This document shows, one piece after another, positions 1 through 64,000 of a DNA stretch of 64,000 bases. Under the pieces are notes generated by a model. It was not told where the DNA came from. It was given only the letters and a program-made list of their open reading frames with translations, and searched no databases. Within the stretch, counting starts at the first letter, position 1, and the number at the start of each line of letters is the position of its first letter. Source of the stretch: Chloroflexota bacterium (lineage in GTDB: Bacteria; Chloroflexota; Anaerolineae; Anaerolineales; Villigracilaceae). The stretch is taken from positions 372,001 to 436,000 of the forward strand of contig JACPVF010000013.1 in the NCBI GenBank assembly GCA_016191845.1. The letters run 5' to 3'. The position numbers were made by a program, and so were the translations under genes.

Positions 1-1247
1 ACGCGTTCGGTCCAGGTACGCGGTGGGCGGACCACCCACCAGCGAATCCAATACAGGCCGATCACGGTGGCGACGGGCAGGAACAGGAAGGTCAGGTCGG
101 TGCGCAAAGGGGCAGGGATGAAGCCGCTGAGATACAGAATCCACGGAGCGGCGAAGAAAAGCGCCAACAGGGAGATGGTCAGCCAGTAACCTGCTTTCCA
201 ACGCTCGCGGACGGTGGCAAAGATCAGGGCGGCGGCGGGGATCAACACGACGAGATTCTCCGGCCCGCTGCGCAGCCCCGTCAGCGGGGTCAGGCTGAGG
301 GTCAGGCAGGCGGCCCAATAGAAACGGCGGAAGTCTCCGCTGCGGGCGCGAGCCCATTCAAAAGCCAGGGTCAGCACACTCAGCGCCGTCAGCCCCCAAC
401 CGAGGCGGGACCCGATCTCGGGCCACAGGCGGACGAAGACCGCGCCTGGCGTGAGGCCGAAGGTCGTGGTCCAGTTGGCGAAGACGCCCACCAGATACGA
501 GAAGACCCAGCCAGGTTGGACGAGGTAGGCAATGGCAAGCAGCGTAAAGGTCGGGATGATGAAACCGACCAGCACACCTGAGCGCCGCTGGTATGCGACG
601 TACAACAACACCAACAGAAGGAAGGGGCCACCGATCTCCCAGTGCGCGAAGGCCACCGCGATCAGTGCGCCCGCCAGTTCGTCAGCCTCTTCGCGTAAGG
701 CCAGCAGAATCCCCAGGTAGACCAGGCCCAACAGGACGGCGGGTGTCCCCTCGTATAGCGCAAACAGGCTGTATAGTCCCAATCCTGCGAACAGGTAGAA
801 GAGAATCGCAAAGAGTCGACGCGGGCGCCAATCTGCCAGGCGCAGGCTGAGGGCGGTCATTGCAAACAACGCCACTTCAGCAAGGGCCAGGTACAAGCCG
901 CGCGCCACGCTCGGATTCCCGACCAGACTGAGCGGCGCGTATAAGAGCGTCAGATAATAAGGAAGATTGAAATAATACGGATTTTGTCCCGCCCGAGCGG
1001 CACCACCATAGGCCTGCCGCTGGACGTACGCCGCCACCGCCCCACTGTAAGGTTCGCCGTTGTCCAGCCCGAACGACACGCGGACATTCTTCCACGGCAT
1101 GAGGATTCCGCCGCCGCCCTTCATCCGCTCAGCCAGGACCAGGTTCGCGAACAGGAAAGCCGTCAGCACGGCCGCCAGAATCAGAAAGCCGAACACCAAA
1201 AAGCGGATCTCCGCCGGGCTGAGTTTTTTCTCCTCAATGGGTTTCAC
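1..1247 (-). CDS. Polytopic membrane protein, GT-C / DUF2029 (GT87)-like, 3' end cut
   Basis: The open frame starts at GTG 1247 and runs off the left edge, giving about 415 visible codons. A cytoplasmic N-terminus (VKPIEEKKLSPAE) leads into a first membrane span at about residues 16-38, and at least eight further hydrophobic spans follow. After the first span the segment GQNPYYFNLPYYLTLLYAPL resembles the 'NPY...YPP...PL' signature of DUF2029/GT87 polyprenyl-phosphate-dependent sugar transferases, which work on the outer face of the membrane. A G-rich stretch lies just upstream of the GTG. Membrane topology is clear from the sequence. The transferase role is an inference from that one motif, and the C-terminus is not visible. 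Confidence 0.6.
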   Translation of the reverse strand, partial: MKPIEEKKLSPAEIRFLVFGFLILAAVLTAFLFANLVLAERMKGGGGILMPWKNVRVSFGLDNGEPYSGAVAAYVQRQAYGGAARAGQNPYYFNLPYYLTLLYAPLSLVGNPSVARGLYLALAEVALFAMTALSLRLADWRPRRLFAILFYLFAGLGLYSLFALYEGTPAVLLGLVYLGILLALREEADELAGALIAVAFAHWEIGGPFLLLVLLYVAYQRRSGVLVGFIIPTFTLLAIAYLVQPGWVFSYLVGVFANWTTTFGLTPGAVFVRLWPEIGSRLGWGLTALSVLTLAFEWARARSGDFRRFYWAACLTLSLTPLTGLRSGPENLVVLIPAAALIFATVRERWKAGYWLTISLLALFFAAPWILYLSGFIPAPLRTDLTFLFLPVATVIGLYWIRWWVVRPPRTWTER

Positions 1248-1632
1248 CTGCCCCCCAATCTCACATGGAACAAGGGTTGGATTTCGAGATCAAGAGAAAG
1301 GCTGTGGGAAATTGGCGCTTGTATTGTGCACTGCATAGCAGGATAATTATAACAAATGGGCTGGTCAATCTCCGTTTCGCGCACAAAAAGGAGCCAGCAT
1401 GGACAAGCCGCGTAAGGCGGTCAAGGAGGGATAGTCCATCATTCGGAGGGAAGTATGCAGTACAAGGCTTTCCATCCTAGGTTTGAAGAAACAGGGTTAG
1501 TGGGGCTGTTAATTTCGATCCCAAATTTCTGCAGAAATCATCCAACTTTGCACGGACGATTAATTCCCAGTTCAAAACCCAAAATTTCAATTCGCTGAAT
1601 GTCAATTATTCGGCTGATAAATAAGGAGCATC
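1248..1632. other. Intergenic region, 385 nt, AT-richer
   Basis: This stretch separates the divergently transcribed membrane protein and zinc-ribbon gene. It is visibly AT-richer than most of the window. I see no convincing gene, tRNA or strong hairpin. An 11-codon frame from ATG 1399 follows an AAAGGAG sequence but is too short to call. Promoters for both flanking genes should lie here; none matches consensus well enough to name. Confidence 0.5.
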
Positions 1633-3024
1633 ATGAATACACAAATGAAGAAGTGCCCTGTCTGCGCAGAAGAGATCAAGGCTGAGGCACTGATTTGCCG
1701 TTTTTGCAAAGCAAGATTCGATATACGAATCAGGGGATATTGCCCCCAAGATCGTCAACTGGTTGACGCGGACAAAAACGGCAAATGTCCAATGTGTGGT
1801 GGCGAACTAACTGATCCTCATGTGGAGAGCGAACTTATCAGAGAGTCGATACAAACACTGCCAAATGCATCTAACTCCACCACTCGATCTGTATCGAATA
1901 ATACTGGCGCTAAAAAAGTCTGGGCGGTTATCGGCACTGTCGTGATCAGTTTGCTGTGCGGATTCCCAGGTGTTCTGATTTTCAGCTTGGGTGCAATTTC
2001 CTTCGTTGGTCTTCTGTCGCCAGGTGTGCCGCCAGATATGCTGGCTGAAACGCTGTCTCAAAGCGGATTGACAAAGCAGGAATTTATCCTTTCCTTGCTT
2101 GGGTTTATCGGTGTAGGTATTTTCCTAATTCTCATCCCAATTGTGTTCGGCATTTTGACGCTACGCAACAAAAAGCCTGTCGATGACAGACCAAAGAAAA
2201 GCATTGGGCTCACACTGGTGCCCATTGCAGGGATTTGTGTGGTCCTGATGGGTGTGACAATTTTGGCGATTAAATTTGTTATACCAAAAATGCCTTTATC
2301 CCCTTCCACACCTATAGAAATTTGCAATCAATGGGCTGAAGCGCTGAACAATGGCAATATTGACGAGGCACTGTCATACCTTGCTGATGATGCAGTAGTC
2401 GAAATCATACCTTCAGGGCCAAATGGGCAGGATTTCTACAAGGGCCACGCAGAAATTCAGGGTTGGTACGAAAAAATTATCTTCAAAAAGAGCGTTACCA
2501 CATTGAGTGATTGCAAGATCTCACAAGAACTCATTACTTGTTTTAGCACTTATACCGATGATGATTTTAAAGCGATGGGAGTGGACTTAATCGAAGGTAA
2601 ATGGGAAGCCATTTTTCTAGAAGGAAAAATCCAGCGTTATACATTCACTATTTCCACAAATTCGCTGGTGAAATTGGATATACGAATTACCAGTCCAGAA
2701 GCAATCACCGGTGTCTGGTTAGGACAAGTTGACAACAGCTCTGTTTGCTTCGCGTTTGGAGCAGATGGAACCATGGGCTTTTATGGCTGTGGATCTGGTG
2801 TAATACCAATAAGCGCTGGACCATACTACTGGTTCGAGGATGGCTTGCTGAAGTTCAATGATTCAATCGGAGAATGCACTGGTATGGTGGGAAAGTATGA
2901 AGTTTATAAGCCCTATGAAGGAAAAGATTATGTTCATCTTCGATTTGTGCTCGTCGGTAATGATCCGTGCGAGACTCGAAGAAAAATACTCGCAGGCAAC
3001 ACACTCCTTTATATCGAACCGTAA
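1633..3024 (+). CDS. Zinc-ribbon membrane protein with SnoaL-like and C-terminal beta domain
   Basis: Function unknown. The N-terminus carries zinc-ribbon cysteines: C8xxC11 with C22xxC25, then C37 with C52xxC55, where the expected second Cys of the second pair is Asp40. Three hydrophobic spans lie at about residues 94-125, 150-175 and 192-215. Residues about 225-340 (from PIEICNQWAEALNNG) look like a SnoaL/NTF2-like fold. The last 100 residues (from TGVWLGQVDNSS) look like a small beta-rich domain. The next gene shares the zinc-ribbon module but has a different C-terminus, so the two are a tandem pair with swapped outer domains. Base composition is clearly lower in GC than genes from 4.6 kb onward, hinting at transfer or relaxed selection. 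GGAG lies before ATG 1633. Confidence 0.75.
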   Translation: MNTQMKKCPVCAEEIKAEALICRFCKARFDIRIRGYCPQDRQLVDADKNGKCPMCGGELTDPHVESELIRESIQTLPNASNSTTRSVSNNTGAKKVWAVIGTVVISLLCGFPGVLIFSLGAISFVGLLSPGVPPDMLAETLSQSGLTKQEFILSLLGFIGVGIFLILIPIVFGILTLRNKKPVDDRPKKSIGLTLVPIAGICVVLMGVTILAIKFVIPKMPLSPSTPIEICNQWAEALNNGNIDEALSYLADDAVVEIIPSGPNGQDFYKGHAEIQGWYEKIIFKKSVTTLSDCKISQELITCFSTYTDDDFKAMGVDLIEGKWEAIFLEGKIQRYTFTISTNSLVKLDIRITSPEAITGVWLGQVDNSSVCFAFGADGTMGFYGCGSGVIPISAGPYYWFEDGLLKFNDSIGECTGMVGKYEVYKPYEGKDYVHLRFVLVGNDPCETRRKILAGNTLLYIEP

Positions 3025-3053
3025 ACAGGATGTTTGATCTGGAGGCTAAGACT

Positions 3054-4571
3054 ATGAACAACGCAACGAAAAAATGTCCGCTGTGTGCGGAAGAAATCCC
3101 GCTCACAGCCACAATCTGTGAATACTGCGGCGCACAATTCAAAATGACCAGCACTGGCTACTGCCAAAATTGCCATCAAGTCCGCGAGGCCGATGGGAAT
3201 GGTCAATGCAGGGTATGTGGCAGTGCGGTTATGGATTTGCATATGGAGAGCAAATTTATTAAAGAGCCAGTTCAAGCGTCATTGTCTGCCTCACCGCCCA
3301 AAATCAGAAAAAGTTACCTGTCATATGGCTTTCTTATGGCAATTGTGCTCCTGGGTGTTGGCGGTGTTTTATTATGGTTTGGTCGCAACACTTTGCCTGC
3401 TGTTTCCAGCCCTTTCACAACGGTCACGCCCATAATTACCACGACTTCCACATCAACATCTACGCCGACTGTATCTCCCACCAACACCCCGCGTCTTACG
3501 CCAACAGTGACGCCTCTTCCCTCTTGGGTGACAAGTTTTGCAGAACCAATCCTTGCCGCCATCACAAATACCTCCCCACACTTTGAGGATGACTTTTCGC
3601 AAGCATCGGACAGTTGGCGGGTTGATCCAAGAGATGACCGCTGCAGGGTAAAAATCCAAGACGGTGCTTTCACAATGAGCGTCGAGGCAGGCAGGGAGAT
3701 GGCCCGCTGTCCTAACCCAGGAATGCGGATGAACAACTTCGCGCTGCGCGTCGATATTGATTTCAGTGGATTGAATTCGCGCGATTCAGCGGAAATTACC
3801 TGGCATGGAACGGGTTATTCTGATGGAGTACATCTCTCTCTTTTGAAAGATGGTAATTGGTCGATTAATTTTTGTGGAGACCCCTGCTCTACGTTGGCCA
3901 CAGGTTGGCAAACGATTAGCCCAACTCAAAAAGTAACAATCATCGTCATTTCCAAAAACAGAGAATATGCCATTTATATGGATGAGACACCCGTATCATA
4001 CATCAATGATATTGAGCGGCGTCCTGGAATAGTTATTACATTGGGCTTATCAATACTATCCTTGAGCTCAAGTCGAATGATCAAATATGACAATTTGAAG
4101 ATCTGGAATTTGGATTACATTGATCCCAAGTCCGCTACCGTGCCGACTACGACATATATCCCAAGCCTAACATCGCCAATGACCCCTGACCAACGGATAC
4201 TAAACCCCGCCAACCAGCGCCTGTATCTCTATGTAAAAATACCGCTTGCCTGGCACGACGCCAGGGATTATTGTGCGGCACGAGGCGGTCATCTGGTGAC
4301 GATTCAGGCACCTTCAGAGAATAGATTTGTCTACGAGTTGGCTACCGAAAACGTTCAAATGGGCACTTGGTTAGGCGCTACAGATGAGGTTCAAGAGGGA
4401 ATTTGGGTTTGGGTTACTGGAGAGCCTGCGAAGTACTGGAATTGGGGAGAATATTGGAACTATTCTGGCAAAGACGGCACTGAAGATTTTCTGGCATTTG
4501 ATGGGTGGGATAAAACCTGGTATGACCAGCCAGACGGCGGCAAGTATTTCGTCTGCGAATGGGAACCATGA
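3054..4571 (+). CDS. Zinc-ribbon, single-pass membrane protein with C-type lectin domain
   Basis: 505 residues. The start is ATG 3054, preceded by GGAGG at about 8 nt; an open frame extends further upstream but overlaps the previous gene and lacks a Shine-Dalgarno. Two complete zinc ribbons occur at the N-terminus (C8/C11/C22/C25 and C37/C40/C52/C55), followed by one membrane span at about 84-105 and a long Thr/Ser/Pro linker. A concanavalin-like beta domain spans about residues 170-340. A C-terminal C-type lectin-like domain (about 385-505) shows the hallmarks ARGGHLVTI, WLGATD, EGIWVWVTGE, NWGEY and FVCEW. The predicted arrangement is ribbon inside and lectin outside. A ligand-sensing or adhesion role is inference. 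Its stop lies one base from that of the convergent kinase gene. Confidence 0.78.
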   Translation: MNNATKKCPLCAEEIPLTATICEYCGAQFKMTSTGYCQNCHQVREADGNGQCRVCGSAVMDLHMESKFIKEPVQASLSASPPKIRKSYLSYGFLMAIVLLGVGGVLLWFGRNTLPAVSSPFTTVTPIITTTSTSTSTPTVSPTNTPRLTPTVTPLPSWVTSFAEPILAAITNTSPHFEDDFSQASDSWRVDPRDDRCRVKIQDGAFTMSVEAGREMARCPNPGMRMNNFALRVDIDFSGLNSRDSAEITWHGTGYSDGVHLSLLKDGNWSINFCGDPCSTLATGWQTISPTQKVTIIVISKNREYAIYMDETPVSYINDIERRPGIVITLGLSILSLSSSRMIKYDNLKIWNLDYIDPKSATVPTTTYIPSLTSPMTPDQRILNPANQRLYLYVKIPLAWHDARDYCAARGGHLVTIQAPSENRFVYELATENVQMGTWLGATDEVQEGIWVWVTGEPAKYWNWGEYWNYSGKDGTEDFLAFDGWDKTWYDQPDGGKYFVCEWEP

Positions 4572-4572
4572 C

Positions 4573-5472
4573 TCATCCAAGGATCTTGAGCCGTCCAGGC
4601 TGGATCGAATACTCCAGGTCTTGAATCCACGCGGGGAATAATTCCCCGTCCGTGTGAGCGGGCGAGGGATGGTCGAGGTGGATCGAGATTCGTGTGGCAT
4701 TGATTTCGCGCATGCCGTCCATGTAAACGTAGCTCTTTTCACCCTCGTTGAACGCGCGCGGCAGGGCGCCGAACAACCCCAGGCGGGTGGCACGATAACC
4801 GAAGGCCAGGGTCAGTTTCCCATCGGCGGGATCGGCATGCGGGGTCATGAAGAATCCGCCCGTGCGGCGGCCATTTCCGACCGACACCAGCGAAAGCGGC
4901 CCCTTGAACTCCCCATCGTCCCAGCGGACCTCGCCCTGCCATTCGGGCTTATCCATAATAGCCCAGACCGCGGCGACCAGGTAGCGGGTAATGCCCTTGA
5001 TCCAGTGGATGCGTTCGTGCTTGGTGGTAACGTACGGTTCCAAACCGCAGGCGGAGTTATTGGCGAAATAACGATCATTGCACTTGCACAGGTCGATGGA
5101 GCGCGTCTTCCCCGCAGCAATGGTGCGCGCCGCCTCGTTCAAATCCGTGGACATGCCGAGGTTGAAGATCAGGTCGTTGGCCGAGCCCAGCGGGATGATC
5201 CCCAGCGGGACCAACTCCGTGCTGTCAGAGCCTGCCGCCTGCGCCAGCCCGTTGACGGCATCGCCGATGGTGCCGTCGCCGCCCGCCACGATGATGGGCG
5301 AAAAGCCCGCCCGCGCCGCCTCCGCCACCAGGTCAGTGACGTGCCCCTTGCGTTGCGACACAACCAACTCAAAGTCCACGCCCGCGGCTTTGAGGGCGGC
5401 TTCCGCCTCGGGCCAGCGGGCCTGCGAATTCCAGCGATTCGAATACGGATTCAGCACTACCTTGGCGGTCAT
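4573..5472 (-). CDS. Diacylglycerol / lipid kinase family protein (DagK/YegS-like)
   Basis: 299 residues, the usual length for this family. It probably phosphorylates a lipid hydroxyl (diacylglycerol or related) with ATP at the inner membrane face. The glycine-rich nucleotide-binding motif GGDGT is at residues 64-68, followed by GDAVNGL and LGIIPLGSANDL, all typical of the DAGK catalytic domain. The C-terminal half holds the second beta-rich domain ending DLEYSIQPGRLKI. It overlaps the upstream EamA gene by 4 bp (ATGA at 5469-5472), so the two are translationally coupled. The lipid substrate cannot be told from sequence. Confidence 0.88.
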   Translation of the reverse strand: MTAKVVLNPYSNRWNSQARWPEAEAALKAAGVDFELVVSQRKGHVTDLVAEAARAGFSPIIVAGGDGTIGDAVNGLAQAAGSDSTELVPLGIIPLGSANDLIFNLGMSTDLNEAARTIAAGKTRSIDLCKCNDRYFANNSACGLEPYVTTKHERIHWIKGITRYLVAAVWAIMDKPEWQGEVRWDDGEFKGPLSLVSVGNGRRTGGFFMTPHADPADGKLTLAFGYRATRLGLFGALPRAFNEGEKSYVYMDGMREINATRISIHLDHPSPAHTDGELFPAWIQDLEYSIQPGRLKILG

Positions 5473-6356
5473 CGGCCCTCCACAAGATGGTCATGGTCTA
5501 CGGAAGACGAAGTCCATTCCTTGAACTGGGATAACAATACGGCCACAAAAATGAGCACACAGCCAAATACCTGGAGGGCCGCCAGCCGCTCATCGAGCAG
5601 CAGCCAACCCGAGATCACGGCAAAGACCGATTCCAGGCTGAGAATCAGGGCGGCGTCGGCGGGGGGGGTATGACGTTGCGCCCAGACCTGTAAGGTGTAA
5701 CACAGTCCGAGCGAAAAAAGTGCGGTATAGACGACCGCAAAAAGCAGCGACCCATTGACAGCGGGGATCGGCTCGATGAACACGCCCAAGCCCAGATTCA
5801 GGAGTCCGCACACGATGAGTTGACCCACCGAAAAAGACATCGGCTCGAACTTCGAGGCAAACTTTCCAAGGATGATGACATGAAAGGTCCAGAACAACGC
5901 ACCGATCAGTTCCAGCACATCCCCCGCATGGACCTCGAACCTGCCACCGGTCGAAAGCAGATAGGCCCCCGCTCCCGCCAATCCCACCGCGACGATCGAC
6001 AACCAGTGCGGCTTCTCGCGCCAGAAGAAGAACAGGGCTACGGGAACCAACACCACGTACAGGGCCGTGATGAAGCCTGCATTACCTGCCGTGGTATAGA
6101 CCATGCCCGCCTGCTGCAAGGCGCTACCCGCGAACAGGAAGAAGCCTGCAATGAGCATCCATTTGTATTGCTCGCGCGGATAGGATGCAATGATCTTGCG
6201 CCCCACGAACAAGGCCACCGCCAACGCCGCCAGCAGATAGCGCGCCGCATTGAAATAATACACGCTGCCCATCTGTCCCGCCACGCGCTGGGCCACAAAG
6301 GCCGAGCCCCAAATCATGGAAACGACCAACAAGGTGAGATCCGCTTTTAACCGCAT
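5469..6356 (-). CDS. EamA-family (drug/metabolite superfamily) transporter
   Basis: 295 residues with about ten hydrophobic spans in two EamA repeats. The first repeat opens with LVVSMIWGSAFVAQRVAG; the second ends in DERLAALQVFGCVLIFVAVLLSQF. Members export small metabolites or amino acids; the substrate here is unknown. AAAGGA lies just upstream of ATG 6356 on the minus strand. It is the first gene of a two-gene unit with the lipid kinase and is divergent from the radical SAM gene at 6435, sharing a 78-bp control region. Confidence 0.88.
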   Translation of the reverse strand: MRLKADLTLLVVSMIWGSAFVAQRVAGQMGSVYYFNAARYLLAALAVALFVGRKIIASYPREQYKWMLIAGFFLFAGSALQQAGMVYTTAGNAGFITALYVVLVPVALFFFWREKPHWLSIVAVGLAGAGAYLLSTGGRFEVHAGDVLELIGALFWTFHVIILGKFASKFEPMSFSVGQLIVCGLLNLGLGVFIEPIPAVNGSLLFAVVYTALFSLGLCYTLQVWAQRHTPPADAALILSLESVFAVISGWLLLDERLAALQVFGCVLIFVAVLLSQFKEWTSSSVDHDHLVEGR

Positions 6357-6434
6357 AAAGAGTCCTTTGGGTGGGAGTGATACAATTACACAATCTTAGC
6401 ACAGACACTCCGACCCGAGAGCCGCAGGATTTAC

Positions 6435-7499
6435 ATGTATAAACTCGATCAAATCGAAGCGGAAAAAGATGAAGTACGCCAGGCTGTGTTAAACGCCCGC
6501 GCCTACAAGCCCTTGTACGTCAAAATCAAAGTCAATTACGGTTGCAATCTTAAATGTGAGATGTGCAAGCACTGGCGCGAGACGCGCGAAGCGCCCATCC
6601 CGATGGGACGATTCAAAGAAGTCATCAGCGAACTGGCCGAACTGGGCTGTCAGAAGATCCACTTCTCGGGCGGGGAACCGATGTTGCGTCCGCAGCTGCC
6701 CGACCTGATCGAGCACGCCACGGGGCTGGGAATCCGCGTTACGCTGACCACCAATGGCACACTGATCGACAAGGTCAAGGCCAAGCGGCTGGTCGAGGCG
6801 GGGCTGCGCGGCGTGAACGTGTCCATCGACTCGCCCATCCGCAAGATGCACGAGAAGATTCGCGGCGTGGAAGGTTCGTTCAAGCTGACCACACGCGCCG
6901 TGTCGCTGTTCCGTAGGTACGCGCACAAAGGCAAGCTGACCGTGCGTATCAACACCGTGGTCGGCCGCTCGAACTACGAGACGCTTGCCTCCCTGCCCGA
7001 GTTGGCCCAACAGCTCGGCGCGGACGGCATCAACCTGATCCCCGTGGATGACCATTGCGGCGAGCACCTCTCGATGCGCAAGAAGGACATTGCCTTGTTC
7101 AACGCCGAGATCGCGCCCGTCATCGAACAGCGCGCCAGCGAATTGGGAATCAACATCGCCGACGAGGATGCCTATCCCTTCGGACGCGACGACTCCGATG
7201 TGCGGTTGGGACGCGCGGGCCGCTACGCCTTCGGCTATTACAACAAATTCCCCTGCTACGCGCCCTGGACCCACAGCCTGATCGATTTCAACGGGCTGGT
7301 CTACGTCTGCTGCATGACGCGCGAACAGATCCAACCGCTTGGAGACATACGCAAGCAATCATTTAAAGAGATCTGGGAAGGCGAACTCTACCGCCGCATC
7401 CGCTTGAACATGCACCCACCTGCGCTCAAACCCTGTCAGCGCTGTGATGATTTTATCGAAGAGAACAAGAAGATCTGGGAGACGATCGGACCTTATTGA
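6435..7499 (+). CDS. Radical SAM protein with SPASM-like C-terminus
   Basis: 354 residues. C37xxxC41xxC44 binds the 4Fe-4S cluster that cleaves S-adenosylmethionine, and GGEP (79-82) contacts the SAM amino group. The C-terminus has further cysteines (C274, C292, C293, C334, C337) with the SPASM-like phrases FNGLVYVCC and LGDIRKQSFKEIW. These enzymes modify peptides or small metabolites. No precursor peptide is seen beside it; downstream there is only a repeat-bearing gap and a convergent small zinc-finger gene. Substrate unknown. It has no PqqD-like N-terminus, unlike the radical SAM genes at 17.7 and 20.5 kb. Confidence 0.87.
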   Translation: MYKLDQIEAEKDEVRQAVLNARAYKPLYVKIKVNYGCNLKCEMCKHWRETREAPIPMGRFKEVISELAELGCQKIHFSGGEPMLRPQLPDLIEHATGLGIRVTLTTNGTLIDKVKAKRLVEAGLRGVNVSIDSPIRKMHEKIRGVEGSFKLTTRAVSLFRRYAHKGKLTVRINTVVGRSNYETLASLPELAQQLGADGINLIPVDDHCGEHLSMRKKDIALFNAEIAPVIEQRASELGINIADEDAYPFGRDDSDVRLGRAGRYAFGYYNKFPCYAPWTHSLIDFNGLVYVCCMTREQIQPLGDIRKQSFKEIWEGELYRRIRLNMHPPALKPCQRCDDFIEENKKIWETIGPY

Positions 7500-7505
7500 T
7501 ACACT

Positions 7506-7650
7506 CGCGCTGAACGGACGCCGAGCACAGCGAGGCGGAAGTCGAAGCGCACGAAATAAGCGAAACAATTGTTGCAAGCTGCCCTTCGACTACGCCGCCC
7601 AAACCTGTACCGAGCTTATCGAAGGAGCATGGGCGGCTCCGCTCACGTAT
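7506..7650. repeat. Two copies of a dispersed intergenic repeat
   Basis: Positions 7506-7550 begin CGCGCTGAACGGA and end AGTCGAAGCGC. Positions 7581-7646 hold CTTCGACTACGCCGCC and, inverted after a spacer, GGGCGGCTCCGCTC, so this copy can fold. The same core words recur at 15085, 29649, 29721, 33070, 33109 and 39398. The region lies between two convergent genes and contains no gene. Confidence 0.7.
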
Positions 7651-7680
7651 GCCTGCGGCACAGTGCAGGCAGGGCGGAGA

Positions 7681-7962
7681 TCAACTCAAATCCGAGAACA
7701 GATCCCCGCTGTCGTCATCGTCCCAGGTGCTGGAACGACCAAAGGTATCCAGGTCGGCAGGTGAGAAGGTGGCGGCGGCAATCGGCAGAGCCACGGGCAT
7801 CTCCAGTCCCTGCTGACAGGCCAGGCACATGCGACCATCCTTGGTCTGATTGGTATGCTCGTCACAAAATCCGCGCCCGCATTTGACGCAGGTCCCCAGC
7901 GCGGGATTCTCGCAGCGATGCGGGACCAGATAACCGATAATCATTTCACACTGATTCGCCAT
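7681..7962 (-). CDS. Small zinc-finger protein, B-box-like, acidic tail
   Basis: 93 residues. Cys and His residues are spaced like a small B-box type zinc finger: HRCENPALGTCVKCGRGFC, then DEH, then a C-LAC pair. The rest is a flexible tail ending in a strongly acidic WDDDDSGDLFSDL. The start at 7962 is supported by AAAGGTGA upstream; longer in-frame extension would run into the divergent glycosyltransferase. Only 21 bp separate the two start codons. Role unknown; protein-protein contact through the finger is the usual role of such modules. Confidence 0.72.
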   Translation of the reverse strand: MANQCEMIIGYLVPHRCENPALGTCVKCGRGFCDEHTNQTKDGRMCLACQQGLEMPVALPIAAATFSPADLDTFGRSSTWDDDDSGDLFSDLS

Positions 7963-7983
7963 GTTCACCTTTGATAAACGTCC

Positions 7984-9162
7984 ATGAAAATTGCCTTGCT
8001 TTCGGAAAAGTATACACCAGACCTCGGCGGCCTTGCAATCTCGGTAGGACGATTGGGGCACCTGTTGGCCGATGCGGGACATGACGTGCGTGTCTTTGCC
8101 CCCACCCCTTCGACTGCAATCAGGGCGGACCCGGGCCTGCTTCCCTCCGAGCGGCGGACCCACACCCACGGCGGCGTCCGCGTTACGCGCTTCGGCGCAC
8201 ACAAGCGCGTGGACGATACACTGGTCGACTGGTTCGAGTTGATCGTCGAAGAACACCGCCGCGAGCCGTTCGACCTGCTGCAGGGATATTTCCTTCCGCA
8301 GGCGGGCTTCGTCACCGTTTACGCGGGCAAATATCTGAACCTGCCCAGTGTGGTCTCCATCCGCGGCAACGACATCGAACGCGCCGCCTTCGATCCCTCG
8401 CGCTTCTCGCATGTGATGTACGCCCTGCAAAACGCGGACGTGGTCACGACCAATGCAAGCGAACTGACACGCAAGGCGACAGCTTTTGTGGATCGGGAGA
8501 TCGTGCTAATCCCCAATGGGGTCGATACGCAGCACTTCAAGCCGCTGGAGAGAAACGAGGCATTGGCGGAGGCGCTGGGAGTGGAGAATGGAAAGTGGAA
8601 AGTGGCTGGGAGTACAGTATTAGGTTTCGTCGGCGAACTGCGCGAGAAGAAAGGATTGCGCGCCTTGCTTGATGCCTACGCGCAGATCAACAAGATCCAC
8701 CCCACGACCTTGCTCATCGTAGGCGAAATCCGTGCGGGGGAAGACCGCCAACTCTTTGACGAATTCCGAAGCACAAATCCCGATTCCCATATCATCGTCA
8801 CGGGCTACGTTGCCCATGAGGACCTCCCCGCTTACTATGCGCTCATGGATGTTTTTGTCCACCCGTCGCTGCGGGATGGGATGCCGAATGCGGTGCTGGA
8901 GGCGATGGCCTGCGGCAAGACGGTCATTGCGACGGCGGTCGGCGGGGTGACGAATGTAATTCAGGACGGGGTCAACGGGATGCTGGTGCCTGTCCACGAG
9001 GCGGGCCGCTTGGAAGCGGCCATCACTGAGGCGTTGGCCCAGCCCAAAAAACGGGACCAGCTCGGTCGGTCCGCGCGGGAAACGGTCCTGCGTCAATTCA
9101 CATTGGAAAAAGAATTGCAAGCCAATCTGGCAATCTATCAAAAAATTGGAGTATCGAAGTGA
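7984..9162 (+). CDS. Glycosyltransferase family 4
   Basis: 392 residues with the GT-B fold pattern: an N-terminal half opening MKIALLSEKYTPDLGGLA and a C-terminal half containing LGFVGELREKKGLRALLDAY and the retaining-enzyme motif HPSLRDGMPNAVLEAMACGK. It transfers a sugar from an activated donor to an acceptor at the cytoplasmic face; acceptor unknown. The last four bases overlap the aspA start (GTGA at 9159-9162), so translation is coupled despite unrelated functions. No clear Shine-Dalgarno precedes ATG 7984. Confidence 0.9.
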   Translation: MKIALLSEKYTPDLGGLAISVGRLGHLLADAGHDVRVFAPTPSTAIRADPGLLPSERRTHTHGGVRVTRFGAHKRVDDTLVDWFELIVEEHRREPFDLLQGYFLPQAGFVTVYAGKYLNLPSVVSIRGNDIERAAFDPSRFSHVMYALQNADVVTTNASELTRKATAFVDREIVLIPNGVDTQHFKPLERNEALAEALGVENGKWKVAGSTVLGFVGELREKKGLRALLDAYAQINKIHPTTLLIVGEIRAGEDRQLFDEFRSTNPDSHIIVTGYVAHEDLPAYYALMDVFVHPSLRDGMPNAVLEAMACGKTVIATAVGGVTNVIQDGVNGMLVPVHEAGRLEAAITEALAQPKKRDQLGRSARETVLRQFTLEKELQANLAIYQKIGVSK

Positions 9163-10562
9163 ACCATCGAATGGAACATGACCTGCTGGGGGAACGTGAA
9201 GTACCGACCGAGGCCTATTACGGCGTGCACACCTTGCGCGCATTGGAAAATTTCCACATCAGCGGCATCCCGCTCAGCACCTATCCCAACATGGTGCGGG
9301 CACTGGCTTGCGTGAAGCAGGCCTGTGCGCTAGCCAACCGCGAATTGGGCCTGCTGGACGAAGCGCGCGCGGATGCCATCGTGCGGGCCTGCGAGGAAGT
9401 ACGCGCGGGCGAACTGCATGAGCATTTCGCCGTGGACATCGTCCAGGGCGGCGCGGGCACCTCGACCAACATGAACGCCAACGAGGTCATCGCCAATCGT
9501 GCGCTGGAATTGCTGGGGCACGAACGCGGCGAGTATAAATTCCTGCACCCGCTCGAACAGGTCAACCTAAGCCAGAGCACCAACGACGCCTACCCGACCG
9601 CTATCAAGGTGGCGCTGCGCTTCGAGATCGACGCGCTCATCGAGGCCATGGAAGTGCTGCGGCTGTCGTTTGCAGAAAAAGCCGCTGAGTTCAAGGACAT
9701 CCTCAAGATGGGCCGTACCCAACTGCAGGACGCTGTACCGATGACGCTCGGTCAGGAGTTCAGCACCTACGCGGTTATGCTCGAAGAGGACCAACAGCGT
9801 CTGCGCGAGGCGGCGCTCCTGATCCAGGAGATCAACCTCGGCGCGACGGCCATCGGCACGGGCATCAACGCCCACCCTGATTACGCCGCACTGGCCCGTA
9901 AGCATCTGAGCGAAGTGACAGGCATCCCGTACGTGACGGCGGGCAATCTGGTGGAAGCCACACAGGATGCAGGTGCCTTCGTGCAGCTCTCGGGCGTGCT
10001 GAAACGCGTGGCGGTCAAGCTCTCGAAGATCTGCAACGACCTGCGCCTGCTCTCTTCTGGACCTCGGGCTGGGCTCGGCGAGATCAACCTGCCCGCCGTT
10101 CAGGCTGGTTCCAGCATCATGCCAGGCAAGGTCAACCCCGTCATCCCCGAAGTCGTCAACCAGATCGCGTTCCTGGTCATCGGCAACGACGTGACCGTCT
10201 CCTTCGCGGCCGAGGGCGGACAGTTGCAGCTCAACGCCTTCGAGCCCATCATCGCGCACAGCCTGTTCGACAGTCTCATCTATCTGCGCAACGGCTGCCT
10301 GACCCTGTCCGAGCGCTGCGTGAAGGGCATCACTGCCAACCGTGAGCGGCTGAACGAACATATGAATCGCTCGATCGGCATCGTCACCGCCCTCAACCCG
10401 ATCATCGGCTACGAGAACGCAACTTCCGTCGCCCAGGAAGCGCTGTCCAGCGGAAAAAGTGTGGCAGAGGTCGTGCTGTCCCGCGGATTACTGACCCGTG
10501 AGCAATTGGACGAAATCCTGCGTCCCGAAGTGCTGACCCAGCCAAGGTGGTTCAAGAGGTAA
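9159..10562 (+). CDS. aspA: Aspartate ammonia-lyase
   Basis: 467 residues, the full length of the family. It catalyses L-aspartate to fumarate plus ammonia, linking amino acid breakdown to the citric acid cycle. The N-terminus EHDLLGEREVPTEAYYGVHT and the mobile-loop signature GSSIMPGKVNP (catalytic serine) are diagnostic of the fumarase/aspartase superfamily. QGGAGTSTNMNANEV and STNDAYPT supply substrate-binding residues. I favour aspartase over class II fumarase because the N-terminus and the VTGIPYVTAGNLVEATQDAGAF region follow AspA. GTG 9159 overlaps the preceding gene by 4 bp; ATG 9171 is an alternative start. Confidence 0.92.
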   Translation: MNHRMEHDLLGEREVPTEAYYGVHTLRALENFHISGIPLSTYPNMVRALACVKQACALANRELGLLDEARADAIVRACEEVRAGELHEHFAVDIVQGGAGTSTNMNANEVIANRALELLGHERGEYKFLHPLEQVNLSQSTNDAYPTAIKVALRFEIDALIEAMEVLRLSFAEKAAEFKDILKMGRTQLQDAVPMTLGQEFSTYAVMLEEDQQRLREAALLIQEINLGATAIGTGINAHPDYAALARKHLSEVTGIPYVTAGNLVEATQDAGAFVQLSGVLKRVAVKLSKICNDLRLLSSGPRAGLGEINLPAVQAGSSIMPGKVNPVIPEVVNQIAFLVIGNDVTVSFAAEGGQLQLNAFEPIIAHSLFDSLIYLRNGCLTLSERCVKGITANRERLNEHMNRSIGIVTALNPIIGYENATSVAQEALSSGKSVAEVVLSRGLLTREQLDEILRPEVLTQPRWFKR

Positions 10563-10617
10563 ATGCACACAGGTAAAAGACCGTATATTGGTAGCGTCTG
10601 GCAGATATAGGTGAAAA

Positions 10618-11577
10618 ATGGAACCTCTCTTTACTTCGACGGAAACTGTTAAAACCGAACTGAATCGGCAAAAATACATCGCCTCTGACGAAATCGCCAC
10701 CATCGTGTACCTGGCGCAAAAGCTGGGCAAGCCGCTCCTGGCGGAAGGTCCCGCGGGCGTGGGCAAGACGGAATTAGCCAAGGCAGTCGCATCCGCCACG
10801 GGCCGCGAGCTGATCCGCTTGCAATGCTACGAAGGCCTGGACGAGTCGAAGGCGCTCTACGAGTGGGAGTATTCCAAGCAGTTGCTCTACACGCAGCTGC
10901 TGCGCGACAAACTGAACGACACGCTCGGCAAAGCGGAATCGCTCAGCGAGGCGGCAGACCGTCTCGCCAGAGAGGAGGATGTCTTCTTCTCGAACCGTTT
11001 CCTGCTGCAACGTCCATTGCTGAAGGCCATCCTGTCCGAACAGCCGACCGTGCTGCTGATTGACGAGATCGACCGCGCCGACGCCGAGTTCGAGGCCTTC
11101 CTGCTCGAAGTATTGAGCGACTTCCAGGTCTCGGTGCCCGAACTGGGGACGCTCTCGGCAAAGCACAAGCCATTCGTCATCCTGACTTCCAATAACACAC
11201 GCGAACTGTCCGAGGCATTGAAGCGGCGTTGTTTGTATCTCTTTATCGATTACCCAGACCTGCAAGAGGAACTGGCCGTGGTGCGGCTCAAGGTGCCAGA
11301 CCTGAACCCAAAGCTGGCCCAACAGGCCGTGGAATTCGTCCAGCGTCTGCGCAAGGCCGACATGCGCAAGTCCCCGTCCATCAGCGAGACGCTCGACTGG
11401 GCCAATGCGCTCGTGGCGTTGAACGCCTCCAACCTGGACAAAGCCGTGCTGGAAGACACGCTCTCGGTGTTGCTCAAGCATGAAGCAGACCTGCAAAAGG
11501 CCAAGCGGCAGATCATCAATCCGCCGCAGCTCAAGCAGCGACCCACGGATGATTTCGGCAGGTTCTCTGGAAATTAA
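10618..11577 (+). CDS. MoxR-family AAA+ ATPase
   Basis: 319 residues. Walker A GPAGVGKT is at 44-51, Walker B LLIDEIDRAD at about 146-155, and sensor ILTSNNTRELSEALKRRC follows, as in MoxR ATPases. These act as chaperone-like remodelers with a VWA-domain partner, often loading metals or activating enzymes. The partner gene follows directly at 11629. The target complex is not apparent from the neighbours. AGGTGAA precedes ATG 10618. Confidence 0.92.
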   Translation: MEPLFTSTETVKTELNRQKYIASDEIATIVYLAQKLGKPLLAEGPAGVGKTELAKAVASATGRELIRLQCYEGLDESKALYEWEYSKQLLYTQLLRDKLNDTLGKAESLSEAADRLAREEDVFFSNRFLLQRPLLKAILSEQPTVLLIDEIDRADAEFEAFLLEVLSDFQVSVPELGTLSAKHKPFVILTSNNTRELSEALKRRCLYLFIDYPDLQEELAVVRLKVPDLNPKLAQQAVEFVQRLRKADMRKSPSISETLDWANALVALNASNLDKAVLEDTLSVLLKHEADLQKAKRQIINPPQLKQRPTDDFGRFSGN

Positions 11578-11585
11578 TTTTTTGG

Positions 11586-11614
11586 GCAGGGGCGGCCCGA
11601 CGGGCCGCCCCTGC
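11586..11614. repeat. Perfect 13-bp-arm hairpin between moxR-like and VWA genes
   Basis: Arms GCAGGGGCGGCCC (11586-11598) and its exact complement (11602-11614) enclose a 3-nt loop. No T-run follows, so it is not a standard terminator. It may be a mobile palindromic repeat or modulate the mRNA ratio of the two genes. Confidence 0.7.
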
Positions 11615-11628
11615 AAGGAACGCGTTTT

Positions 11629-13005
11629 ATGGAATCCCGCATTTTACAGTTAATCGCCGCCCTGCGCGCCAGCGGAGTGCGCGTTTCTTTGGCGGAGTCG
11701 GCCGAGGCTTTCTCCGCCGTGGACTTGTTGGGGATTCAGAACCGTGAGCAATTCCGTCTTTCGTTGCGGGCCACGCTCGTCAAGGATGTGAAGGATTTGC
11801 CCACCTTCGACAAACTATTTCCGCTTTTCTTCGGCTCGGGCCAGCCGCCGATCATGGGCGGAAATCCGTCCGAAGAGTTGACGCCCGAGGAGATCCAGAT
11901 GCTGGCCGAGGCGCTGCGGCAATTTGCCGAGAACCTCCGTCAGCGCATGGAACGCCTGATGAACGGCGAGCCGCTCACGAGGTCCGAGCTGGAGGCACTG
12001 GCACAACTGGTCGGGCTGAATCAGTCCGACAACCTCGACTATCAAAACTGGATGACCCAGCGCATGATGCGCGCGATGGCCTTCCCCGAGGTCCAGAAGG
12101 CGATGCAAGAATTGATGGAACAACTCCAGCAAATGGGGATGAGCCGTGAACGCGTCGAACAGATCCGCGAGACGGTGCGACAAAACATGCAAGGCATGCA
12201 GGAGCAGTTGCGCCAGTTCGCGGGCGAGCGCATCGCTGAGAACCTAAGCGAACGCCCGCGCGGAGAGGACATCGACAGCCTGATGAACCGACCCTTTCAG
12301 GCGCTCTCGGATGCAGACAAAAAGCTGCTGCAGCGCGAGGTCAAGCGGCTGGCGGCTGCACTGCGCACGCGCATCGCCCTGCGCCAGAAACGCATGAAGA
12401 GCGGACAACTCGACCCGAAAGCCACCATCCGCGCCAACCTGAAATATCACGGCGTGCCGATGGAGATCCGCCACAGAGACCGCATCCGCAAGCCGAAGAT
12501 CGTGGTCATTTGCGATGTCAGTACGTCGATGCGTTTCTGCTCCGAGTTGATGTTGAGCTTCCTATTTGCCCTGCAGGGACAGGTACGCAAGACGCATGCC
12601 TTCGCCTTCATCGACCACCTCGAGTCCATCTCGGAGGATTTCCACGGCACGGATGCTGATGAAGCCATCCAATCTGTATTGTGGCGTATGCCCAGCGGAC
12701 ATTACAACACCGACCTGGGCTGGTCGCTCAATGATTTCCAAAACGAGTATATGGACACGCTCAACAGCGGCACCACGCTGATCGTGGTCGGTGATGGACG
12801 CAATAACTACAACGATCCACGGCTCGACATCTTCTCCGCCATGGCGCGCCGTGCCGTGCGCACGATCTGGTTGAATCCCGAACCGCCCTCGCTCTGGCAC
12901 GGCGACAGCGACATGCCCAAATACGCGCCGTTATGCAGTAACGTACTGAAGGTCGGCACGTTGAGAGAATTGGCTGCGGCAGTAGATACCTTGATGACGG
13001 AATAA
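11629..13005 (+). CDS. VWA-domain CoxE-like protein, partner of MoxR ATPase
   Basis: 458 residues. The N-terminal two-thirds is mostly helical and Gln/Arg-rich (for example MQELMEQLQQMGMSRERVEQ). The C-terminal von Willebrand factor A domain carries the MIDAS motif DVSTS at 296-300, followed by the strand/helix pattern of the fold up to TLIVVGDGRNN. CoxE/YehP-type proteins pair with MoxR ATPases to assemble or activate metal enzymes; which one is unknown here. A terminator hairpin follows the stop. Confidence 0.9.
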   Translation: MESRILQLIAALRASGVRVSLAESAEAFSAVDLLGIQNREQFRLSLRATLVKDVKDLPTFDKLFPLFFGSGQPPIMGGNPSEELTPEEIQMLAEALRQFAENLRQRMERLMNGEPLTRSELEALAQLVGLNQSDNLDYQNWMTQRMMRAMAFPEVQKAMQELMEQLQQMGMSRERVEQIRETVRQNMQGMQEQLRQFAGERIAENLSERPRGEDIDSLMNRPFQALSDADKKLLQREVKRLAAALRTRIALRQKRMKSGQLDPKATIRANLKYHGVPMEIRHRDRIRKPKIVVICDVSTSMRFCSELMLSFLFALQGQVRKTHAFAFIDHLESISEDFHGTDADEAIQSVLWRMPSGHYNTDLGWSLNDFQNEYMDTLNSGTTLIVVGDGRNNYNDPRLDIFSAMARRAVRTIWLNPEPPSLWHGDSDMPKYAPLCSNVLKVGTLRELAAAVDTLMTE

Positions 13006-13009
13006 CAAA

Positions 13010-13037
13010 AAGACGGCAGCCATCTGGCTGCCGTCTT
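13010..13037. terminator. Bidirectional intrinsic terminator
   Basis: Arms AAGACGGCAGCCA and TGGCTGCCGTCTT with an A-run before and T-rich sequence after. It sits between the convergent VWA and PilZ genes and can serve both strands. Confidence 0.85.
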
Positions 13038-13053
13038 CGTTTCTTTTGCATTT

Positions 13054-13410
13054 CTACCATCTGCTATCCGCCCCGTAACGGTCATACATGCGCTGGAAGA
13101 TCATCGAGTCGTCGTAGGACAGGCCCCCCACCTCGAAGCCGACATTGTAAAGGTTGGGCTCGAGCTTATCCTCCGCACACCAGCGGCTGCGGCCCGTAAA
13201 GATGAGATAACTCTTGTTAGCCACGTCCTGGGTCAGGTCCACGCGCAGTTTATAGTTCGCATTGACAGGCAGGGGCCTGTCGCTGTCCAGGCGGAAGCCC
13301 GTCAGACTGATGTCCGTCAAATGACCGACGAATTGCAGCGTGTTGGCGTCGATCACCTGCATGTAATAAGTGAAGCGGCGTCTTTGTTGTCGGCGGCGAT
13401 CCGTTTCCAT
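13054..13410 (-). CDS. PilZ-domain protein (c-di-GMP effector)
   Basis: 118 residues from ATG 13410, chosen because GGAGAGGAG lies 7-14 nt upstream; a frame extending to 13449 lacks one. The two c-di-GMP-binding elements are present: the arginine cluster RRRQQRRRF near the N-terminus and DISLTGFRL (D/NxSxxG). It is a stand-alone PilZ domain, so it likely transmits a c-di-GMP signal by binding a partner. The partner and output are not evident. Confidence 0.85.
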   Translation of the reverse strand: METDRRRQQRRRFTYYMQVIDANTLQFVGHLTDISLTGFRLDSDRPLPVNANYKLRVDLTQDVANKSYLIFTGRSRWCAEDKLEPNLYNVGFEVGGLSYDDSMIFQRMYDRYGADSRW

Positions 13411-13540
13411 GGGGATGCTCCTCTCCAATAAAGGGTGCCTGGGCTGCATTCACGGAACGATGAGGCGTGTAAATTTATATGGACATAGTATATTTATTTT
13501 TTGGACAATTTCAATGGGAATTTTGGCACCCCACAAAAGC

Positions 13541-13566
13541 ACAGGACGGCCTTTCGGCCGTCCTGT
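13541..13566 (-). terminator. Intrinsic terminator of the acyl-CoA mutase gene
   Basis: Arms ACAGGACGGCC / GGCCGTCCTGT with a 4-nt loop begin 6 nt after the mutase stop; the minus strand continues into CTTTTG. Confidence 0.8.
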
Positions 13567-13571
13567 TTTGT

Positions 13572-15251
<1,680 letters not shown>

Positions 15252-15306
15252 GTTAATCCTTTTTTGTCACAGCCTATTATCAAACATACATTCGCAGACA
15301 CACCAA

Positions 15307-15344
15307 AGATTGCTTCGTCGCGAAATGCGCTCCTCACAATGACA
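15307..15344. repeat. Half copy of a dispersed inverted-repeat element
   Basis: GATTGCTTCGTCGCG and, 9 nt on, CTCCTCACAATGAC match the right half of the element at 35777-35864. It lies in the 298-nt gap between divergent genes; no gene is seen in the rest of that gap. Confidence 0.55.
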
Positions 15345-15549
15345 CAGCCTAGTATACCGTCCAGCCCGACAATCAGGACGGGATAAGCGGCCTGTTTTCT
15401 TGTGAACTTTATCACACAATAATAACGAAGAAGAAAAAATGGCAGGCCGTAAAACTGGACAACAATGGGCTAAATATCGGGACAAACGTCACATGCCCGA
15501 AAACAACAAAAATGCTACACTTTCCGTATATACAACCAGGAGATTTGTC

Positions 15550-15948
15550 ATGGGAAAAACCTTCCTTTATGTCGGTGCGGGAGTCCTGTTTCTGATCGGT
15601 CTGTGTCTGCTGGCTTTCGGCGGCATCACACTCTACGGGTCCACCGCCCCCAACGGTCAATCCAACTGGATGCCCATCGGGTTGGCCCTGAGCGCTTTCG
15701 GGGTGCTGGTCATTGCGGGCGGCGCAGGGATGATCGTCGCTGCCATGCGCGGGACCAAGACCGAGGTCGTGCAACAGGTGACGATGAAGGTGGACCTGCC
15801 AGGTCAGACCAAGATCGAGGAAGTCAAATGCCGTTCCTGCGGCGGGACTCTTTCCGCTAAAGATATCACCCTGTCCAACGGCGCTCCCATGGTCAACTGC
15901 CCGTATTGTCACACCATCTATCAATTGACCGAAGAACCCAAGTGGTAG
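15550..15948 (+). CDS. Small two-span membrane protein with C-terminal zinc ribbon
   Basis: 132 residues from ATG 15550, which has AGGAG 9 nt upstream; an in-frame extension to 15439 has no such site. Two hydrophobic spans (about 4-26 and 38-62) are followed by a basic/charged stretch and a zinc ribbon, CRSCGG ... CPYCH. The ribbon probably faces the cytoplasm. Function unknown. It ends 34 nt before the DUF2207-like gene and reads in the same direction, so it is likely co-transcribed with the radical SAM cassette. Confidence 0.8.
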   Translation: MGKTFLYVGAGVLFLIGLCLLAFGGITLYGSTAPNGQSNWMPIGLALSAFGVLVIAGGAGMIVAAMRGTKTEVVQQVTMKVDLPGQTKIEEVKCRSCGGTLSAKDITLSNGAPMVNCPYCHTIYQLTEEPKW

Positions 15949-15981
15949 AAGAGCATTACGTGATAACTCCAAGGAGACTTC

Positions 15982-17646
15982 ATGCATAGAAGACTTCTCG
16001 CCTCCCTGATGGCCCTCCTGCTCGCGTTCGGACTGGTTTCGAGTGCCTCAGCCCAATCCTATTCCTTTGGCCTGCCGAAGGAAGTGGTCGACGTGTACTG
16101 GAACGCCGACGGCTCAATGGCTGTGAATTACGCCTTTACGTTCACCAACGAACCAGGTGCACATGTTATCGATTTCGTGGACGTGGGCACACCCAATTCT
16201 TCCTACGACGGCAGCCAGATCCGCGCGGACGTGAACGGGAATCCCGTCACCATCTCCACCGATTACCAGGGCACAGGTTCGGGCTTTGCCGTGGACCTGG
16301 GCGGGTACGCCATCCAGCCTGGGCAGTCGGGTACGGTCAACGTCTACATTGGCCGAGTCAACAACGTGCTGTATAAGGATGACCAGGACGAAGCCTACGC
16401 CTCGGCCGTTTTCGAGCCAACCTATTTTGAAGGCAGTTTCGTCAACGGCGACACCGACCTGACGGTCACCTTCCACCTGCCGCCTGGGGTCAAGCCCGAG
16501 GAACCGCGTTGGCACAGCGCCCCATCGGGATTCCCGTCCGAGCCCGTCGCGGGCCTCGACGAGCAGGGCCGCATCACCTACACCTGGCAGAATCCCACCG
16601 CAAAGGGTTCGCGCTCGTACGAATTCGGCGCGTCCTTCCCCAAATCCTATGTACCCGCCGACGCCATCGTCACGGCTCCACCTGCGCCCGCCTTCAACAT
16701 CAGCGGCGATACGCTGGGCGGATTCTTCATGTTCTGTTGCTTCGGTTTGTTTTTCCTCGTCATCCCCGGGCTGACCGCCATTCAGAACAACCGCCGCAAA
16801 CTGCAATATATGCCGCCGCGTGTGGCCCTCGAGGGTCAAGGCATTAAACGCGGCCTGACCGCCGTCGAAGCAGCCATCCTGCTCGAGCAGCCGCTCGACA
16901 AGGTCATGACCATGATCCTGTTCGGTGCGGTCAAGAAGAACGCCGCCGAAGTGGTCCGCCGCGACCCGCTGGAAGTCAAGGCCATTGCGCCTCAACCCGA
17001 GGGACTCAATCAGTACGAGATCAACTTCCTGAAGGCCTTTGAGCAGCCTGTGGGCGCAAACCGTCAAAAAGCGCTGCAAGACCTGATGATCGCGCTGGTC
17101 AAGAGCGTCTCTGAAAAGATCCGCGGGTTCAGCCGCAAGGAAACCGTGGACTACTACAAGTCCATCATGGAACGGGCCTGGCAGCAGGTCGAAGCGGCAG
17201 ACACGCCCGAGGTCAAGAGCCAGAAGTTCGAAGAAGCCATGGAATGGACCATGCTCGACCGCGACTACGACGATCGCATGCGCCGCACCCTGCACGGCCC
17301 GATCTTCATGCCGATGTGGTGGGGCCGCTACGACCCGACCTTCCGCCCCGCCTCACTGGGCTCCGCGCCCCGAACGGCCGCGCCAACCAGCCAGGGCGGA
17401 CGCGTCACCCTGCCTGGCGCGGATATCGCCGCCTCGATGGTCACGGGCGTGCAGACCTTCTCCAGTAAGGTAATGGGCGACCTCAATACCTTCACCAGCC
17501 GCGTAACTAGTGCCACCAATCCCCCGCCCAAGCCATCCACAGGATCGACTTATCGAAGCGGCGGCGGCAAGAGCGGAGGCTGCGCCTGTGCGTGCGCTTG
17601 CGCATGCGCGGGTTGCGCCTGCGCCTGTGCGGGCGGTGGACGGTAA
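15982..17646 (+). CDS. DUF2207-like membrane protein with alternating Cys-Ala C-terminal tail
   Basis: 554 residues. A signal peptide (1-24, ending SSASA) precedes an external beta domain resembling DUF2207 (VVDVYWNADGSMAVNY, GAHVIDFVDVGTPN). One membrane span lies near residues 245-265, followed by a cytoplasmic region of about 280 residues. The last 24 residues are low-complexity: GGGKSGG, then eight cysteines alternating with alanine (C534-C549, one Gly interruption), then GGGR. The alanine codons vary (GCC, GCG, GCT, GCA), so the pattern is kept at protein level rather than by recent repeat slippage. A radical SAM gene with a peptide-recognition domain starts 34 nt downstream, which suggests the tail is modified; that is inference. 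GGAG precedes the start. Confidence 0.82.
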   Translation: MHRRLLASLMALLLAFGLVSSASAQSYSFGLPKEVVDVYWNADGSMAVNYAFTFTNEPGAHVIDFVDVGTPNSSYDGSQIRADVNGNPVTISTDYQGTGSGFAVDLGGYAIQPGQSGTVNVYIGRVNNVLYKDDQDEAYASAVFEPTYFEGSFVNGDTDLTVTFHLPPGVKPEEPRWHSAPSGFPSEPVAGLDEQGRITYTWQNPTAKGSRSYEFGASFPKSYVPADAIVTAPPAPAFNISGDTLGGFFMFCCFGLFFLVIPGLTAIQNNRRKLQYMPPRVALEGQGIKRGLTAVEAAILLEQPLDKVMTMILFGAVKKNAAEVVRRDPLEVKAIAPQPEGLNQYEINFLKAFEQPVGANRQKALQDLMIALVKSVSEKIRGFSRKETVDYYKSIMERAWQQVEAADTPEVKSQKFEEAMEWTMLDRDYDDRMRRTLHGPIFMPMWWGRYDPTFRPASLGSAPRTAAPTSQGGRVTLPGADIAASMVTGVQTFSSKVMGDLNTFTSRVTSATNPPPKPSTGSTYRSGGGKSGGCACACACACAGCACACAGGGR

Positions 17647-17680
17647 CTTGGAATCGACGTCACAAATTTATAGATGAGAT

Positions 17681-19045
17681 ATGGCTTTCTTTAATTCGGT
17701 CAAAAACATCTTCCAATCGCGGTCTGTGGCCCACGGGCCAGCGGCTGGCCTTTACCATTACACCCGCGAGGACGCGTTCGAGAAATCGCGCATTCATCTG
17801 CGCCTCGATGCAGACGGCCACGGCACGTTGATCGTCAACGCCAACCGCGTGATGCATTTGAATCCGACCGCGGCCTTCATGGCGTGGATGATCCTGGAAG
17901 GAAGGGCGAAAGAGGAGAGAATCCGCGCGCTCACATCGCGCTACTCGGTATCGAAAAAACAAGCCGAGACCGACTTATTGGATTTCAACTTCCAACTCGA
18001 CGAATTGCTGCGCCCCGACGGCGCCTGCCCCGTCCATGAACTGGATACCGACACGCTGGCCCCGTTCAGCGCGCGGCCGTCCGCGCCCTACCGCATGGAC
18101 CTGGCCATTACCTATCGATGCAATAACGACTGCGCCCATTGCTACAACGCTCGCGAACGGAACTTCCCCGAACTCAGCACCGAGCAGTGGAAGAAAATCC
18201 TCGATCAACTCTGGGCATTGGGCGTGCCGCACATCGTCTTCACGGGCGGAGAGGCCACCCTGCGAAACGATCTTCCCGAACTGATCGCCCACGCCGAATC
18301 CAATGGGCAGATCACGGGCCTCAACACCAACGCCCGCCGTCTGTCGGATATGGACTACGTGCAAAAACTGGTGGCTGCGGGTCTGGACCACGTGCAGATC
18401 ACAGTCGAGTCATGCGATGAAGCCATCCACGACGAGATGATGCGTGCGAAAGGCGCCCACAAGCAGACCATCCGCGGCCTGCAGAATGTGTTGAACACGC
18501 GCCTGTACGTGATGACCAACACCACCATGCTGCGCACCAACGTCCACAAAATTTCCGACACGCTGGATTTTCTGGCCGATCTGGGCGTGCCGACTGTCGG
18601 CCTGAATGCACTCATCTACTCGGGCAACGGCCTGACAGTGGGAACAGGTCTGCGCGAAAGCGAACTGCAACCCATCCTCGACATGGCCACACACAAGACC
18701 GCCGAGCGCGGACAGAAGTTGATCTGGTACACCCCCACGCAATATTGCCAGTTCGACCCCACCGCCAGTAACCTGGGCGTCAAGGGTTGTACGGCGGCGC
18801 TGTATAGTATGTGCATCGAATCGAATGGAAACGTCCTGCCGTGCCAATCGTACTACATACCCGTCGGCAATATCCTGGCTGACTCATGGGACTCGATCTG
18901 GAACCATAAGCTATCCTCGCAGCTGCGTGAACGCCAGGGCCTGCCCGAGAAGTGCGATGGCTGTCCCGTGGTGGCCGAATGCGGCGGCGGCTGTCCGCTC
19001 AAGTTCGAACATCCATCCCTCATCCAAATGGAAGTGCCTGCATGA
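17681..19045 (+). CDS. Radical SAM/SPASM enzyme with PqqD-like (RRE) N-terminal domain
   Basis: 454 residues. Residues about 35-112 resemble PqqD, the peptide-recognition element used by RiPP-modifying enzymes (RIHLRLDADGHG, LNPTAAFMAW). The radical SAM core has C147xxxC151xxC154, then FTGGEA (187-192). The SPASM region keeps seven cysteines (C370, C378, C388, C425, C428, C434, C438), enough for auxiliary 4Fe-4S clusters. This architecture is that of maturases that crosslink or oxidise ribosomal peptides. The likely substrate is the Cys-Ala tail of the gene just upstream, or an unseen peptide. It overlaps the PAS gene by 4 bp (ATGA). Confidence 0.9.
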   Translation: MAFFNSVKNIFQSRSVAHGPAAGLYHYTREDAFEKSRIHLRLDADGHGTLIVNANRVMHLNPTAAFMAWMILEGRAKEERIRALTSRYSVSKKQAETDLLDFNFQLDELLRPDGACPVHELDTDTLAPFSARPSAPYRMDLAITYRCNNDCAHCYNARERNFPELSTEQWKKILDQLWALGVPHIVFTGGEATLRNDLPELIAHAESNGQITGLNTNARRLSDMDYVQKLVAAGLDHVQITVESCDEAIHDEMMRAKGAHKQTIRGLQNVLNTRLYVMTNTTMLRTNVHKISDTLDFLADLGVPTVGLNALIYSGNGLTVGTGLRESELQPILDMATHKTAERGQKLIWYTPTQYCQFDPTASNLGVKGCTAALYSMCIESNGNVLPCQSYYIPVGNILADSWDSIWNHKLSSQLRERQGLPEKCDGCPVVAECGGGCPLKFEHPSLIQMEVPA

Positions 19046-19383
19046 CAGAACACGCCTGGATCAAGGAATTTCCCGCCGCCGTGACGGTTTGCGATTCAAA
19101 CGGGGTTATCCTCGAAATGAACGACAAGGCCGCCAGGACCTTTGAGAAGGATGGTGGCTATAAACTGGTCGGCTCGAATATGCTGGATTGCCACCCCGAC
19201 CCTGCGCGGAGCAAGGTCGAGCGCCTGCTGGCCGCCCGCGAGAAGAACGTCTATACCATCGAGAAGAACGGCGTGAAGAAGATGATCTTTCAAAGTCCGT
19301 GGTATCAGAACGGTGAGTATGCAGGCTTCGTGGAACTCTCGCTCGAGATTCCGTTCGAGATGGAGCACTTTGTCAGGAAATAG
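19042..19383 (+). CDS. Stand-alone PAS-domain protein
   Basis: 113 residues, one PAS fold: FPAAVTVCDSNGVILEMNDKA, then LVGSNMLDCHPDPARSK, then a final beta pair QSPWYQNGEYAGFVELS. PAS domains sense redox state, light, oxygen or small ligands. There is no output domain, so it probably acts by contact, perhaps with the radical SAM enzyme to which it is translationally coupled through the ATGA at 19042-19045. Ligand unknown. Confidence 0.85.
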   Translation: MTEHAWIKEFPAAVTVCDSNGVILEMNDKAARTFEKDGGYKLVGSNMLDCHPDPARSKVERLLAAREKNVYTIEKNGVKKMIFQSPWYQNGEYAGFVELSLEIPFEMEHFVRK

Positions 19384-19386
19384 CAA

Positions 19387-19419
19387 AAACCCTAAAGGTC
19401 TTGCAGACCTTTAGGGTTT
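19387..19419. terminator. Strong hairpin after the PAS gene
   Basis: A perfect 15-bp stem (19387-19401 with 19405-19419, loop TGC) begins four bases after the PAS stop. An A-run precedes it and only TTT follows. It may be a partial terminator inside the cassette or a palindromic repeat. Confidence 0.7.
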
Positions 19420-19428
19420 ACCGAAATT

Positions 19429-20460
19429 ATGATCACTCTTGCCAACGCCGAGATCTGTTACCTGCTGGCCTTCCCAGACGCGGCCGAAAAAACCACGGAA
19501 CCTTCCCAGACGATCCGCGGTCTTAAGGACGCGCCCTACTTCCAGCCGTTGGACATCACTGTCCGCACGCTGAGCCAGGTCCAGGTCGAGGCCATGGGCG
19601 TGGGTGTCACGGTCACCCGCCAGAAGTTCGATGAGCGTATCCAGATGGTCGAGTGCCGCTTCAGCCTGCCCAACATCCTCACCGCGGAGTCCAACCAACT
19701 TTGCGAGGCCATTCAAAAAGCCTTGACAGGCATGCTGGTGCCGCAAACCCACCAGGAAAAAGGGTTGTTCGAGCAATATGTCATTCTGCTGGCCCGCCTG
19801 GCCAATGGGACACCCGACGAGTTCGTCGAAGCGAATGCCGCGGCCCTGGCTCGTTTCATCCGCACCCAGCGCGAGGTCTTCGACCAGAACCAGATCGACG
19901 AGATCCTCAGTTCGCGTGTGCGCTACTCGCAGGATGACCTGACCCTGGTCGACTGGGAGGGCGCGCTGGTCATCGCCCGCGATAGCGATTACCAATCCGA
20001 CATCGAGTTGCTCAAAGTCGGCAACTACCAGTTACTACGCTACCGCATGGTCGACCAGACCCTCGATGGCAGCCTGCGCCTGATCAACGAGAAGTTCCGC
20101 GCCAACCCGCGCCGCTTCCTGCCTGGCCCCACGCGCGGACAGATCCGCCGCATCGTGCAGTTACGGCTCGACATCATGCTCGACTTCGAGCATACCGAGC
20201 AGAACCTGTTGCTGATCGGCGACTGGTACACCGCCCAGCTTTATCACGCCATCCGCGACGAGTTTTACCTCGAAGAATGGAAGCAGTCCATCAAGGACAA
20301 GCTCGACAACCTGCAGGACATTATCCAGACCATTCAGGAGAATTTTTCGCTCACCTGGGCGGGATTGCTCGAACGCGTGGAACTGATCGGCTGGATCCTT
20401 TTGCTCATCGGCTATTTCGTGCTCTTCTTCATGGAAGAGATCTTCAAGAACAAACCCTGA
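19429..20460 (+). CDS. Uncharacterised protein with C-terminal membrane anchor
   Basis: 343 residues; I do not recognise the family with confidence. Most of it is soluble and mixed alpha/beta. A charged helical region (EEWKQSIKDKLDNLQDIIQTIQ, likely coiled coil) leads to a single C-terminal span (LIGWILLLIGYFVLFFMEEI) and a short basic end. This tail-anchored layout recalls RMD1/DUF155 proteins, but I do not see enough to assign that. It lies between the two RRE/radical SAM genes, 13 nt before the second, so it is probably part of the same unit. Confidence 0.75.
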   Translation: MITLANAEICYLLAFPDAAEKTTEPSQTIRGLKDAPYFQPLDITVRTLSQVQVEAMGVGVTVTRQKFDERIQMVECRFSLPNILTAESNQLCEAIQKALTGMLVPQTHQEKGLFEQYVILLARLANGTPDEFVEANAAALARFIRTQREVFDQNQIDEILSSRVRYSQDDLTLVDWEGALVIARDSDYQSDIELLKVGNYQLLRYRMVDQTLDGSLRLINEKFRANPRRFLPGPTRGQIRRIVQLRLDIMLDFEHTEQNLLLIGDWYTAQLYHAIRDEFYLEEWKQSIKDKLDNLQDIIQTIQENFSLTWAGLLERVELIGWILLLIGYFVLFFMEEIFKNKP

Positions 20461-20473
20461 TTCGGAGGGACGC

Positions 20474-21607
20474 ATGAACTTCATCACCCGCCTGTTCTCC
20501 AAAGTGGAACCCCTGCCTGAGGGCACGCACCACATGCAAGCCCAACTTGATGAGAAGCCCTACCGTCTGCATCTGCGTCTGCGCGGAGACGGCTCTGCCA
20601 TTCTGGTGGTCAACGCCGCCACGGTGCTGCACCTCAACCCCACCGCGGCGGAATTTGCCTACCACTTCGTGCGCGGCACGGACCCCGTCGATGCAGCCAG
20701 GGAAGTCGCCGCCCGTTACCGCATCAACCGCAAGCAGGCCCAGAGTGATTACCTGACCTTCGTCGAACGCATCCATGCCCTCATCTCCACACCCGATCTG
20801 GACCCCGTCTCCTTCCTCGATTTCGAGCGGGTCGCCCCCTACTCCGCGGACTTGAGCACCCCCTTGCGCCTCGACTGCGCCCTGACCTACCGTCTGTCCG
20901 AAGGTTCCCACGCCGACACGGCCCCTGTCAAGCGCGTGGATCGTGAGCTGACCACCGACGAGTGGAGGGCCATCCTCGACAAAGCCTGGCGCGCGGGCGT
21001 GCCGCACATCACCTTCACAGGCGGCGAACCGACCCTGCGTGAGGACCTTCCGCAGCTCATCGCTCACGCCGAGAAGAATGGTCAGGTCTGCGGCCTGCTG
21101 ACCGACGGCCTGAAACTGGCCGACAAGACCTACCTCGACCTTCTGCTCCAGACAGGTCTTGACCATGTCCTGCTCATCTTACAGCCCGAAGTGGACGCCT
21201 GCTGGAAAGCCATTGCCACCGTCCTGCCCGAAGACTTGTTCCTGACCGTGCACATCACAATCAATGAAGCCAACGCGTCGCAATTGCCCACTTACCTCGA
21301 CCGTCTGGCTGCGCTCGGGGTAAAATCCCTATCTCTTAGCTTCAGCGCCGACCTGGGCGCGGAGGCTCAGTCCACGATGCGCAACACCGCCGCCGACCTG
21401 GGTTTCACCCTGCGCTGGGACCTGCCCGTTCCGTACTCCGCATCCAACCCTGTGGCCTTCGAGACGAAGGAAGATTCAATCCCTTCGGGCGCGGGTCGGG
21501 CCTGGATGTACGTCGAACCCGACGGCGATGTGCTGCCCACCCAGGGTGCGGCGGATCGAATCCTCGGCAATCTCCAGACCGATCCGTGGGAAAAGATCCA
21601 CCTTTGA
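20474..21607 (+). CDS. RRE-fused degenerate radical SAM protein (cluster cysteines lost)
   Basis: 377 residues. It aligns by eye with the 17681 enzyme. The PqqD-like region (about 30-100: YRLHLRLRGDG, HLNPTAAEFAY) and the core ITFTGGEPTLREDLPQLIAHAE are kept. Where the active enzyme has CNNDCAHC, this protein has LSEGSHAD after LTYR, so it cannot bind the SAM-cleaving cluster. The SPASM cysteines are also gone (WMYVEPDGDVLPTQGAAD) and the protein stops about 75 residues early, at DPWEKIHL. The frame is intact and codon use normal, so it looks like a functional pseudoenzyme, perhaps a substrate-holding partner, rather than a pseudogene. GGAGGG lies upstream. Confidence 0.87.
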   Translation: MNFITRLFSKVEPLPEGTHHMQAQLDEKPYRLHLRLRGDGSAILVVNAATVLHLNPTAAEFAYHFVRGTDPVDAAREVAARYRINRKQAQSDYLTFVERIHALISTPDLDPVSFLDFERVAPYSADLSTPLRLDCALTYRLSEGSHADTAPVKRVDRELTTDEWRAILDKAWRAGVPHITFTGGEPTLREDLPQLIAHAEKNGQVCGLLTDGLKLADKTYLDLLLQTGLDHVLLILQPEVDACWKAIATVLPEDLFLTVHITINEANASQLPTYLDRLAALGVKSLSLSFSADLGAEAQSTMRNTAADLGFTLRWDLPVPYSASNPVAFETKEDSIPSGAGRAWMYVEPDGDVLPTQGAADRILGNLQTDPWEKIHL

Positions 21608-21692
21608 TGCGAGGCGATTTGTCGAATTCCACGATTCCTTTCCGTGAGGCCTGGCCCAATGGGATCAGGCCCTGAGAAAGGGGGCCAACTCC

Positions 21693-22670
21693 ATGAGAAA
21701 AAACGAAAACAATCTCCTTCCCGTTTTGGCGGGTATCTTCACCAGCCTGCTGTGTCTGGCGATCATCGGTGGCTCGGTCTACTTTGGAGTCCAGTACTTC
21801 AAGAATCGGCCCGTTGTTGAGATTCCTGAAAGCGTGCCCGAGAGCGTGGACCAGGTCAAGGCCGAGTGCGCCGACGGTCAATGCATCGAAGGTTGTGTCG
21901 CCAAGGCAGCCAGGGCCGTCGGCGATGGCATCTATCCCAGCGCGATGGAGCCTGGCTCTGAGAGCCTGCTCGTTTCATACAAAGTGGACGGAAATGCCAT
22001 TTCCGATCCCAGCTACCACTCTGCGCCCGCCAAGTTGTTCGTGTACGCCCACAATAACGGAGTCCACCACCGCATCTGGGATTACTTCACGGGCGTGGTT
22101 CCCCTCACAGATCGGCCTGGCTTGCAAGAGTTCGACATTTACGCGGGTGGCGAGTCGGGGGCGCAATTCTCACCCACTGACGACGGCGGCTGGATCCTGC
22201 GCTTCAACGTGCTCGCCAGCACCGACTCGAATTACCTTACCGACGCGCTGATCCACGAGTACGGACATTTCATCACACTCAACCCCACCCAACAGGTCCC
22301 CCTTAAGACAGGTGAGGCCTGTCCGCAGGAAGCGCTTTACGAGTGCCCCGCGCCCGACTCCTATGCCAACCAGTTCTTCGAGAAATTCTGGCGTTCGATC
22401 TATCACGAGTGGACGGGCACACGCGGCGATCCAAACGCCGGCTATCAGTTCTACCTGCGATACAGCGACCAGTTCGTCACCGAGTACGCCGCCTCCCAGC
22501 CGCTCGAAGACATCGCCGAAAGCTGGACCTATTTCATCATCCGCCCCAAACCCACGGGTGACACCGTCGCCGACCAGAAAGTGCTCTTCTTTTATCAGTT
22601 CCCCGAATTGGTGGACCTGCGTTATCAGTTGATCTATGGGATTTGCAACTATGAACCGCCTACCCAATAA
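21693..22670 (+). CDS. Membrane-anchored HEYGH metallopeptidase-like protein (copy 1 of 3)
   Basis: 325 residues. An N-terminal span (about 9-33) with basic flank anchors it outside the cell. HEYGH at 188-192 is a HExxH zinc site; EDIAES at 272-277 offers the glutamate expected downstream in gluzincin-type peptidases. Near the N-terminus CADGQCIEGC forms a C-x3-C-x3-C cluster, shared with copy 2. The C-terminal block DIAESWTYFIIRPKP ... KVLFFYQFPELVDLRYQLI is conserved in all three tandem copies. Proteolysis is inferred from the motif; substrate unknown. Its end overlaps copy 2. Confidence 0.82.
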   Translation: MRKNENNLLPVLAGIFTSLLCLAIIGGSVYFGVQYFKNRPVVEIPESVPESVDQVKAECADGQCIEGCVAKAARAVGDGIYPSAMEPGSESLLVSYKVDGNAISDPSYHSAPAKLFVYAHNNGVHHRIWDYFTGVVPLTDRPGLQEFDIYAGGESGAQFSPTDDGGWILRFNVLASTDSNYLTDALIHEYGHFITLNPTQQVPLKTGEACPQEALYECPAPDSYANQFFEKFWRSIYHEWTGTRGDPNAGYQFYLRYSDQFVTEYAASQPLEDIAESWTYFIIRPKPTGDTVADQKVLFFYQFPELVDLRYQLIYGICNYEPPTQ

Positions 22671-23697
22671 GAATTTCCGTCTGCTCCTCCTGACCCTCGG
22701 CCTGCTGACCGTTTCCCTGGCCTGCGCCACCGCCGAGACTCTCGTCAACGGGACGCCAACGCCCATACCCACCTCCACGGCCGCCCTCACGCCGACTCCT
22801 GCCGACACACCTACGGCAACGGTCGTCCCCACCGTGGATTGGACCCCCATCGCCTGTGAAGGTGGAGACTGCATCGACGCCTGCATGGCCCGCGTGGAAG
22901 CCATCCTCGAAGTTAGCCCTTACAAAGACTTGACCGACGAGTTGATAGGCGACTCGACCAATTACGATCTTGCCACCTATCCCGTGAACGGAAACGAGAT
23001 CGGCGATATCGAAACCTTGTGGGCCCCAAAGGAGTACAAGATCTTCCAGGAGGACCAGGACACACATCGCCGCATCTGGAACTATTTCACAGCTGTCATT
23101 CCCGCCGGGATGCGTAAGCGGGTGGACGAATTAATCATCTTCACAGATGGGCCCCGCAACCGACTGGCCTACGTCAAGCCGACCTCGGACGACACCCAGA
23201 CCTGGGCCATCGCTTTCGACATTCTCGACTCCGATTACCCGCCCTATCTGACCGAGACCCTGGTCCACGAAGTTGGGCATCTCGTCACAATCGACGCGGC
23301 GCAACTCGACACGGACAACCACTCGGAGTCAACTTGTAAGACCTTCCTTCTGCCTGAGGGCTGCAGCACCGAGGACTCCTACATCAGCCAGTTTTACGAA
23401 CGCTTCTGGCCCGACCTGACCGACGAGTGGAGCGAAGTGGAGGCCGCGCAAAGCGAAGCGGAATATCATATCCTGGTCGAGAATTTCTACCGTCGACACT
23501 CCGGTGAGTTCGTCAGTTCCTATGCTGCCACCAGCCCCATCGAGGACATTGCCGAGAGTTGGGCCGTCTTCGTGCTGACACCCAAGCCCGAGGCGAAATC
23601 CATCGCGGATGAAAAAGTGCTCTTCTTCTATGACTTCCCTGAGCTGGTGGCCTTCCGCCAGCAGATTATCCAGGGATTGTGCTCATATACGCAGTGA
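22651..23697 (+). CDS. Lipoprotein HEVGH metallopeptidase-like protein (copy 2 of 3)
   Basis: 348 residues from ATG 22651; ATG 22636 is an alternative with no better ribosome site. The signal MNRLPNKNF... ends in a lipobox (SLAC), followed by a Thr/Pro-rich linker, then a C-x3-C-x3-C cluster (CEGGDCIDAC). HEVGH lies in LTETLVHEVGHLVTID and EDIAES in SPIEDIAESWAVFV. It overlaps copy 1 by 20 bp. Same family, different anchoring (lipid rather than a membrane span), which argues the copies share a site of action on the cell surface. Confidence 0.82.
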   Translation: MNRLPNKNFRLLLLTLGLLTVSLACATAETLVNGTPTPIPTSTAALTPTPADTPTATVVPTVDWTPIACEGGDCIDACMARVEAILEVSPYKDLTDELIGDSTNYDLATYPVNGNEIGDIETLWAPKEYKIFQEDQDTHRRIWNYFTAVIPAGMRKRVDELIIFTDGPRNRLAYVKPTSDDTQTWAIAFDILDSDYPPYLTETLVHEVGHLVTIDAAQLDTDNHSESTCKTFLLPEGCSTEDSYISQFYERFWPDLTDEWSEVEAAQSEAEYHILVENFYRRHSGEFVSSYAATSPIEDIAESWAVFVLTPKPEAKSIADEKVLFFYDFPELVAFRQQIIQGLCSYTQ

Positions 23698-23746
23698 CGG
23701 GGCAATATAACTGTTTATGCCTTGCAAGGAGGAGCCATAACATTTG

Positions 23747-23788
23747 ATGTTATGCTTATCGAAATTTTCGCAGAGGTTTTATGAATAA
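23747..23788 (+). other. Possible 13-codon leader ORF overlapping the next start
   Basis: ATG 23747 opens 13 codons ending in TAA at 23788, past ATG 23781 of the next gene. AAGGAGGAG (23727-23735) precedes it, and a hairpin (CATAACAT, 23736-23743, with 23747-23754) covers its start. Short and unproven. Confidence 0.25.
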
Positions 23789-24851
23789 GAACATGGTTTG
23801 GATCGTCACAGGGGTGGTCCTGTTGTGCTGCGCCATCGTTTGTTGCGCAGGCGTGGTTGGATATTATTATTTCACCACGGAAGAAACTGTCAGCGCCACC
23901 GAACTTCCGCCTGTTGCAGAGGGGCCGCAAGTCACGGAGCTGCCGTCGGTACCCGCCACGGAGTCACCTGTCGCCGCCTGCCCTGCCTCGATGCAAACCA
24001 TTATTGATGCCGTACAGTACTCCGTCTACAGCCCCGACGACTCCAGCGGCGCAGACGAACCCGACTCGGTCAATCTGGTCATCTACAGCGTGGACGGGGA
24101 TCAGATCAACGATCCGCAATTTGAGGATGTTCCGTCCAAGTTGAAGTCCTTGCAAAAGGATACCTCCTCTCAGCAACTGGCCTGGGACTTGTTCACCAAG
24201 CTGATCCCCGCCGACCAGCGGCAGGTGGTTTCCGAATACGTAGTCTTCACCGATGGTCCCAGCAACATACTGGCCGCCGTCGAGCAATCTTATGATGACC
24301 CTGAACAGTGGATGGTCGAAGTCGACAGTGCCGATCTGGCCGACCGCGAAAATTTGTATTTCACCCTCGTCCACGAGTTTGGTCACCTGCTCACCCTCGG
24401 CCCAAGCCAGGTGCCGCCCGACGTGGAGGTCTACAACGACCCCGATGATGCCGACCTGTACGACCGCAAGGTAGCCGCCTGCCCCACCTACTTCCCTGGC
24501 GAGGGATGCAGCCTGCCGACCTCGTACATCAACGCCTTTTACGATCACTTCTGGACGGCCCTGGTGGACGAATGGCAGCCCATCGACGATCTCGGCTACG
24601 GCGACGATCTCGAGACCTATTACGACGAGTTGTACGCCTTCTACGAGCGCCACCAGGACGAGTTCGTGGACGACTACGCCACCACCAACCCATCCGAGGA
24701 CATCGCCGAGTCGTTCGCCTATTTCGTCTTCTCGTCCAAACCCGCAGGGGATGCAGTTGCCGAACAGAAGATTCTGTTCTTTTACGAACACCCCGAACTG
24801 GTGACCCTGCGCTCCGAGATCCTGGCGAGCTTCTGCCAACTGGAGGAATGA
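23781..24851 (+). CDS. Membrane-anchored HEFGH metallopeptidase-like protein (copy 3 of 3)
   Basis: 356 residues. An N-terminal span (about 5-29, unusually rich in cysteine: LLCCAIVCCAGVVGYYYF) anchors it. HEFGH occurs in YFTLVHEFGHLLTLG and EDIAES in NPSEDIAESFAYFVF, followed by the shared KILFFYEHPELVTLRSEIL block. The N-terminal CxxxC cluster of copies 1 and 2 is reduced to a single Cys (AACPAS). Its stop overlaps the phosphatase start (ATGA 24848-24851). Confidence 0.82.
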   Translation: MNKNMVWIVTGVVLLCCAIVCCAGVVGYYYFTTEETVSATELPPVAEGPQVTELPSVPATESPVAACPASMQTIIDAVQYSVYSPDDSSGADEPDSVNLVIYSVDGDQINDPQFEDVPSKLKSLQKDTSSQQLAWDLFTKLIPADQRQVVSEYVVFTDGPSNILAAVEQSYDDPEQWMVEVDSADLADRENLYFTLVHEFGHLLTLGPSQVPPDVEVYNDPDDADLYDRKVAACPTYFPGEGCSLPTSYINAFYDHFWTALVDEWQPIDDLGYGDDLETYYDELYAFYERHQDEFVDDYATTNPSEDIAESFAYFVFSSKPAGDAVAEQKILFFYEHPELVTLRSEILASFCQLEE

Positions 24852-25372
24852 CCGTGGACGAACGTCCCATCCCCGAGACCTATTGGGTGGAACCTGACCG
24901 CTTCCTCGCTGGGGAATATCCTGGCCGCCCCAACGATGAGCTCACTCGTCAGCGCCTCGACCGTTTCCTCGCACAGGGATTCGATACCTTCATCGACCTG
25001 ACCACCGAAGGGGAAATGCCGTCCTACCACCCCATCCTGATCGAGCAGGCCCGCATCTACGGCCTGACCGTCCGTCACCTGCGTTTCCCCATCGGCGACT
25101 TTGGCCTGCCCACCCGCGAAGGCATGGCTGCCATCCTGAACGCCATTGACTCGACCCTGGCCGAGGGCCACAAGGTCTACGTCCATTGCTGGGGCGGCAT
25201 CGGGCGGACGGGCACCACAGTCGGCTGTTACCTCGCCCGCCACGGCCTCAGCGGCGACCAGGCCCTTCGTCAACTGGCCGAGTGGTGGCGGGAAGTCCCC
25301 AAAAGCGCCGTCCATCCCCATTCCCCTGAAACCCTCCAGCAAATGCAATTCGTGCTGGCTTGGAAGGAGTAA
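24848..25372 (+). CDS. Protein tyrosine / dual-specificity phosphatase family
   Basis: 174 residues from ATG 24848, fixed by the 4-bp overlap with the preceding gene. The signature HCWGGIGRTG (nucleophile C114, R120) and an upstream general-acid aspartate (D84 in FPIGDFGLP) make an intact Cys-dependent phosphatase site. It would remove phosphate from Tyr/Ser/Thr or from a small phosphorylated molecule. No signal peptide, so cytoplasmic. No kinase is adjacent, and its substrate is unknown. Confidence 0.88.
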   Translation: MTVDERPIPETYWVEPDRFLAGEYPGRPNDELTRQRLDRFLAQGFDTFIDLTTEGEMPSYHPILIEQARIYGLTVRHLRFPIGDFGLPTREGMAAILNAIDSTLAEGHKVYVHCWGGIGRTGTTVGCYLARHGLSGDQALRQLAEWWREVPKSAVHPHSPETLQQMQFVLAWKE

Positions 25373-25375
25373 CCC

Positions 25376-26344
25376 ATGAAACCCGTTCAACGTCTCCTCG
25401 TCGCGCTCCTCATGCTCTTCACGTTCGTCAGTCTGGCCTGTCAGACCGCGACCAACCTGGTGGTCACACCCACCCCCACCGCCTCGCTCACCCCTACCAT
25501 CACCCTCACCCCCACACGCACCCCGCGCCCCACCAAGACCTTTACGCCCACCCCCACGCCGCTGGTCATCAAAGTGGAGAATATGCACAGGGTCCGCAGC
25601 GGCGGATTCGACTTCGCCGTATTCGACGGGATGAAGACGGAAATCAGCAACCATGATGCGTTCATGTACAGCAAGGACGAAAAGCTGAATGTCTACCTCT
25701 CGGCGCAGGTCCCCTATCCCGGTGAGCACATCAACACCACGCTCAAATATTACATGGAATGGGCAAACAAACAGTTCCGCAATGTGACCGAAGGGGAGCG
25801 CCAAACTTTCACACACGCGGGCGCGGAAGGTGCCGGGACGTCCTTCAGCGGCCTCACCAAGGATGGTGAACCCTTCCAAGCCCGCGCCGCCTTCCTGCGC
25901 CCTGAACACGGCAAGATGCTCACCCTGCTGGTCTATGCCTATGGCGAGGGAGCCTGGGACGAATTTGGCGAACGGGCCTACCAGACCACACTCGATAGGA
26001 TCACCTTTTTCGAGATCACTCCCTGGGAAGGTTGCCCCATTTCGACCGACCCATCCTACGGCTTCTCAGACAAGAAGCCTGTGCCGCTCGGCGGCGAGCT
26101 CCTTTTGGGTCCAGACCGTGAGGAGGATTACCTGAGCGCCCTGCTCGGCAAGGATGGCGGGGTGGTCTTCTACTCGCGCATCGATACCGTCGAAGTCAAT
26201 GGCAAGACCCTCGACAAATATATCCTGCGTGTTGGAAACGGCGGCAGCAAAACCTTGTTCATCGACCTGCACAATGCGGGGCCCGTCCTGGCACCCTCGG
26301 GCATGACCTGTTCCAGTCCGCTGCCTGCCCAACTAGGAAACTAA
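25376..26344 (+). CDS. Lipoprotein with Thr/Pro linker, function unknown
   Basis: 322 residues. The signal peptide ends in a lipobox (VSLACQ) and is followed by about 35 residues of Thr/Pro-rich linker, then a globular region of about 260 residues without a motif I know (FDGMKTEISNHDAF, YAYGEGAWDEFGERAYQ). Only 3 nt separate it from the phosphatase, with GGAG just before, so the two are in one operon. Confidence 0.8.
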   Translation: MKPVQRLLVALLMLFTFVSLACQTATNLVVTPTPTASLTPTITLTPTRTPRPTKTFTPTPTPLVIKVENMHRVRSGGFDFAVFDGMKTEISNHDAFMYSKDEKLNVYLSAQVPYPGEHINTTLKYYMEWANKQFRNVTEGERQTFTHAGAEGAGTSFSGLTKDGEPFQARAAFLRPEHGKMLTLLVYAYGEGAWDEFGERAYQTTLDRITFFEITPWEGCPISTDPSYGFSDKKPVPLGGELLLGPDREEDYLSALLGKDGGVVFYSRIDTVEVNGKTLDKYILRVGNGGSKTLFIDLHNAGPVLAPSGMTCSSPLPAQLGN

Positions 26345-26345
26345 A

Positions 26346-27074
26346 GTGGACTGGCACGCCCGTTACCTCCAGCAAGCCCGTTGGACGCGCGACCTGCGCG
26401 CCTACCTGTTCGAGCGTGCGGGCTGGAGGGAGGCGCGCCGTGCCCTGGAAGTGGGATGCGGGACGGGTGCGATCCTGCGCGAGTGGGCGGGGCCCGCATC
26501 CCTGCACGCCCTGGACCTGGAGCCTGCCTCCCTGGCCCAATGCGGACTCTACGCCCCGGGCACACACCGCGTCCGCGCCGACGGGTTGGTCTTGCCCTAT
26601 CCCACCGCCGCATTTGACATCACCTTCTGCCATTTCTTCCTGTTGTGGGTGCGCGATCCGCTGCAAGCCCTGCTCGAAATGAAGCGCGTTACCCGCCCGG
26701 GCGGAAGCGTGTTGGCATTGGCCGAACCCGATTACACTGCCCGCGTGGACGAGCCGCCCGAACTCCGTCCATTGGGACGCTGGCAGGCCGAGTCCCTGCG
26801 TCGGCAGGGGGCAGACGTGGGTTTCGGCGCGCGGCTGGCGGAGACCTTCTTCCAGGCGGGCATCCCGCTCATCGAAACGGGACCCATCCAAAGTCAGGGA
26901 AATGAGTCCGCGCCTGGGGAACGGGAAATGGAATGGGCCGTGCTCGAAGCTGATTTGGCGGACTTTGTCCCGAGTGAAGACATCCAAATTATGAAGCGAC
27001 TGGATGGGCAGGCCTGGTCAAACGGGACGAGGGTGCTGCACGTCCCAACCTATTTTGCCTGGGGGAGGGTCTGA
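26346..27074 (+). CDS. Class I SAM-dependent methyltransferase
   Basis: 242 residues. Motif I LEVGCGTGAIL at about 36-46 binds S-adenosylmethionine; LHALDLEPASLAQC supplies the acidic residue for the ribose, and FDITFCHFFLLWVRDP plus MKRVTRPGGSVL complete the Methyltransf_11 pattern. Substrate unknown. GTG 26346 follows the previous stop by one base, indicating coupled translation. Confidence 0.88.
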   Translation: MDWHARYLQQARWTRDLRAYLFERAGWREARRALEVGCGTGAILREWAGPASLHALDLEPASLAQCGLYAPGTHRVRADGLVLPYPTAAFDITFCHFFLLWVRDPLQALLEMKRVTRPGGSVLALAEPDYTARVDEPPELRPLGRWQAESLRRQGADVGFGARLAETFFQAGIPLIETGPIQSQGNESAPGEREMEWAVLEADLADFVPSEDIQIMKRLDGQAWSNGTRVLHVPTYFAWGRV

Positions 27075-27130
27075 ATTACAGTTTCAAATTAAGCCTTTCT
27101 AAGGTTGAGGGGGCGGAGGAGAAATGGTTG

Positions 27131-27136
27131 TATAAT
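27131..27136 (+). promoter_or_regulatory. Candidate -10 element (TATAAT) for lepB
   Basis: A perfect TATAAT; the best -35 (TTGAGG, 27105-27110) is 20 bp away, longer than ideal. Transcription would begin near 27143, which rules out the in-frame TTG at 27128 as a start. Confidence 0.45.
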
Positions 27137-27163
27137 TTCTCCAGAAATTATCGGAGGCAGATT

Positions 27164-27769
27164 TTGGAAGCATTGCAACCTGAAAACCCGTTGGAAAACC
27201 AACCGGAGGGTATTGAGCAGACTCCCGAGCAAGAGAAGATCAAGTGGGGGCAGATTTTGCTGGATATCGTGGAAACCGTGGTGTTGGCGCTGGTGCTCTT
27301 TCTGGGCATCAACGCCGTCTCGGCCCGTGTGCGTGTGGATGGGTTCAGCATGAATCCGACCCTGATGGATGGCGAGTTCGTCCTGGTCAATCGCATGGCC
27401 TACCGCATCGGCGACATGCAGCGCGGCGATATCATCGTCTTCCGCTCGACCACCAACCCCGACCTGGACCTGATCAAGCGCATCATCGGCCTGCCTGGCG
27501 ACCAGGTGGATATCCATGACGGTCAGGTCATCGTCAATGGAAAGACATTGAGTGAGCCGTACATCGCGGCCGCGCCCAATTACCGCGGATCCTGGCAGGT
27601 GCCCGAGGGGCACTTGTTCGTGCTGGGCGACAATCGCAACGATTCATCTGACTCGCACCAGTGGGGCCTGTTGCCGTTCGAGAACATTGTCGGCAAGGCG
27701 GTTTTTATCTATTGGCCGTTCCCTGAGTGGGGCGTCATCCGCCACTACGACCTGATGTCCGCTTCGTGA
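27164..27769 (+). CDS. lepB: Signal peptidase I
   Basis: 201 residues from TTG 27164, chosen because GGAGG (27153-27157) lies 6 nt upstream and a -10 box sits over the earlier TTG. It cleaves signal peptides of secreted proteins at the outer membrane face. One membrane span (about 33-53) precedes the catalytic serine S62 in DGFSMNPTL; the general base lysine is K105 in LIKRIIGLPGD; box E GDNRNDSSDSH follows. Its clients would include the many secreted proteins nearby. Confidence 0.93.
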   Translation: MEALQPENPLENQPEGIEQTPEQEKIKWGQILLDIVETVVLALVLFLGINAVSARVRVDGFSMNPTLMDGEFVLVNRMAYRIGDMQRGDIIVFRSTTNPDLDLIKRIIGLPGDQVDIHDGQVIVNGKTLSEPYIAAAPNYRGSWQVPEGHLFVLGDNRNDSSDSHQWGLLPFENIVGKAVFIYWPFPEWGVIRHYDLMSAS

Positions 27770-27777
27770 GGCCTATC

Positions 27778-28074
27778 ATGACCAAACCTCAACCGCCTGT
27801 TGTGAGTAGTTTCCCATGCACCGAATGTTCGGCGGGGATCATGCAGCCCCGCCTGTTGACCTATTTCACCTGGTTGAACGAGGAGTTGATTACGGTCCCT
27901 TCCTTCCCTGCCTGGGTATGTGACGTGTGCGGCCGCCGCGAATACGATGAACGGTCCATTTCCTGGCTGGACATGCTGCTCGACCCCAACGCGGGCGAGC
28001 CCACCCGCAAGAAAAAGATCGCCCCGCGTACCCGCCCAACGGCCAGGCCATCGCGACCTGCGCCCGAATCATAG
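27778..28074 (+). CDS. YgiT/MqsA-type zinc finger protein
   Basis: 98 residues. Two CxxC pairs (CTEC near 14-17 and CDVCG near 48-52) form a YgiT-type zinc finger, followed by the usual YDERSI. The C-terminus is a basic, Pro/Arg-rich tail instead of the helix-turn-helix of MqsA antitoxins. No toxin gene is adjacent, so a toxin-antitoxin role is not supported. It begins 8 nt after lepB. Confidence 0.78.
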   Translation: MTKPQPPVVSSFPCTECSAGIMQPRLLTYFTWLNEELITVPSFPAWVCDVCGRREYDERSISWLDMLLDPNAGEPTRKKKIAPRTRPTARPSRPAPES

Positions 28075-28090
28075 TACAAGGAAACCTGAC

Positions 28091-28645
28091 ATGGCGATGG
28101 ATACCTCCCCCCGCACCTTCCGCTTTCTGCCCGCTGACATCCTGACTTCGGGATATCGGCTGGTGGGCAAGGTGATGGCAGGGAGTACAGGCGTCCTCGG
28201 CATGTTGAATGACACCACCCATTCCACGCTGGAAGTCCACGACGCGCGCATGGCCCGTCTGCATGTGCCCACCAAACTGGTGGATCACTTCGAGGTGGTA
28301 CGCATGACCAAGCAGCGCGTCCACACCTTGTGCATGGCCCGCCGCGAGGATCTGGGTCCGCAGGCGCTGGTACGCGGCGGTTATACCAGCATCTCCGAAT
28401 ATCCCGCCCGCATCACCACGCAGGTCTTCGAGATCGAGGGCGTGCTGGAGATCCCAGGTCGTTTCGATTTCACCGCGTTGATGTCGGAGAGCGCGCGCGA
28501 GTTCATCCCCGTTTTCAACGCCACGCTGACGGCCATCCTGCTGCCCAACCTGCGCGTGGAGAGTCCCGCCATGCTGGTCAACCGCCGCCAGGTGGATATG
28601 ATCGCCTTGCTGGGTCAACGCGTCAAGGCGGAAAGCAAAAAATAG
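28091..28645 (+). CDS. Uncharacterised conserved protein
   Basis: 184 residues from ATG 28091 (AAGGAAA upstream); a longer open frame overlaps the previous gene and was not used. No signal peptide, span or known motif. The phrase VMAGSTGVLGMLNDTTHSTLEVHDARMARLH suggests a beta-rich domain of the kind that occurs in small regulatory proteins, but I cannot name it. Last gene of the lepB group, followed by a clear terminator. Confidence 0.72.
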   Translation: MAMDTSPRTFRFLPADILTSGYRLVGKVMAGSTGVLGMLNDTTHSTLEVHDARMARLHVPTKLVDHFEVVRMTKQRVHTLCMARREDLGPQALVRGGYTSISEYPARITTQVFEIEGVLEIPGRFDFTALMSESAREFIPVFNATLTAILLPNLRVESPAMLVNRRQVDMIALLGQRVKAESKK

Positions 28646-28682
28646 CCTGACCATCCGAGTGTAATTTCAAGTTTGTCTTCAG

Positions 28683-28709
28683 AAAAAGCATGTCGGTGAC
28701 ATGCTTTTT
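28683..28709 (+). terminator. Intrinsic terminator
   Basis: Arms AAAAAGCATGTC / GACATGCTTTTT around a 3-nt loop, then ATTTTT; closes the group that begins at 27164. Confidence 0.88.
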
Positions 28710-28786
28710 ATTTTTGCATTCAGCAAGAATCGGGTCGCCTGCGGGTTGCGTAATCCATAGAATCGGCGTTATAAGAAAGGAGCCTT

Positions 28787-29641
28787 ATGAACCCGTCCCC
28801 CTATTCCCAACTCGCCGAAGATTACCAGCGCATCGAGCAGGCCATCCAATATCTCGACGATCATTATCAGGATCAGCCCAGCCTCGAAGAGGTGGCCGCC
28901 AGCCTGGGATTGAGCGAGTTTCACTTTCAACGCTTGTTCACCCGCTGGGCAGGCATCAGCCCCAAACGTTTCCTGCAATTCGTCACCAAGGAACACGCCC
29001 GTGACCTGCTGCATCAGACCGAGAATTTACTGGATACCACCCATCAGGTCGGACTCTCCAGCCTGGGACGCCTGCACGACCTGATGGTCAGCACCGAGGC
29101 CGTTTCGCCAGGGGAATATAAATCGCGCGGCGCGGGCCTGACCATCCGCTACGGGCTGCATCCCACGCCCTTCGGCCCGTGTCTGATCGGCCTGACCGAG
29201 CGCGGGATCTGTCACCTGAGCTTTGTCCAGGAGCGTGAAGGAGACGCCATCGACACCCTGGTGGCAGATTGGGCCTCCGCCAAGATGATCGAAGACCAGA
29301 AGGCCACCGCCCCGTGGATGGGTCCCATTTTCGACCTGACCCAGCGCGGAGATCGCCCCCTGCACCTCTTCTTGCGCGGGACGAATTTCCAACTCAAGGT
29401 GTGGGAGGCGTTGTTGAGCGTCCCCGCTGGAACAGTGACCACCTACGAGCAGATCGCCGCGCGGATCGGTAAGCCGCAGGCGTTGCGAGCCGTCGGTACA
29501 GCCGTGGGACATAATCCCATCGCGGTACTCATTCCCTGCCATCGCGTCATCCGCAAGGTGGGCGAATTTGGCAATTATCGGTATGGACCTGCACGCAAGA
29601 AGGCTTTACTCGGCTGGGAAGCCTCACGGGTACAGGCATAA
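28787..29641 (+). CDS. Ada-type methylated-DNA-protein cysteine methyltransferase with AraC HTH
   Basis: 284 residues. An AraC-type helix-turn-helix (about 15-110; SLEEVAASLGLSEFHFQRLFTRW) is fused to an O6-alkylguanine-DNA methyltransferase domain with the suicide cysteine C251 in IPCHRVI. Compared with E. coli Ada it lacks the N-terminal zinc domain that reads phosphotriester damage, so it resembles the Ada middle-plus-C part. It repairs O6-methylguanine and may also regulate transcription. AAGGAG precedes ATG. Confidence 0.9.
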   Translation: MNPSPYSQLAEDYQRIEQAIQYLDDHYQDQPSLEEVAASLGLSEFHFQRLFTRWAGISPKRFLQFVTKEHARDLLHQTENLLDTTHQVGLSSLGRLHDLMVSTEAVSPGEYKSRGAGLTIRYGLHPTPFGPCLIGLTERGICHLSFVQEREGDAIDTLVADWASAKMIEDQKATAPWMGPIFDLTQRGDRPLHLFLRGTNFQLKVWEALLSVPAGTVTTYEQIAARIGKPQALRAVGTAVGHNPIAVLIPCHRVIRKVGEFGNYRYGPARKKALLGWEASRVQA

Positions 29642-29648
29642 ACAGAAT

Positions 29649-29769
29649 CTTCGCGCAGAGCGGAGTGAACAAACTTTGCTCACGCGGTCAAAACATAATG
29701 ACAATTATCTAGAGAACCTCGTCCTTCGACTACGCCGCCGCAAAACGGCGGCTCCGCTCTGGACGAAAA
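29649..29769. repeat. Dispersed repeat copies between ada-like and EamA genes
   Basis: A short copy at 29649-29667 (CTTCGCGCAGAGCGGAGTG) and a folded copy at 29721-29769 (CTTCGACTACGCCGCC, short loop, GGCGGCTCCGCTC). The second matches 7581-7646. Confidence 0.65.
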
Positions 29770-29782
29770 TACATGGAGAAAA

Positions 29783-30712
29783 ATGAAAACCAAGATCTGG
29801 GTCGCTTTACTGGCACTTTACATCGTTTGGGGCTCGACTTATCTGGCCATTCGCTTCGCCGTGGAAAGCATTCCGCCGTTCTTCCACGCAGGGCTGCGTT
29901 TTCTGATCGCGGGGCTGATCCTGTTGACTTGGCGCAAGGCAGCGGGTGATCCGCTCCCGACGCGCAAACAGTGGGGCTCGCTGTTCGTGGTCGGCACGTT
30001 GCTACTTCTGGGCGGCAATGGATTGGTTTCATGGGCCGAGCAGACCATCCCTTCGGGGATCGCGGCGTTGATCGTCGGTGCGGTGCCCATGTTCCTGGTG
30101 GTCGCCGAGGCCATCCGCCCTGGCGGCGTCAAGCCAACCCCGCGCGTCATCATCGGCTTGCTGATCGGCTTCTTCGGCATCTACCTGCTGGTGGGACCAT
30201 CCGAATTCTCGGGCGGGATGCACCTCAACCCGTTGGGCGTTATTGCCCTGCTGGTGGCGGCTTCCCTTTGGGCCACGGGTTCGATCTACAGCAAACACGC
30301 GGACCTACCCAAGTCTGCGCTGATGATGACGGGCGGCGAGATGCTCATGGGGAGCATTTCCCTGTTCCTCGTCAGCCTGCTGACGGGTGAGCTGAAAGGC
30401 TTCAGCTTCGCCCACGTGACGACCAACTCCTGGCTGGGGCTGGTCTATCTCATCACGGTCGGCTCGATGATCGGCTTCGTCTCGTACGCCTGGCTGCTGC
30501 AAAACGCACCTATTTCATTGGTGGCCACGTATGCCTACGTCAACCCGTTGGTGGCGGTCTTTCTCGGTTTCCTCTTCGCCAGCGAGGACCTGTCCTTGCG
30601 CATCCTGGCGGCCTCGATCATTATCATCGGGTCGGTGGTCTTTATCAATAGCGGAAACAGGCTCAAGGTCCAGCCAGACGCCAATGACGCGGTGATCACG
30701 GAAGAGGGCTGA
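29783..30712 (+). CDS. EamA-family transporter (YedA-like)
   Basis: 309 residues, about ten spans, two EamA repeats (YIVWGSTYLAIRFAVESIPPFF; second repeat with SLWATGSIYSKH). The wording is close to the YedA branch of the family. Probably a small-metabolite exporter; substrate unknown. GGAG lies upstream of ATG 29783. It is not a close copy of the EamA gene at 5469. Confidence 0.9.
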   Translation: MKTKIWVALLALYIVWGSTYLAIRFAVESIPPFFHAGLRFLIAGLILLTWRKAAGDPLPTRKQWGSLFVVGTLLLLGGNGLVSWAEQTIPSGIAALIVGAVPMFLVVAEAIRPGGVKPTPRVIIGLLIGFFGIYLLVGPSEFSGGMHLNPLGVIALLVAASLWATGSIYSKHADLPKSALMMTGGEMLMGSISLFLVSLLTGELKGFSFAHVTTNSWLGLVYLITVGSMIGFVSYAWLLQNAPISLVATYAYVNPLVAVFLGFLFASEDLSLRILAASIIIIGSVVFINSGNRLKVQPDANDAVITEEG

Positions 30713-30724
30713 TGGCCTTTCGAG

Positions 30725-30730
30725 TATACT
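30725..30730 (+). promoter_or_regulatory. Candidate -10 element, leaderless context
   Basis: TATACT ends 7 nt before ATG 30738, so a transcript from it would have almost no 5' leader. No good -35 is seen. Confidence 0.35.
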
Positions 30731-30737
30731 TTTTGGC

Positions 30738-31283
30738 ATGATCCGAAAACTCAACTTCCTGCTCCTCCTGACTCTGATCCTGCTGCCCACACTGACGGCC
30801 TGTCAGCCTGCTGAGGTCCTCGCACGCGGCGGGACTCTGCAGCTTGGCTCGGTCACCGAGAATTACGTGGAAGTGTCCATCGCACTGCAACGCAGCCAGA
30901 ATGACACGTACACCCTGACCGCCACCTTCACCCCGCTCGAAGCAGGCCTGCACCTCTATAGCAAGGACATCCCACCCACGGGCGTGGACGGCCTCGGCCG
31001 ACCGACCCTGCTGACCCTGCCAACGGACTCTGCACTCATGCAGGTCGGCGAGACGATGGAGAGCCAGCCAACACAAGCCGCATTCGAGGGGCCGAGCGAA
31101 CTGCGGGTCTATCCCGAGGGTCCCATCACGTTGAGCATCCCTGTGCTGCTGCCCGACGGACAGGACTGGCTCAACCAGCAGGTCCTCGTCACCTACATGG
31201 CCTGCAGTGACCGCGGCTGCCGCGCGCCCGTGGAGAACAAGTCCATTGCCATTCGCATCCCAACCAAGGGAATGCTGCAATAG
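30738..31283 (+). CDS. Lipoprotein resembling DsbD N-terminal (alpha) domain
   Basis: 181 residues. The signal peptide ends in lipobox LTAC. The body is beta-rich and ends with YMACSDRGCRAPVENKS, which resembles the paired-cysteine end of the DsbD alpha domain, the module that passes electrons to extracytoplasmic thiol proteins. The next gene is a thioredoxin-like lipoprotein 12 nt downstream, a sensible electron partner. No DsbD membrane part is present here. Assignment is by the C-terminal motif and context. Confidence 0.72.
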   Translation: MIRKLNFLLLLTLILLPTLTACQPAEVLARGGTLQLGSVTENYVEVSIALQRSQNDTYTLTATFTPLEAGLHLYSKDIPPTGVDGLGRPTLLTLPTDSALMQVGETMESQPTQAAFEGPSELRVYPEGPITLSIPVLLPDGQDWLNQQVLVTYMACSDRGCRAPVENKSIAIRIPTKGMLQ

Positions 31284-31295
31284 GCGGGAGGAAAT

Positions 31296-31841
31296 GTGTC
31301 AAAGAAATTTTCGTTGATGCTTGTCCCGCTGTTGGCTCTGGCTTGCAATGCGCTTGTCCCGCCCAGACAGGTTCCGCCTTCGCCTGAGCCTGTCGCGACA
31401 GAAGAAGTCTCCACCCCGACCAAGTCCGTTCCCCAGGACGCACCGACCGAATCCGTAGACCACGTCGTCACCCGACTCTATCAGTCGGGCGGCGACCTAA
31501 ACACCCAACTGGCAGAACATGCCCAGAAAGCTGCGGACCTGGGCCTGATCCCCGTCCTCGAATTTGACGCCACCTGGTGCCCGCCCTGTCAGGCCGTGGC
31601 AGCCAGCATCGAAGAAGAGAATCCGCTGATGATGAAGGCGCTCAAAGGCGTGTACCTGATCCGCGCTGATGCGGACGTGTGGGGCTGGGACAACGAGAAC
31701 CTGTCCTTCGAGGCCATCCCTGTCTACTTCAAGCTTGACGCGGACGGCCAGCCCACAGGCGACCAGATCGACGGCGGCGCGTGGGACAGGGACATTCCAG
31801 AAAATTTCGCCCCCGTGCTAAATGAGTTCTTCCACCAGTAA
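31296..31841 (+). CDS. Thioredoxin-fold lipoprotein
   Basis: 181 residues from GTG 31296, with GGGAGGAAA upstream. A lipobox (LALAC), a Pro/Thr/Glu-rich linker and a thioredoxin domain with active site WCPPC are present. It should catalyse thiol-disulfide exchange outside the cytoplasmic membrane. The cis-Pro expected after the active site is visible in FEAIPVYF. It forms an operon with the DsbD-alpha-like lipoprotein and is followed by a terminator. Confidence 0.87.
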   Translation: MSKKFSLMLVPLLALACNALVPPRQVPPSPEPVATEEVSTPTKSVPQDAPTESVDHVVTRLYQSGGDLNTQLAEHAQKAADLGLIPVLEFDATWCPPCQAVAASIEEENPLMMKALKGVYLIRADADVWGWDNENLSFEAIPVYFKLDADGQPTGDQIDGGAWDRDIPENFAPVLNEFFHQ

Positions 31842-31849
31842 AAACAATT

Positions 31850-31874
31850 GACGGTCACCTTCGAGGTGACCGTC
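31850..31874 (+). terminator. Intrinsic terminator
   Basis: Arms GACGGTCACCT / AGGTGACCGTC around TCG, followed by TTCTTTATTTTT. Confidence 0.88.
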
Positions 31875-31896
31875 TTCTTTATTTTTGGGAGTCCTG

Positions 31897-32208
31897 CTAT
31901 TTTCCTTTGCCGTCCAGCACCGAACTGAGACTCTTTCGATACTGGTCAAAGGCTGTCCTCCCTTTGGGAGTAAGGCAATATTCCGTATGAGGCATCTTCC
32001 CGCGAAAAGTCTTCTCCACCTCGACATAACCTGCCTCTTCCAACTTCGAAAGATGCACCGACAGGTTGCCTTTGGTCAGGTCACTTTCCTTGAGCAGGTA
32101 GAGAAAGTCTGCGGATTCCACGGCCGAAAGCAAAGCCACCAACATCAGCCGCGCTGGCTCGTGGATCACGCGGTCCAGGCCAGAAAGATTTTGAACGGAT
32201 GGACTCAT
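31897..32208 (-). CDS. Winged-helix transcriptional regulator
   Basis: 103 residues, a single winged-helix domain: LLYLLKESDLTKGNLSVHLSKLEEAGYV style recognition helix (DLTKGNLSVHLSKL) followed by a wing (KTFRGKMPHTEYCLTPKG). It resembles the small regulators that sit with a membrane protein and repress the shared operon. It overlaps the upstream membrane gene by 4 bp, and a palindromic site sits in the promoter of the pair, consistent with autoregulation. Confidence 0.87.
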   Translation of the reverse strand: MSPSVQNLSGLDRVIHEPARLMLVALLSAVESADFLYLLKESDLTKGNLSVHLSKLEEAGYVEVEKTFRGKMPHTEYCLTPKGRTAFDQYRKSLSSVLDGKGK

Positions 32209-32951
32209 GACTCCTCCATATAAGGCGCGGGGTTGGCCTTGCGATAGCGCAGGAAGGTGACAAACCCTGAGAGTACCAGAGGCAGGCCAGAGATCAAGAC
32301 CAGCAGGCCCAGACTGTTCAAGCTACGATTGATAACTTCCTGAACCGCAGGCTGATTAAGCGCAGGTTGTATGTCAACGGGGAGCACGGATAATCCCACT
32401 GTCCATTGCCAGATTCCAACAGCGATGCCCGCTAGCAGGAACAAGATTCCCAGCACGCGGAAACGGGCCACGCCTGTCCATCCTCCTGCCAGGATGCACA
32501 GCACTGCCCAGATCGTCCCCACGCCGATTGGGAACCAAACGGGCAAAGAGGACAACACGCCACCTATGGTCGCCAGCAGCGCGGAGACCACCAACAACCC
32601 GAAGATCGGCAGGAGGAGGAAGAGGATGACGTTGCGCAGCAGCATCAGTACTTGTGCGGTGGTCAGCCGATTCCCTCTCACAAAGCCCGTGCGCGGATAG
32701 GTGAAATGATCCTTCAGCCACCAAAGGGCCAACACGATCACCAGGAAACCAAACAGCTTCACCAGTGAAATGATGCCCACCACCGAGAGGACGTGCTCAG
32801 GGTTCGAAGCCTGAAACACGTTTCCCTGCAAGAGCAGGGTGCCTGCCAGCAGGATAAAAAAGATACCCGCGGCAATTTCGGTAAAGCCATCCATGAACCA
32901 GTATCCACGGGCGCGCTTTACAACCGAGTCGAGTTGAACATTGGTCTGCAT
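32205..32951 (-). CDS. Polytopic membrane protein, regulator-linked
   Basis: 248 residues with about six hydrophobic spans and no enzymatic motif. The N-terminus VKRARGYWFMDGFTEIAAGIFF is a typical opening of uncharacterised membrane proteins found next to PadR/ArsR-like regulators. AAGGAG lies 7 nt before ATG 32951. First gene of a two-gene operon with the winged-helix regulator; likely induced when the regulator releases its site. Confidence 0.8.
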   Translation of the reverse strand: MQTNVQLDSVVKRARGYWFMDGFTEIAAGIFFILLAGTLLLQGNVFQASNPEHVLSVVGIISLVKLFGFLVIVLALWWLKDHFTYPRTGFVRGNRLTTAQVLMLLRNVILFLLLPIFGLLVVSALLATIGGVLSSLPVWFPIGVGTIWAVLCILAGGWTGVARFRVLGILFLLAGIAVGIWQWTVGLSVLPVDIQPALNQPAVQEVINRSLNSLGLLVLISGLPLVLSGFVTFLRYRKANPAPYMEES

Positions 32952-32965
32952 TCTTGCTCCTTATA

Positions 32966-33007
32966 TAAACTAGTCTGTATAATAAACTAGTTTACACAAA
33001 GAGTCAA
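32966..33007 (-). promoter_or_regulatory. Promoter with palindromic operator for the membrane protein/wHTH operon
   Basis: On the minus strand, -35 TTGACT (33002-33007) and -10 TATTAT (32979-32984) are spaced by exactly 17 bp. A perfect 12-bp palindrome TAAACTAGTTTA (32983-32994) overlaps the spacer and -10, and a second half-site TAAACTAGT lies at 32966-32974, 17 bp away. The layout fits repression by the operon's own winged-helix protein. Confidence 0.75.
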
Positions 33008-33041
33008 GGAAATTCCAATGCAGCGCGACCGAGGAATCAAA

Positions 33042-33061
33042 AAGGCGGCTTACGCCGCCTT
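33042..33061 (-). terminator. Intrinsic terminator of the ABC operon
   Basis: Arms AAGGCGGC / GCCGCCTT around 4 nt, followed on the minus strand by TTTTT. It lies about 90 bp past the ATPase stop, after a dispersed repeat. Confidence 0.75.
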
Positions 33062-33069
33062 GATTATTT

Positions 33070-33151
33070 GCGTTGAACGAAGTCGAAATGCCTATTCTGC
33101 GTAACTCTGTCCTTCGACTACGGGACTGTATCCCTCCACTCAGGACGAAAA
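33070..33151. repeat. Dispersed repeat copies
   Basis: 33070-33091 holds GCGTTGAACGAAGTCGAAATGC. 33109-33151 holds GTCCTTCGACTACGGGACTG and ends CTCAGGACGAAAAC, a diverged version of 29721-29769. Confidence 0.55.
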
Positions 33152-33880
33152 CTAATGATCCCCACCCCTAGCCAGTGCCATGACCTCATCCTTCGTCTCG
33201 TAGATCTGCACCAGCTTACCATCACGCATCTGGAGCACACGGTCCACGTATTTGCACATGCGCAGGTCGTGTGTGACCATGATGCCCGCGCGGTTGTTCT
33301 CGTGGATCAGGTTGGCAAAGGTCTCCACCACCTGGAAGGCGCGCTCGGTGTCGAGCGAAGCGGTCGGCTCGTCGGCCAGCACCACGGTGGGATTGTGGAT
33401 CAGGGCGCGCGCAATCGCCACACGTTGCTGCTGTCCACCCGACATTTGCGCGGGCAGGTTATGCAGGCGGTCGTTCAATCCCAGGCGGGCCAGCAATTCC
33501 TGCGAGCGGACTCGTCCTGCGCGGTTGGCCTTGCCGTTCAGGCGCAGCATAAACTCTACATTTTCCTTGGCGGTCAGGTACGGAATCAGATTGTTGGACT
33601 GAAACGTGAAGCCGATCTTCTCACGGCGCAACACCACGCGCTGCTTCTCGCTCATCTTCGACAGGTCCTGCCCGTCGATCAGCACCTGCCCGCTGGTGGG
33701 CGTCAACAGCGCGGCCAGGATGGAGAGCATGGTCGTCTTACCCGAACCGCTCGGTCCGACCAGCGCCACGAACTCGCCCGAATTGACCTTGAATGAAACA
33801 TCGTCCACGGCGTTGATCTTGCTGCCGTCCACGCTAAAGGTCTTGATCACATTCTTGACTTCGAGTGCAACAGTGCTCAT
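33152..33880 (-). CDS. ABC transporter ATPase, MacB/LolD type
   Basis: 242 residues. Walker A GPSGSGKTT, Q-loop TFQSNNLIPYLTA, signature MSGGQQQRVAIARAL, Walker B VVLADEPTASLD and switch His in VTHD are all intact. It pairs with the FtsX-like permease 10 nt upstream in the same operon. Type VII ABC systems of this kind drive mechanotransmission for lipoprotein handling, antibiotic or peptide efflux, not classical import. Confidence 0.92.
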   Translation of the reverse strand: MSTVALEVKNVIKTFSVDGSKINAVDDVSFKVNSGEFVALVGPSGSGKTTMLSILAALLTPTSGQVLIDGQDLSKMSEKQRVVLRREKIGFTFQSNNLIPYLTAKENVEFMLRLNGKANRAGRVRSQELLARLGLNDRLHNLPAQMSGGQQQRVAIARALIHNPTVVLADEPTASLDTERAFQVVETFANLIHENNRAGIMVTHDLRMCKYVDRVLQMRDGKLVQIYETKDEVMALARGGDH

Positions 33881-33890
33881 CTCTCACTCC

Positions 33891-35045
33891 TTACGAAAGG
33901 CGCAGGGCCTTGAGCGGTTCGATGCGCACCGCATAAATAACGGAAACCAGTCCACCCGCGGGGCCGATGAACAGTAGCGCCGCGATAGCCAACGCTGAGG
34001 CATTGCCGTTGAACACCAGCGGAATGGTCGGCGGGAAGAACAGCGAGAAGACATACGTCAGCAGGCCGCCGATGCCCACACCGATGGCGGTCACCACCAT
34101 AATCTGGACCACGGCAGCAAATCCCACCACCCCATTCGACGAGCCGATGGCCTTCAGCACGCCGATCTGCGGCACCTTTTGCAGGATCTGGATCTGGAAG
34201 AAACCACCGATGACCAGTACGCCGATCAATAGCGTGAACGCGCCCTGCGTCTGCACTGTGCCCTGCTGGGCCGAGTAGCCAGGGATGTTGCTGATGGTGG
34301 TCTCGATATCTGTCACCTGGACGTTGGAGACGTTCGCTTCGATCTTCGACTTCATCGCCTCGGCCTGGCTCGGGTCTTCGAGCTTGACGGCGATCACGTT
34401 GATGTCTGGGACCGTTTTATTGGCTTCTGCCTCCGACTTGGGCCGCACCCGCTCCCAGGTCGAGGGCGGGACGAAGATAGTCGGCTGGAAGGTGTAGGCC
34501 TGACCCTCGGTCAGCCCCACCACCTTGAGGGTGAAGAACTCATCCTTGGTTCCTTGCGTGGAGCGGACGGTGATCTCGTCGCCGACCTTGATGTCAGAGC
34601 GCAGCGCCACGTTGCGGTCAATGACAGTTTCCTTGGCAAGCTGGGTCTGATAGGTGCGGCCTTCGATCACAGGCGGCAAGCCAGGTCGGCCCGCTTCCAC
34701 GCCCAACATCGAGACCTTGAGCACCTTGCCGTTATCGAGCATGATGGCGGTCGAGGAGGTAGAGATCGGTCCAGCGTCAGCGACGCCATCCACACGGCGA
34801 ACCGCTTTCAGGGCAGATTGGTCAAGTCGGCTGGAGGGGATGATGAAATCCGATTTGTCCAGGAAGACGATCAACTGTGCATCCAGGTTCGACACATACT
34901 GACGGTTGTTCGTCCCCAGCCCTTCGCCGAGGGCGGCGATGAACAACACCAGCAACGTGATCAATGCGATGACCAGCGCCACGAGGAAGAAGCGTCCGCG
35001 ATTGCGCCAGATCTCTTTAAGAGCAAGATAAATTGAAAGTCCCAT
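33891..35045 (-). CDS. FtsX-like ABC permease, MacB type
   Basis: 384 residues. One N-terminal span (about 16-40), a large external domain (about 45-260, MacB-PCD-like), then three C-terminal spans; the FtsX segment reads GVLKAIGSSNGVVGF. It forms a type VII ABC transporter with the ATPase just downstream. The redoxin gene ends 6 nt upstream, tying the transporter to redox functions. Substrate unknown. Confidence 0.9.
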   Translation of the reverse strand: MGLSIYLALKEIWRNRGRFFLVALVIALITLLVLFIAALGEGLGTNNRQYVSNLDAQLIVFLDKSDFIIPSSRLDQSALKAVRRVDGVADAGPISTSSTAIMLDNGKVLKVSMLGVEAGRPGLPPVIEGRTYQTQLAKETVIDRNVALRSDIKVGDEITVRSTQGTKDEFFTLKVVGLTEGQAYTFQPTIFVPPSTWERVRPKSEAEANKTVPDINVIAVKLEDPSQAEAMKSKIEANVSNVQVTDIETTISNIPGYSAQQGTVQTQGAFTLLIGVLVIGGFFQIQILQKVPQIGVLKAIGSSNGVVGFAAVVQIMVVTAIGVGIGGLLTYVFSLFFPPTIPLVFNGNASALAIAALLFIGPAGGLVSVIYAVRIEPLKALRLS

Positions 35046-35051
35046 ATATCC

Positions 35052-35651
35052 CTATTCGTGAAGCGGTTTTTCGAACGGTTCCGACCATTGCAGGCCCATC
35101 AGGCCGTGCAGCAACAAATCCACAGGCGGATGGTCGGCGATGTCTTCGTAATAATACGGCAGGCGGATGCGGCCATCTGTGCCGATGACAAACGTGCCCG
35201 ACATTTGGAAGGCGTCCTGCCCGGGCGGCGGAGTCTCGGGCTTGTAGCCCTTCGTCTGCTCCAGCCGACGATTGGACCGCCAGATATTAGGCGAAAGCAG
35301 CGTCTGCCAGAGCGTCCCACGCCCCAGACCGTAGGCCTGGTACGCCACCCGGGAAGGGTCCGCCAGGCAACGGATGCCCGCGGCACGCCTGACACAAAAT
35401 TCCTTCGCTTCGGCAGGTGTGGCGTGTGTCACCAAGGCCAGCGCCAGCCCCTTCTCCGCCAACTGCGGCTGGACCTCGACCAGGCGGTCGGTCATGTCCT
35501 TGCACTGTGGACAGCCGAAGTGGCGGGTGAATGCCAGTACCAATACCCTATCCTTCCAAAGCGAAGCCAGCTGGACAGGGCTCCCCTCCGTGTCCAAAAG
35601 TTCCACATTGGGGGCGGGATCGTTGAATTTTAGAGAAGCAAGTTTTGCCAT
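35052..35651 (-). CDS. AhpC/TSA-like redoxin (peroxiredoxin-like family)
   Basis: 199 residues of thioredoxin-type fold, opening LKFNDPAPNVELLDTEG with an active-site pair FGCPQC and the later strand FVIGTDGRIRLPYYYED. This is the AhpC-TSA_2/PRXL2-like group, so it likely reduces peroxides or disulfides in the cytoplasm. No signal peptide. It is the first gene of an operon with the MacB-type permease and ATPase, an unusual pairing. Confidence 0.85.
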   Translation of the reverse strand: MAKLASLKFNDPAPNVELLDTEGSPVQLASLWKDRVLVLAFTRHFGCPQCKDMTDRLVEVQPQLAEKGLALALVTHATPAEAKEFCVRRAAGIRCLADPSRVAYQAYGLGRGTLWQTLLSPNIWRSNRRLEQTKGYKPETPPPGQDAFQMSGTFVIGTDGRIRLPYYYEDIADHPPVDLLLHGLMGLQWSEPFEKPLHE

Positions 35652-35681
35652 ATTTGTTTTCCAGCACCATGAACTGAAATG

Positions 35682-35713
35682 AATAGCGGCCAGATTGTCA
35701 ACTGGCCGCTATT
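35682..35713 (-). terminator. Hairpin terminator candidate
   Basis: 12-bp arms AATAGCGGCCAG / CTGGCCGCTATT with an 8-nt loop, downstream of the Clp-fold gene on the minus strand. The T-run is poor on that strand. Confidence 0.6.
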
Positions 35714-35776
35714 TTCAGCGAAGAACACTTGCAAAAGCTATCAGGTTGCACAGGTTTTGCACAGATTTAGCCTTTT

Positions 35777-35864
35777 GTCATTGCGAGGGCGGTTTCTTCC
35801 GCCCGAAGCAATCTCGTGTTGCTTGAAAAGATGAGATTGCTTCGGCCTACGACCTCGCAATGAC
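35777..35864. repeat. Dispersed element with nested inverted repeats (MITE-like)
   Basis: Terminal inverted repeats GTCATTGCGAGG (35777-35788) and CCTCGCAATGAC (35853-35864) enclose a second pair, CGAAGCAATCTC (35804-35815) and GAGATTGCTTCG (35833-35844). The 88-bp unit carries no gene. A related half copy lies at 15307-15344. Confidence 0.75.
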
Positions 35865-35878
35865 GACCCACAACTTGG

Positions 35879-36889
35879 CTATGCGATATGCAGGATGGAT
35901 TTCTCCACCTTGTTGCCCACCTTCTGCAGGCGGCGCCAGGAGGAGTTGTCGTTGAGCGTGATCCAGCGCCGCTCCTCGGTACGGTAGAACCAGTCCTTAT
36001 CCTGCTGGTAGAAGACCTGCACATCAGTCGACTCCCAGATGTTAAGGATCTCGTTACCGTGGGCATGAGTATCGTCGAAATCGGTGGTGGCGCGCTGACC
36101 CATTTCACTATAGAGTTCATTCAGTTCCAGTAGCAGCGAATTGACCTGCGGGTCGAGGCGTTTGACATGCAGCCCGATTCGCTGGGCCTCGCTGTACAGG
36201 ATCGGATAACTGTGCGACGGGTACTTCGAGTTTAGAGTGGAAGCGATCTGGTCGGCAGTCTTCTCATCCTTGATGTGGTGCGAGAGGATTTCTTTGCAGA
36301 GCATGATCGAGAGCGACTCGGCGCGATCCACCGCCCCAATCACCAGCGGATGCACATACTGGAAAAGTTCCTGGTACGGGTTCCCCTTGGAATCTGCATT
36401 CTGGTCCTGCCACAGGCGCACGACACGGGTCAATTCATCCAGGCTGACACTGACGCGGTCGTTGTCGCGGTCGATGGGCGAGAGCGAATGGGTCAGGGAT
36501 GTGTCCACGGCGGTCAGGTATGCCATCGGTCCCATCTGGATTTCGTTTGCACCCAGGGCGATCATCGTGGCGGCTGAGGCACATTCCAACGGAACGACGG
36601 CAATCATCTGATCGCAATACTGACGTAGCAGGTTGACCAGCAACAAGGATGACTGTCCGCTCCCACCGCTGGACTTGATGAACAAATAGATCTTTTCCTG
36701 TCTGCCAAGATTTTCGAGCAGCTCATACAGTGCCACCACATCATCCTGGCAGACGCTTCCACGCGGATTGTTCCAATAGGTGATGAGCGTCCCGCCCAGC
36801 ATCTGATTCAGGCGCGTGATCAGGGCCTGGGTCTTGTCAAACAGGACAGGTGGTTGTTTCACTTTATTGTTAGTAGTGGTCGTGGTCAT
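35879..36889 (-). CDS. Clp-fold serine proteinase-like protein (SDH/SppA-related)
   Basis: 336 residues from ATG 36889, fixed by AGGAGA upstream and a 4-bp overlap with ttuA. The core KIYLFIKSSGGSGQSS ... VVPLECASAATMIALGANEIQMGPMAYL follows the ClpP/SppA crotonase-like fold; the serine in ECASAATM sits where the nucleophile SAGT-type motif is expected, with Ala in place of Gly. The usual GPIDPQ motif is changed to a longer TAVDTSLTHSLSPID. Whether it is active is uncertain. No signal peptide or span, so probably cytoplasmic. Its coupling to TtuA/TtuB is notable. Confidence 0.78.
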   Translation of the reverse strand: MTTTTTNNKVKQPPVLFDKTQALITRLNQMLGGTLITYWNNPRGSVCQDDVVALYELLENLGRQEKIYLFIKSSGGSGQSSLLLVNLLRQYCDQMIAVVPLECASAATMIALGANEIQMGPMAYLTAVDTSLTHSLSPIDRDNDRVSVSLDELTRVVRLWQDQNADSKGNPYQELFQYVHPLVIGAVDRAESLSIMLCKEILSHHIKDEKTADQIASTLNSKYPSHSYPILYSEAQRIGLHVKRLDPQVNSLLLELNELYSEMGQRATTDFDDTHAHGNEILNIWESTDVQVFYQQDKDWFYRTEERRWITLNDNSSWRRLQKVGNKVEKSILHIA

Positions 36890-37851
36890 TGACTCTCCTG
36901 GGCATCGGTTTGATTGACTTTTTCGATCATGCGGCAGAACGAACACAGGTCAGGCGCAGTGGTGGGTTGTCCGCATTTGTTGCAGGGATGCAGATTCTGC
37001 ACCACCTCGTCCTGTTCACGGAATAGCCCATTGGTGCGGGCCTCGAGGAAACGCAGGTAGAAGGTCAGCTTTGCGCCTGGACGGGTGGTTTCCAATTGAT
37101 TGAGCAGTTCCTTGTAATAGATCGAGGTGGATCCTTCCGCGAAGGGACATTCCTCGTAAATATATTCGATGTCCGAGAGCAGCGCATATGCGGTCATCTC
37201 GCGCTCGTAAAAGCGGCATAATGGTTTGACCTTGCGCGCCAGCCCGTCGGCTTCAGGCAGGACAGGGCCTTGCCGCAACAGGAACATGCTTTCCCACGCC
37301 AGGGTGTTGCCGAAGAGCACGGCTGCCTCATCGTCAAGGTTGTGCCCCGTCGCCAGGACGTTATACCCCAGGTCGCGCGCGATACGGTTCATCTCATGGC
37401 GCTTGACCAGCCCGCACACCGAGCATGGCTTGCCATATCCACGGTGGGTTTTCTCGGCCAGCATGGGAATCGATTGGCCATACTCGCGCTCCACATCCAC
37501 AACGTGGAGGGTCAATCCGCGCGCGTCGGCGAAATGTTGCGTCAAACGATGTGACTCGGACGAGTAGTCGATTCCGCCCCCTGTCGGGGACCTTCGGCCG
37601 TCGATGCCCAGGCCGATGTACATCCCGTCTGCCTGATAGCCAAGCTTGACCAGGATGTCCCACAGCGAGAGCGAATCCTTGCCGCCCGAAACCGCCACCA
37701 GGATCTTATCCCGATGGGTGAACATCTCATATTTTTTGATGAAACGCTCGGTCTGTTCGGGGATCCATTCCAGATAATGTTCTTTGCACAACGCCATGCG
37801 ATGCTGACGCATGTTGACCGAGGCTTTTTCTCCGCACTTTTTGCACTTCAT
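36886..37851 (-). CDS. ttuA: tRNA 2-thiolation enzyme TtuA
   Basis: 321 residues. Two zinc fingers flank the catalytic core (C3/C6/C22/H25 and C290/C293/C303/C306), the PP-loop SGGKDS is at 55-60, and core cysteines C143, C146 (CSVCG) and C235 (ECPF) can hold the 4Fe-4S cluster. This is the TtuA/TtcA pattern; the paired zinc fingers and the adjacent TtuB-like carrier favour TtuA, which installs the 2-thio group of ribothymidine-54 in tRNA and stabilises it. Starts 3 nt after ttuB and overlaps the Clp-fold gene. Confidence 0.9.
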   Translation of the reverse strand: MKCKKCGEKASVNMRQHRMALCKEHYLEWIPEQTERFIKKYEMFTHRDKILVAVSGGKDSLSLWDILVKLGYQADGMYIGLGIDGRRSPTGGGIDYSSESHRLTQHFADARGLTLHVVDVEREYGQSIPMLAEKTHRGYGKPCSVCGLVKRHEMNRIARDLGYNVLATGHNLDDEAAVLFGNTLAWESMFLLRQGPVLPEADGLARKVKPLCRFYEREMTAYALLSDIEYIYEECPFAEGSTSIYYKELLNQLETTRPGAKLTFYLRFLEARTNGLFREQDEVVQNLHPCNKCGQPTTAPDLCSFCRMIEKVNQTDAQESQ

Positions 37852-37854
37852 GGA

Positions 37855-38049
37855 TTAGCCCCCCGAAATGACGGCCACCAGTTTGATCACATCATCGTTG
37901 CGAAGGATCTCGTCTTCGACGATCATCTCACCGTCGCGCACACCGATGACTGACTCGGGCACGATGTTGCTCTTCTTCAGCGCGTCCAGCAGGGTCATGC
38001 CCGCACGCACTTCATATTCCTTACCGCGTAAAATCAATTTCGCTGTCAT
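37855..38049 (-). CDS. ttuB: Ubiquitin-like sulfur carrier TtuB / MoaD-ThiS family
   Basis: 64 residues with the beta-grasp pattern (LILRGKEYEVRAGMTLLDALKK, GVRDGEMIVEDEILRNDDVIKLV) and the essential C-terminal Gly-Gly. The tail is adenylated by an E1-like enzyme (not in this window) and becomes a thiocarboxylate that donates sulfur to TtuA. In Thermus, TtuB also tags proteins covalently, which makes the downstream protease-like gene interesting. First gene of the operon. Confidence 0.88.
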   Translation of the reverse strand: MTAKLILRGKEYEVRAGMTLLDALKKSNIVPESVIGVRDGEMIVEDEILRNDDVIKLVAVISGG

Positions 38050-38194
38050 GGTTACCTCGATGAGTCATTCTACCAGAAAACAAAAGCGTATCCGCCGCAC
38101 CAGAAAGCGACGAGTCGCGTCATTTCCACCCAATGGACGCTTGACTTGATTCCCCCTATGCCTTAGCATTGCCGCACAACCAGAAAGAGGTCTT

Positions 38195-39397
38195 ATGCGC
38201 ATCGGAATGATGGTGGATACGTACAAACCGCACGTCAGCGGGATCACGAATTACGTCGACCTGAACAAACGCTATCTCGAGCAGGCAGGTCACGACGTGT
38301 ACATCTTCACCTTCGGCGACCTGGATTTTGAGGACGACGAGTCGCGCGTCCTGCGTTCGCCCGGGCTGCCGCTGGCCGACACGGGCTATTACCTGTCCCT
38401 GCGTTATTCGCGTGCCGCCCGAAAGACCCTCCAGACCATGGATGTGACTCACGTACATCACCCATTCCTGAGCGGACGCCTGGCCTTGCATTACTGCCGC
38501 CCGCTCCAGATTCCCATCCTGTTCACCAACCACACTCGCTACGACCTGTACGCCCAGGCCTACCTGCCCCTCATGCCCGAAGAGGTCAGCCAGGGACTAT
38601 TGCAAGCCTACATGCCATCCTTCTGCGATGCCGTGGACTTGGTTGTCTCGCCCTCGGCAGGCATGGAAAAGGTGCTGCGCCAACTGGGTGTGGAAAGTCC
38701 CATCGAAGTGGTGCCCAACGGCGTGGATCTGACCCGTTTCTACGAGGCTCAGCCCCTGTCCCGGACTGAATTCGGGTACAAGCCCACCGACATCCTGCTG
38801 GTCTATGCAGGCCGCGTGGCAGTCGAGAAGAACCTGGATTTCCTCATGCGCGCCTTTGCAGGCGTGGCGCACGCAGTCGAAAACGTCCACCTGCTGATCA
38901 TCGGCGGCGGGCTTCAACCCATCATGGACGAGATCAAGTCGCTGACGGTCGAACTGGGGGTTCAGAACCGCGTCCGCTTCACGGGCATGCTTCCCTACGA
39001 CCAACTGCCTGCTCATCTTGCAATGTGCGATATCTTCGTCACTACCTCTGTCACCGAGGTGCATCCGCTCTCGGTCATCGAGGCCATGGGAGCAGGATTA
39101 CCCGTGGTCGGCATTCACTCCCCTGGCGTGGGCGACACCGTGGAAGATGGAAAGACCGGCTTCCTGGCGACTCACGACCTGGCGGCTTATACCGCCAAAT
39201 TGACCCGCCTGTGCCTGGACCCGAAGCTGATCCAGCAAATGGGCGAATCGGCCCGAAAGGCCTCCACCGCCTACGCCATCGAGCGGACCAGCAAGCTGAT
39301 GCTCAAGCACTACGAGCGCCTGGTCTATGACTCGACCCCTCGCAAGCGCGGACTCAATGTGCGTCTGCGTAGTTTTATGGAGAAATTCCTGAACTAA
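38195..39397 (+). CDS. Glycosyltransferase family 4 (lipid-glycosylating type)
   Basis: 400 residues of GT-B fold: an N-terminal half opening MRIGMMVDTYKPHVSGITNY and a C-terminal half with LVYAGRVAVEKNLDFLMRAF and the EX7E-type motif SVTEVHPLSVIEAMGAGLP. The opening and HHPFLSGRLALHYC resemble diacylglycerol glucosyl/mannosyl transferases of Chloroflexota and Firmicutes, so a glycolipid acceptor is likely but unproven. AAAGAGG precedes ATG. Confidence 0.9.
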   Translation: MRIGMMVDTYKPHVSGITNYVDLNKRYLEQAGHDVYIFTFGDLDFEDDESRVLRSPGLPLADTGYYLSLRYSRAARKTLQTMDVTHVHHPFLSGRLALHYCRPLQIPILFTNHTRYDLYAQAYLPLMPEEVSQGLLQAYMPSFCDAVDLVVSPSAGMEKVLRQLGVESPIEVVPNGVDLTRFYEAQPLSRTEFGYKPTDILLVYAGRVAVEKNLDFLMRAFAGVAHAVENVHLLIIGGGLQPIMDEIKSLTVELGVQNRVRFTGMLPYDQLPAHLAMCDIFVTTSVTEVHPLSVIEAMGAGLPVVGIHSPGVGDTVEDGKTGFLATHDLAAYTAKLTRLCLDPKLIQQMGESARKASTAYAIERTSKLMLKHYERLVYDSTPRKRGLNVRLRSFMEKFLN

Positions 39398-39423
39398 CTT
39401 CGCGCTGAGCGGAGTCGAAGCGC
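39398..39423. repeat. Dispersed repeat, compact copy
   Basis: CTTCGCGCTGAGCGGAG joined to TCGAAGCGC; the cleanest example of the repeat family, in the gap before yraN. Confidence 0.7.
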
Positions 39424-39429
39424 CCACAT

Positions 39430-39795
39430 ATGCCCACCCAACCTCGCACCCACAACCAACGCATCGGCCAATGGGGGGAATCCGCCGCGGCGGACCATCT
39501 CACGGCGCAAGGCTGGACCGTGCTGGCCCGCAATGTCCGCACGAGCTACGGCGAGATCGACCTGGTGACCCAGCATGGCGACGTGACCGTATTCATCGAG
39601 GTCAAAACACGCACGTCGGATTCGTTCGGTCCACCCGAGGTGGCCGTCTCCACGCGCAAGCAACAGCACATGATCGCTGCCGCGGAACAGTATGCCGCTG
39701 AACACAACATCGACCACTGGCAGATCGACGTCATCGCCGTCGAGGGCAGTCCAGGGATGAAACCTGTCATCACCCATTTTGAGAATGCTATCTAA
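39430..39795 (+). CDS. yraN: YraN / UPF0102 family protein
   Basis: 121 residues with the family pattern: GQWGESAAADHLTAQGW, VRTSYGEIDLVTQ, VTVFIEVKTRTSDSFG. The GEIDL and FIEVK residues match a restriction-endonuclease-like active site (Asp, Glu, Lys), so a nuclease role in DNA processing is presumed, though the cellular role is not settled. Overlaps the miaA start by 11 bp. Confidence 0.92.
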   Translation: MPTQPRTHNQRIGQWGESAAADHLTAQGWTVLARNVRTSYGEIDLVTQHGDVTVFIEVKTRTSDSFGPPEVAVSTRKQQHMIAAAEQYAAEHNIDHWQIDVIAVEGSPGMKPVITHFENAI

Positions 39796-40714
39796 ACCTC
39801 CCCTCCTCCTCCTCGTTGGACCCACGGCCGTGGGCAAAACGGAACTGGCCATCCGCCTGGCGGAACGGCTCAACGGTGAGATCGTCTCGGCCGATTCGCG
39901 TCTGTTCTATCGCGGCATGGACATCGGCACAGCCAAGCCCACGCCCGCAGAGCAGGCGCACGCGCCGCATCACCTGATTAACGTGGCTGATCCCGATGAG
40001 ACCTGGTCGCTGGCCATGTTCCAGCAGCGCGCGCACGAGGTCGTCGCCGAGATCCACGCACGCGGCAGGTTGCCGCTGCTGGTCGGCGGCACGGGACAAT
40101 ACGTCCGCGCGGTGACACAAGGCTGGACTCCGCCCGAGGTGGAACCCGATGAACGTTTGCGGCTGGTATTGGAAAAGCTGGCCGAAGAAAGAGGCAAAGA
40201 GTGGCTGTACGAGCGGCTGAAATTGCTCGACCCCGAGGCCGCCGCCGTCATCGACCTGCGCAATGTGCGCCGCACGATCCGTGCGCTGGAGGTGATCCTC
40301 ACCACGGGCTACAAATTCTCCGCCCAGCGCGGACAGGCCGACTCGTCCTACGACCTGCTGACGGTCGGGTTGAAACGCCCGCGCGAGGAATTGTACACAC
40401 GTGTGGATGCCCGCATCGACGCCATGTTCGCCGCGGGCCTGCTGGATGAAGTCCGCGCGCTGCTGGCAAAGGGCTACTCGCCCGAATTGCCTTCCATGTC
40501 GGGCATCGGATATCGGGAGTGCTGTCAGGTGTTGAGTGGTCAGATGAGCGAGGAGCAGGCCAGAGTCCAGATGAAACGCATCACGCGCGTCTTTGTGCGG
40601 CGTCAGGCCAACTGGTTCAAGGAGACCGATCCCGACATCCATTGGTTCGAGGCAGGCGATCCTGAAGTGCTGGAAAAAGTTATAACACTCGCAAAGGAGA
40701 GACAGTTCGCCTGA
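39785..40714 (+). CDS. miaA: tRNA dimethylallyltransferase
   Basis: 309 residues from ATG 39785. It attaches a dimethylallyl group to N6 of A37 in tRNAs reading UNN codons. P-loop GPTAVGKT at 12-19, SADSRLFYRGMDIGTAKP (catalytic Asp/Arg region) and LVGGTGQYVRA are diagnostic, with PSMSGIGYRECCQ and RRQANWF near the C-terminus. A TTG two codons upstream is a possible alternative start. Overlaps yraN. Confidence 0.94.
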   Translation: MLSKPPLLLLVGPTAVGKTELAIRLAERLNGEIVSADSRLFYRGMDIGTAKPTPAEQAHAPHHLINVADPDETWSLAMFQQRAHEVVAEIHARGRLPLLVGGTGQYVRAVTQGWTPPEVEPDERLRLVLEKLAEERGKEWLYERLKLLDPEAAAVIDLRNVRRTIRALEVILTTGYKFSAQRGQADSSYDLLTVGLKRPREELYTRVDARIDAMFAAGLLDEVRALLAKGYSPELPSMSGIGYRECCQVLSGQMSEEQARVQMKRITRVFVRRQANWFKETDPDIHWFEAGDPEVLEKVITLAKERQFA

Positions 40715-40717
40715 ATA

Positions 40718-40745
40718 TTGACTTTTGTTCTTTTCAGGCTATACT
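40718..40745 (+). promoter_or_regulatory. Sigma-70-type promoter of the acyl-CoA ligase gene
   Basis: -35 TTGACT (40718-40723), 16-bp spacer, -10 TATACT (40740-40745). Transcription would start near 40752, about 30 nt before ATG; GGAGGAGG follows. Confidence 0.78.
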
Positions 40746-40780
40746 AATCCCATCGTCAAATAGCCAACGGAGGAGGAACC

Positions 40781-42484
40781 ATGAAGGACCGACCCTGGGT
40801 AGAGCATTACGACAAGGGAGTGCCCGCCACAATCGAATATCCCCAAGCGCCGCTGTTTCACTTTTTGGATGATTCCGCGCGCAAGTATCCCGACCGCGCC
40901 TGCACGATCTTCAAGGGCGCGGTCGTTACGTACAAAGAGATGAACGACATCACCGACCATCTGGCCGCCGCGCTGGTAGACATGGGCGTGAAAAAGGGCG
41001 ATCGTGTGGGCATCTTCATGCCGAACTCGCCGCAATTTGTGATGGCCTATTACGCCATCCTCAAGGCAGGCGGCGTGGTGGTGGCGACCAATCCGCTGTA
41101 CACGGCACCCGAGATCGAACACCAGGCCAGCGACGCGGGCATCGAAGTGATGTTCGTGATGACCAACTTCTACAAGACGATCAAGGCCGCCCAGCCCAAG
41201 ACCAGGATCAAGAAATTGATCGTAACCAACCTGAAGGAGGCCCTGCCGCCGTTGTTGCGCATCCTCTTCACCCTGGCGAAGGAGAAGAAGGGCGGATTCC
41301 GCATCGAGGGCGGACTCGCCGAAGGCGAAGTCTGGATGCAGGACCTGATCGCCAAATACGCCAGCGCTTCGCGCCCTGCCCTGGAAATTGGTCCCGATGA
41401 TACGGCCCTGTTCCAATACTCGGGTGGGACCACGGGCGTCTCGAAGGGCGCGGTGGCCATGCATCGCAACGTGGTGGCCAACACCCTGCAGATCAAGTCG
41501 TGGATGACGGGCCTCGAACCTGGCAAGGAAGTGGTACTGATGGCCATCCCGCTGTTCCACGTCTACGGCATGGTGGCAGGCATGAACTTCGCCATGTCGA
41601 ACGGGGCCAGCATGGTGATGGTGCCGAACGCGCGCGACCTGAAGGATGTGCTGGATAACATCAGCAAGTACAAGGCCACCATCTTCCCTGGCGTGCCTGC
41701 GCTGTACAACGGCATCAACAACCATCCCGACGTGAAGGCTGGCAAATACAATCTATCCTCGATCAAAGCCTGCATCTCGGGCTCAGCTCCGCTGCTGCGC
41801 GAAACCAAGGAGCAGTTCGAGAAGCTGACGGGCGGCAAGGTGTTCGAAGGCTACGGCCTGTCTGAGGCGCCGACCGCCACGCACTGCAACCCGCTCAACG
41901 GCATCAACAAGACAGGCTCCATCGGCATGCCCCTGCCCGATGTGGAAGTGAAGATCATCAGCCTCGATGATGGCGAGACCGAACTGGGTCAGGGCGAGGT
42001 CGGCGAGATCGTCATCCACGGGCCGCAGGTGATGAAGGGCTATCACAACATGCCCACCGAGACGGCCAACACCCTGAGAACCCTCAAGGATGGCAAAGTC
42101 TGGCTGTTCACAGGCGATATCGCCCAGATGGACGAGGACGGCTACTTCTACATCGTCGACCGCAAGAAGGAGTTGATCAAGCCGGGTGGCTTCCAGGTTT
42201 GGCCACGCGAGGTGGAAGAAGCGCTGGCTGCTAACCCGAAGGTCCTCGAAGTGGGCGTGGCGGGCATCCCTGACCCGTATCGCGGTGAGACCGTCAAGGC
42301 CTGGATCGTGCTCAAGCCGGGCGAGTCCGCCGACGAAGCGGAGCTCAAGGCCTGGTGCAAGGAACGGCTGGCCCCGTACAAGGTTCCCACCCACTACGAA
42401 TTCCGCGGTGAACTACCCAAGACCACTGTCGGCAAGATCCTGCGCCGCGAACTGGTCCGCCAGCACAAGGAAACCAGCTCGTAG
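40781..42484 (+). CDS. fadD: Long-chain fatty acid-CoA ligase
   Basis: 567 residues, full length for the family. It activates fatty acids to acyl-CoA via an acyl-adenylate. P-loop YSGGTTGVSKGA, the A5 motif EGYGLSEAPTATHCNP, FTGDIAQMDEDGYFYIVDRKKELIKPGG and the final lysine in LPKTTVGKILRREL are all present. Chain-length preference cannot be read. It is a single-gene unit with its own promoter and a bidirectional terminator. Confidence 0.92.
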   Translation: MKDRPWVEHYDKGVPATIEYPQAPLFHFLDDSARKYPDRACTIFKGAVVTYKEMNDITDHLAAALVDMGVKKGDRVGIFMPNSPQFVMAYYAILKAGGVVVATNPLYTAPEIEHQASDAGIEVMFVMTNFYKTIKAAQPKTRIKKLIVTNLKEALPPLLRILFTLAKEKKGGFRIEGGLAEGEVWMQDLIAKYASASRPALEIGPDDTALFQYSGGTTGVSKGAVAMHRNVVANTLQIKSWMTGLEPGKEVVLMAIPLFHVYGMVAGMNFAMSNGASMVMVPNARDLKDVLDNISKYKATIFPGVPALYNGINNHPDVKAGKYNLSSIKACISGSAPLLRETKEQFEKLTGGKVFEGYGLSEAPTATHCNPLNGINKTGSIGMPLPDVEVKIISLDDGETELGQGEVGEIVIHGPQVMKGYHNMPTETANTLRTLKDGKVWLFTGDIAQMDEDGYFYIVDRKKELIKPGGFQVWPREVEEALAANPKVLEVGVAGIPDPYRGETVKAWIVLKPGESADEAELKAWCKERLAPYKVPTHYEFRGELPKTTVGKILRRELVRQHKETSS

Positions 42485-42524
42485 AATCCGCTTCGCCGCA
42501 CAAAAGTGCGGCTCGTGATACATA

Positions 42525-42556
42525 AAAAATGCCTCCCAAATTTGGGAGGCATTTTT
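42525..42556. terminator. Bidirectional terminator between fadD and ftsH
   Basis: A 32-bp perfect palindrome (16-bp halves, AAAAATGCCTCCCAAA and its complement) with A- and T-runs at its ends, 13 nt from the ftsH stop. Confidence 0.9.
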
Positions 42557-42568
42557 GTTTCGTGTTTG

Positions 42569-44434
42569 TTATGCCAGTTGCGGCGTGCCGCTCTTCTTGG
42601 GAGCAGGCGGTGGGAAGATCTGCTCGAATTCCTCGCGGGTGATCGATTCGACTTCCAGCAATTTCTTTGCCACGATATCCAACTGGGCGCGGTAGGTGCT
42701 GAGCATGTCCTTGGCCAGCTTGTACGACTCGTCCACAATTCTGCGGACTTCGCGGTCGATCTGCTCGGCCACCGCCTCGGAGTAATCACGCTGCTCGGAG
42801 ATCTCGCGACCCAGGAAGATCAATTCCTCTTTCTGGCCGTAGACCATGTTGCCGAGTTCATTGCTCATACCCAGGCGGGTGACCATGGAGCGCGCCATGC
42901 GTGTGACCTGCTCGATGTCGTTGGAAGCGCCCGAGGTGATGTCATCGAAGATCAATTCCTCGGCGGCACGTCCGCCCAGAGCCATGGCCAGGGTGGCGAG
43001 CATCTTCTTGCGGGACATGAGGATGCGATCCTCGTCAGGGCGGAACCAGGTGACGCCGCCCGCTTGTCCGCGACCGACGATGGTTACCTTCTGGACAGGG
43101 TCCGCCTCGGCCAGAGCATTGGCGACCACAGCATGGCCCGCCTCATGGTAGGCGATGATGCGTTTCTCTTCGTCAGAGATCAGGCGTGATTTACGCTCAG
43201 GACCCATCACCACGCGCTCGATGGCCTCTTCCAGGTCGGTCTGTCCGATGGATTTCTTGTTACGGCGGGCCGCCAGGATGGCGCCTTCGTTGACCAGGTT
43301 CTCCAGGTCCGCGCCGACGAAACCAGGGGTGCCGCGCGCCAGCGAACCGAGGTCCACTTCGGGCTCCAGGGGCTTGCCCTTGACATGCACCTTGAGGATG
43401 GCCTCGCGGCCCTTCACGTCGGGGCGGTCCAGCGTCACGCGGCGGTCAAAGCGTCCAGGGCGCAGCAGCGCGGGGTCCAGGATGTCGGGGCGGTTGGTGG
43501 CCGCGATGATGATGATGTTGGTGTCGGTATCAAAGCCGTCCATCTCCACCAGCATCTGGTTGAGGGTCTGTTCACGCTCGTCGTGCGAACCGCCCAGCCC
43601 TGCTCCGCGCTGACGACCGACGGCGTCGATCTCGTCCACGAAGACGATACAGGGCGAATGACGCTTGGCCTGGTCGAACAAATCGCGCACGCGGCTGGCG
43701 CCGACACCCACGAACATTTCAACAAATTCCGAGCCCGAGATCGAGAAGAACGGGACACCCGCCTCGCCCGAAACGGCCTTGGCCAACAAGGTCTTACCTG
43801 TTCCTGGAGGGCCGACCAACAGCACACCCTTGGGAATGCGGGCACCCAACTGGATGAATTTCTGCGGCTCTTTGAGAAACTCGACCACCTCGGCCAGTTC
43901 CTGCTTAGACTCTTCCACGCCCGCCACATCCGCAAACGTGACGGTGGGGTGTTCGCCGCTGAACATGCGGGCGCGGCTCTTGCCAAAGGACATGGCTGCG
44001 TTGTTCGAGCCCTGTGCCTGACGAAAGACGAACCACAAGATGCCGACCATGAACAGGAGCGGCAGGATGTACACGATGGTGGTCCCTAGGAAGCCCGTCC
44101 AGATGGAAGGCGCCTTGACTTCGATGGCGACCTTGTCGGGAGAGAGTTGCTCCTGGGTGACCCCGAGACTGATCAACTGATCCACCAGGGTGGCTCCGCT
44201 TTCTTTTTGAGCGGCCACCCCGTTTTCGTCGCCGTTCTGGTAAATGACGCGGATACGATCATCCTCTTCGATGACGATGCGTGCCACTTTGCCGCTCTTG
44301 ACGTCCTGGGCCACCTGGTTGATCGTCAGGGCCTGCTGCCCCGTGGTGTCCTGACGCATCCCAATATAAATCATAGCCGCAATCGCCACGATGAGCACAA
44401 AGTAGACGATGAAGTTCTGACTGCGTGAATTCAC
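42569..44434 (-). CDS. ftsH: ATP-dependent zinc metalloprotease FtsH
   Basis: 621 residues from GTG 44434. GGAGG lies about 6 nt upstream, while the TTG at 44446 overlaps that site and was rejected. Two N-terminal spans (about 8-27 and 105-125) flank an external domain. The AAA module has [23 protein letters not shown] and the second-region RPGRFDRR; the protease has HEAGH and a downstream Asp in the helical region. It degrades unneeded or misfolded membrane and some soluble proteins. Complete and typical. Confidence 0.95.
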
Positions 44435-44561
44435 GGAATCCTCCAAATAGTTTCCGAATTATACCAAGTCCGCTCTCTAGACGCCCTGACCGGTAAAATC
44501 TTTCTATGATTCTCTAATACTTTCCTGTCAAAAACAATCAATCCTGGCGAAAAAAGCAGGA

Positions 44562-45323
44562 CTAATCCAGAATTAATTCCACGGGGCAGTGATCGGAGCC
44601 CTGCACGTCGGCATGGATGACCACATCGCGCACCTGCGGCATCAGCGCCTCCGAGACGAGGAAATAATCCAACCGCCAGCCAATGCCCCGCGCGCGGGCG
44701 TTCAGGCGGTAGGTCCACCAGGTGTATTCCACTTTTTCGGGATACAGGCGGCGGTAGGCATCCACAAAGCCATGATCGAGGAATTTCTGTACCCAGGCGC
44801 GTTCCTCGGGCATGAAGCCCGAGATCTTTTCGTTTTCCTTGGGATTTTTCAAGTCGATGGGCTGATGAGCGGTATTGAAATCACCCGTGATGACAATCTT
44901 CTCCCCCCGCGCGTGCAGGGCATCGCACAGGTCAAGCAGGTGAGCATAAAAGTCCAATTTATAGGCCACGCGATCCTCGCCGCGGCCGCCATTTGGAAAA
45001 TAGATATTGAACAAGCGGAAGCCTGGATGCACGGTCTGGATAACACGCCCTTCCACATCGAAACGCGGAGCATCCATCCCGGTCTGCTTCTCCAAAACGG
45101 GCGAGCGCAGGAAGGTCGCGACCCCGCTGTAACCTGCACGTTCAGCAGGATTCCAAATGACCTCATGAACAGGGAAGGTACGTTGCTCCTCGGTCAACTG
45201 CTCGGGACGGGCCTTGATCTCTTGGAGACAAAGCACGTCTGGTTCCCGTTCCCAAACCCAATCCAGAGCTTGTTTCCCCAAAGCCGCTCGCAACCCATTC
45301 ACATTCCACGTAATAATCTTCAT
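44562..45323 (-). CDS. xth: Exodeoxyribonuclease III
   Basis: 253 residues. Active-site blocks of the exonuclease III/APE1 family are present: ITWNVNGLRAAL, CLQEIKA (metal-binding Glu), FNIYFPNGGRGEDR, GDFNTAHQPIDL, DYFLVS and the terminal SDHCPVEL (catalytic Asp-His). It is an AP endonuclease and 3'-5' exonuclease in base excision repair. No clear Shine-Dalgarno precedes ATG 45323; an AT-rich direct repeat sits there instead. Confidence 0.93.
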   Translation of the reverse strand: MKIITWNVNGLRAALGKQALDWVWEREPDVLCLQEIKARPEQLTEEQRTFPVHEVIWNPAERAGYSGVATFLRSPVLEKQTGMDAPRFDVEGRVIQTVHPGFRLFNIYFPNGGRGEDRVAYKLDFYAHLLDLCDALHARGEKIVITGDFNTAHQPIDLKNPKENEKISGFMPEERAWVQKFLDHGFVDAYRRLYPEKVEYTWWTYRLNARARGIGWRLDYFLVSEALMPQVRDVVIHADVQGSDHCPVELILD

Positions 45324-45345
45324 TTATATAATCCGTTATATAATC
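45324..45345. promoter_or_regulatory. AT-rich direct repeat in the xth / response regulator control region
   Basis: TTATATAATC occurs twice (45324-45333 and 45336-45345), 12 bp apart, directly against the xth start. It could be an operator or overlapping -10 sequences for the two divergent genes. Confidence 0.45.
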
Positions 45346-45377
45346 TGTTTTATGGTAAACTATCGAAAAGGTGTTGC

Positions 45378-45776
45378 ATGAGTAATCAATCGGTCAAGCG
45401 TATCTTATGTGTGGAAGACGAACAGGAGATGATTGATCTTATCCGTCTGATCCTGGGACGGCGCGGCTTCGATGTTAAAGGGGCCGCAGGTGGGAAGGAG
45501 GGCCTCAGGCTGGTCCGCGAGGAATTGCCCGACCTGGTCCTGCTTGACCTGATGATGCCCGATATGGACGGGTGGGAAGTATACCAGCAAATGAAAGCGG
45601 ACGAAAAAACCCGCGACATTCCTGTCATCGTCGTCACCGCCAAGGCTCAAAACATCGACCGCGTGTTGGGCATCCACATTGCCAAGGTGGATGACTACAT
45701 CACCAAGCCGTTCAGCCCCCAGGAACTGCTCAACAGCGTGGAAAAGGTCCTCAGTCAACACAACCTGGTTTCCTAA
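45378..45776 (+). CDS. Single-domain response regulator (receiver only)
   Basis: 132 residues from ATG 45378; the frame is open much further upstream but that part is antisense to xth. Receiver features: acidic pocket VEDEQE, phospho-acceptor D57 in LVLLDLMMPDMDG, T87 in VVTAKA and K110 in YITKPFSPQE. There is no output domain, so it probably signals by protein contact, as CheY-like proteins do. No histidine kinase is adjacent. Confidence 0.92.
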   Translation: MSNQSVKRILCVEDEQEMIDLIRLILGRRGFDVKGAAGGKEGLRLVREELPDLVLLDLMMPDMDGWEVYQQMKADEKTRDIPVIVVTAKAQNIDRVLGIHIAKVDDYITKPFSPQELLNSVEKVLSQHNLVS

Positions 45777-45782
45777 TTTCTC

Positions 45783-45802
45783 GGGCGGCCTGCAGGCCGC
45801 CC
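45783..45802 (+). terminator. Terminator after the response regulator
   Basis: A 20-bp perfect palindrome GGGCGGCCTGCAGGCCGCCC followed by TCTTTC, 6 nt after the stop. Confidence 0.75.
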
Positions 45803-45816
45803 TCTTTCATGATTCC

Positions 45817-46188
45817 ATGCCCCGTCCCATCCACATCCAAAATCTCACCCATCCTTTGCCCACCCCCGCCCAAGTGGGGTTTTGCGACTCATTCCTGTGT
45901 CGCCTGCGCGGACTGATGTTCCGCTCTTCACTTGGCCATGACGAGGGCCTGCTTCTGGTCGAAGGGCGCGACTCCCGCCTCGACTCGTCCATCCACATGT
46001 TCTTCGTCCCCTTCGATCTGGCCGTCTTCTGGATCGACTCCAGTCTGACAGTGGTGGACAAGGTCATCGCCAAATCATGGAAACCCGCCTACCTGTCGAA
46101 GGTGCCCGCTCGTTACATCCTCGAGATCCATCCCGACCGTTGGGAAGATTATCAGATTGGGGACAAAGTTGAATTCAAGAACAATTAG
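45817..46188 (+). CDS. DUF192 family protein
   Basis: 123 residues from ATG 45817. DUF192 features: CRLRGLMFRSSLGHDEGLLL, then SSIHMFFVPFDLAVFWID, VDKVIAKSWKPAYL and the closing IGDKVEF. Members are small beta-rich proteins, often extracytoplasmic; no signal peptide is visible here. Function unknown. The final 32 bp overlap the next frame. Confidence 0.87.
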   Translation: MPRPIHIQNLTHPLPTPAQVGFCDSFLCRLRGLMFRSSLGHDEGLLLVEGRDSRLDSSIHMFFVPFDLAVFWIDSSLTVVDKVIAKSWKPAYLSKVPARYILEIHPDRWEDYQIGDKVEFKNN

Positions 46189-47578
46189 AACCTTTTCCAT
46201 TATTCTGTTGGTCGTCAGCCTGTTTGGGCTGGCTCTGCCTGCCTCCGCGCAAGACGGCGGTCCGTACTACGTGGTCCAGTCGGGCGATACGTTGTCCTCG
46301 ATCGCCTCACGTTTCAACATCAGTGTGGATGACCTGATGAACGCCAATAACCTGGCCGACAGCAATATCTTCGCGGGGCAGCAACTCGTCATCCCCGGGC
46401 TGGAAGGGGTCAGCGGCGTGCTCGATACTGCCCTGGTCAATTTCGGTGACTCCTATCGCAGCCTGATGCGCCGCACACAGATTGCTCCTGATCTCTTCCG
46501 AAAACTCAACCGCATCATAAGCCCCACCGAGTTTTACGTCGGCGCGAGCATGATCATCCCACAGCAGGCGGATGCTTTAACCTACGCCAGCATGAGTCCC
46601 AAGGCGGGAGAATCCACGCTGGAGATGGCCGTCCGCAACAACACCGACGAGTGGTCGGTCAGCACCCTCAACGATCTGTCTGGACCCTGGGCTGGTCTGC
46701 CTGGAGACACGCTGTATGCCCCTGGAACTGGCTCCGGTCAACCCGCCAGCGGACTACCCCCTGCTTTCGAAAGCGCGAGCATCCCCTATCTGCCACTCAA
46801 ACAGGGCGGCACAGGCGAGATCATCGTGAAGACCCAGCCTGGGGTCACGCTCGGTGGTGTTCTCGTGGATCATCCCCTGCATTTCTTCCCCATGGACGAT
46901 GGCAGACAGGTAGCGCTCCAGGGCGTGTACGCCTTGCTCGATCCCGGTCTATATCCCCTGCGCATCGACGCCACCCTGCCCGATGGCACCACGCAATCAT
47001 ACGAACAGATGGTGATCGTGGTCTCGGGCAATTATCCTGACGACCCACTCTTGTATGTTGACCCGGCTACCATCGACCCCGCTGCTACAGGTCCCGAGTT
47101 GGATCAATTGACCCTCATCACCACACCAGCTAACCCGGAAAAATATTGGAACGGGGATTTCATCTCCCCCGCCATCCAATACGCCGACTCCACCTACTTC
47201 ACTTCGCGTTATGGCAACCGCCGTACTTACATCGGCCAAGGCACGGACCTCACCGTGGATGGCTTCCACACAGGCCTCGATTTCGGCGGAGGGACAGGGC
47301 TGCCCATCACGGCACCAGCGGCCGGGCGCGTGGTCTTCGCCAGTTTTTGGACCGTGCGTGGCAATGCCACTGTGATTGACCACGGCTGGGGCGTATATAG
47401 CGGTTTCTGGCATCAGTCCGAGTTCCAGGTCCAGGTGGGGGATATGGTCGAGCAGGGACAGGTCATCGGCCTGGTGGGAGGCACGGGCCGCATCACCGGC
47501 CCGCATCTGCACTGGGAATTGTGGGTTAACGGCGTCCAGGTGGATCCGCTTGACTGGCTGAATCAATCCTACCCATAA
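46157..47578 (+). CDS. Secreted LysM and M23 peptidase-domain protein
   Basis: 473 residues. A signal peptide (ending LPASA) precedes a LysM domain (YVVQSGDTLSSIASRFNISVDDLMNANN, about 38-80). A second, diverged LysM-like segment (SYRSLMRRTQIAPDLFRKLNRI) and a beta-rich middle follow, then a C-terminal M23/LytM domain with HTGLDFGGGTGLPITAPAAG and the HLHWE zinc-site motif. It probably cleaves or binds peptidoglycan. TTG 46157 is the earliest start; TTG 46169 with GGGG 8 nt before is equally plausible. Confidence 0.9.
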   Translation: MGTKLNSRTIRTFSIILLVVSLFGLALPASAQDGGPYYVVQSGDTLSSIASRFNISVDDLMNANNLADSNIFAGQQLVIPGLEGVSGVLDTALVNFGDSYRSLMRRTQIAPDLFRKLNRIISPTEFYVGASMIIPQQADALTYASMSPKAGESTLEMAVRNNTDEWSVSTLNDLSGPWAGLPGDTLYAPGTGSGQPASGLPPAFESASIPYLPLKQGGTGEIIVKTQPGVTLGGVLVDHPLHFFPMDDGRQVALQGVYALLDPGLYPLRIDATLPDGTTQSYEQMVIVVSGNYPDDPLLYVDPATIDPAATGPELDQLTLITTPANPEKYWNGDFISPAIQYADSTYFTSRYGNRRTYIGQGTDLTVDGFHTGLDFGGGTGLPITAPAAGRVVFASFWTVRGNATVIDHGWGVYSGFWHQSEFQVQVGDMVEQGQVIGLVGGTGRITGPHLHWELWVNGVQVDPLDWLNQSYP

Positions 47579-47581
47579 TGG

Positions 47582-47610
47582 TTGCGTCGCCTTTCTGAAT
47601 ATGCTACACT
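47582..47610 (+). promoter_or_regulatory. Promoter just ahead of the cyclic-nucleotide-binding gene
   Basis: -35 TTGCGT (47582-47587), 17-bp spacer, -10 TACACT (47605-47610). The start site would fall within about 5 nt of ATG 47621, implying a leaderless mRNA. Confidence 0.6.
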
Positions 47611-47620
47611 TTCAAATGCT

Positions 47621-48118
47621 ATGACCTCATTCGTCAACTACCTCAAACAGAGCGACATTTTCTACCAGTTCACGTCCACCCAGTTGGAATTGGTGGCGAA
47701 CCTTTGCCAGGAAGTGGTGTTTAATGAAGGGGACGTAATTTTCCCCGAAAACAGTTCCAGCAAGGAATTGTACGTTATCACCCAGGGCGAGGTGGATATC
47801 CTGATTAACTCAGCCATTGTTGGTCCAGCAGGCACGAGTCAACAGGACACCGTGGTCTCCAAACTCCGCCGTGGACAATCCTTCGGCGAGGTGGCATTGG
47901 TGGACGAGGGCTTGCGCTCGGCTTCAGCCCGCGCTGCCCACAAGGATACTCATCTGCTGGTCATCCCACGCGACAAGTTGATCATGTTGTGCGAGACCTA
48001 CCCGCAGTTGGGCTTCCGTTTGATGTATAACCTGGCTGCAGATCTCGCCATGAAAATGCGCAATACCGATCTGCGCATTCGCGAGCAACTGCTGTACAAG
48101 CCGCCAGCCAAAAAATAA
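47621..48118 (+). CDS. Cyclic-nucleotide-binding domain protein
   Basis: 165 residues from ATG 47621 (the in-frame codons back to 47582 lie over the promoter). A single cNMP-binding fold is visible: FNEGDVIFPENSSSKELYVITQGEVDILI, then RRGQSFGEVALVDEGLRSASARAAHKDT, which contains the phosphate-binding cassette (FGE...RSASA). There is no helix-turn-helix DNA-binding domain as in CRP, so it likely acts as a regulatory module on a partner. Confidence 0.88.
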   Translation: MTSFVNYLKQSDIFYQFTSTQLELVANLCQEVVFNEGDVIFPENSSSKELYVITQGEVDILINSAIVGPAGTSQQDTVVSKLRRGQSFGEVALVDEGLRSASARAAHKDTHLLVIPRDKLIMLCETYPQLGFRLMYNLAADLAMKMRNTDLRIREQLLYKPPAKK

Positions 48119-48135
48119 AAGTATAGACAAAAGGC

Positions 48136-48164
48136 TTGACCATTGAACAAAATTGTCTTACCAT
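48136..48164 (+). promoter_or_regulatory. Promoter of the liv operon
   Basis: -35 TTGACC (48136-48141), 17-bp spacer, -10 TACCAT (48159-48164). It leaves a leader of about 205 nt before livK. Confidence 0.6.
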
Positions 48165-48207
48165 TAGCGATTAATAATTTGTGGTAGTCTTAGTGTAGTA
48201 GCAACAA

Positions 48208-48241
48208 GCCGTGAGAAATTTCCAAGGGATATTTCTCCGGC
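48208..48241 (+). promoter_or_regulatory. Terminator-like hairpin in the liv leader
   Basis: GCCG and GAGAAAT pair with ATTTCTC and CGGC around a short loop, with one bulge and one mismatch, followed by TTTCTTGT. A second small hairpin (GGACAAT / ATTGTCT) lies at about 48292-48312. No gene is seen in the leader. Confidence 0.5.
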
Positions 48242-48376
48242 TTTCTTGTAAATAGGCTTCACCCCCAAACTTCGCCAAAAGGAGGTGGTGCGGACAATAG
48301 AGAGCATTGTCTGCCTGTTTTGTGCAACCCGTTCGCGGGTATCGAAATCAGACATTGACATCGGAGGAGTAAGAAA

Positions 48377-49699
48377 ATGACCAAGCGTTTGTTCGCTCTG
48401 CTTTCCGTGCTCGTGGTCGCCAGCCTCGCGCTCGCGGCCTGCGGCACCACCCCCCCTGCCGCCACGGAAGCTCCCGCCACTGAGGCGCCTGCCACGCAGG
48501 CTCCCGCCGCCACGGAACCGCCGGCCGCTGGCCCGGTGGGCACGCTCAAGATCGTCTCCAGCCTGCCCATGACCGGTTCTTCCCTGACCCAGACCCAGAC
48601 CATCGTCAACGCCATGCAGTTGCGCCTCGAGCAGGCCAATTACACCGCCTGTGGTGGCAAGTACACCCTCGAGTATGAAGCCTGGGATGATGCCTCTGCT
48701 GCGCTCGGCAAGTGGGATCCCGCCGTCGAGACCGAGAATGCCAACAAGGCTGCCGCCGATCCCGCGATCGTGGCCTACCTCGGCACCTTCAACTCGGGCG
48801 CCGCCAAGCTGTCCATCCCGATCCTGAATCAGGCTGGTCCGCTCACCATGATCTCCCCGGCCAACACCAACCCCGGCCTGACCAAGGCTGACAAGGACCT
48901 GCCCGGTGTGACCGATTCCTACTACCCGACCGGTGTTCGCAACTACTCCCGCGTCGTCGCCGCTGACGATATCCAGGGCAAGGTTGCCGCCAACTTCGTG
49001 AAGTCCCTCGGCGCCACCACCGTTTACATCCTCGATGACAACGAACTGTACGGCAAGGGCGTTGCAGATGTATTCGAAGCCACCGCCAAGGAAATCGGCC
49101 TGACCGTTCTCGGCCACGAGTCCATCGACCCGAAGGCTGCTGACTACAAGGCCCTCATGACCAAGATCTCCACCAGCAACAATGGCGCCGCTCCGGATGC
49201 CATCTACGTTGGCATGGTCGTTGACAACAACGCCTCCCAGCTGCTCAAGGACAAGGTCGCCATCATGGGCGACAACGAGAAGGTCAAGTACGTCGGCCCC
49301 GATGGCATCCAGACCCAGGCCTTCATCGACGGCGCTGGCGCTGACGTGGCCGAAGGCGCCTATGCCTCCGTCGCCGGCGTTCCGCTGGACAAGCTGCCCC
49401 CCTCTGGTCTGCAGTTCGTCAAGGACTATGAGGCCAAGTACGGCAAGCTGACCGAACCCTACGCTGTGTACGGCTATGAGACCATGAACGTGGCTCTCAA
49501 GGCCATCGAAGATGTCTGCGCCGCCGGTGGCGATCCCGCCGATCGCGCCGCCGTCAACACTGCGGTCTTCGCCATCAAGAACTTCGACGGCGCTCTCGGC
49601 ACCTGGTCGTTTGATGCCAACGGCGACACCAGCCTCACCGACATGACCTTCTACCAGGTCCAGGGCGGTGGGTACGTGTCCGTCGGCACCTTCAAGTAA
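48377..49699 (+). CDS. livK: Branched-chain amino acid-type ABC substrate-binding lipoprotein
   Basis: 440 residues. Lipobox LALAAC, then a repetitive Ala/Pro/Thr linker (APATEAPATQAPAATEPPA) and a LivJ/LivK-type periplasmic-binding fold (LKIVSSLPMTGSS, VVAYLGTFNSGAAKLSIPILNQAG, VYILDDNELYGKGVADVF). It captures an amino acid or related ligand for the LivHMGF membrane complex encoded downstream. Codon use is strongly biased to C-ending codons, as in highly expressed genes. Specificity is unproven; leucine/isoleucine/valine is the family default. Confidence 0.9.
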   Translation: MTKRLFALLSVLVVASLALAACGTTPPAATEAPATEAPATQAPAATEPPAAGPVGTLKIVSSLPMTGSSLTQTQTIVNAMQLRLEQANYTACGGKYTLEYEAWDDASAALGKWDPAVETENANKAAADPAIVAYLGTFNSGAAKLSIPILNQAGPLTMISPANTNPGLTKADKDLPGVTDSYYPTGVRNYSRVVAADDIQGKVAANFVKSLGATTVYILDDNELYGKGVADVFEATAKEIGLTVLGHESIDPKAADYKALMTKISTSNNGAAPDAIYVGMVVDNNASQLLKDKVAIMGDNEKVKYVGPDGIQTQAFIDGAGADVAEGAYASVAGVPLDKLPPSGLQFVKDYEAKYGKLTEPYAVYGYETMNVALKAIEDVCAAGGDPADRAAVNTAVFAIKNFDGALGTWSFDANGDTSLTDMTFYQVQGGGYVSVGTFK

Positions 49700-49718
49700 T
49701 CCAGCACTCAGTTCAACT

Positions 49719-49743
49719 GGGGGCGGCATTGATTGCCGCCCCC
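49719..49743 (+). terminator. Hairpin between livK and livH
   Basis: Arms GGGGGCGGCA / TGCCGCCCCC followed by ACATTTTTG. Such leaky terminators commonly keep the binding protein more abundant than the permease. Confidence 0.75.
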
Positions 49744-49773
49744 ACATTTTTGTCCTGACAGCCAAGGAGCACC

Positions 49774-50889
49774 ATGGAAACCACTAAAAAGAAATTCAAC
49801 TGGCGAGGGCTTGGCGTTTCATTATTGGTCCTGTACATCGTATTTTTGATTGGCCCAATCGCCAGTCTGGACGTACCGTCCATCGTAACAGCAATCAAAG
49901 CTAATCCTATTCAATTGATCCAGTTCCTGATCATTGGCATCTCCAATGGCGCGATCATCGCCATCATTGCGCTCGGCTACACCATGGTGTATGGCATCAT
50001 CGAATTGATCAATTTCGCCCATGGTGATGTGTACATGATCGGCGTGTTCACATCCCTTACCGTCCTTTCTGTGACAGGAACGCTCGACAGCAAGGATCCG
50101 GTCAAGATTGCTCTTGGGTTAATCCTGGCACTGGTCGTTGCTGTTGTGGTCGGCGCTGTGCTCAATGCATCCATTGAGCGTCTTGCCTATCGCCGTCTGC
50201 GCAACGCACCGCGCCTGGCCCCATTGATCTCGGCCATCGGCATGTCCTTCATCATTGAAAACCTGGGTCTGATGTGGGCCGCCCAGGCCTGGCTGGTGCC
50301 TTCCTTCGGAACCACTGGCGGCGCCTCCCAAAAAGTATTCCCGGACATGCTCTCAGTCATGTTCAACAGCCTTGGACAGGACGTGAATCTCCTAGCTTCC
50401 TCCGGGCTGCCTTTGCGCTTCACCATCAAGGATTTGCTCGTCATTATTCTTGCCGTCAGTTTGATGATCGGCCTTTATCTGTTTGTGCAGCGGACCACCT
50501 TGGGTAAGGCCATGCGCGCCACAGCCCAAAACCGTGACGCCGCCAAGATGCTCGGCATCGACATTGACTGGGTCATCACCGCCACCTTCCTGATCGGTGG
50601 AGGTCTGGCTGGGGCCGCCGGTCTGATGGCCGGGTTGTATAACAACACAGCCTGGTGGTTCATGGGTTTCCGCGCGGGCTTGCAATCCTTCACGGCAGCA
50701 GTATTGGGCGGCATCGGCAACATCACCGGTGCCATGCTTGGCGGTTTCCTGATCGGCCTGCTGGCTTCCTTTAGCGACGGCTATCTGAGTACCCGCTGGA
50801 CGAATGCATGGGTCTTCACCGTGCTTGTCCTGATCCTTCTCTTCCGCCCCACCGGCCTGCTCGGCGAGCAAACCGGCCAGAAGGCCTAG
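49774..50889 (+). CDS. livH: Branched-chain amino acid ABC permease LivH
   Basis: 371 residues with about nine spans. Landmarks are IIGISNGAIIAIIALGYTMVYGIIELINFAHGDVYMIG and, near the end, LGGIGNITGAMLGGFLIGLLAS; the EAA-like loop MRATAQNRDAAKMLGIDIDWV contacts the ATPase. Forms the channel with LivM. CAAGGAG precedes the start. Confidence 0.94.
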   Translation: METTKKKFNWRGLGVSLLVLYIVFLIGPIASLDVPSIVTAIKANPIQLIQFLIIGISNGAIIAIIALGYTMVYGIIELINFAHGDVYMIGVFTSLTVLSVTGTLDSKDPVKIALGLILALVVAVVVGAVLNASIERLAYRRLRNAPRLAPLISAIGMSFIIENLGLMWAAQAWLVPSFGTTGGASQKVFPDMLSVMFNSLGQDVNLLASSGLPLRFTIKDLLVIILAVSLMIGLYLFVQRTTLGKAMRATAQNRDAAKMLGIDIDWVITATFLIGGGLAGAAGLMAGLYNNTAWWFMGFRAGLQSFTAAVLGGIGNITGAMLGGFLIGLLASFSDGYLSTRWTNAWVFTVLVLILLFRPTGLLGEQTGQKA

Positions 50890-50900
50890 GAGGTGATTTC

Positions 50901-52667
50901 ATGAAATACATTCGTTCCGGCATCACCTTCGGACTGATCGGCGGCGCGCTGACCCTGCTTTTCGGCGGCTGGTCTGTGGCTGTCATCGGCAGCCTGATGG
51001 GCATCGGTCTCGGCCTTGCGCTCGGTGGAAGTTTCGAACGCAAGGATCCGCTCAAAATTGCAGCGACCGTCCTCCCGAGCGCGCTTGTGGCGGCTGTTAT
51101 TCTGGTTGCTTTGAGCTTCTACCAAAACAGTGTCGTCCAGGAGGCGATCGGCAAACGTCCCTTTGCCGCCAACCTGGCGCTCAACGCCAACCTGATCGGG
51201 TTCTTTGGCTCGGTCCTTTTTGCAGCTTTTGTGGCTGCCATCCACGGCCTGCCCCAAAATCAGGAGCGCGCCATCAAGATCGCGTTATTGGCAACGCTCG
51301 TGGTTCTCTTCCCCTTCATCGATAAACTCACCGCCCTGCGTTGGACCGCCCAGATCATCTTCGCGTTGATCTTCGTGATCCTCGGCCTGGGCTTGAACAT
51401 CGTGGTCGGTTACGCCGGTCTGCTCGACCTTGGATACGCGGCCTTCTTCGCCATCGGCGCGTATACGACAGGCATCCTGTCTTCACCGCAGCATGGCATC
51501 TTCCTGAACTTCTGGCTGGTGATCTGGATCGCTGCTGCCATGGCCGCCGTCTGGGGCCTGATGCTTGGTGCGCCGACTCTACCATTGCGCGGTGACTACC
51601 TGGCCATTGTGACGCTTGGGTTCGGCGAGATCGTCCCGGTGCTCTTCAAGAACCTGACGGACGTGACCATTAAAGAACCGCTCACCTGCTGGATCCTGCC
51701 CGGCCTCATGAATTTGTTCGGGGCGCAGACCACCATGTCTTGCATCACCCTGGTGGAGCATGAAGACCTGACGGCTGGCGACAAGGGCATCAGCCCAATC
51801 GGTCGCCCGTCATTGCCCATCATTTCGCCTAATGAAGCGGTGGGGCTCGCCCTTGTTGTCAAGGTGGTCGTTTTGGTGCTGATTGTCGGCCTGATTGGCT
51901 ACTACCTCTTCCGCGCCATCAGCAGCAAACAATACAAGCGGGTGGCTGGACTGGCCGCAGGTCTCCTGGCCGCCATCGTCTTCTTCATCCCGCTGCCGCA
52001 CCCCGAAAAGGGATTCATGGCGACTTTCATGGCAGTAATCCAGCCTGGTGAGTTCAAATCCAATGATCCCACCACCTGGTACTTCCTGATCATCGCGATC
52101 ATTCTGCTCTCGATCTTCGTGATCCAGCGTCTGCGTGACAGCCGCCTAGGCCGTGCGTGGATGGCGATCCGCGAGGACGAACTGGCCGCTGCACAGATGG
52201 GCATCGATCCGGTCCGAACCAAACTGGCCGCCTTCGCAATGGGTGCCACCTTCTCGGGTTTTGCAGGCGCGTTCTACGCCGCCTACATTGCAGGCATCTT
52301 CCCGAGCGTCTTCGATTTCAGTACCTCGATCATCATCCTGTGCGTGGTCATTTTGGGCGGCATCGGCAATATCAACGGCGTGATCGTGGGCGGCCTCGCC
52401 ATCATGACCGCCGACCGCCTCTTCCTGCCCGCCCTCAAGGATTTCCTCTCCTCCTTGCTGACCCACACCATCCTGCCCTCGATCAGCGATCCCGTGGTGC
52501 AGTTGGCCGTCAAGGACAACGCCAACCCGATCCTGTACCGCTTCCTGCTCTTCGGCTTGACCCTGGTCATCATGATGGCAGTCCGGCCTGAAGGCCTGAT
52601 CCCCAACGCCCAGGTCCGCGCCGAGATGCACGGCGAGGAAGCAACGGCCGAAAAGGCCAAGGCATAG
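50901..52667 (+). CDS. livM: Branched-chain amino acid ABC permease LivM, enlarged
   Basis: 588 residues from ATG 50901 (AGGAGGTG upstream); typical LivM proteins are about 330-420. Core motifs are intact: LGLNIVVGYAGLLDLGYAAFFAIGAYT, LRGDYLAIVTLGFGEIVPVL, RAWMAIREDELAAAQMGIDPVRTKLAAF, LGGIGNINGVIVGG. The extra length comes from about 150 hydrophobic N-terminal residues and an added segment with two spans in the middle (about 320-410). It is the second half of the channel with LivH. Confidence 0.93.
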   Translation: MKYIRSGITFGLIGGALTLLFGGWSVAVIGSLMGIGLGLALGGSFERKDPLKIAATVLPSALVAAVILVALSFYQNSVVQEAIGKRPFAANLALNANLIGFFGSVLFAAFVAAIHGLPQNQERAIKIALLATLVVLFPFIDKLTALRWTAQIIFALIFVILGLGLNIVVGYAGLLDLGYAAFFAIGAYTTGILSSPQHGIFLNFWLVIWIAAAMAAVWGLMLGAPTLPLRGDYLAIVTLGFGEIVPVLFKNLTDVTIKEPLTCWILPGLMNLFGAQTTMSCITLVEHEDLTAGDKGISPIGRPSLPIISPNEAVGLALVVKVVVLVLIVGLIGYYLFRAISSKQYKRVAGLAAGLLAAIVFFIPLPHPEKGFMATFMAVIQPGEFKSNDPTTWYFLIIAIILLSIFVIQRLRDSRLGRAWMAIREDELAAAQMGIDPVRTKLAAFAMGATFSGFAGAFYAAYIAGIFPSVFDFSTSIIILCVVILGGIGNINGVIVGGLAIMTADRLFLPALKDFLSSLLTHTILPSISDPVVQLAVKDNANPILYRFLLFGLTLVIMMAVRPEGLIPNAQVRAEMHGEEATAEKAKA

Positions 52668-52676
52668 GAGGCTGAT

Positions 52677-53456
52677 ATGTCCACATTCTTCGATGCAAAA
52701 GCCATCACTATGGTCTTTGGCGGCCTGACCGCCGTCAACAAGGTTGATTTCCAAATGGAAAAGGGCATGATCGCCTCGGTGATCGGCCCGAATGGCGCAG
52801 GCAAGACCACGTTTTTCAATACCATCACCCGTGTCTACAACCCCACCAGCGGCGAGATGACCTTCAACGGCCACAACCTGACCGGGTTGAAGCCCTTCCA
52901 GGTGACCGCCCTGGGCATCGCCCGCACTTTCCAAAATATCCGCCTTTTCGCGAACATGTCTGCCATCGAAAACGTGCTGGTTGGCGAGCATTGCCGCCTG
53001 ACCTCCAACCTGGTCGGACAAATCCTGCGGACGCCCGCCACCATGAAAGAGGAGGCCGAGGCCCGCGCCCGCGCCCTCGACATGCTGGAATATGTCGGTT
53101 TGAAACGCAGCGACGCCAACGTCACCGCCAAGAACCTGCCTTATGGCCTCCAGCGCCGCCTTGAGATTGCCCGTGCACTGGCCTCCAAGCCCCAGCTGCT
53201 CCTGCTCGACGAGCCGACTGCAGGCATGAACCCCAACGAGACCATCGACCTGACCAATTTCATCCAGCGCCTGCGCAACGAGTTGGGTCTGACCATCCTG
53301 CTGATCGAGCATCACATGCGCGTGGTCATGGTCATCTCCGACCGCGTCTCCGTGCTGGATTACGGCGAGAAGATCGCCGAAGGCTCCCCTGCTGAGGTCC
53401 AGAAGAACGAACGTGTGATCGAAGCGTACCTCGGCAAGGGTACCGCCACCAAATAA
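52677..53456 (+). CDS. livG: Branched-chain amino acid ABC ATPase LivG
   Basis: 259 residues. Walker A GPNGAGKTT, Q-loop RTFQNIRLFANMSA, a signature changed to LPYGLQRRLEIARAL (as usual in LivG), Walker B LLLLDEPTAGMNP and switch His in LIEHHM. It powers uptake together with LivF. GGAGG just upstream. Confidence 0.95.
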   Translation: MSTFFDAKAITMVFGGLTAVNKVDFQMEKGMIASVIGPNGAGKTTFFNTITRVYNPTSGEMTFNGHNLTGLKPFQVTALGIARTFQNIRLFANMSAIENVLVGEHCRLTSNLVGQILRTPATMKEEAEARARALDMLEYVGLKRSDANVTAKNLPYGLQRRLEIARALASKPQLLLLDEPTAGMNPNETIDLTNFIQRLRNELGLTILLIEHHMRVVMVISDRVSVLDYGEKIAEGSPAEVQKNERVIEAYLGKGTATK

Positions 53457-53471
53457 GAGGCGAGGATTCCA

Positions 53472-54179
53472 ATGCTTGAACTAAAAGATGTCCACACCTA
53501 CTACGGCAACATCCACGCCTTGAAAGGCATCTCACTGACCGTCAACGACGGCGAGATCGTCACCCTGATCGGCTCGAATGGCGCAGGCAAGAGCACCACG
53601 CTGCGCACCATCCAGGGACTCAACAAGCCCCGCTCGGGCTCTGTCGTCCTCGACGGCGTGGAACTGCACAAACTGCCTGCCCACCAGATCGCTGTGATGG
53701 GCGTGGCGCAAAGCCCCGAAGGTCGCATGATCTTTCCGCGCATGACCGTGCTTGAGAATCTGGAGATGGGCGCCTATGTCCGCAAGGACCGTTCGACCTT
53801 CAACGACGACCTCGAGCACGTCTTCAAGCTCTTCCCACGCCTGAAGGAACGCATCAACCAGAAGGGCGGGACACTCTCGGGCGGCGAACAGCAAATGCTC
53901 GCCATGGGCCGCGCCCTGATGGCCAAGCCCAAGATCCTTCTGCTGGACGAACCCTCCATGGGCCTCGCGCCCCTGCTGGTGGAGTTGATCTTCGACATCA
54001 TCCAGGAGATCAACAAGGAAGGCACCACCGTCCTGCTGGTGGAACAGAACGCGCTCATGGCACTGTCCATCGCCCATCGCGGATACGTCCTCCAGACAGG
54101 CGAGATCATCCTGAGCGATGATGCACAAAGCCTGAAGAACAACGAGATGGTGAAGAAATCCTACCTCGGCGTGGAATAG
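53472..54179 (+). CDS. livF: Branched-chain amino acid ABC ATPase LivF
   Basis: 235 residues. DVHTYYGNIHALKGISL opening, Walker A GSNGAGKST, SPEGRMIFPRMTVLENLEMGAY, signature LSGGEQQMLAMGRALM, Walker B LLLDEPSMGLAP and switch LLVEQNA are the LivF pattern. Last gene of the liv operon; terminator follows. Confidence 0.95.
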   Translation: MLELKDVHTYYGNIHALKGISLTVNDGEIVTLIGSNGAGKSTTLRTIQGLNKPRSGSVVLDGVELHKLPAHQIAVMGVAQSPEGRMIFPRMTVLENLEMGAYVRKDRSTFNDDLEHVFKLFPRLKERINQKGGTLSGGEQQMLAMGRALMAKPKILLLDEPSMGLAPLLVELIFDIIQEINKEGTTVLLVEQNALMALSIAHRGYVLQTGEIILSDDAQSLKNNEMVKKSYLGVE

Positions 54180-54201
54180 ACAACACGGCCCAATCTGACA
54201 C

Positions 54202-54245
54202 AAAGAAACCCGTTTTCGCGCAATGAGCGGAAAACGGGTTTCTTT
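54202..54245 (+). terminator. Terminator of the liv operon
   Basis: 16-bp arms AAAGAAACCCGTTTTC (54202-54217) and complement (54230-54245); A-run before, TTTCTTT at the 3' side. Confidence 0.85.
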
Positions 54246-54354
54246 ACAAAATTATTGGGAAAAAGCAATTATTCCGCCCCAGACCACAGGTTACAATGGC
54301 GCAAATGACCCTGGATTCGCGTGTACAATCTAGGATGAACCCATGGAGGCATGT

Positions 54355-55542
54355 GTGAAGAAACTGCTCCCGCGCTTATTGAGCCTGGCCGTTATTGTCA
54401 GCCTGTCGGTCTCGGCTTGCATTGCCAAACCCACCACTTGCAGCGATCCGCTTGGATGTGTGACCGTTAATAACAAGGAATCCATCAAGATCGCCGTTCT
54501 GCTTACCTTGAGCGGACCCGACAAGCCATACGGCGAAGACGCCCTGCGTGGCGTGGAAATGGCCATTGCCGACAAAAAAGAACTTGCTGGACATCCCATT
54601 GAGTTGATCCAGGTGGACGATCACTGCTCAGCCGAAGGCGGCGAAGCGGGTGCGCAACAGATTGCTGCGGACCCGACCATCGTCGGCGTGATCGGCGCCA
54701 CTTGTTCGAGCGCTTCCGTCCCTGCCGCAAAGATCCTCAGCGCGGCCAATATGGTGATGATCTCCCCTTCGAGCACCGCCCCTTCATTGACCCTGGCGGG
54801 GCAACATTCCACAGGATTCTTCCGCACCATTTACAACGACCGCGCCCAGGGCAAGTCGGTGGCGGAATTCGTGTTCAAGGTGCTGGGCCTGCGTACCATG
54901 AGCACCCTGCACGATGGCACTCCCTACTCCATGGAGCTGCAAGCTGCCGCATGTGAGAATTTCGAGAAGCTCGGCGGCACCTGTCTTGGCCGCATCCAAC
55001 TCGGCGGCGGCGCGGATGTAGACCATAAAATCCTATGGCTTTCGAAGCTTCATACTGACGCAGTTTATTTCCCTGTGTACACTGAGGATGGCATTGCCGT
55101 GCTGAATGCCATCAAGAAGCAGGGTATCACCAGCGCCTTGATCAGCTCGGAAAGCCTGCTCAGTACAGACTTCCTTCAACAAACAGGAGACCTCTCGCGC
55201 GGCATGTACCTTTCGGGACCCGCCCCTGTAGCCGAGTCTGCCAGCTTCTCTGAAAAATACCGCGCGGCCTACGGCGAGGATCCCATAGCCACCTACCACC
55301 TGCAAGCTTATGATGCCGCCCTGATGCTCTTCACCGCCATCGAGCAGGCGTCCACCCCAGCCTCCAGCACAGACAATACCATTTATATCCAGCGCCAGGC
55401 CTTGCGGGATAGCATTCTGCGCGTGCGTGGCGTGCTGGGTCTGAGCGGTACCCTTACCTGTTCCGAGCTCGGTGACTGCGCTGAACCGCGCATCACGATC
55501 TTCCAGGTGCAGGACAACGCATTCACACCCATCTACCCCTAG
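54355..55542 (+). CDS. Second LivK-like ABC substrate-binding lipoprotein
   Basis: 395 residues from GTG 54355, chosen because GGAGG lies 5 nt upstream and the protein then begins with a normal lipoprotein signal (KKLLPRLL ... VSAC); ATG 54343 is an alternative. The fold is LivJ/K type (IKIAVLLTLSGPDKPYGEDALRGVEMA, VIGATCSSASVPAAKIL, HLQAYDAALMLFTAI). Sequence is clearly distinct from livK at 48377, so it probably widens the ligand range of the same transporter. TACAAT at 54324-54329 may be its -10. Confidence 0.87.
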   Translation: MKKLLPRLLSLAVIVSLSVSACIAKPTTCSDPLGCVTVNNKESIKIAVLLTLSGPDKPYGEDALRGVEMAIADKKELAGHPIELIQVDDHCSAEGGEAGAQQIAADPTIVGVIGATCSSASVPAAKILSAANMVMISPSSTAPSLTLAGQHSTGFFRTIYNDRAQGKSVAEFVFKVLGLRTMSTLHDGTPYSMELQAAACENFEKLGGTCLGRIQLGGGADVDHKILWLSKLHTDAVYFPVYTEDGIAVLNAIKKQGITSALISSESLLSTDFLQQTGDLSRGMYLSGPAPVAESASFSEKYRAAYGEDPIATYHLQAYDAALMLFTAIEQASTPASSTDNTIYIQRQALRDSILRVRGVLGLSGTLTCSELGDCAEPRITIFQVQDNAFTPIYP

Positions 55543-55548
55543 GAGACC

Positions 55549-56676
55549 ATGACCTCCGCAGAGATCATCACCATCGGCACCGAGATCCTGCTCGGCGAGA
55601 TCGTAGATACCAACACCCGCTATCTGGCCCGCAACCTGCGTGGCCTGGGTGTGGACCTGTACCGCACCATCACCATCGGTGACAACGTCGAGCGAATCGC
55701 CTCCGCCATCCGCGAGTCGATGGAGCGCGCCGAAATTGTCATCACCACGGGCGGGCTGGGCCCCACCGTGGACGATCCCACCCGCGAAGCCGTGGCCCGC
55801 GCCGTCGGCACCGAGGTGGAATTCCGCGAGGAGCTCTGGCAGCAGGTGGTGGCCACCATCAGTCGTTATGGCCGCATCCCCTCCGAGAATCAGAAGCGGC
55901 AGGCCTATGTCCCGCAGAATGCCATTGCGATTCCCAACCCCGTCGGCACCGCGCCCGCCTTTATCGTGGAGACCGAGCGCAACGCCGTCATCTCTCTGCC
56001 AGGCGTTCCGAAAGAGATGGAACACCTGCTGCACGAGTCGGTCATCCCCTACCTGCAAAAACGCTTCGACCTGCGCCACGTCATCAAGGTGCGCGTCCTG
56101 CACACCTCGGGTCTGGGCGAAGGCATGGTCGATGAAAAGATCGGCGACCTGGAGATGCTCTCCAACCCCACCGTCGGGTTGGCCGCCCACAATGGCGTGG
56201 TCGATATCCGCATCGCGGCCAAATCAGAGACCGAAGTCGGGGCGGACCGCATGATCGCCGAGGTCGAACAGGACCTGCGTGCGCGCTTGAAGGAAATTAT
56301 CTTTGGCGCGGACGATGACACGCTGGAAGGCGTCACGCTTGCCGCCGCTGACCGCCGTGGCTGGAACGTGGTTTCCCTCGAACGCGGGCTACCTGACTCG
56401 ATGAGCCGCCGCCTGCCCAACCTCACCAGACTGGACCTCCAGCCTGGTTCCCTGATGGACGAATTACGCGCCATCCTCGGGCACAATCCCGACAAGAATA
56501 CCGCCCTGGGCATCGCCTGTTTCGTGGACGATATGGCCGCCGAGTTGGGCATCATTACCCCGCGCGGCGAGAAATCCATGCGCATCACCTACGGCGGACA
56601 TCCACGCAACCTTCCCCGTTGGGCTTTCAACAATGCCCTGAACATCCTGCGGCTCGAGGCGCAATCCACAGACTAA
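55549..56676 (+). CDS. cinA: CinA-like protein with eroded C-terminal deamidase domain
   Basis: 375 residues. The N-terminal molybdopterin-binding-like (COG1058) domain is well kept: IITIGTEILLGEIVDTNTRYLARNL, TTGGLGPTVDDPTREAVA, VPKEMEHLL. It acts as ADP-ribose/NAD-related pyrophosphatase in the family. The C-terminal PncC (nicotinamide mononucleotide deamidase) domain is short and lacks the AESCTGG-type active site; the matching region reads SLERGLPDS. The deamidase part is therefore probably inactive. Starts 6 nt after the binding protein. Confidence 0.85.
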   Translation: MTSAEIITIGTEILLGEIVDTNTRYLARNLRGLGVDLYRTITIGDNVERIASAIRESMERAEIVITTGGLGPTVDDPTREAVARAVGTEVEFREELWQQVVATISRYGRIPSENQKRQAYVPQNAIAIPNPVGTAPAFIVETERNAVISLPGVPKEMEHLLHESVIPYLQKRFDLRHVIKVRVLHTSGLGEGMVDEKIGDLEMLSNPTVGLAAHNGVVDIRIAAKSETEVGADRMIAEVEQDLRARLKEIIFGADDDTLEGVTLAAADRRGWNVVSLERGLPDSMSRRLPNLTRLDLQPGSLMDELRAILGHNPDKNTALGIACFVDDMAAELGIITPRGEKSMRITYGGHPRNLPRWAFNNALNILRLEAQSTD

Positions 56677-56680
56677 GCCC

Positions 56681-57652
56681 ATGCGTCCGCGCCGCAGACA
56701 GACCTCCACCACCCTTGTCCTCGCGATCTGGGGCATTAACGCGTTCGCAGTCCTGATCATTCTGTTGGTTGTCATGGTTTATTGGGCCAGGCAGTCGGCA
56801 CAGGCCGCCTCCCAGCAGACGCCGACCGTCACCCTCCAGCCGAGCCTCACCCCGTACCCCACGCGCTACGACCTTCCCACCGTCACGCGCAACCCGCTTT
56901 CCACCGAGATCGTCGTTCAGACACCCACACCCTTCGTGTTCAGCAACACCAGCAGGGCGTTGCCCATCGGCATGTCGGTCTCAGGGCGGCCCATCGAAGT
57001 GTATACCTTTGGGACAGGCGCTCGACAGGTGATGATCGTGGCAGGCATCCACGGCGGCTACGAGTGGAACACCATCGCGCTGGCCGACCAGATGATCCTG
57101 TATCTGACCGACCATCCCGAGGTCGTTCCCAGCGACGTGACCCTCTACATCCTGCGGAATCTCAACCCCGATGGCGACGCCCGCGATCACGGCATCGATG
57201 GCCGCGTCAACGACCACGGCGTGGACCTCAATCGAAACTTCCCCATCAATTGGTCCGCCACCTGGGATCGCTCAGGCTGTTTTGACCAGGCGCCCACCAC
57301 CAGCGGGATCGGGCCTGGGTCCGAACCTGAGACGGTGGCGGTGATGAATTTCCTCATCTATCGCAAGATCGAAGCGCTCATCAGTTATCACAGCGCCGCG
57401 CTGGGCATCTTCCCTGGCGGCAGCCCATGGGACAAGGAATCCACCCGCCTGGCCCAACAGATCGCGGACGTAAGCGACTATCCTTTCCCGCCCATCGAGA
57501 CAGGCTGCGTGTACACAGGTACGCTGGCCGATTATGCCGTCTCGCGCGGCGCCGCCGCCGTGGACATGGAGTTGAGCGACCACCTGCACACCGAGTTCAG
57601 CGCCAATTTGCGGGTGCTGAAAGTGTTGCTGAATTTCAGCAAACAGGAATAA
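56681..57652 (+). CDS. Membrane-anchored M14-family zinc carboxypeptidase
   Basis: 323 residues. One N-terminal span (about 12-38) and a Thr/Pro-rich linker place the catalytic domain outside. Zinc site pieces are GIHGGYEWNT (His and Glu, as in the M14 branch that uses HGGYE), VDLNRNFPINW, ISYHSAALGIFPGG (third ligand His) and VDMELSDH (catalytic Glu). Likely trims peptides such as cell-wall stems. Starts 4 nt after cinA. Confidence 0.88.
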   Translation: MRPRRRQTSTTLVLAIWGINAFAVLIILLVVMVYWARQSAQAASQQTPTVTLQPSLTPYPTRYDLPTVTRNPLSTEIVVQTPTPFVFSNTSRALPIGMSVSGRPIEVYTFGTGARQVMIVAGIHGGYEWNTIALADQMILYLTDHPEVVPSDVTLYILRNLNPDGDARDHGIDGRVNDHGVDLNRNFPINWSATWDRSGCFDQAPTTSGIGPGSEPETVAVMNFLIYRKIEALISYHSAALGIFPGGSPWDKESTRLAQQIADVSDYPFPPIETGCVYTGTLADYAVSRGAAAVDMELSDHLHTEFSANLRVLKVLLNFSKQE

Positions 57653-57724
57653 AATCCGAACACTTTACCTTTCCCCTGCCAACAAGGCGCGCTGCGCCTG
57701 ATGATATCCGTAAAAGGAGCATGA

Positions 57725-59716
57725 ATGACCCAAACCGTAGATACCCTTTTCACCAACGCCCTCGTCCTGACCATGGACGAAAAACTAACCCAATACTCGC
57801 CGGGTGCCGTGGCCGTCAAAGGCGACAGCATCGTGGCGGTCGGTCCTGAAGCCGAGATCTGCGCGGAATATTCCGCCGCCGAGACCTTCGATTGCGGCGG
57901 CAAGGTGTTGATGCCTGGCCTGGTCAATGCGCACACGCATGTGCCCATGACCCTGCTGCGCGGCCTGGCCGACGACCTGCGCCTGGACGTGTGGTTGATG
58001 GGCTACATGATGCCCGTCGAGCGCGAGTTCGTCTCGCCCGAGTTCGTCCGCCTGGGGACGCTGCTGGCCTGCGCCGAGCAGATTCGCAGCGGTGTGACCA
58101 CTTTCAACGACATGTATTACTTCGAGGACGCCGTGGCTCAGGCCGCCGCCGATGCAGGCATGCGCGCCGTGTGCGGCGAAAGCGTGATGAAGTTCCCCGC
58201 GCCCGACGCCCCCGCTTATGAAGACTCGTTCGCCCTGGCGCGTGAATTCATCAAGAAGTGGAAGGGACATCCGCTGATTGTGCCCGCCGTGGCTCCACAT
58301 GCCGTCTACACCACCACTCCTGAAATCCTGCGCGAGACCGCCCAATTGGCCAAGGAATTCGACGTGCCTCTGCACATCCACATTTCTGAAACCTCCTTCG
58401 AGGTCGAGAACATGCGTAACGAACAGGGCATGCCCGTCGTGCCCTACGTCAAGAAGCAGGGACTGTTCGAGGCCAAGGTCATCGCGGCGCACTGCGTCCA
58501 CATCGACACGGGCGAGATCCGCACGCTCAAGAATCACGGCGCGGGCGTCTCACACAACCCGTCCTCCAATCTGAAACTGGCCTCGGGATTTGCACCCGTA
58601 CAGAAGATGCTCGAAGCAGGCCTGAACGTGGGCATCGGCACCGACGGCCCCGCCTCGAATAATGACCTCGACATGTTCGAGGAGGTGCGCCTGGCTTCCT
58701 TCATTGCCAAGGCCTCGGTCAACGACCCGACCGCTGTCCCCGCCCAAACCGCGCTGACGATGGCTACCCGTCTCGGCGCGCAGGCTTTGCACCTGGGGAA
58801 TATCACGGGCTCGCTCGAAGTGGGCAAACGCGCCGACCTGATCGTAGTGGATGTTTCGCCCGTACATAATTCGCCCAAGTTCCGCCGTGACCCCAATAAT
58901 GCCTACGCGCAACTCGTGTACGCCGCCAAATCCACGGATGTGACCGATGTGATGGTCAACGGCCAGTGGCTGATGCGTTCGCGCGAACTGCTCACTCTCG
59001 ATGAGGCTGAATTGCTCGAACAGGCCCAGGAGATCGCGCAGAAGATCGATGCCTTCCTGATCGAGCGCGAGCAGTCGGTGCTGTCGAAGTTGATCGCGCT
59101 GGGCGGCTCGGCGGAGGAGGAATCCTTCGAGGTGCAGGTCAAGGTCAAGATCGCGGAACCAGACCCCGTTGTCAAAGCGCTGATGGGGTCCGATATCCGC
59201 ATTGTGGCCTTCAAACACTATCATCAGTTCGATAACTACTTCTTCTTCGCCGAAGCGGACCAGGGCCGCCTGCGTTACCGCGAGGATGACCTGATCAACG
59301 AAAAGGGCGACTCGGTCAACGTACGCGCGCGCCTGACCTTGATCGGCCAGAAACGCGAGGATCATCTCGAACACGATGTGCTGCTTTCGCGCAGCCGCTT
59401 CCTCGCGCCCGCGATGCATAGCCTGCGCTTCTACCGCGAATACTTCAAGCCCGCCGAAGAGGTGGTGATCGAGAAGGATCGCCTGCGCTGGCACATCAGC
59501 TACAAGGAAACCGAGTTCTTCCTCAACCTCGACGAGATGACCCAGCCCGCCACTGGCCATTACCTGGAAATCAAAAGCCGCACCTGGAGCCGCAAGGATG
59601 CCGAGCGCAAGGCTGCGCTGACGACCGAGTTGATGTCCCTGTTGGGCGTGGCCGACAGCCCAACCGTGACTGAAGATTACATCGAATTGATCCGCAAGCA
59701 GAAGGCGGCGGCCTAA
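57725..59716 (+). CDS. Amidohydrolase (MTA/SAH deaminase-like) fused to a CYTH domain
   Basis: 663 residues in one uninterrupted frame. Residues 1 to about 445 form a metal-dependent amidohydrolase of the methylthioadenosine/S-adenosylhomocysteine deaminase type: VNAHTHVPMTLLRG (H70, H72), HISETSFEVENM, AAHCVHID and IGTDGPASNNDLDMFEE. Residues about 465-663 resemble a CYTH triphosphate-tunnel domain: EVQVKVKI (ExExK with Gln for the second Glu), FDNYFF, GRLRYRED, LTLIGQK, EKDRLRWHI and HYLEIKSRTWS. Stand-alone deaminases end near residue 440. The join suggests linked purine and polyphosphate/nucleotide chemistry; that is inference. Confidence 0.85.
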   Translation: MTQTVDTLFTNALVLTMDEKLTQYSPGAVAVKGDSIVAVGPEAEICAEYSAAETFDCGGKVLMPGLVNAHTHVPMTLLRGLADDLRLDVWLMGYMMPVEREFVSPEFVRLGTLLACAEQIRSGVTTFNDMYYFEDAVAQAAADAGMRAVCGESVMKFPAPDAPAYEDSFALAREFIKKWKGHPLIVPAVAPHAVYTTTPEILRETAQLAKEFDVPLHIHISETSFEVENMRNEQGMPVVPYVKKQGLFEAKVIAAHCVHIDTGEIRTLKNHGAGVSHNPSSNLKLASGFAPVQKMLEAGLNVGIGTDGPASNNDLDMFEEVRLASFIAKASVNDPTAVPAQTALTMATRLGAQALHLGNITGSLEVGKRADLIVVDVSPVHNSPKFRRDPNNAYAQLVYAAKSTDVTDVMVNGQWLMRSRELLTLDEAELLEQAQEIAQKIDAFLIEREQSVLSKLIALGGSAEEESFEVQVKVKIAEPDPVVKALMGSDIRIVAFKHYHQFDNYFFFAEADQGRLRYREDDLINEKGDSVNVRARLTLIGQKREDHLEHDVLLSRSRFLAPAMHSLRFYREYFKPAEEVVIEKDRLRWHISYKETEFFLNLDEMTQPATGHYLEIKSRTWSRKDAERKAALTTELMSLLGVADSPTVTEDYIELIRKQKAAA

Positions 59717-59719
59717 CCC

Positions 59720-60742
59720 ATGGATACGGCACGCAAGGGACTGGCTGGCGTTTTTGCGGCGCTGTTCATCGCGACCGCCGTACTGTCCATGCTGTTGTTC
59801 AACCTGGAACGCAAAGCCTTTCTGGCCGAGACGTATCAGCAGGCGTTCGCGAACGAGAATTTCTATGAACGCCTGCCCGCCATTCTGGCAAAGGCATTCG
59901 TGACTTCATCCGACCAGCAGAACACCCCCCTGGGAATGCGGTCGATGAGCGACCAGCAATGGGAGGGTTTTCTGCGCGAACTGCTTCCGCCCGAAACGCT
60001 CAAGTCGATGGGCGACCAGGCGCTGACCTCGACCTTCGCTTATCTGAACGGTGAAACCGATTCGGCCGTTGTGGACCTGACTCCGCTCAAGAGTCAGATG
60101 AGCAGCAGTGCGGGTACACAGGCGGTATTGAACCTGATGCAAACCCTGCCGCCCTGCACCCTCGACGAACTGGCCCGCATCACGCTCTCGTTCCTGAGCG
60201 ACCAGCAAATTGCCTTTTGCAATCCGCCTGCTGAACTGGCGGGAGTCGTCCAGCCGCTGATCGAGGGACAGGTGCAACTGGCTGCGACTCTCCTGCCCGA
60301 TCAGGTGACCCTGGCCCGTTTCGACCCGACGACAGGCCAGCCCGACCCGCGCCAGCGCATCCAAACCCTGCGCCTGTTCATGCGCCTGTCACCGCTCCTG
60401 CCGCTGTTGCTGCTCTTCGCCATGACCGCGCTGGCGGTACGCAGTCTGCGCGACTGGCTGGGCTGGTGGGGAATCCCATTCATCGTGACGGGGCTTTCAG
60501 CCAACATCATGGCCTGGACAGGTGCGCCGCTGACGAGTTGGATATTCCTGAAAGTGTTGCTGCGCTATGCGCCCATGCTGCTTCCACCCGTGCTGATGGA
60601 TGACATTGGTCAACTGGCAGAGGCCATCGTCCATCAGGCGCTGGCGCCGCTCAGTCTGCAAGGGTGGATCCTGATCGGTCTCGGCATGCTAATGACTGCG
60701 CTGGCCTTTGGCCCCGACCTGATTCGAAAAGTCAGGGCTTGA
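59720..60742 (+). CDS. Membrane protein of unknown function
   Basis: 340 residues; family not recognised. One span at the N-terminus (about 8-28), an extracytoplasmic region of about 190 residues with two separated cysteines (LPPCTLDE, IAFCNPP) that could form a disulfide, then three spans (about 218-238, 245-268, 315-332). It starts 3 nt after the amidohydrolase-CYTH gene and is co-transcribed with it. Confidence 0.77.
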   Translation: MDTARKGLAGVFAALFIATAVLSMLLFNLERKAFLAETYQQAFANENFYERLPAILAKAFVTSSDQQNTPLGMRSMSDQQWEGFLRELLPPETLKSMGDQALTSTFAYLNGETDSAVVDLTPLKSQMSSSAGTQAVLNLMQTLPPCTLDELARITLSFLSDQQIAFCNPPAELAGVVQPLIEGQVQLAATLLPDQVTLARFDPTTGQPDPRQRIQTLRLFMRLSPLLPLLLLFAMTALAVRSLRDWLGWWGIPFIVTGLSANIMAWTGAPLTSWIFLKVLLRYAPMLLPPVLMDDIGQLAEAIVHQALAPLSLQGWILIGLGMLMTALAFGPDLIRKVRA

Positions 60743-60763
60743 CGTTACGTTTGCAACAAAAGC

Positions 60764-60801
60764 ATCTCCTGTCTTGTATTCCACAAGACAGGAGATTTTT
60801 T
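60764..60801 (+). terminator. Terminator whose 3' arm contains the next gene's ribosome site
   Basis: 14-bp perfect arms (60764-60777 with 60783-60796, loop ATTCC) followed by six T ending at 60801; ATG is 60802. The 3' arm carries ACAGGAGA, the Shine-Dalgarno of the next gene. Confidence 0.85.
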
Positions 60802-61896
60802 ATGCGTCGATTGATCCTCACCCTATTCGTTCTTGCTTTAGCCACGCTGGCCTGCGGTAGTAACAACACCGTGCCAACCGTCCCGCCCACACCGCAGGCC
60901 TCGATCTTCGATGCGAGCCACACCGCCTACGGTTTCTTCCCCTCCCCCACGCGGGTGGAGTTACAGAGCGTGTTCGACACCTATCAACACATTGGCGAAC
61001 ATGCCGACGTGGTGTTATTGCAACAAAACGTCCCGTGGAAGGATTTCGTCGACGGCGTGGATGGAGCTAGTCAAGCCATTACCGACATCACCAACCAGAT
61101 GATCCTGTGCGACCGCAACGGCCTGGAAGCCATCTTCGTGGTGGATCCGCTCAACGGGTTGAACCGCCGCGAGTTTGCAAACCTGCCCTGGGGCTGGGAG
61201 GCAAATTTCGCCAACCCCGATGTGCGCGCGGCCTTCAAGAATTTCACCCTGCGCATCGTACATGAATATCATCCGCGTTATCTTGGCCTGGCTTCCGAGA
61301 TCAACACCTACGCCGATGCCTTCCCAGAGGATTATCCCAACTACGTCAGCCTGTATAAGGAAGTCTACGCGATGGTCAAGGCCGAAGCGCCCGAGACGCA
61401 AATCTTCGCCACCTTCCAGTGGGAGGATTTGAACAATCTATATGAAGGTGCAAACGAAGGCCGCAAACCCTACGACACCAACTGGGAGATCATCGACGCC
61501 CTCGAGCCCAACCTGGATCTGTGGGTGATCTCCACCTACCCATTCGGTGCCTTCCATAGCGCAACAGACATTCCAGACGATTACTACACCCCGCTCCTCG
61601 CGCGGACCTCCAAGCCGCTGGCCGTGGCAGAGGGCGGATTCAGCTCAGTTCCAATGGAACCCTTCGGCGGTTCGGATGCAGACCAGATCGCCTACCTCAC
61701 CAGGATCCACGACCAGCTCGGTCCCCGCCTGGCATTCTGGATCTACATCATCATCAACGACCTGGATATGGATTCGTATGCCCCCAACATGAAGAAAGAC
61801 CAGGACACCCTGACCTGGTTCACCCGCATGGGCTTCTTCGATGTCGATGGAAATCCCAAGCCTGCGCTGGAAGTCTGGGACAGTTTCCGAAAATGA
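60802..61896 (+). CDS. Lipoprotein with GH-A-like (alpha/beta)8 domain, copy 1
   Basis: 364 residues from ATG 60802. Lipobox LATLAC (C18) and a short Pro/Thr linker precede a domain that reads as a TIM barrel. Paired glutamates lie where clan GH-A glycosidases have them: E166 in GLASEINTYAD and E277 in LAVAEGGFSS. Aromatic-rich strand ends (WVISTYPFGAF) support a sugar-binding cleft. It overlaps copy 2 by 4 bp. Glycoside hydrolase activity is inferred; family not assigned (arabinogalactanase GH53-like is possible). Confidence 0.77.
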   Translation: MRRLILTLFVLALATLACGSNNTVPTVPPTPQASIFDASHTAYGFFPSPTRVELQSVFDTYQHIGEHADVVLLQQNVPWKDFVDGVDGASQAITDITNQMILCDRNGLEAIFVVDPLNGLNRREFANLPWGWEANFANPDVRAAFKNFTLRIVHEYHPRYLGLASEINTYADAFPEDYPNYVSLYKEVYAMVKAEAPETQIFATFQWEDLNNLYEGANEGRKPYDTNWEIIDALEPNLDLWVISTYPFGAFHSATDIPDDYYTPLLARTSKPLAVAEGGFSSVPMEPFGGSDADQIAYLTRIHDQLGPRLAFWIYIIINDLDMDSYAPNMKKDQDTLTWFTRMGFFDVDGNPKPALEVWDSFRK

Positions 61897-63047
61897 AACG
61901 TATTTTTCTTTCCCTGATCATCCTGGCTCTGGTTACGCTGGCCTGCAGAGGGACGACCACGATCTCGCCCACACCCGCCTGCATTCCGTCAACAGCAAGC
62001 GTAGAGGTCAATGCACCGTCCCGACCGTTCCACCTGGGCTTCACGCGTTGGCCGCCCGAAGCCACCCTCGATGGCATTTCCCGCATGAACAACTTCCTGT
62101 CGACCCACGGGGACATGACCGCCCTGCACTTCGACGGCGGGGTTCCCTGGCCCGAGGCACTGACCCATGGTCCGCTGCCCGATGGATTGATGAACAGTTG
62201 GCGCTCCACGCGCGATGCCATTCCCGCCGAGCATACTTTGTTGGTCTCGATCACGCCGCTCGATATGACCCGCACGAAACTGGCATCCTACTGGGGCAGC
62301 TCGGACAACCGACCCCTGCCCAAGCCGTGGGATACCTATCCTCTTGATCATCCCGATGTGGAAAATGCATACTTGAATTATGCACGCCAGGTGGTCGAGT
62401 TCTTCCAACCCGATTATTTCGCCATCGGCATCGAAGTCAACGTCGCGCAGGTCAATGCGCCCGAGACCTGGGCCGCCTACAAGAACCTGCATAAGTTTGT
62501 CTATGAGGGTTTAAAGGCTGAATATCCCGACCTGCCTATCTTTGCCACATTCACCATCAGCCACATGAGCGGGTTGGATGGTGGGAACAGAGCAAAACAA
62601 AAAGAAGAAATCGAAACCTTGCTGCCCTATCTCGATATGATCGGGCTGAGCTCCTACCCCTATGGCTGGATGTATCCCAGCGGCAAAGCGGATCCCATTC
62701 CCGAAGATTTCTTTGCCCCTGCACTCGCTTTCGGAAAGCCGATTGGTGTCACAGAGTCAGGCGCGCCCTCCTATAGTTTCTCTGCTTATGGAAAAGACTA
62801 CAAGTTCAGCGAAGACTATCAGGCGCGCTGGGTGGACTTCCTTCTCCAACAGGCGGGTGAAAATCAATTTGAGTTCGTTGTCGCATTTACAGGTATCGAT
62901 TATGACAAACTGATCGCAGATATGCCTGCAGATGTTCGCGAACTGGCAACCGTTTGGGTATATACAGGCCTGCAGCGCAGTGACGGGTGTAACAAACTTG
63001 GTTTATCGTATTGGGACGCATATCTAAACCTGCCCTATAAAAGATAA
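61893..63047 (+). CDS. Lipoprotein with GH-A-like (alpha/beta)8 domain, copy 2
   Basis: 384 residues. Lipobox VTLAC (C18). It parallels copy 1 along its length: E181 in AIGIEVNVAQ, PIFATFTISHM, IGLSSYPYGWM, E288 in IGVTESGAPS, and an ending LSYWDAYLN like the VWDSF end of copy 1. Divergence is high, so the duplication is old. Translationally coupled through the ATGA at 61893-61896. Terminator follows. Confidence 0.77.
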   Translation: MKRIFLSLIILALVTLACRGTTTISPTPACIPSTASVEVNAPSRPFHLGFTRWPPEATLDGISRMNNFLSTHGDMTALHFDGGVPWPEALTHGPLPDGLMNSWRSTRDAIPAEHTLLVSITPLDMTRTKLASYWGSSDNRPLPKPWDTYPLDHPDVENAYLNYARQVVEFFQPDYFAIGIEVNVAQVNAPETWAAYKNLHKFVYEGLKAEYPDLPIFATFTISHMSGLDGGNRAKQKEEIETLLPYLDMIGLSSYPYGWMYPSGKADPIPEDFFAPALAFGKPIGVTESGAPSYSFSAYGKDYKFSEDYQARWVDFLLQQAGENQFEFVVAFTGIDYDKLIADMPADVRELATVWVYTGLQRSDGCNKLGLSYWDAYLNLPYKR

Positions 63048-63062
63048 ACCCCCGAAAATAAA

Positions 63063-63092
63063 ACCAGCCGCAGAAACGCTCCTGCGGCTGGT
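63063..63092. terminator. Terminator between the lipoprotein and mltG genes
   Basis: Arms ACCAGCCGCAG / CTGCGGCTGGT, loop 8 nt, A-rich before and TTTT after; convergent genes on both sides. Confidence 0.85.
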
Positions 63093-63109
63093 AGTTTTCT
63101 GCCAATAAA

Positions 63110-64000
63110 CTATGGACAGCTATTCGCCAAGTGCTCTTCGAAGGTCTCGGCGAAATTGTGCAGGCCCGAGCCGTCGCATTGCGCCTGGAAGTAGAAGTAG
63201 GTTGTTTTCGCAGGGTAGGCCACCGCCCGTAGAGCGGAGATGTCAGGGCTGGCAATCGGGCCAGGCGGCAGACCCACGTTCAGGTAGGTATTATAGGGTG
63301 AGATGAATTGCAAGTCCTGGACGCTAAGCGGATTTGTCCACCAGGTCTGTTGGGCCACGTTGAAGCCAATGGCATATTGCACGGTCGGGTCGCTATCCAA
63401 CTTCATGCCCGCGTTCAGGCGATTCAGGAAGACCGAGGCAATGGTGGGCTGCTCGTCAGCGATGACCGCTTCGCGCTGGACAATCGACGCCAGAATAACG
63501 CCCTGGTACACGTCCAGGCCCTGACGGGCAAAACCCTCGCGCAGGTCACCCGTCAGGTGCAGACCGAAATTCCGCACCAGGGTTTCGAGCAACTGTTCGG
63601 CCGTGGTATCCCGTGAGAGGATGTAGGTGTCAGGATAGAGGAATCCCTCCGAGGTGGAACCAGGCTTGAAGAACTCATACCCGATGGGGTAGGAAGCTGC
63701 AGCCGCCAGGAACTCCTCGGGCGTGATATCCAGGCCCGAGGTCGGGAGAGAAGCGGCCACCTCCTCCATACGCCAGCCTGGCAACACCACGAAGGTCACC
63801 TGGGCGGGTGTAGCGTCCTGTAACTGGTTGGCAATATCGATCACGGACATGGACGGGCTGAGCATGTAATTGCCCGCCTGCATGGAAACGTCCAGGCCCT
63901 TGTAGATCAGGTAATCGCGGAAGGCGCTTCCGCTGCTCACCAGCCCTTCGGACTGCAGCCGCTCGGCCACCGAGGAAACCGTTTCGCCCTGTTCGATGAC
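63110..64000 (-). CDS. mltG: Endolytic peptidoglycan transglycosylase MltG, 5' part cut
   Basis: The frame continues past the right edge; 296 codons are visible, starting within VIEQGETVSSVAERLQ, the LysM-like opening of YceG/MltG. It cleaves nascent glycan strands at the membrane. The catalytic glutamate is in ASIVQREAVIADEQ, followed by SVFLNRLNAGMKLDSDPTVQY, SPYNTYLNVGLPPGPI and the closing TYFYFQAQCDGSGLHNFAETFEEH. The N-terminal span is outside the window. Confidence 0.92.
   Translation of the reverse strand, partial: VIEQGETVSSVAERLQSEGLVSSGSAFRDYLIYKGLDVSMQAGNYMLSPSMSVIDIANQLQDATPAQVTFVVLPGWRMEEVAASLPTSGLDITPEEFLAAAASYPIGYEFFKPGSTSEGFLYPDTYILSRDTTAEQLLETLVRNFGLHLTGDLREGFARQGLDVYQGVILASIVQREAVIADEQPTIASVFLNRLNAGMKLDSDPTVQYAIGFNVAQQTWWTNPLSVQDLQFISPYNTYLNVGLPPGPIASPDISALRAVAYPAKTTYFYFQAQCDGSGLHNFAETFEEHLANSCP

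Follow-up and report, generated by a model that had tools for sequence, protein, structure and literature searches.

Does the radical SAM enzyme encoded in this locus chemically finish the end of the membrane protein encoded just upstream of it? In the window, by which we mean the whole analysed stretch of 64,000 nucleotides, the + strand at 15550-21607 holds six ORFs, A to F, with intergenic gaps of 33 bp (A-B), 34 bp (B-C), -4 bp (C-D, an overlap), 45 bp (D-E) and 13 bp (E-F). The original prediction had described six genes in one direction with short or overlapping junctions, and all six were found in this layout; its bounds, however, missed a methyltransferase partner further downstream. 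A conserved tail protein beside its own radical enzyme suggests an undescribed chemical finishing of a whole protein's end. The features of the locus are the following.

15550-15948, + strand: gene A, small membrane protein with two hydrophobic segments and a C-terminal CxxC...CPYC zinc-ribbon-like domain, ending ..EEPKW
15982-17646, + strand: gene B, tail protein of 554 aa, with signal peptide, outer beta-domain, one transmembrane helix, cytosolic helical domain (predicted) and Cys-Ala tail
16054-16650, + strand: B residues 25-223, predicted extracytoplasmic beta-domain (predicted structure, fold comparison)
16705-16803, + strand: B residues 242-274, transmembrane helix (hydrophobic core and charge bias)
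16804-17550, + strand: predicted cytosolic part of B, helical domain and helix pair before the tail (putative role)
17581-17643, + strand: B residues 534-554, tail CACACACACAGCACACAGGGR with 8 Cys, presumed modification site
17681-19045, + strand: gene C, RRE-radical SAM/SPASM enzyme of 454 aa (profiles and motifs)
17834-17998, + strand: PqqD-like RRE of C, residues 52-106 (29.3 bits, cut-off 23.4)
19042-19383, + strand: gene D, single PAS-like domain protein, lineage accessory
19429-20460, + strand: gene E, unknown protein with a C-terminal hydrophobic segment, lineage accessory
20474-21607, + strand: gene F, RRE-radical SAM pseudoenzyme, GGE kept, radical-SAM and aligned auxiliary-cluster cysteines absent
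21693-22670, 22636-23697 and 23781-24851, + strand: three successive paralogues with HExxH-type motifs, between F and the methyltransferase
24848-25372, + strand: protein with an HCxxGxGRT motif, presumably phosphatase-like (NCBIfam matches weak)
25376-26344, + strand: predicted lipoprotein, stopping 1 bp before the methyltransferase
26346-27074, + strand: class I methyltransferase, GTG start

The C-terminal end of B reads ...GGCACACACACAGCACACAGGGR, that is, eight cysteines alternating with alanine, as originally described, with one interruption by a glycine. The commonest tail is encoded by 67 DNA versions (identical DNA was dropped first), all of which give one peptide while their third codon positions are only 44% identical, so that the conservation of the tail is not due to chance. 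The uniform formula of 144 CA tails (some genomes were present twice) is partly built in, because the pattern used to select them, (CA)n, optional G, (CA)m, GGGR, already demands it. The unselected figure comes from the 85 B-matching ORFs of the class stretches: 68 had CA tails, 12 had a second type, CHSA, in which His stands beside Cys in the repeat, and the 5 others were fragments, contig-end pieces or another protein.

A tail of this kind could also be an unmodified, metallothionein-like metal binder (CxCxC), with C as a neighbour whose Fe-S clusters or activity depend on B or are sensed by it. CxC arrays are classic metal ligands, and both the His that joins Cys in CHSA tails and the zinc-ribbon-like A found beside B in 49 of 62 CA stretches would fit such a role. 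However, a metal store needs no formula as rigid as that of the 68 CA and 12 CHSA tails among 85 ORFs, and C bears an RRE, is nearest to SkfB and PqqE, falls into clades that track the tail type, and is accompanied by recurring dead copies. We consider an unmodified metal binder unlikely, and prefer crosslinking of the tail by C.

The tail is widespread. A tail DNA pattern blind to the neighbouring genes gave at least 118 stretches, of which 80 became loci; in 79 of the 80 it lay in frame within an ORF, and 78 of these ended in GGGR. The loci are labelled as at least about 17 phyla, a lower bound subject to MAG binning errors, and five of them are Asgard. Bellilinea caldifistulae GOMI-1, Ornatilinea apprima P3M-1, Leptolinea sp. 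HRD-7 and Hungatella hathewayi WAL-18680 are among the tail matches listed; since the record titles of these four bear no MAG label, native proteomics should be feasible. Two Bacillota variants had no cytosolic domain, no A and no methyltransferase in the examined stretches, and their tails extend past GGGR, so that not every system would have a leader and methylation. A wider spread in Lachnospirales was considered and dropped, as the Hungatella tail protein matched 2 of 146 genomes, Hungatella itself counted; a plasmid search with the Hungatella tail gave no match.

Enzyme C has PqqD/RRE, Radical_SAM (92.4 vs 29.5 bits) and SPASM (40.2 vs 21.5 bits) domains, all above their Pfam cut-offs, which bears out the RRE-fused radical SAM/SPASM enzyme of the original prediction. 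Its radical cluster motif CX3CX2C is CNNDCAHC (residues 147-154), GGE is present at residues 189-191, and seven conserved C-terminal cysteines mark the auxiliary-cluster region. The best solved matches of the C profile were SkfB (6efn, E 6.5e-36) and PqqE (6c8v, E 7.2e-32), with 5v1q and 5wgg also matched; next after SkfB and PqqE came two non-peptide enzymes, tetraether-lipid synthase and cytosylglucuronate decarboxylase.

Small peptides are the substrates of SkfB- and PqqE-type enzymes, and by this analogy C could be a conventional RiPP maturase whose small precursor escaped notice, the tail protein being incidental. A single small precursor gene within A-F was rejected, however, because the gaps between the genes leave no space for it (the neighbour-family survey covered ORFs of at least 100 aa), and C was found in many phyla via loci that had been selected by the tail. 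An overlooked precursor is thus very improbable, and the tail of B is the preferred candidate substrate.

B and C are a conserved pair. Both were present in 87 of 396 class genomes, B alone in 7 and C alone in 20 (Fisher p 9e-59, kinship ignored), as anticipated for a tail protein and an RRE-radical SAM enzyme that belong together. Among the 62 class stretches with a CA tail, which leave out 16 of the 94 B-positive class genomes, an active C was found in 49, on the same strand in 49 of 49 and within 200 bp in 37. Here, "active C" and "pseudo" refer to the presence or absence of CX3CX2C, combined with score and length limits; radical-SAM-type matches below 90 bits and fragments, methyltransferase matches below 80 bits and A matches below 50 bits were dropped. 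Eleven of the 13 genomes whose CA-tail stretch had no active C have C elsewhere. Active C also occurred in 57 of the 80 short loci found blind to the neighbours, and where it was missing from a tail locus, a genome search found it in 15 of 17 cases. Tail proteins are therefore not routinely found apart from a radical SAM neighbour.

The reverse test, starting from C, led to the second tail type. In the 20 genomes with C only, a CHSA-tail B lay directly upstream in 10, contig ends cut the locus in 7, and 3 had no tail. The C enzymes of CHSA-tail systems form one clade in the tree. There are exceptions to the pairing: at L277 and L273, C lies mid-contig and a search for a tail gene found none, one genome (G346) has B and no C at threshold, and in several f38 and f53 genomes B and C lie on separate contigs. 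The system is dispensable, since both B and C are absent from 7 of 25 genomes of the same family.

The architecture of B points to a tail on the inner side of the membrane. The nearest solved folds of the beta-domain were oligosaccharyltransferase complex chains (Z 16.9; we take the matched chain to be Ost1/ribophorin I), followed by M1 aminopeptidase N-domains (Z about 12). The hydrophobic core of the transmembrane helix is followed by 4 Lys/Arg within 15 residues and preceded by none; from this charge bias and the one predicted helix, the C-terminal side of B is predicted to be cytosolic. The cytosolic domain weakly resembled GOLPH3/GPP34 (Z 7.6, 7.5 and 6.6, next row 2.3; rmsd 4.2-4.6 over 161-164 residues), and a Foldseek search with it gave nothing at E 0.001; we treat this predicted likeness as a lead only. 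The helix pair before the tail may be a built-in leader (a leader-motif regular expression, which was too strict, matched 13 of 103).

The window B matches no Pfam or NCBIfam model, so its original description as DUF2207-like is true only via distant relatives. On the CHSA-type B of L094, PF09972 (DUF2207) reached E 1.8e-4 and 22.2 bits, under the cut-off of 24.4, and DUF2207_C matched 2 of 54 B members (best E 0.04, under cut-off). PF09972 found no match in the window B or in its own genome; DUF2207 was therefore rejected as a formal label and kept as a distant relation.

The pair is more often accompanied by the methyltransferase and by the zinc-ribbon protein A than by the PAS protein or E. 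Of 36 well-flanked CA stretches, 30 had the methyltransferase, against 0 of 25 CHSA loci (0 of 16 with 3 kb on both sides). The copy in the window shares 57 and 63% identity with the genes of L036 and L046 that overlap F, and its next relative in its own genome scored only 36.7 bits. A homologue of A, whose zinc-ribbon profile matches are all below cut-off, occurs in 2 of 5 Asgard loci in addition to the CA-type stretches of the host's class counted above. D and E were rejected as core genes on frequency, having been found in 11 and 13 of the 62 CA-type class stretches, respectively. The PAS match of D was marginally below threshold (23.0 vs 23.1). Because of the rarity of D, nothing in the comparison of genomes speaks for a general role as redox or ligand gate. 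The single hydrophobic segment of E spans residues 317-335 of 343, in line with a tail-anchored protein. The HExxH-type paralogues are a family-level accessory, and we are unsure whether the phosphatase-like protein and the predicted lipoprotein are members of the system.

The methyltransferase resembles BioC and UbiE/MenG models. Together with tetraether-lipid synthase as third-best solved match of C, the membrane location of B and the part of the scaffold that pseudoenzymes have kept, this likeness would suit a tail that serves as a docking strap, recruiting C (and F) to the membrane for a third molecule such as a lipid, a quinone or another protein. A strap would be expected to drift, yet the letters of the tail are fixed across bacteria and Asgard archaea, and no third substrate was recognised among the further neighbour families, two unlabelled ones aside. 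Docking is in our judgement a distinctly improbable role for the tail, and we continue to favour its modification by C.

Gene F exceeds the PqqD (24.0 vs 23.4) and Radical_SAM (46.7 vs 29.5) cut-offs and has no CX3CX2C, which agrees with its earlier reading as an RRE-fused radical SAM pseudoenzyme. Such dead homologues recur beyond this locus, as seen in the tree and in residue comparisons. They fall into two clades, one with GGE kept and the other with four SPASM cysteines kept. The loss of the radical-SAM cysteines holds by construction, because "pseudo" is defined by the absence of CX3CX2C; the GGE and SPASM comparison is independent of that definition. The tree separates the two clades, a joint grouping was not rejected (AU p 0.427), and independent origin is not claimed. 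The RRE (PqqD) is uneven among the dead homologues: F of the window is over the cut-off, F of L060 reaches 22.7 of 23.4, Cps of L077 reaches 15.6, and Cps of L122 has none. Anti-phage defence was considered as a function and set aside: PADLOC gave only viperin (pVip) matches on C and F, expected because the radical SAM fold is shared, and a mad2 match on the methyltransferase.

Our main reading, to which we assign a probability of roughly 0.6, is that C, guided by its RRE, crosslinks the cytosolic Cys-Ala tail of B, probably by Cys-to-Ala thioethers, and that the methyltransferase finishes the tail. B would be exported by its signal peptide, with the beta-domain outside, one helix across the membrane, and the helical domain, the helix-pair "leader" and the (CA)nG(CA)mGGGR tail in the cytosol, as predicted; a membrane protein would then carry its own RiPP-like core as a C-terminal tail. 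The RRE of C, with help from the catalytically dead F or Cps in systems that have one, would grip the region before the tail, and the radical SAM and auxiliary clusters of C would bond cysteines of the tail to residues elsewhere in it. Most likely, this would yield a set of Cys-S-to-Ala thioethers in a hairpin that turns at the Gly and sets each Cys opposite an Ala. In systems with a free GGGR, the BioC-like methyltransferase would add a methyl group, perhaps on the C-terminal carboxylate. The weakest step concerns function: the stiff, partly thiol-bearing end would probably be an element that responds to metal or redox state at the inner face of the membrane.

Ala is a thioether acceptor in ruminococcin C1 (Cys5-Ala12) and Trn-beta (Cys9-Ala25), and nested hairpins are usual, according to excerpts of PMC8172795; the same excerpts report that AlbA rejected Ala when it replaced the enzyme's own acceptors, which counts against the Cys-Ala reading. 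Other points against the main reading are that radical SAM/SPASM/RRE enzymes make other bonds too and that the solved matches of C next after SkfB and PqqE are enzymes that do not act on peptides. The complete picture, a system of bacteria and Asgard archaea with a thioether-locked Cys-Ala hairpin, RRE-bearing dead chaperones, GGGR methylation and a tail code that changes together with the enzyme clade, is tentative, and we rather doubt that all of it will hold.

If the main reading is true, RiPP-type radical chemistry reaches beyond small peptides, and many lineages, Asgard archaea among them, use it to finish the ends of whole membrane proteins. Were the tail a thioether hairpin, a full-length membrane protein would owe a lasting functional part to this chemistry. 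Substrate recognition by RREs can be tested directly, given that the tail formula is fixed, that its two codes go with different enzyme clades and that the dead enzymes keep different halves of the catalytic apparatus.

Excerpts of CC-licensed PMC papers yielded no description of the B-C tail system, and no paper among the CC-licensed PMC papers contained both "DUF2207" and "radical SAM". DUF2207 proteins (YciQ-like, SMU.243) are alike in having an outer beta-domain, a transmembrane segment, a cytosolic winged-helix-like segment and a Gly-rich end, but every B-family match to them is under cut-off. F recalls TIGR04347, a radical SAM/SPASM homologue named pseudo-SAM protein by NCBIfam (46.5 vs a cut-off of 525); F differs in having an RRE and in its link to a tail protein. 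The maturation of sactipeptides and ranthipeptides (AlbA, SkfB, CteB, PapB) shares the RRE-fused radical SAM/SPASM enzyme, the Cys-rich core, GGE and the auxiliary-cluster cysteines. Here, in contrast, the enzyme would act on the end of a membrane protein of 554 aa, no small precursor was seen within A-F, and dead homologues and a methyltransferase accompany the system.

The closest known system consists of TIGR04222 (near_uncomplex) membrane proteins beside MNIO (DUF692) enzymes. B looks like a distant relative of these proteins, since TIGR04222 matched the CHSA-type B of L094 (E 4.2e-8, 33.1 bits vs a curated cut-off of 43) and gave weak matches in 7 of 54 B members (best E 4.2e-6); it had no match on the window B. 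The enzymes are unrelated, RRE-radical SAM/SPASM here and MNIO there, and a search of the window's own genome with the MNIO profile (PF05114) gave no match, while 2 of 14 control genomes matched. As described in the excerpted text of PMC12452194, TIGR04222 proteins are full-length membrane proteins whose C-terminal end is rich in Gly/Ser and in Cys, and they stand beside a RiPP enzyme that modifies Cys; the system of B would share this arrangement. The TIGR04222 tail is predicted to be periplasmic in the same text, whereas that of B is predicted to be cytosolic, and the tail formula of B is, unlike that of TIGR04222, nearly fixed.

The six same-strand genes of the original prediction were all found as open reading frames between positions 15550 and 21607 of the window. 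They are listed here with two further features that bear on the system.

A, + strand: small membrane protein whose end resembles a zinc ribbon
B, + strand: tail protein of 554 residues that begins like a signal peptide, crosses the membrane with one later helix and terminates in GGCACACACACAGCACACAGGGR
C, + strand: RRE, radical SAM and SPASM domains, each above the Pfam cut-off
D, + strand: PAS-like protein, Pfam match just below the cut-off
E, + strand: protein with a hydrophobic segment at its C-terminal end
F, + strand: homologue of C without CX3CX2C
21693-24851: three paralogous secreted proteins in a row, carrying the HExxH-type motifs HEYGH, HEVGH and HEFGH
26346-27074: methyltransferase, separated from F by the three HExxH proteins and then by genes for a phosphatase-like protein and a lipoprotein

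The three domains bear out the assignment of C as an RRE-fused radical SAM/SPASM enzyme. Relatives of the HExxH proteins, possibly processing peptidases, adjoin the system in a ten-locus cluster, the window counted. A second, separate radical SAM-like gene with a CNLKCEMC motif lies at 6435-7499 on the + strand.

Among 396 genomes of the same class, B was matched in 94 (E 0.001) and the C profile in 107 (E 1e-80). Comparison of the result rows by hand gave 87 genomes with both, 7 with B only, 20 with C only and 282 with neither, a table for which the Fisher test ignores phylogeny. Four of the seven B-only genomes are weak B matches (E 4e-5 to 8e-4). Inspection of all 20 C-only genomes revealed a B with the second tail type (CHSA tail) directly upstream of C in ten and C at a contig end in seven. 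In L273 and L277, C lies mid-contig and no tail gene was found on looking for one; L292 has an F-like gene and nothing else of the system. The C homologue of L277 (5354-6745) is nearest to the CHSA-type enzymes; the genes beside it are transporter-like and no tail gene is close by, and its substrate may have changed. Neither B nor C was present in 7 of 25 genomes of the same family, so the system can be lost.

B stretches were taken from 77 of the 94 B-positive genomes and the window, with 16 genomes left out. The resulting 81 stretches comprised 62 with a CA tail, (CA)nG(CA)mGGGR, 15 with a CHSA tail and 4 without a readable tail. With no tail rule applied, 85 B-matching ORFs divided into 68 CA, 12 CHSA and 5 others, of which two are pieces at contig ends, two are fragments and one is a different protein. 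Active C, i.e., a homologue with CX3CX2C, was present in 49 of the 62 CA and 14 of the 15 CHSA stretches. For 11 of the 13 remaining CA stretches, C was located elsewhere in the genome; G393 has only a contig-edge fragment, and no C was detected in G346 at the threshold.

A search from the tail alone, with a degenerate DNA pattern for CACAGCACACA, returned at least 118 matching stretches, 80 of which were analysed. In 79 of these 80 the motif was in frame in an ORF, which ended in GGGR in 78; one locus (L144) is cut by a contig end, and the Hungatella hathewayi protein (L188) runs on beyond GGGR. Active C was present in 57 of the 80 short loci. In the 54 loci with B and C fully classed, the two were at most 200 bp apart in 47 and on the same strand in 52. 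Whole genomes were searched for 17 loci without C, giving C matches of at least 540 bits in 13, a match of 409 bits in pieces (G401), a match of 261 bits to the gene adjoining the tail gene (Hungatella), only a contig-edge piece of 178 bits (G411) and nothing convincing (G410). Five of the remaining six C-less loci have a piece of C at the edge, and the sixth (L165) is on the contig of another analysed locus. The predicted co-occurrence of tail protein and radical SAM enzyme was thus tested from B, from C and from the tail, and B and C are a conserved pair.

By label, the 80 analysed loci (of at least 118) belong to Chloroflexota (51), Armatimonadota (5), Fermentibacterota (4), Aminicenantes (3, without a phylum label), Planctomycetota, Coatesbacteria and Myxococcota (2 each), and Zixibacteria, Acidobacteriota, Edwardsbacteria, Actinomycetota, Bacillota and Hydrogenedentota (1 each). 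The other five of the 80 are from Asgard archaea (Hodarchaeota 2; Heimdallarchaeota, Sigynarchaeota and Promethearchaeota 1 each); three contain B, C and the methyltransferase, and the other two have A with B, and C elsewhere in the genome. Most records are titled MAG; those of Ornatilinea, Leptolinea, Bellilinea and Hungatella carry no such label. Upstream of A on the opposite strand is a gene that we take to be mutase-like. It recurs in 24 stretches including the window, all Chloroflexota by title or kinship, which is the picture of plain local synteny, unlike B-C.

After removal of identical DNA sequences, the commonest CA peptide was encoded by 67 distinct sequences whose third codon positions agree at only 44% on average, indicating that the amino acids are kept by selection. 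An inner Gly was present in 143 of 144 CA tails chosen by a tail rule, the exception being (CA)6 in L296. CHSA tails consist of CHSA units, end near VSRF and go with one enzyme clade (10 rows of the tree). When tails are mirrored around the Gly, each Cys meets an Ala in all five G-containing formulas compared; as every (CA)nG(CA)m gives this result, the pairing hints at a geometry but does not count as evidence for it. Passages of two articles describe Ala as an acceptor and nested hairpins in sactipeptides (PMC8172795; PMC6779426), and one of them reports that AlbA does not accept Ala as a substitute for its native acceptors (PMC8172795).

Other arrangements were also seen. A reduced two-gene Bacillota version (L249 8539-11063; L296 4396-6793) was detected in 2 of the 146 genomes searched in that order, one of them Hungatella. 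It pairs a radical SAM gene with an adjoining protein of 326-335 aa in which the CA tail continues into AGCSxKDFY... In L126 and L137 two kinds of system converge within a single locus: the + strand carries an active C2-type enzyme and a B2-like gene in which no CA tail was read, the - strand F and a B that ends in a CA tail. L106 (8794-9926) has a short, tailless B-like gene (236 aa) next to a gene resembling A; the same genome also carries a full system. A 311-aa gene directly 3' of C in L091 (10261-11193) is a member of a family represented in 12 class stretches and has a weak, sub-threshold DUF3829 match.

A Methyltransf_11 protein, absent from the originally predicted gene set, is a recurrent neighbour, with 53 loci in its cluster. 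Among relatives its gene often overlaps F at its end or stands after B or C. Within its own genome it has no near relative (self-match 553.9 bits, next 36.7), and its best named relative is a BioC model (55.1 bits, far below the cut-off of 342). Of the 36 CA stretches flanked by 5 kb on each side, 30 contain it; it was absent from all 25 CHSA loci, 16 of which have 3 kb on each side, and from both Bacillota loci with tails past GGGR. Because its presence follows CA tails with a free GGGR, and not CHSA or extended tails, we infer that it would methylate the free C-terminus of the tail.

Window B matched no Pfam or NCBIfam model, and the B of L123 no Pfam model at E 0.01. The CHSA-tailed homologue in L094 matches DUF2207 (E 1.8e-4) and TIGR04222 (E 4.2e-8), both below the curated cut-offs, and weak TIGR04222 matches occur in 7 of 54 B members; the proposed DUF2207 likeness thus holds for a relative rather than for window B itself. 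Its transmembrane helix has four Lys/Arg in the 15 residues after it and none before. In an AlphaFold2 model from 54 aligned sequences (mean pLDDT 86.7, pTM 0.55) the tail is disordered. The cytosolic part (pLDDT 84.6) has only a weak fold match, to GOLPH3/Vps74 (Z 7.6). The predicted outer beta-domain (16054-16650) is nearest to chains of oligosaccharyltransferase complexes (best Z 16.9, rmsd 2.8, 184 residues), followed by M1 aminopeptidase N-domains (Z about 12). The structure rows name the complex only, and we assume that the chains are Ost1/ribophorin I. That subunit is also reported from Asgard archaea (PMC10307638). B too is encoded in Asgard genomes, and the modelled likeness would be one of shared fold only.

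In a 94-row tree, F (17 rows) and Cps, a second pseudoenzyme clade (15 rows), form two clades with support of 100 each; a single common origin was not rejected on this tree. F has kept GGE in 17 of 17 and has none of the aligned auxiliary-cluster cysteines. In Cps, GGE is no longer present as a motif, but each of the four SPASM cysteines at the C-terminal end persists in 14 or 15 of the 15 rows. Pfam recognised the RRE in window F, placed that of the L060 F just below cut-off, matched one Cps weakly and did not match another. The simplest reading of these sequences is that F and Cps were retained for binding, not catalysis. This reading supports the chaperone role proposed for the dead homologue and does not prove it.

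Among solved structures, C matches SkfB best (E 6.5e-36) and then PqqE (E 7.2e-32), followed by a tetraether-lipid synthase and cytosylglucuronate decarboxylase. SkfB and PqqE act on ribosomal peptides; the other two do not. The tail is the sole conserved cysteine-rich neighbour found, which favours it as the substrate of C, the best reading of the sequence data; the bond type, the methyl site and the function of the modified tail we infer. A published description of the system was sought in the openly licensed literature, and none was found. The nearest published idea is the proposal that MNIO enzymes modify the Cys-rich ends of TIGR04222 membrane proteins (PMC12452194). Compared with that proposal, the new elements are a radical SAM enzyme with an RRE, a tail of fixed formula, dead partner proteins, a methyltransferase and an occurrence that extends to Asgard archaea.
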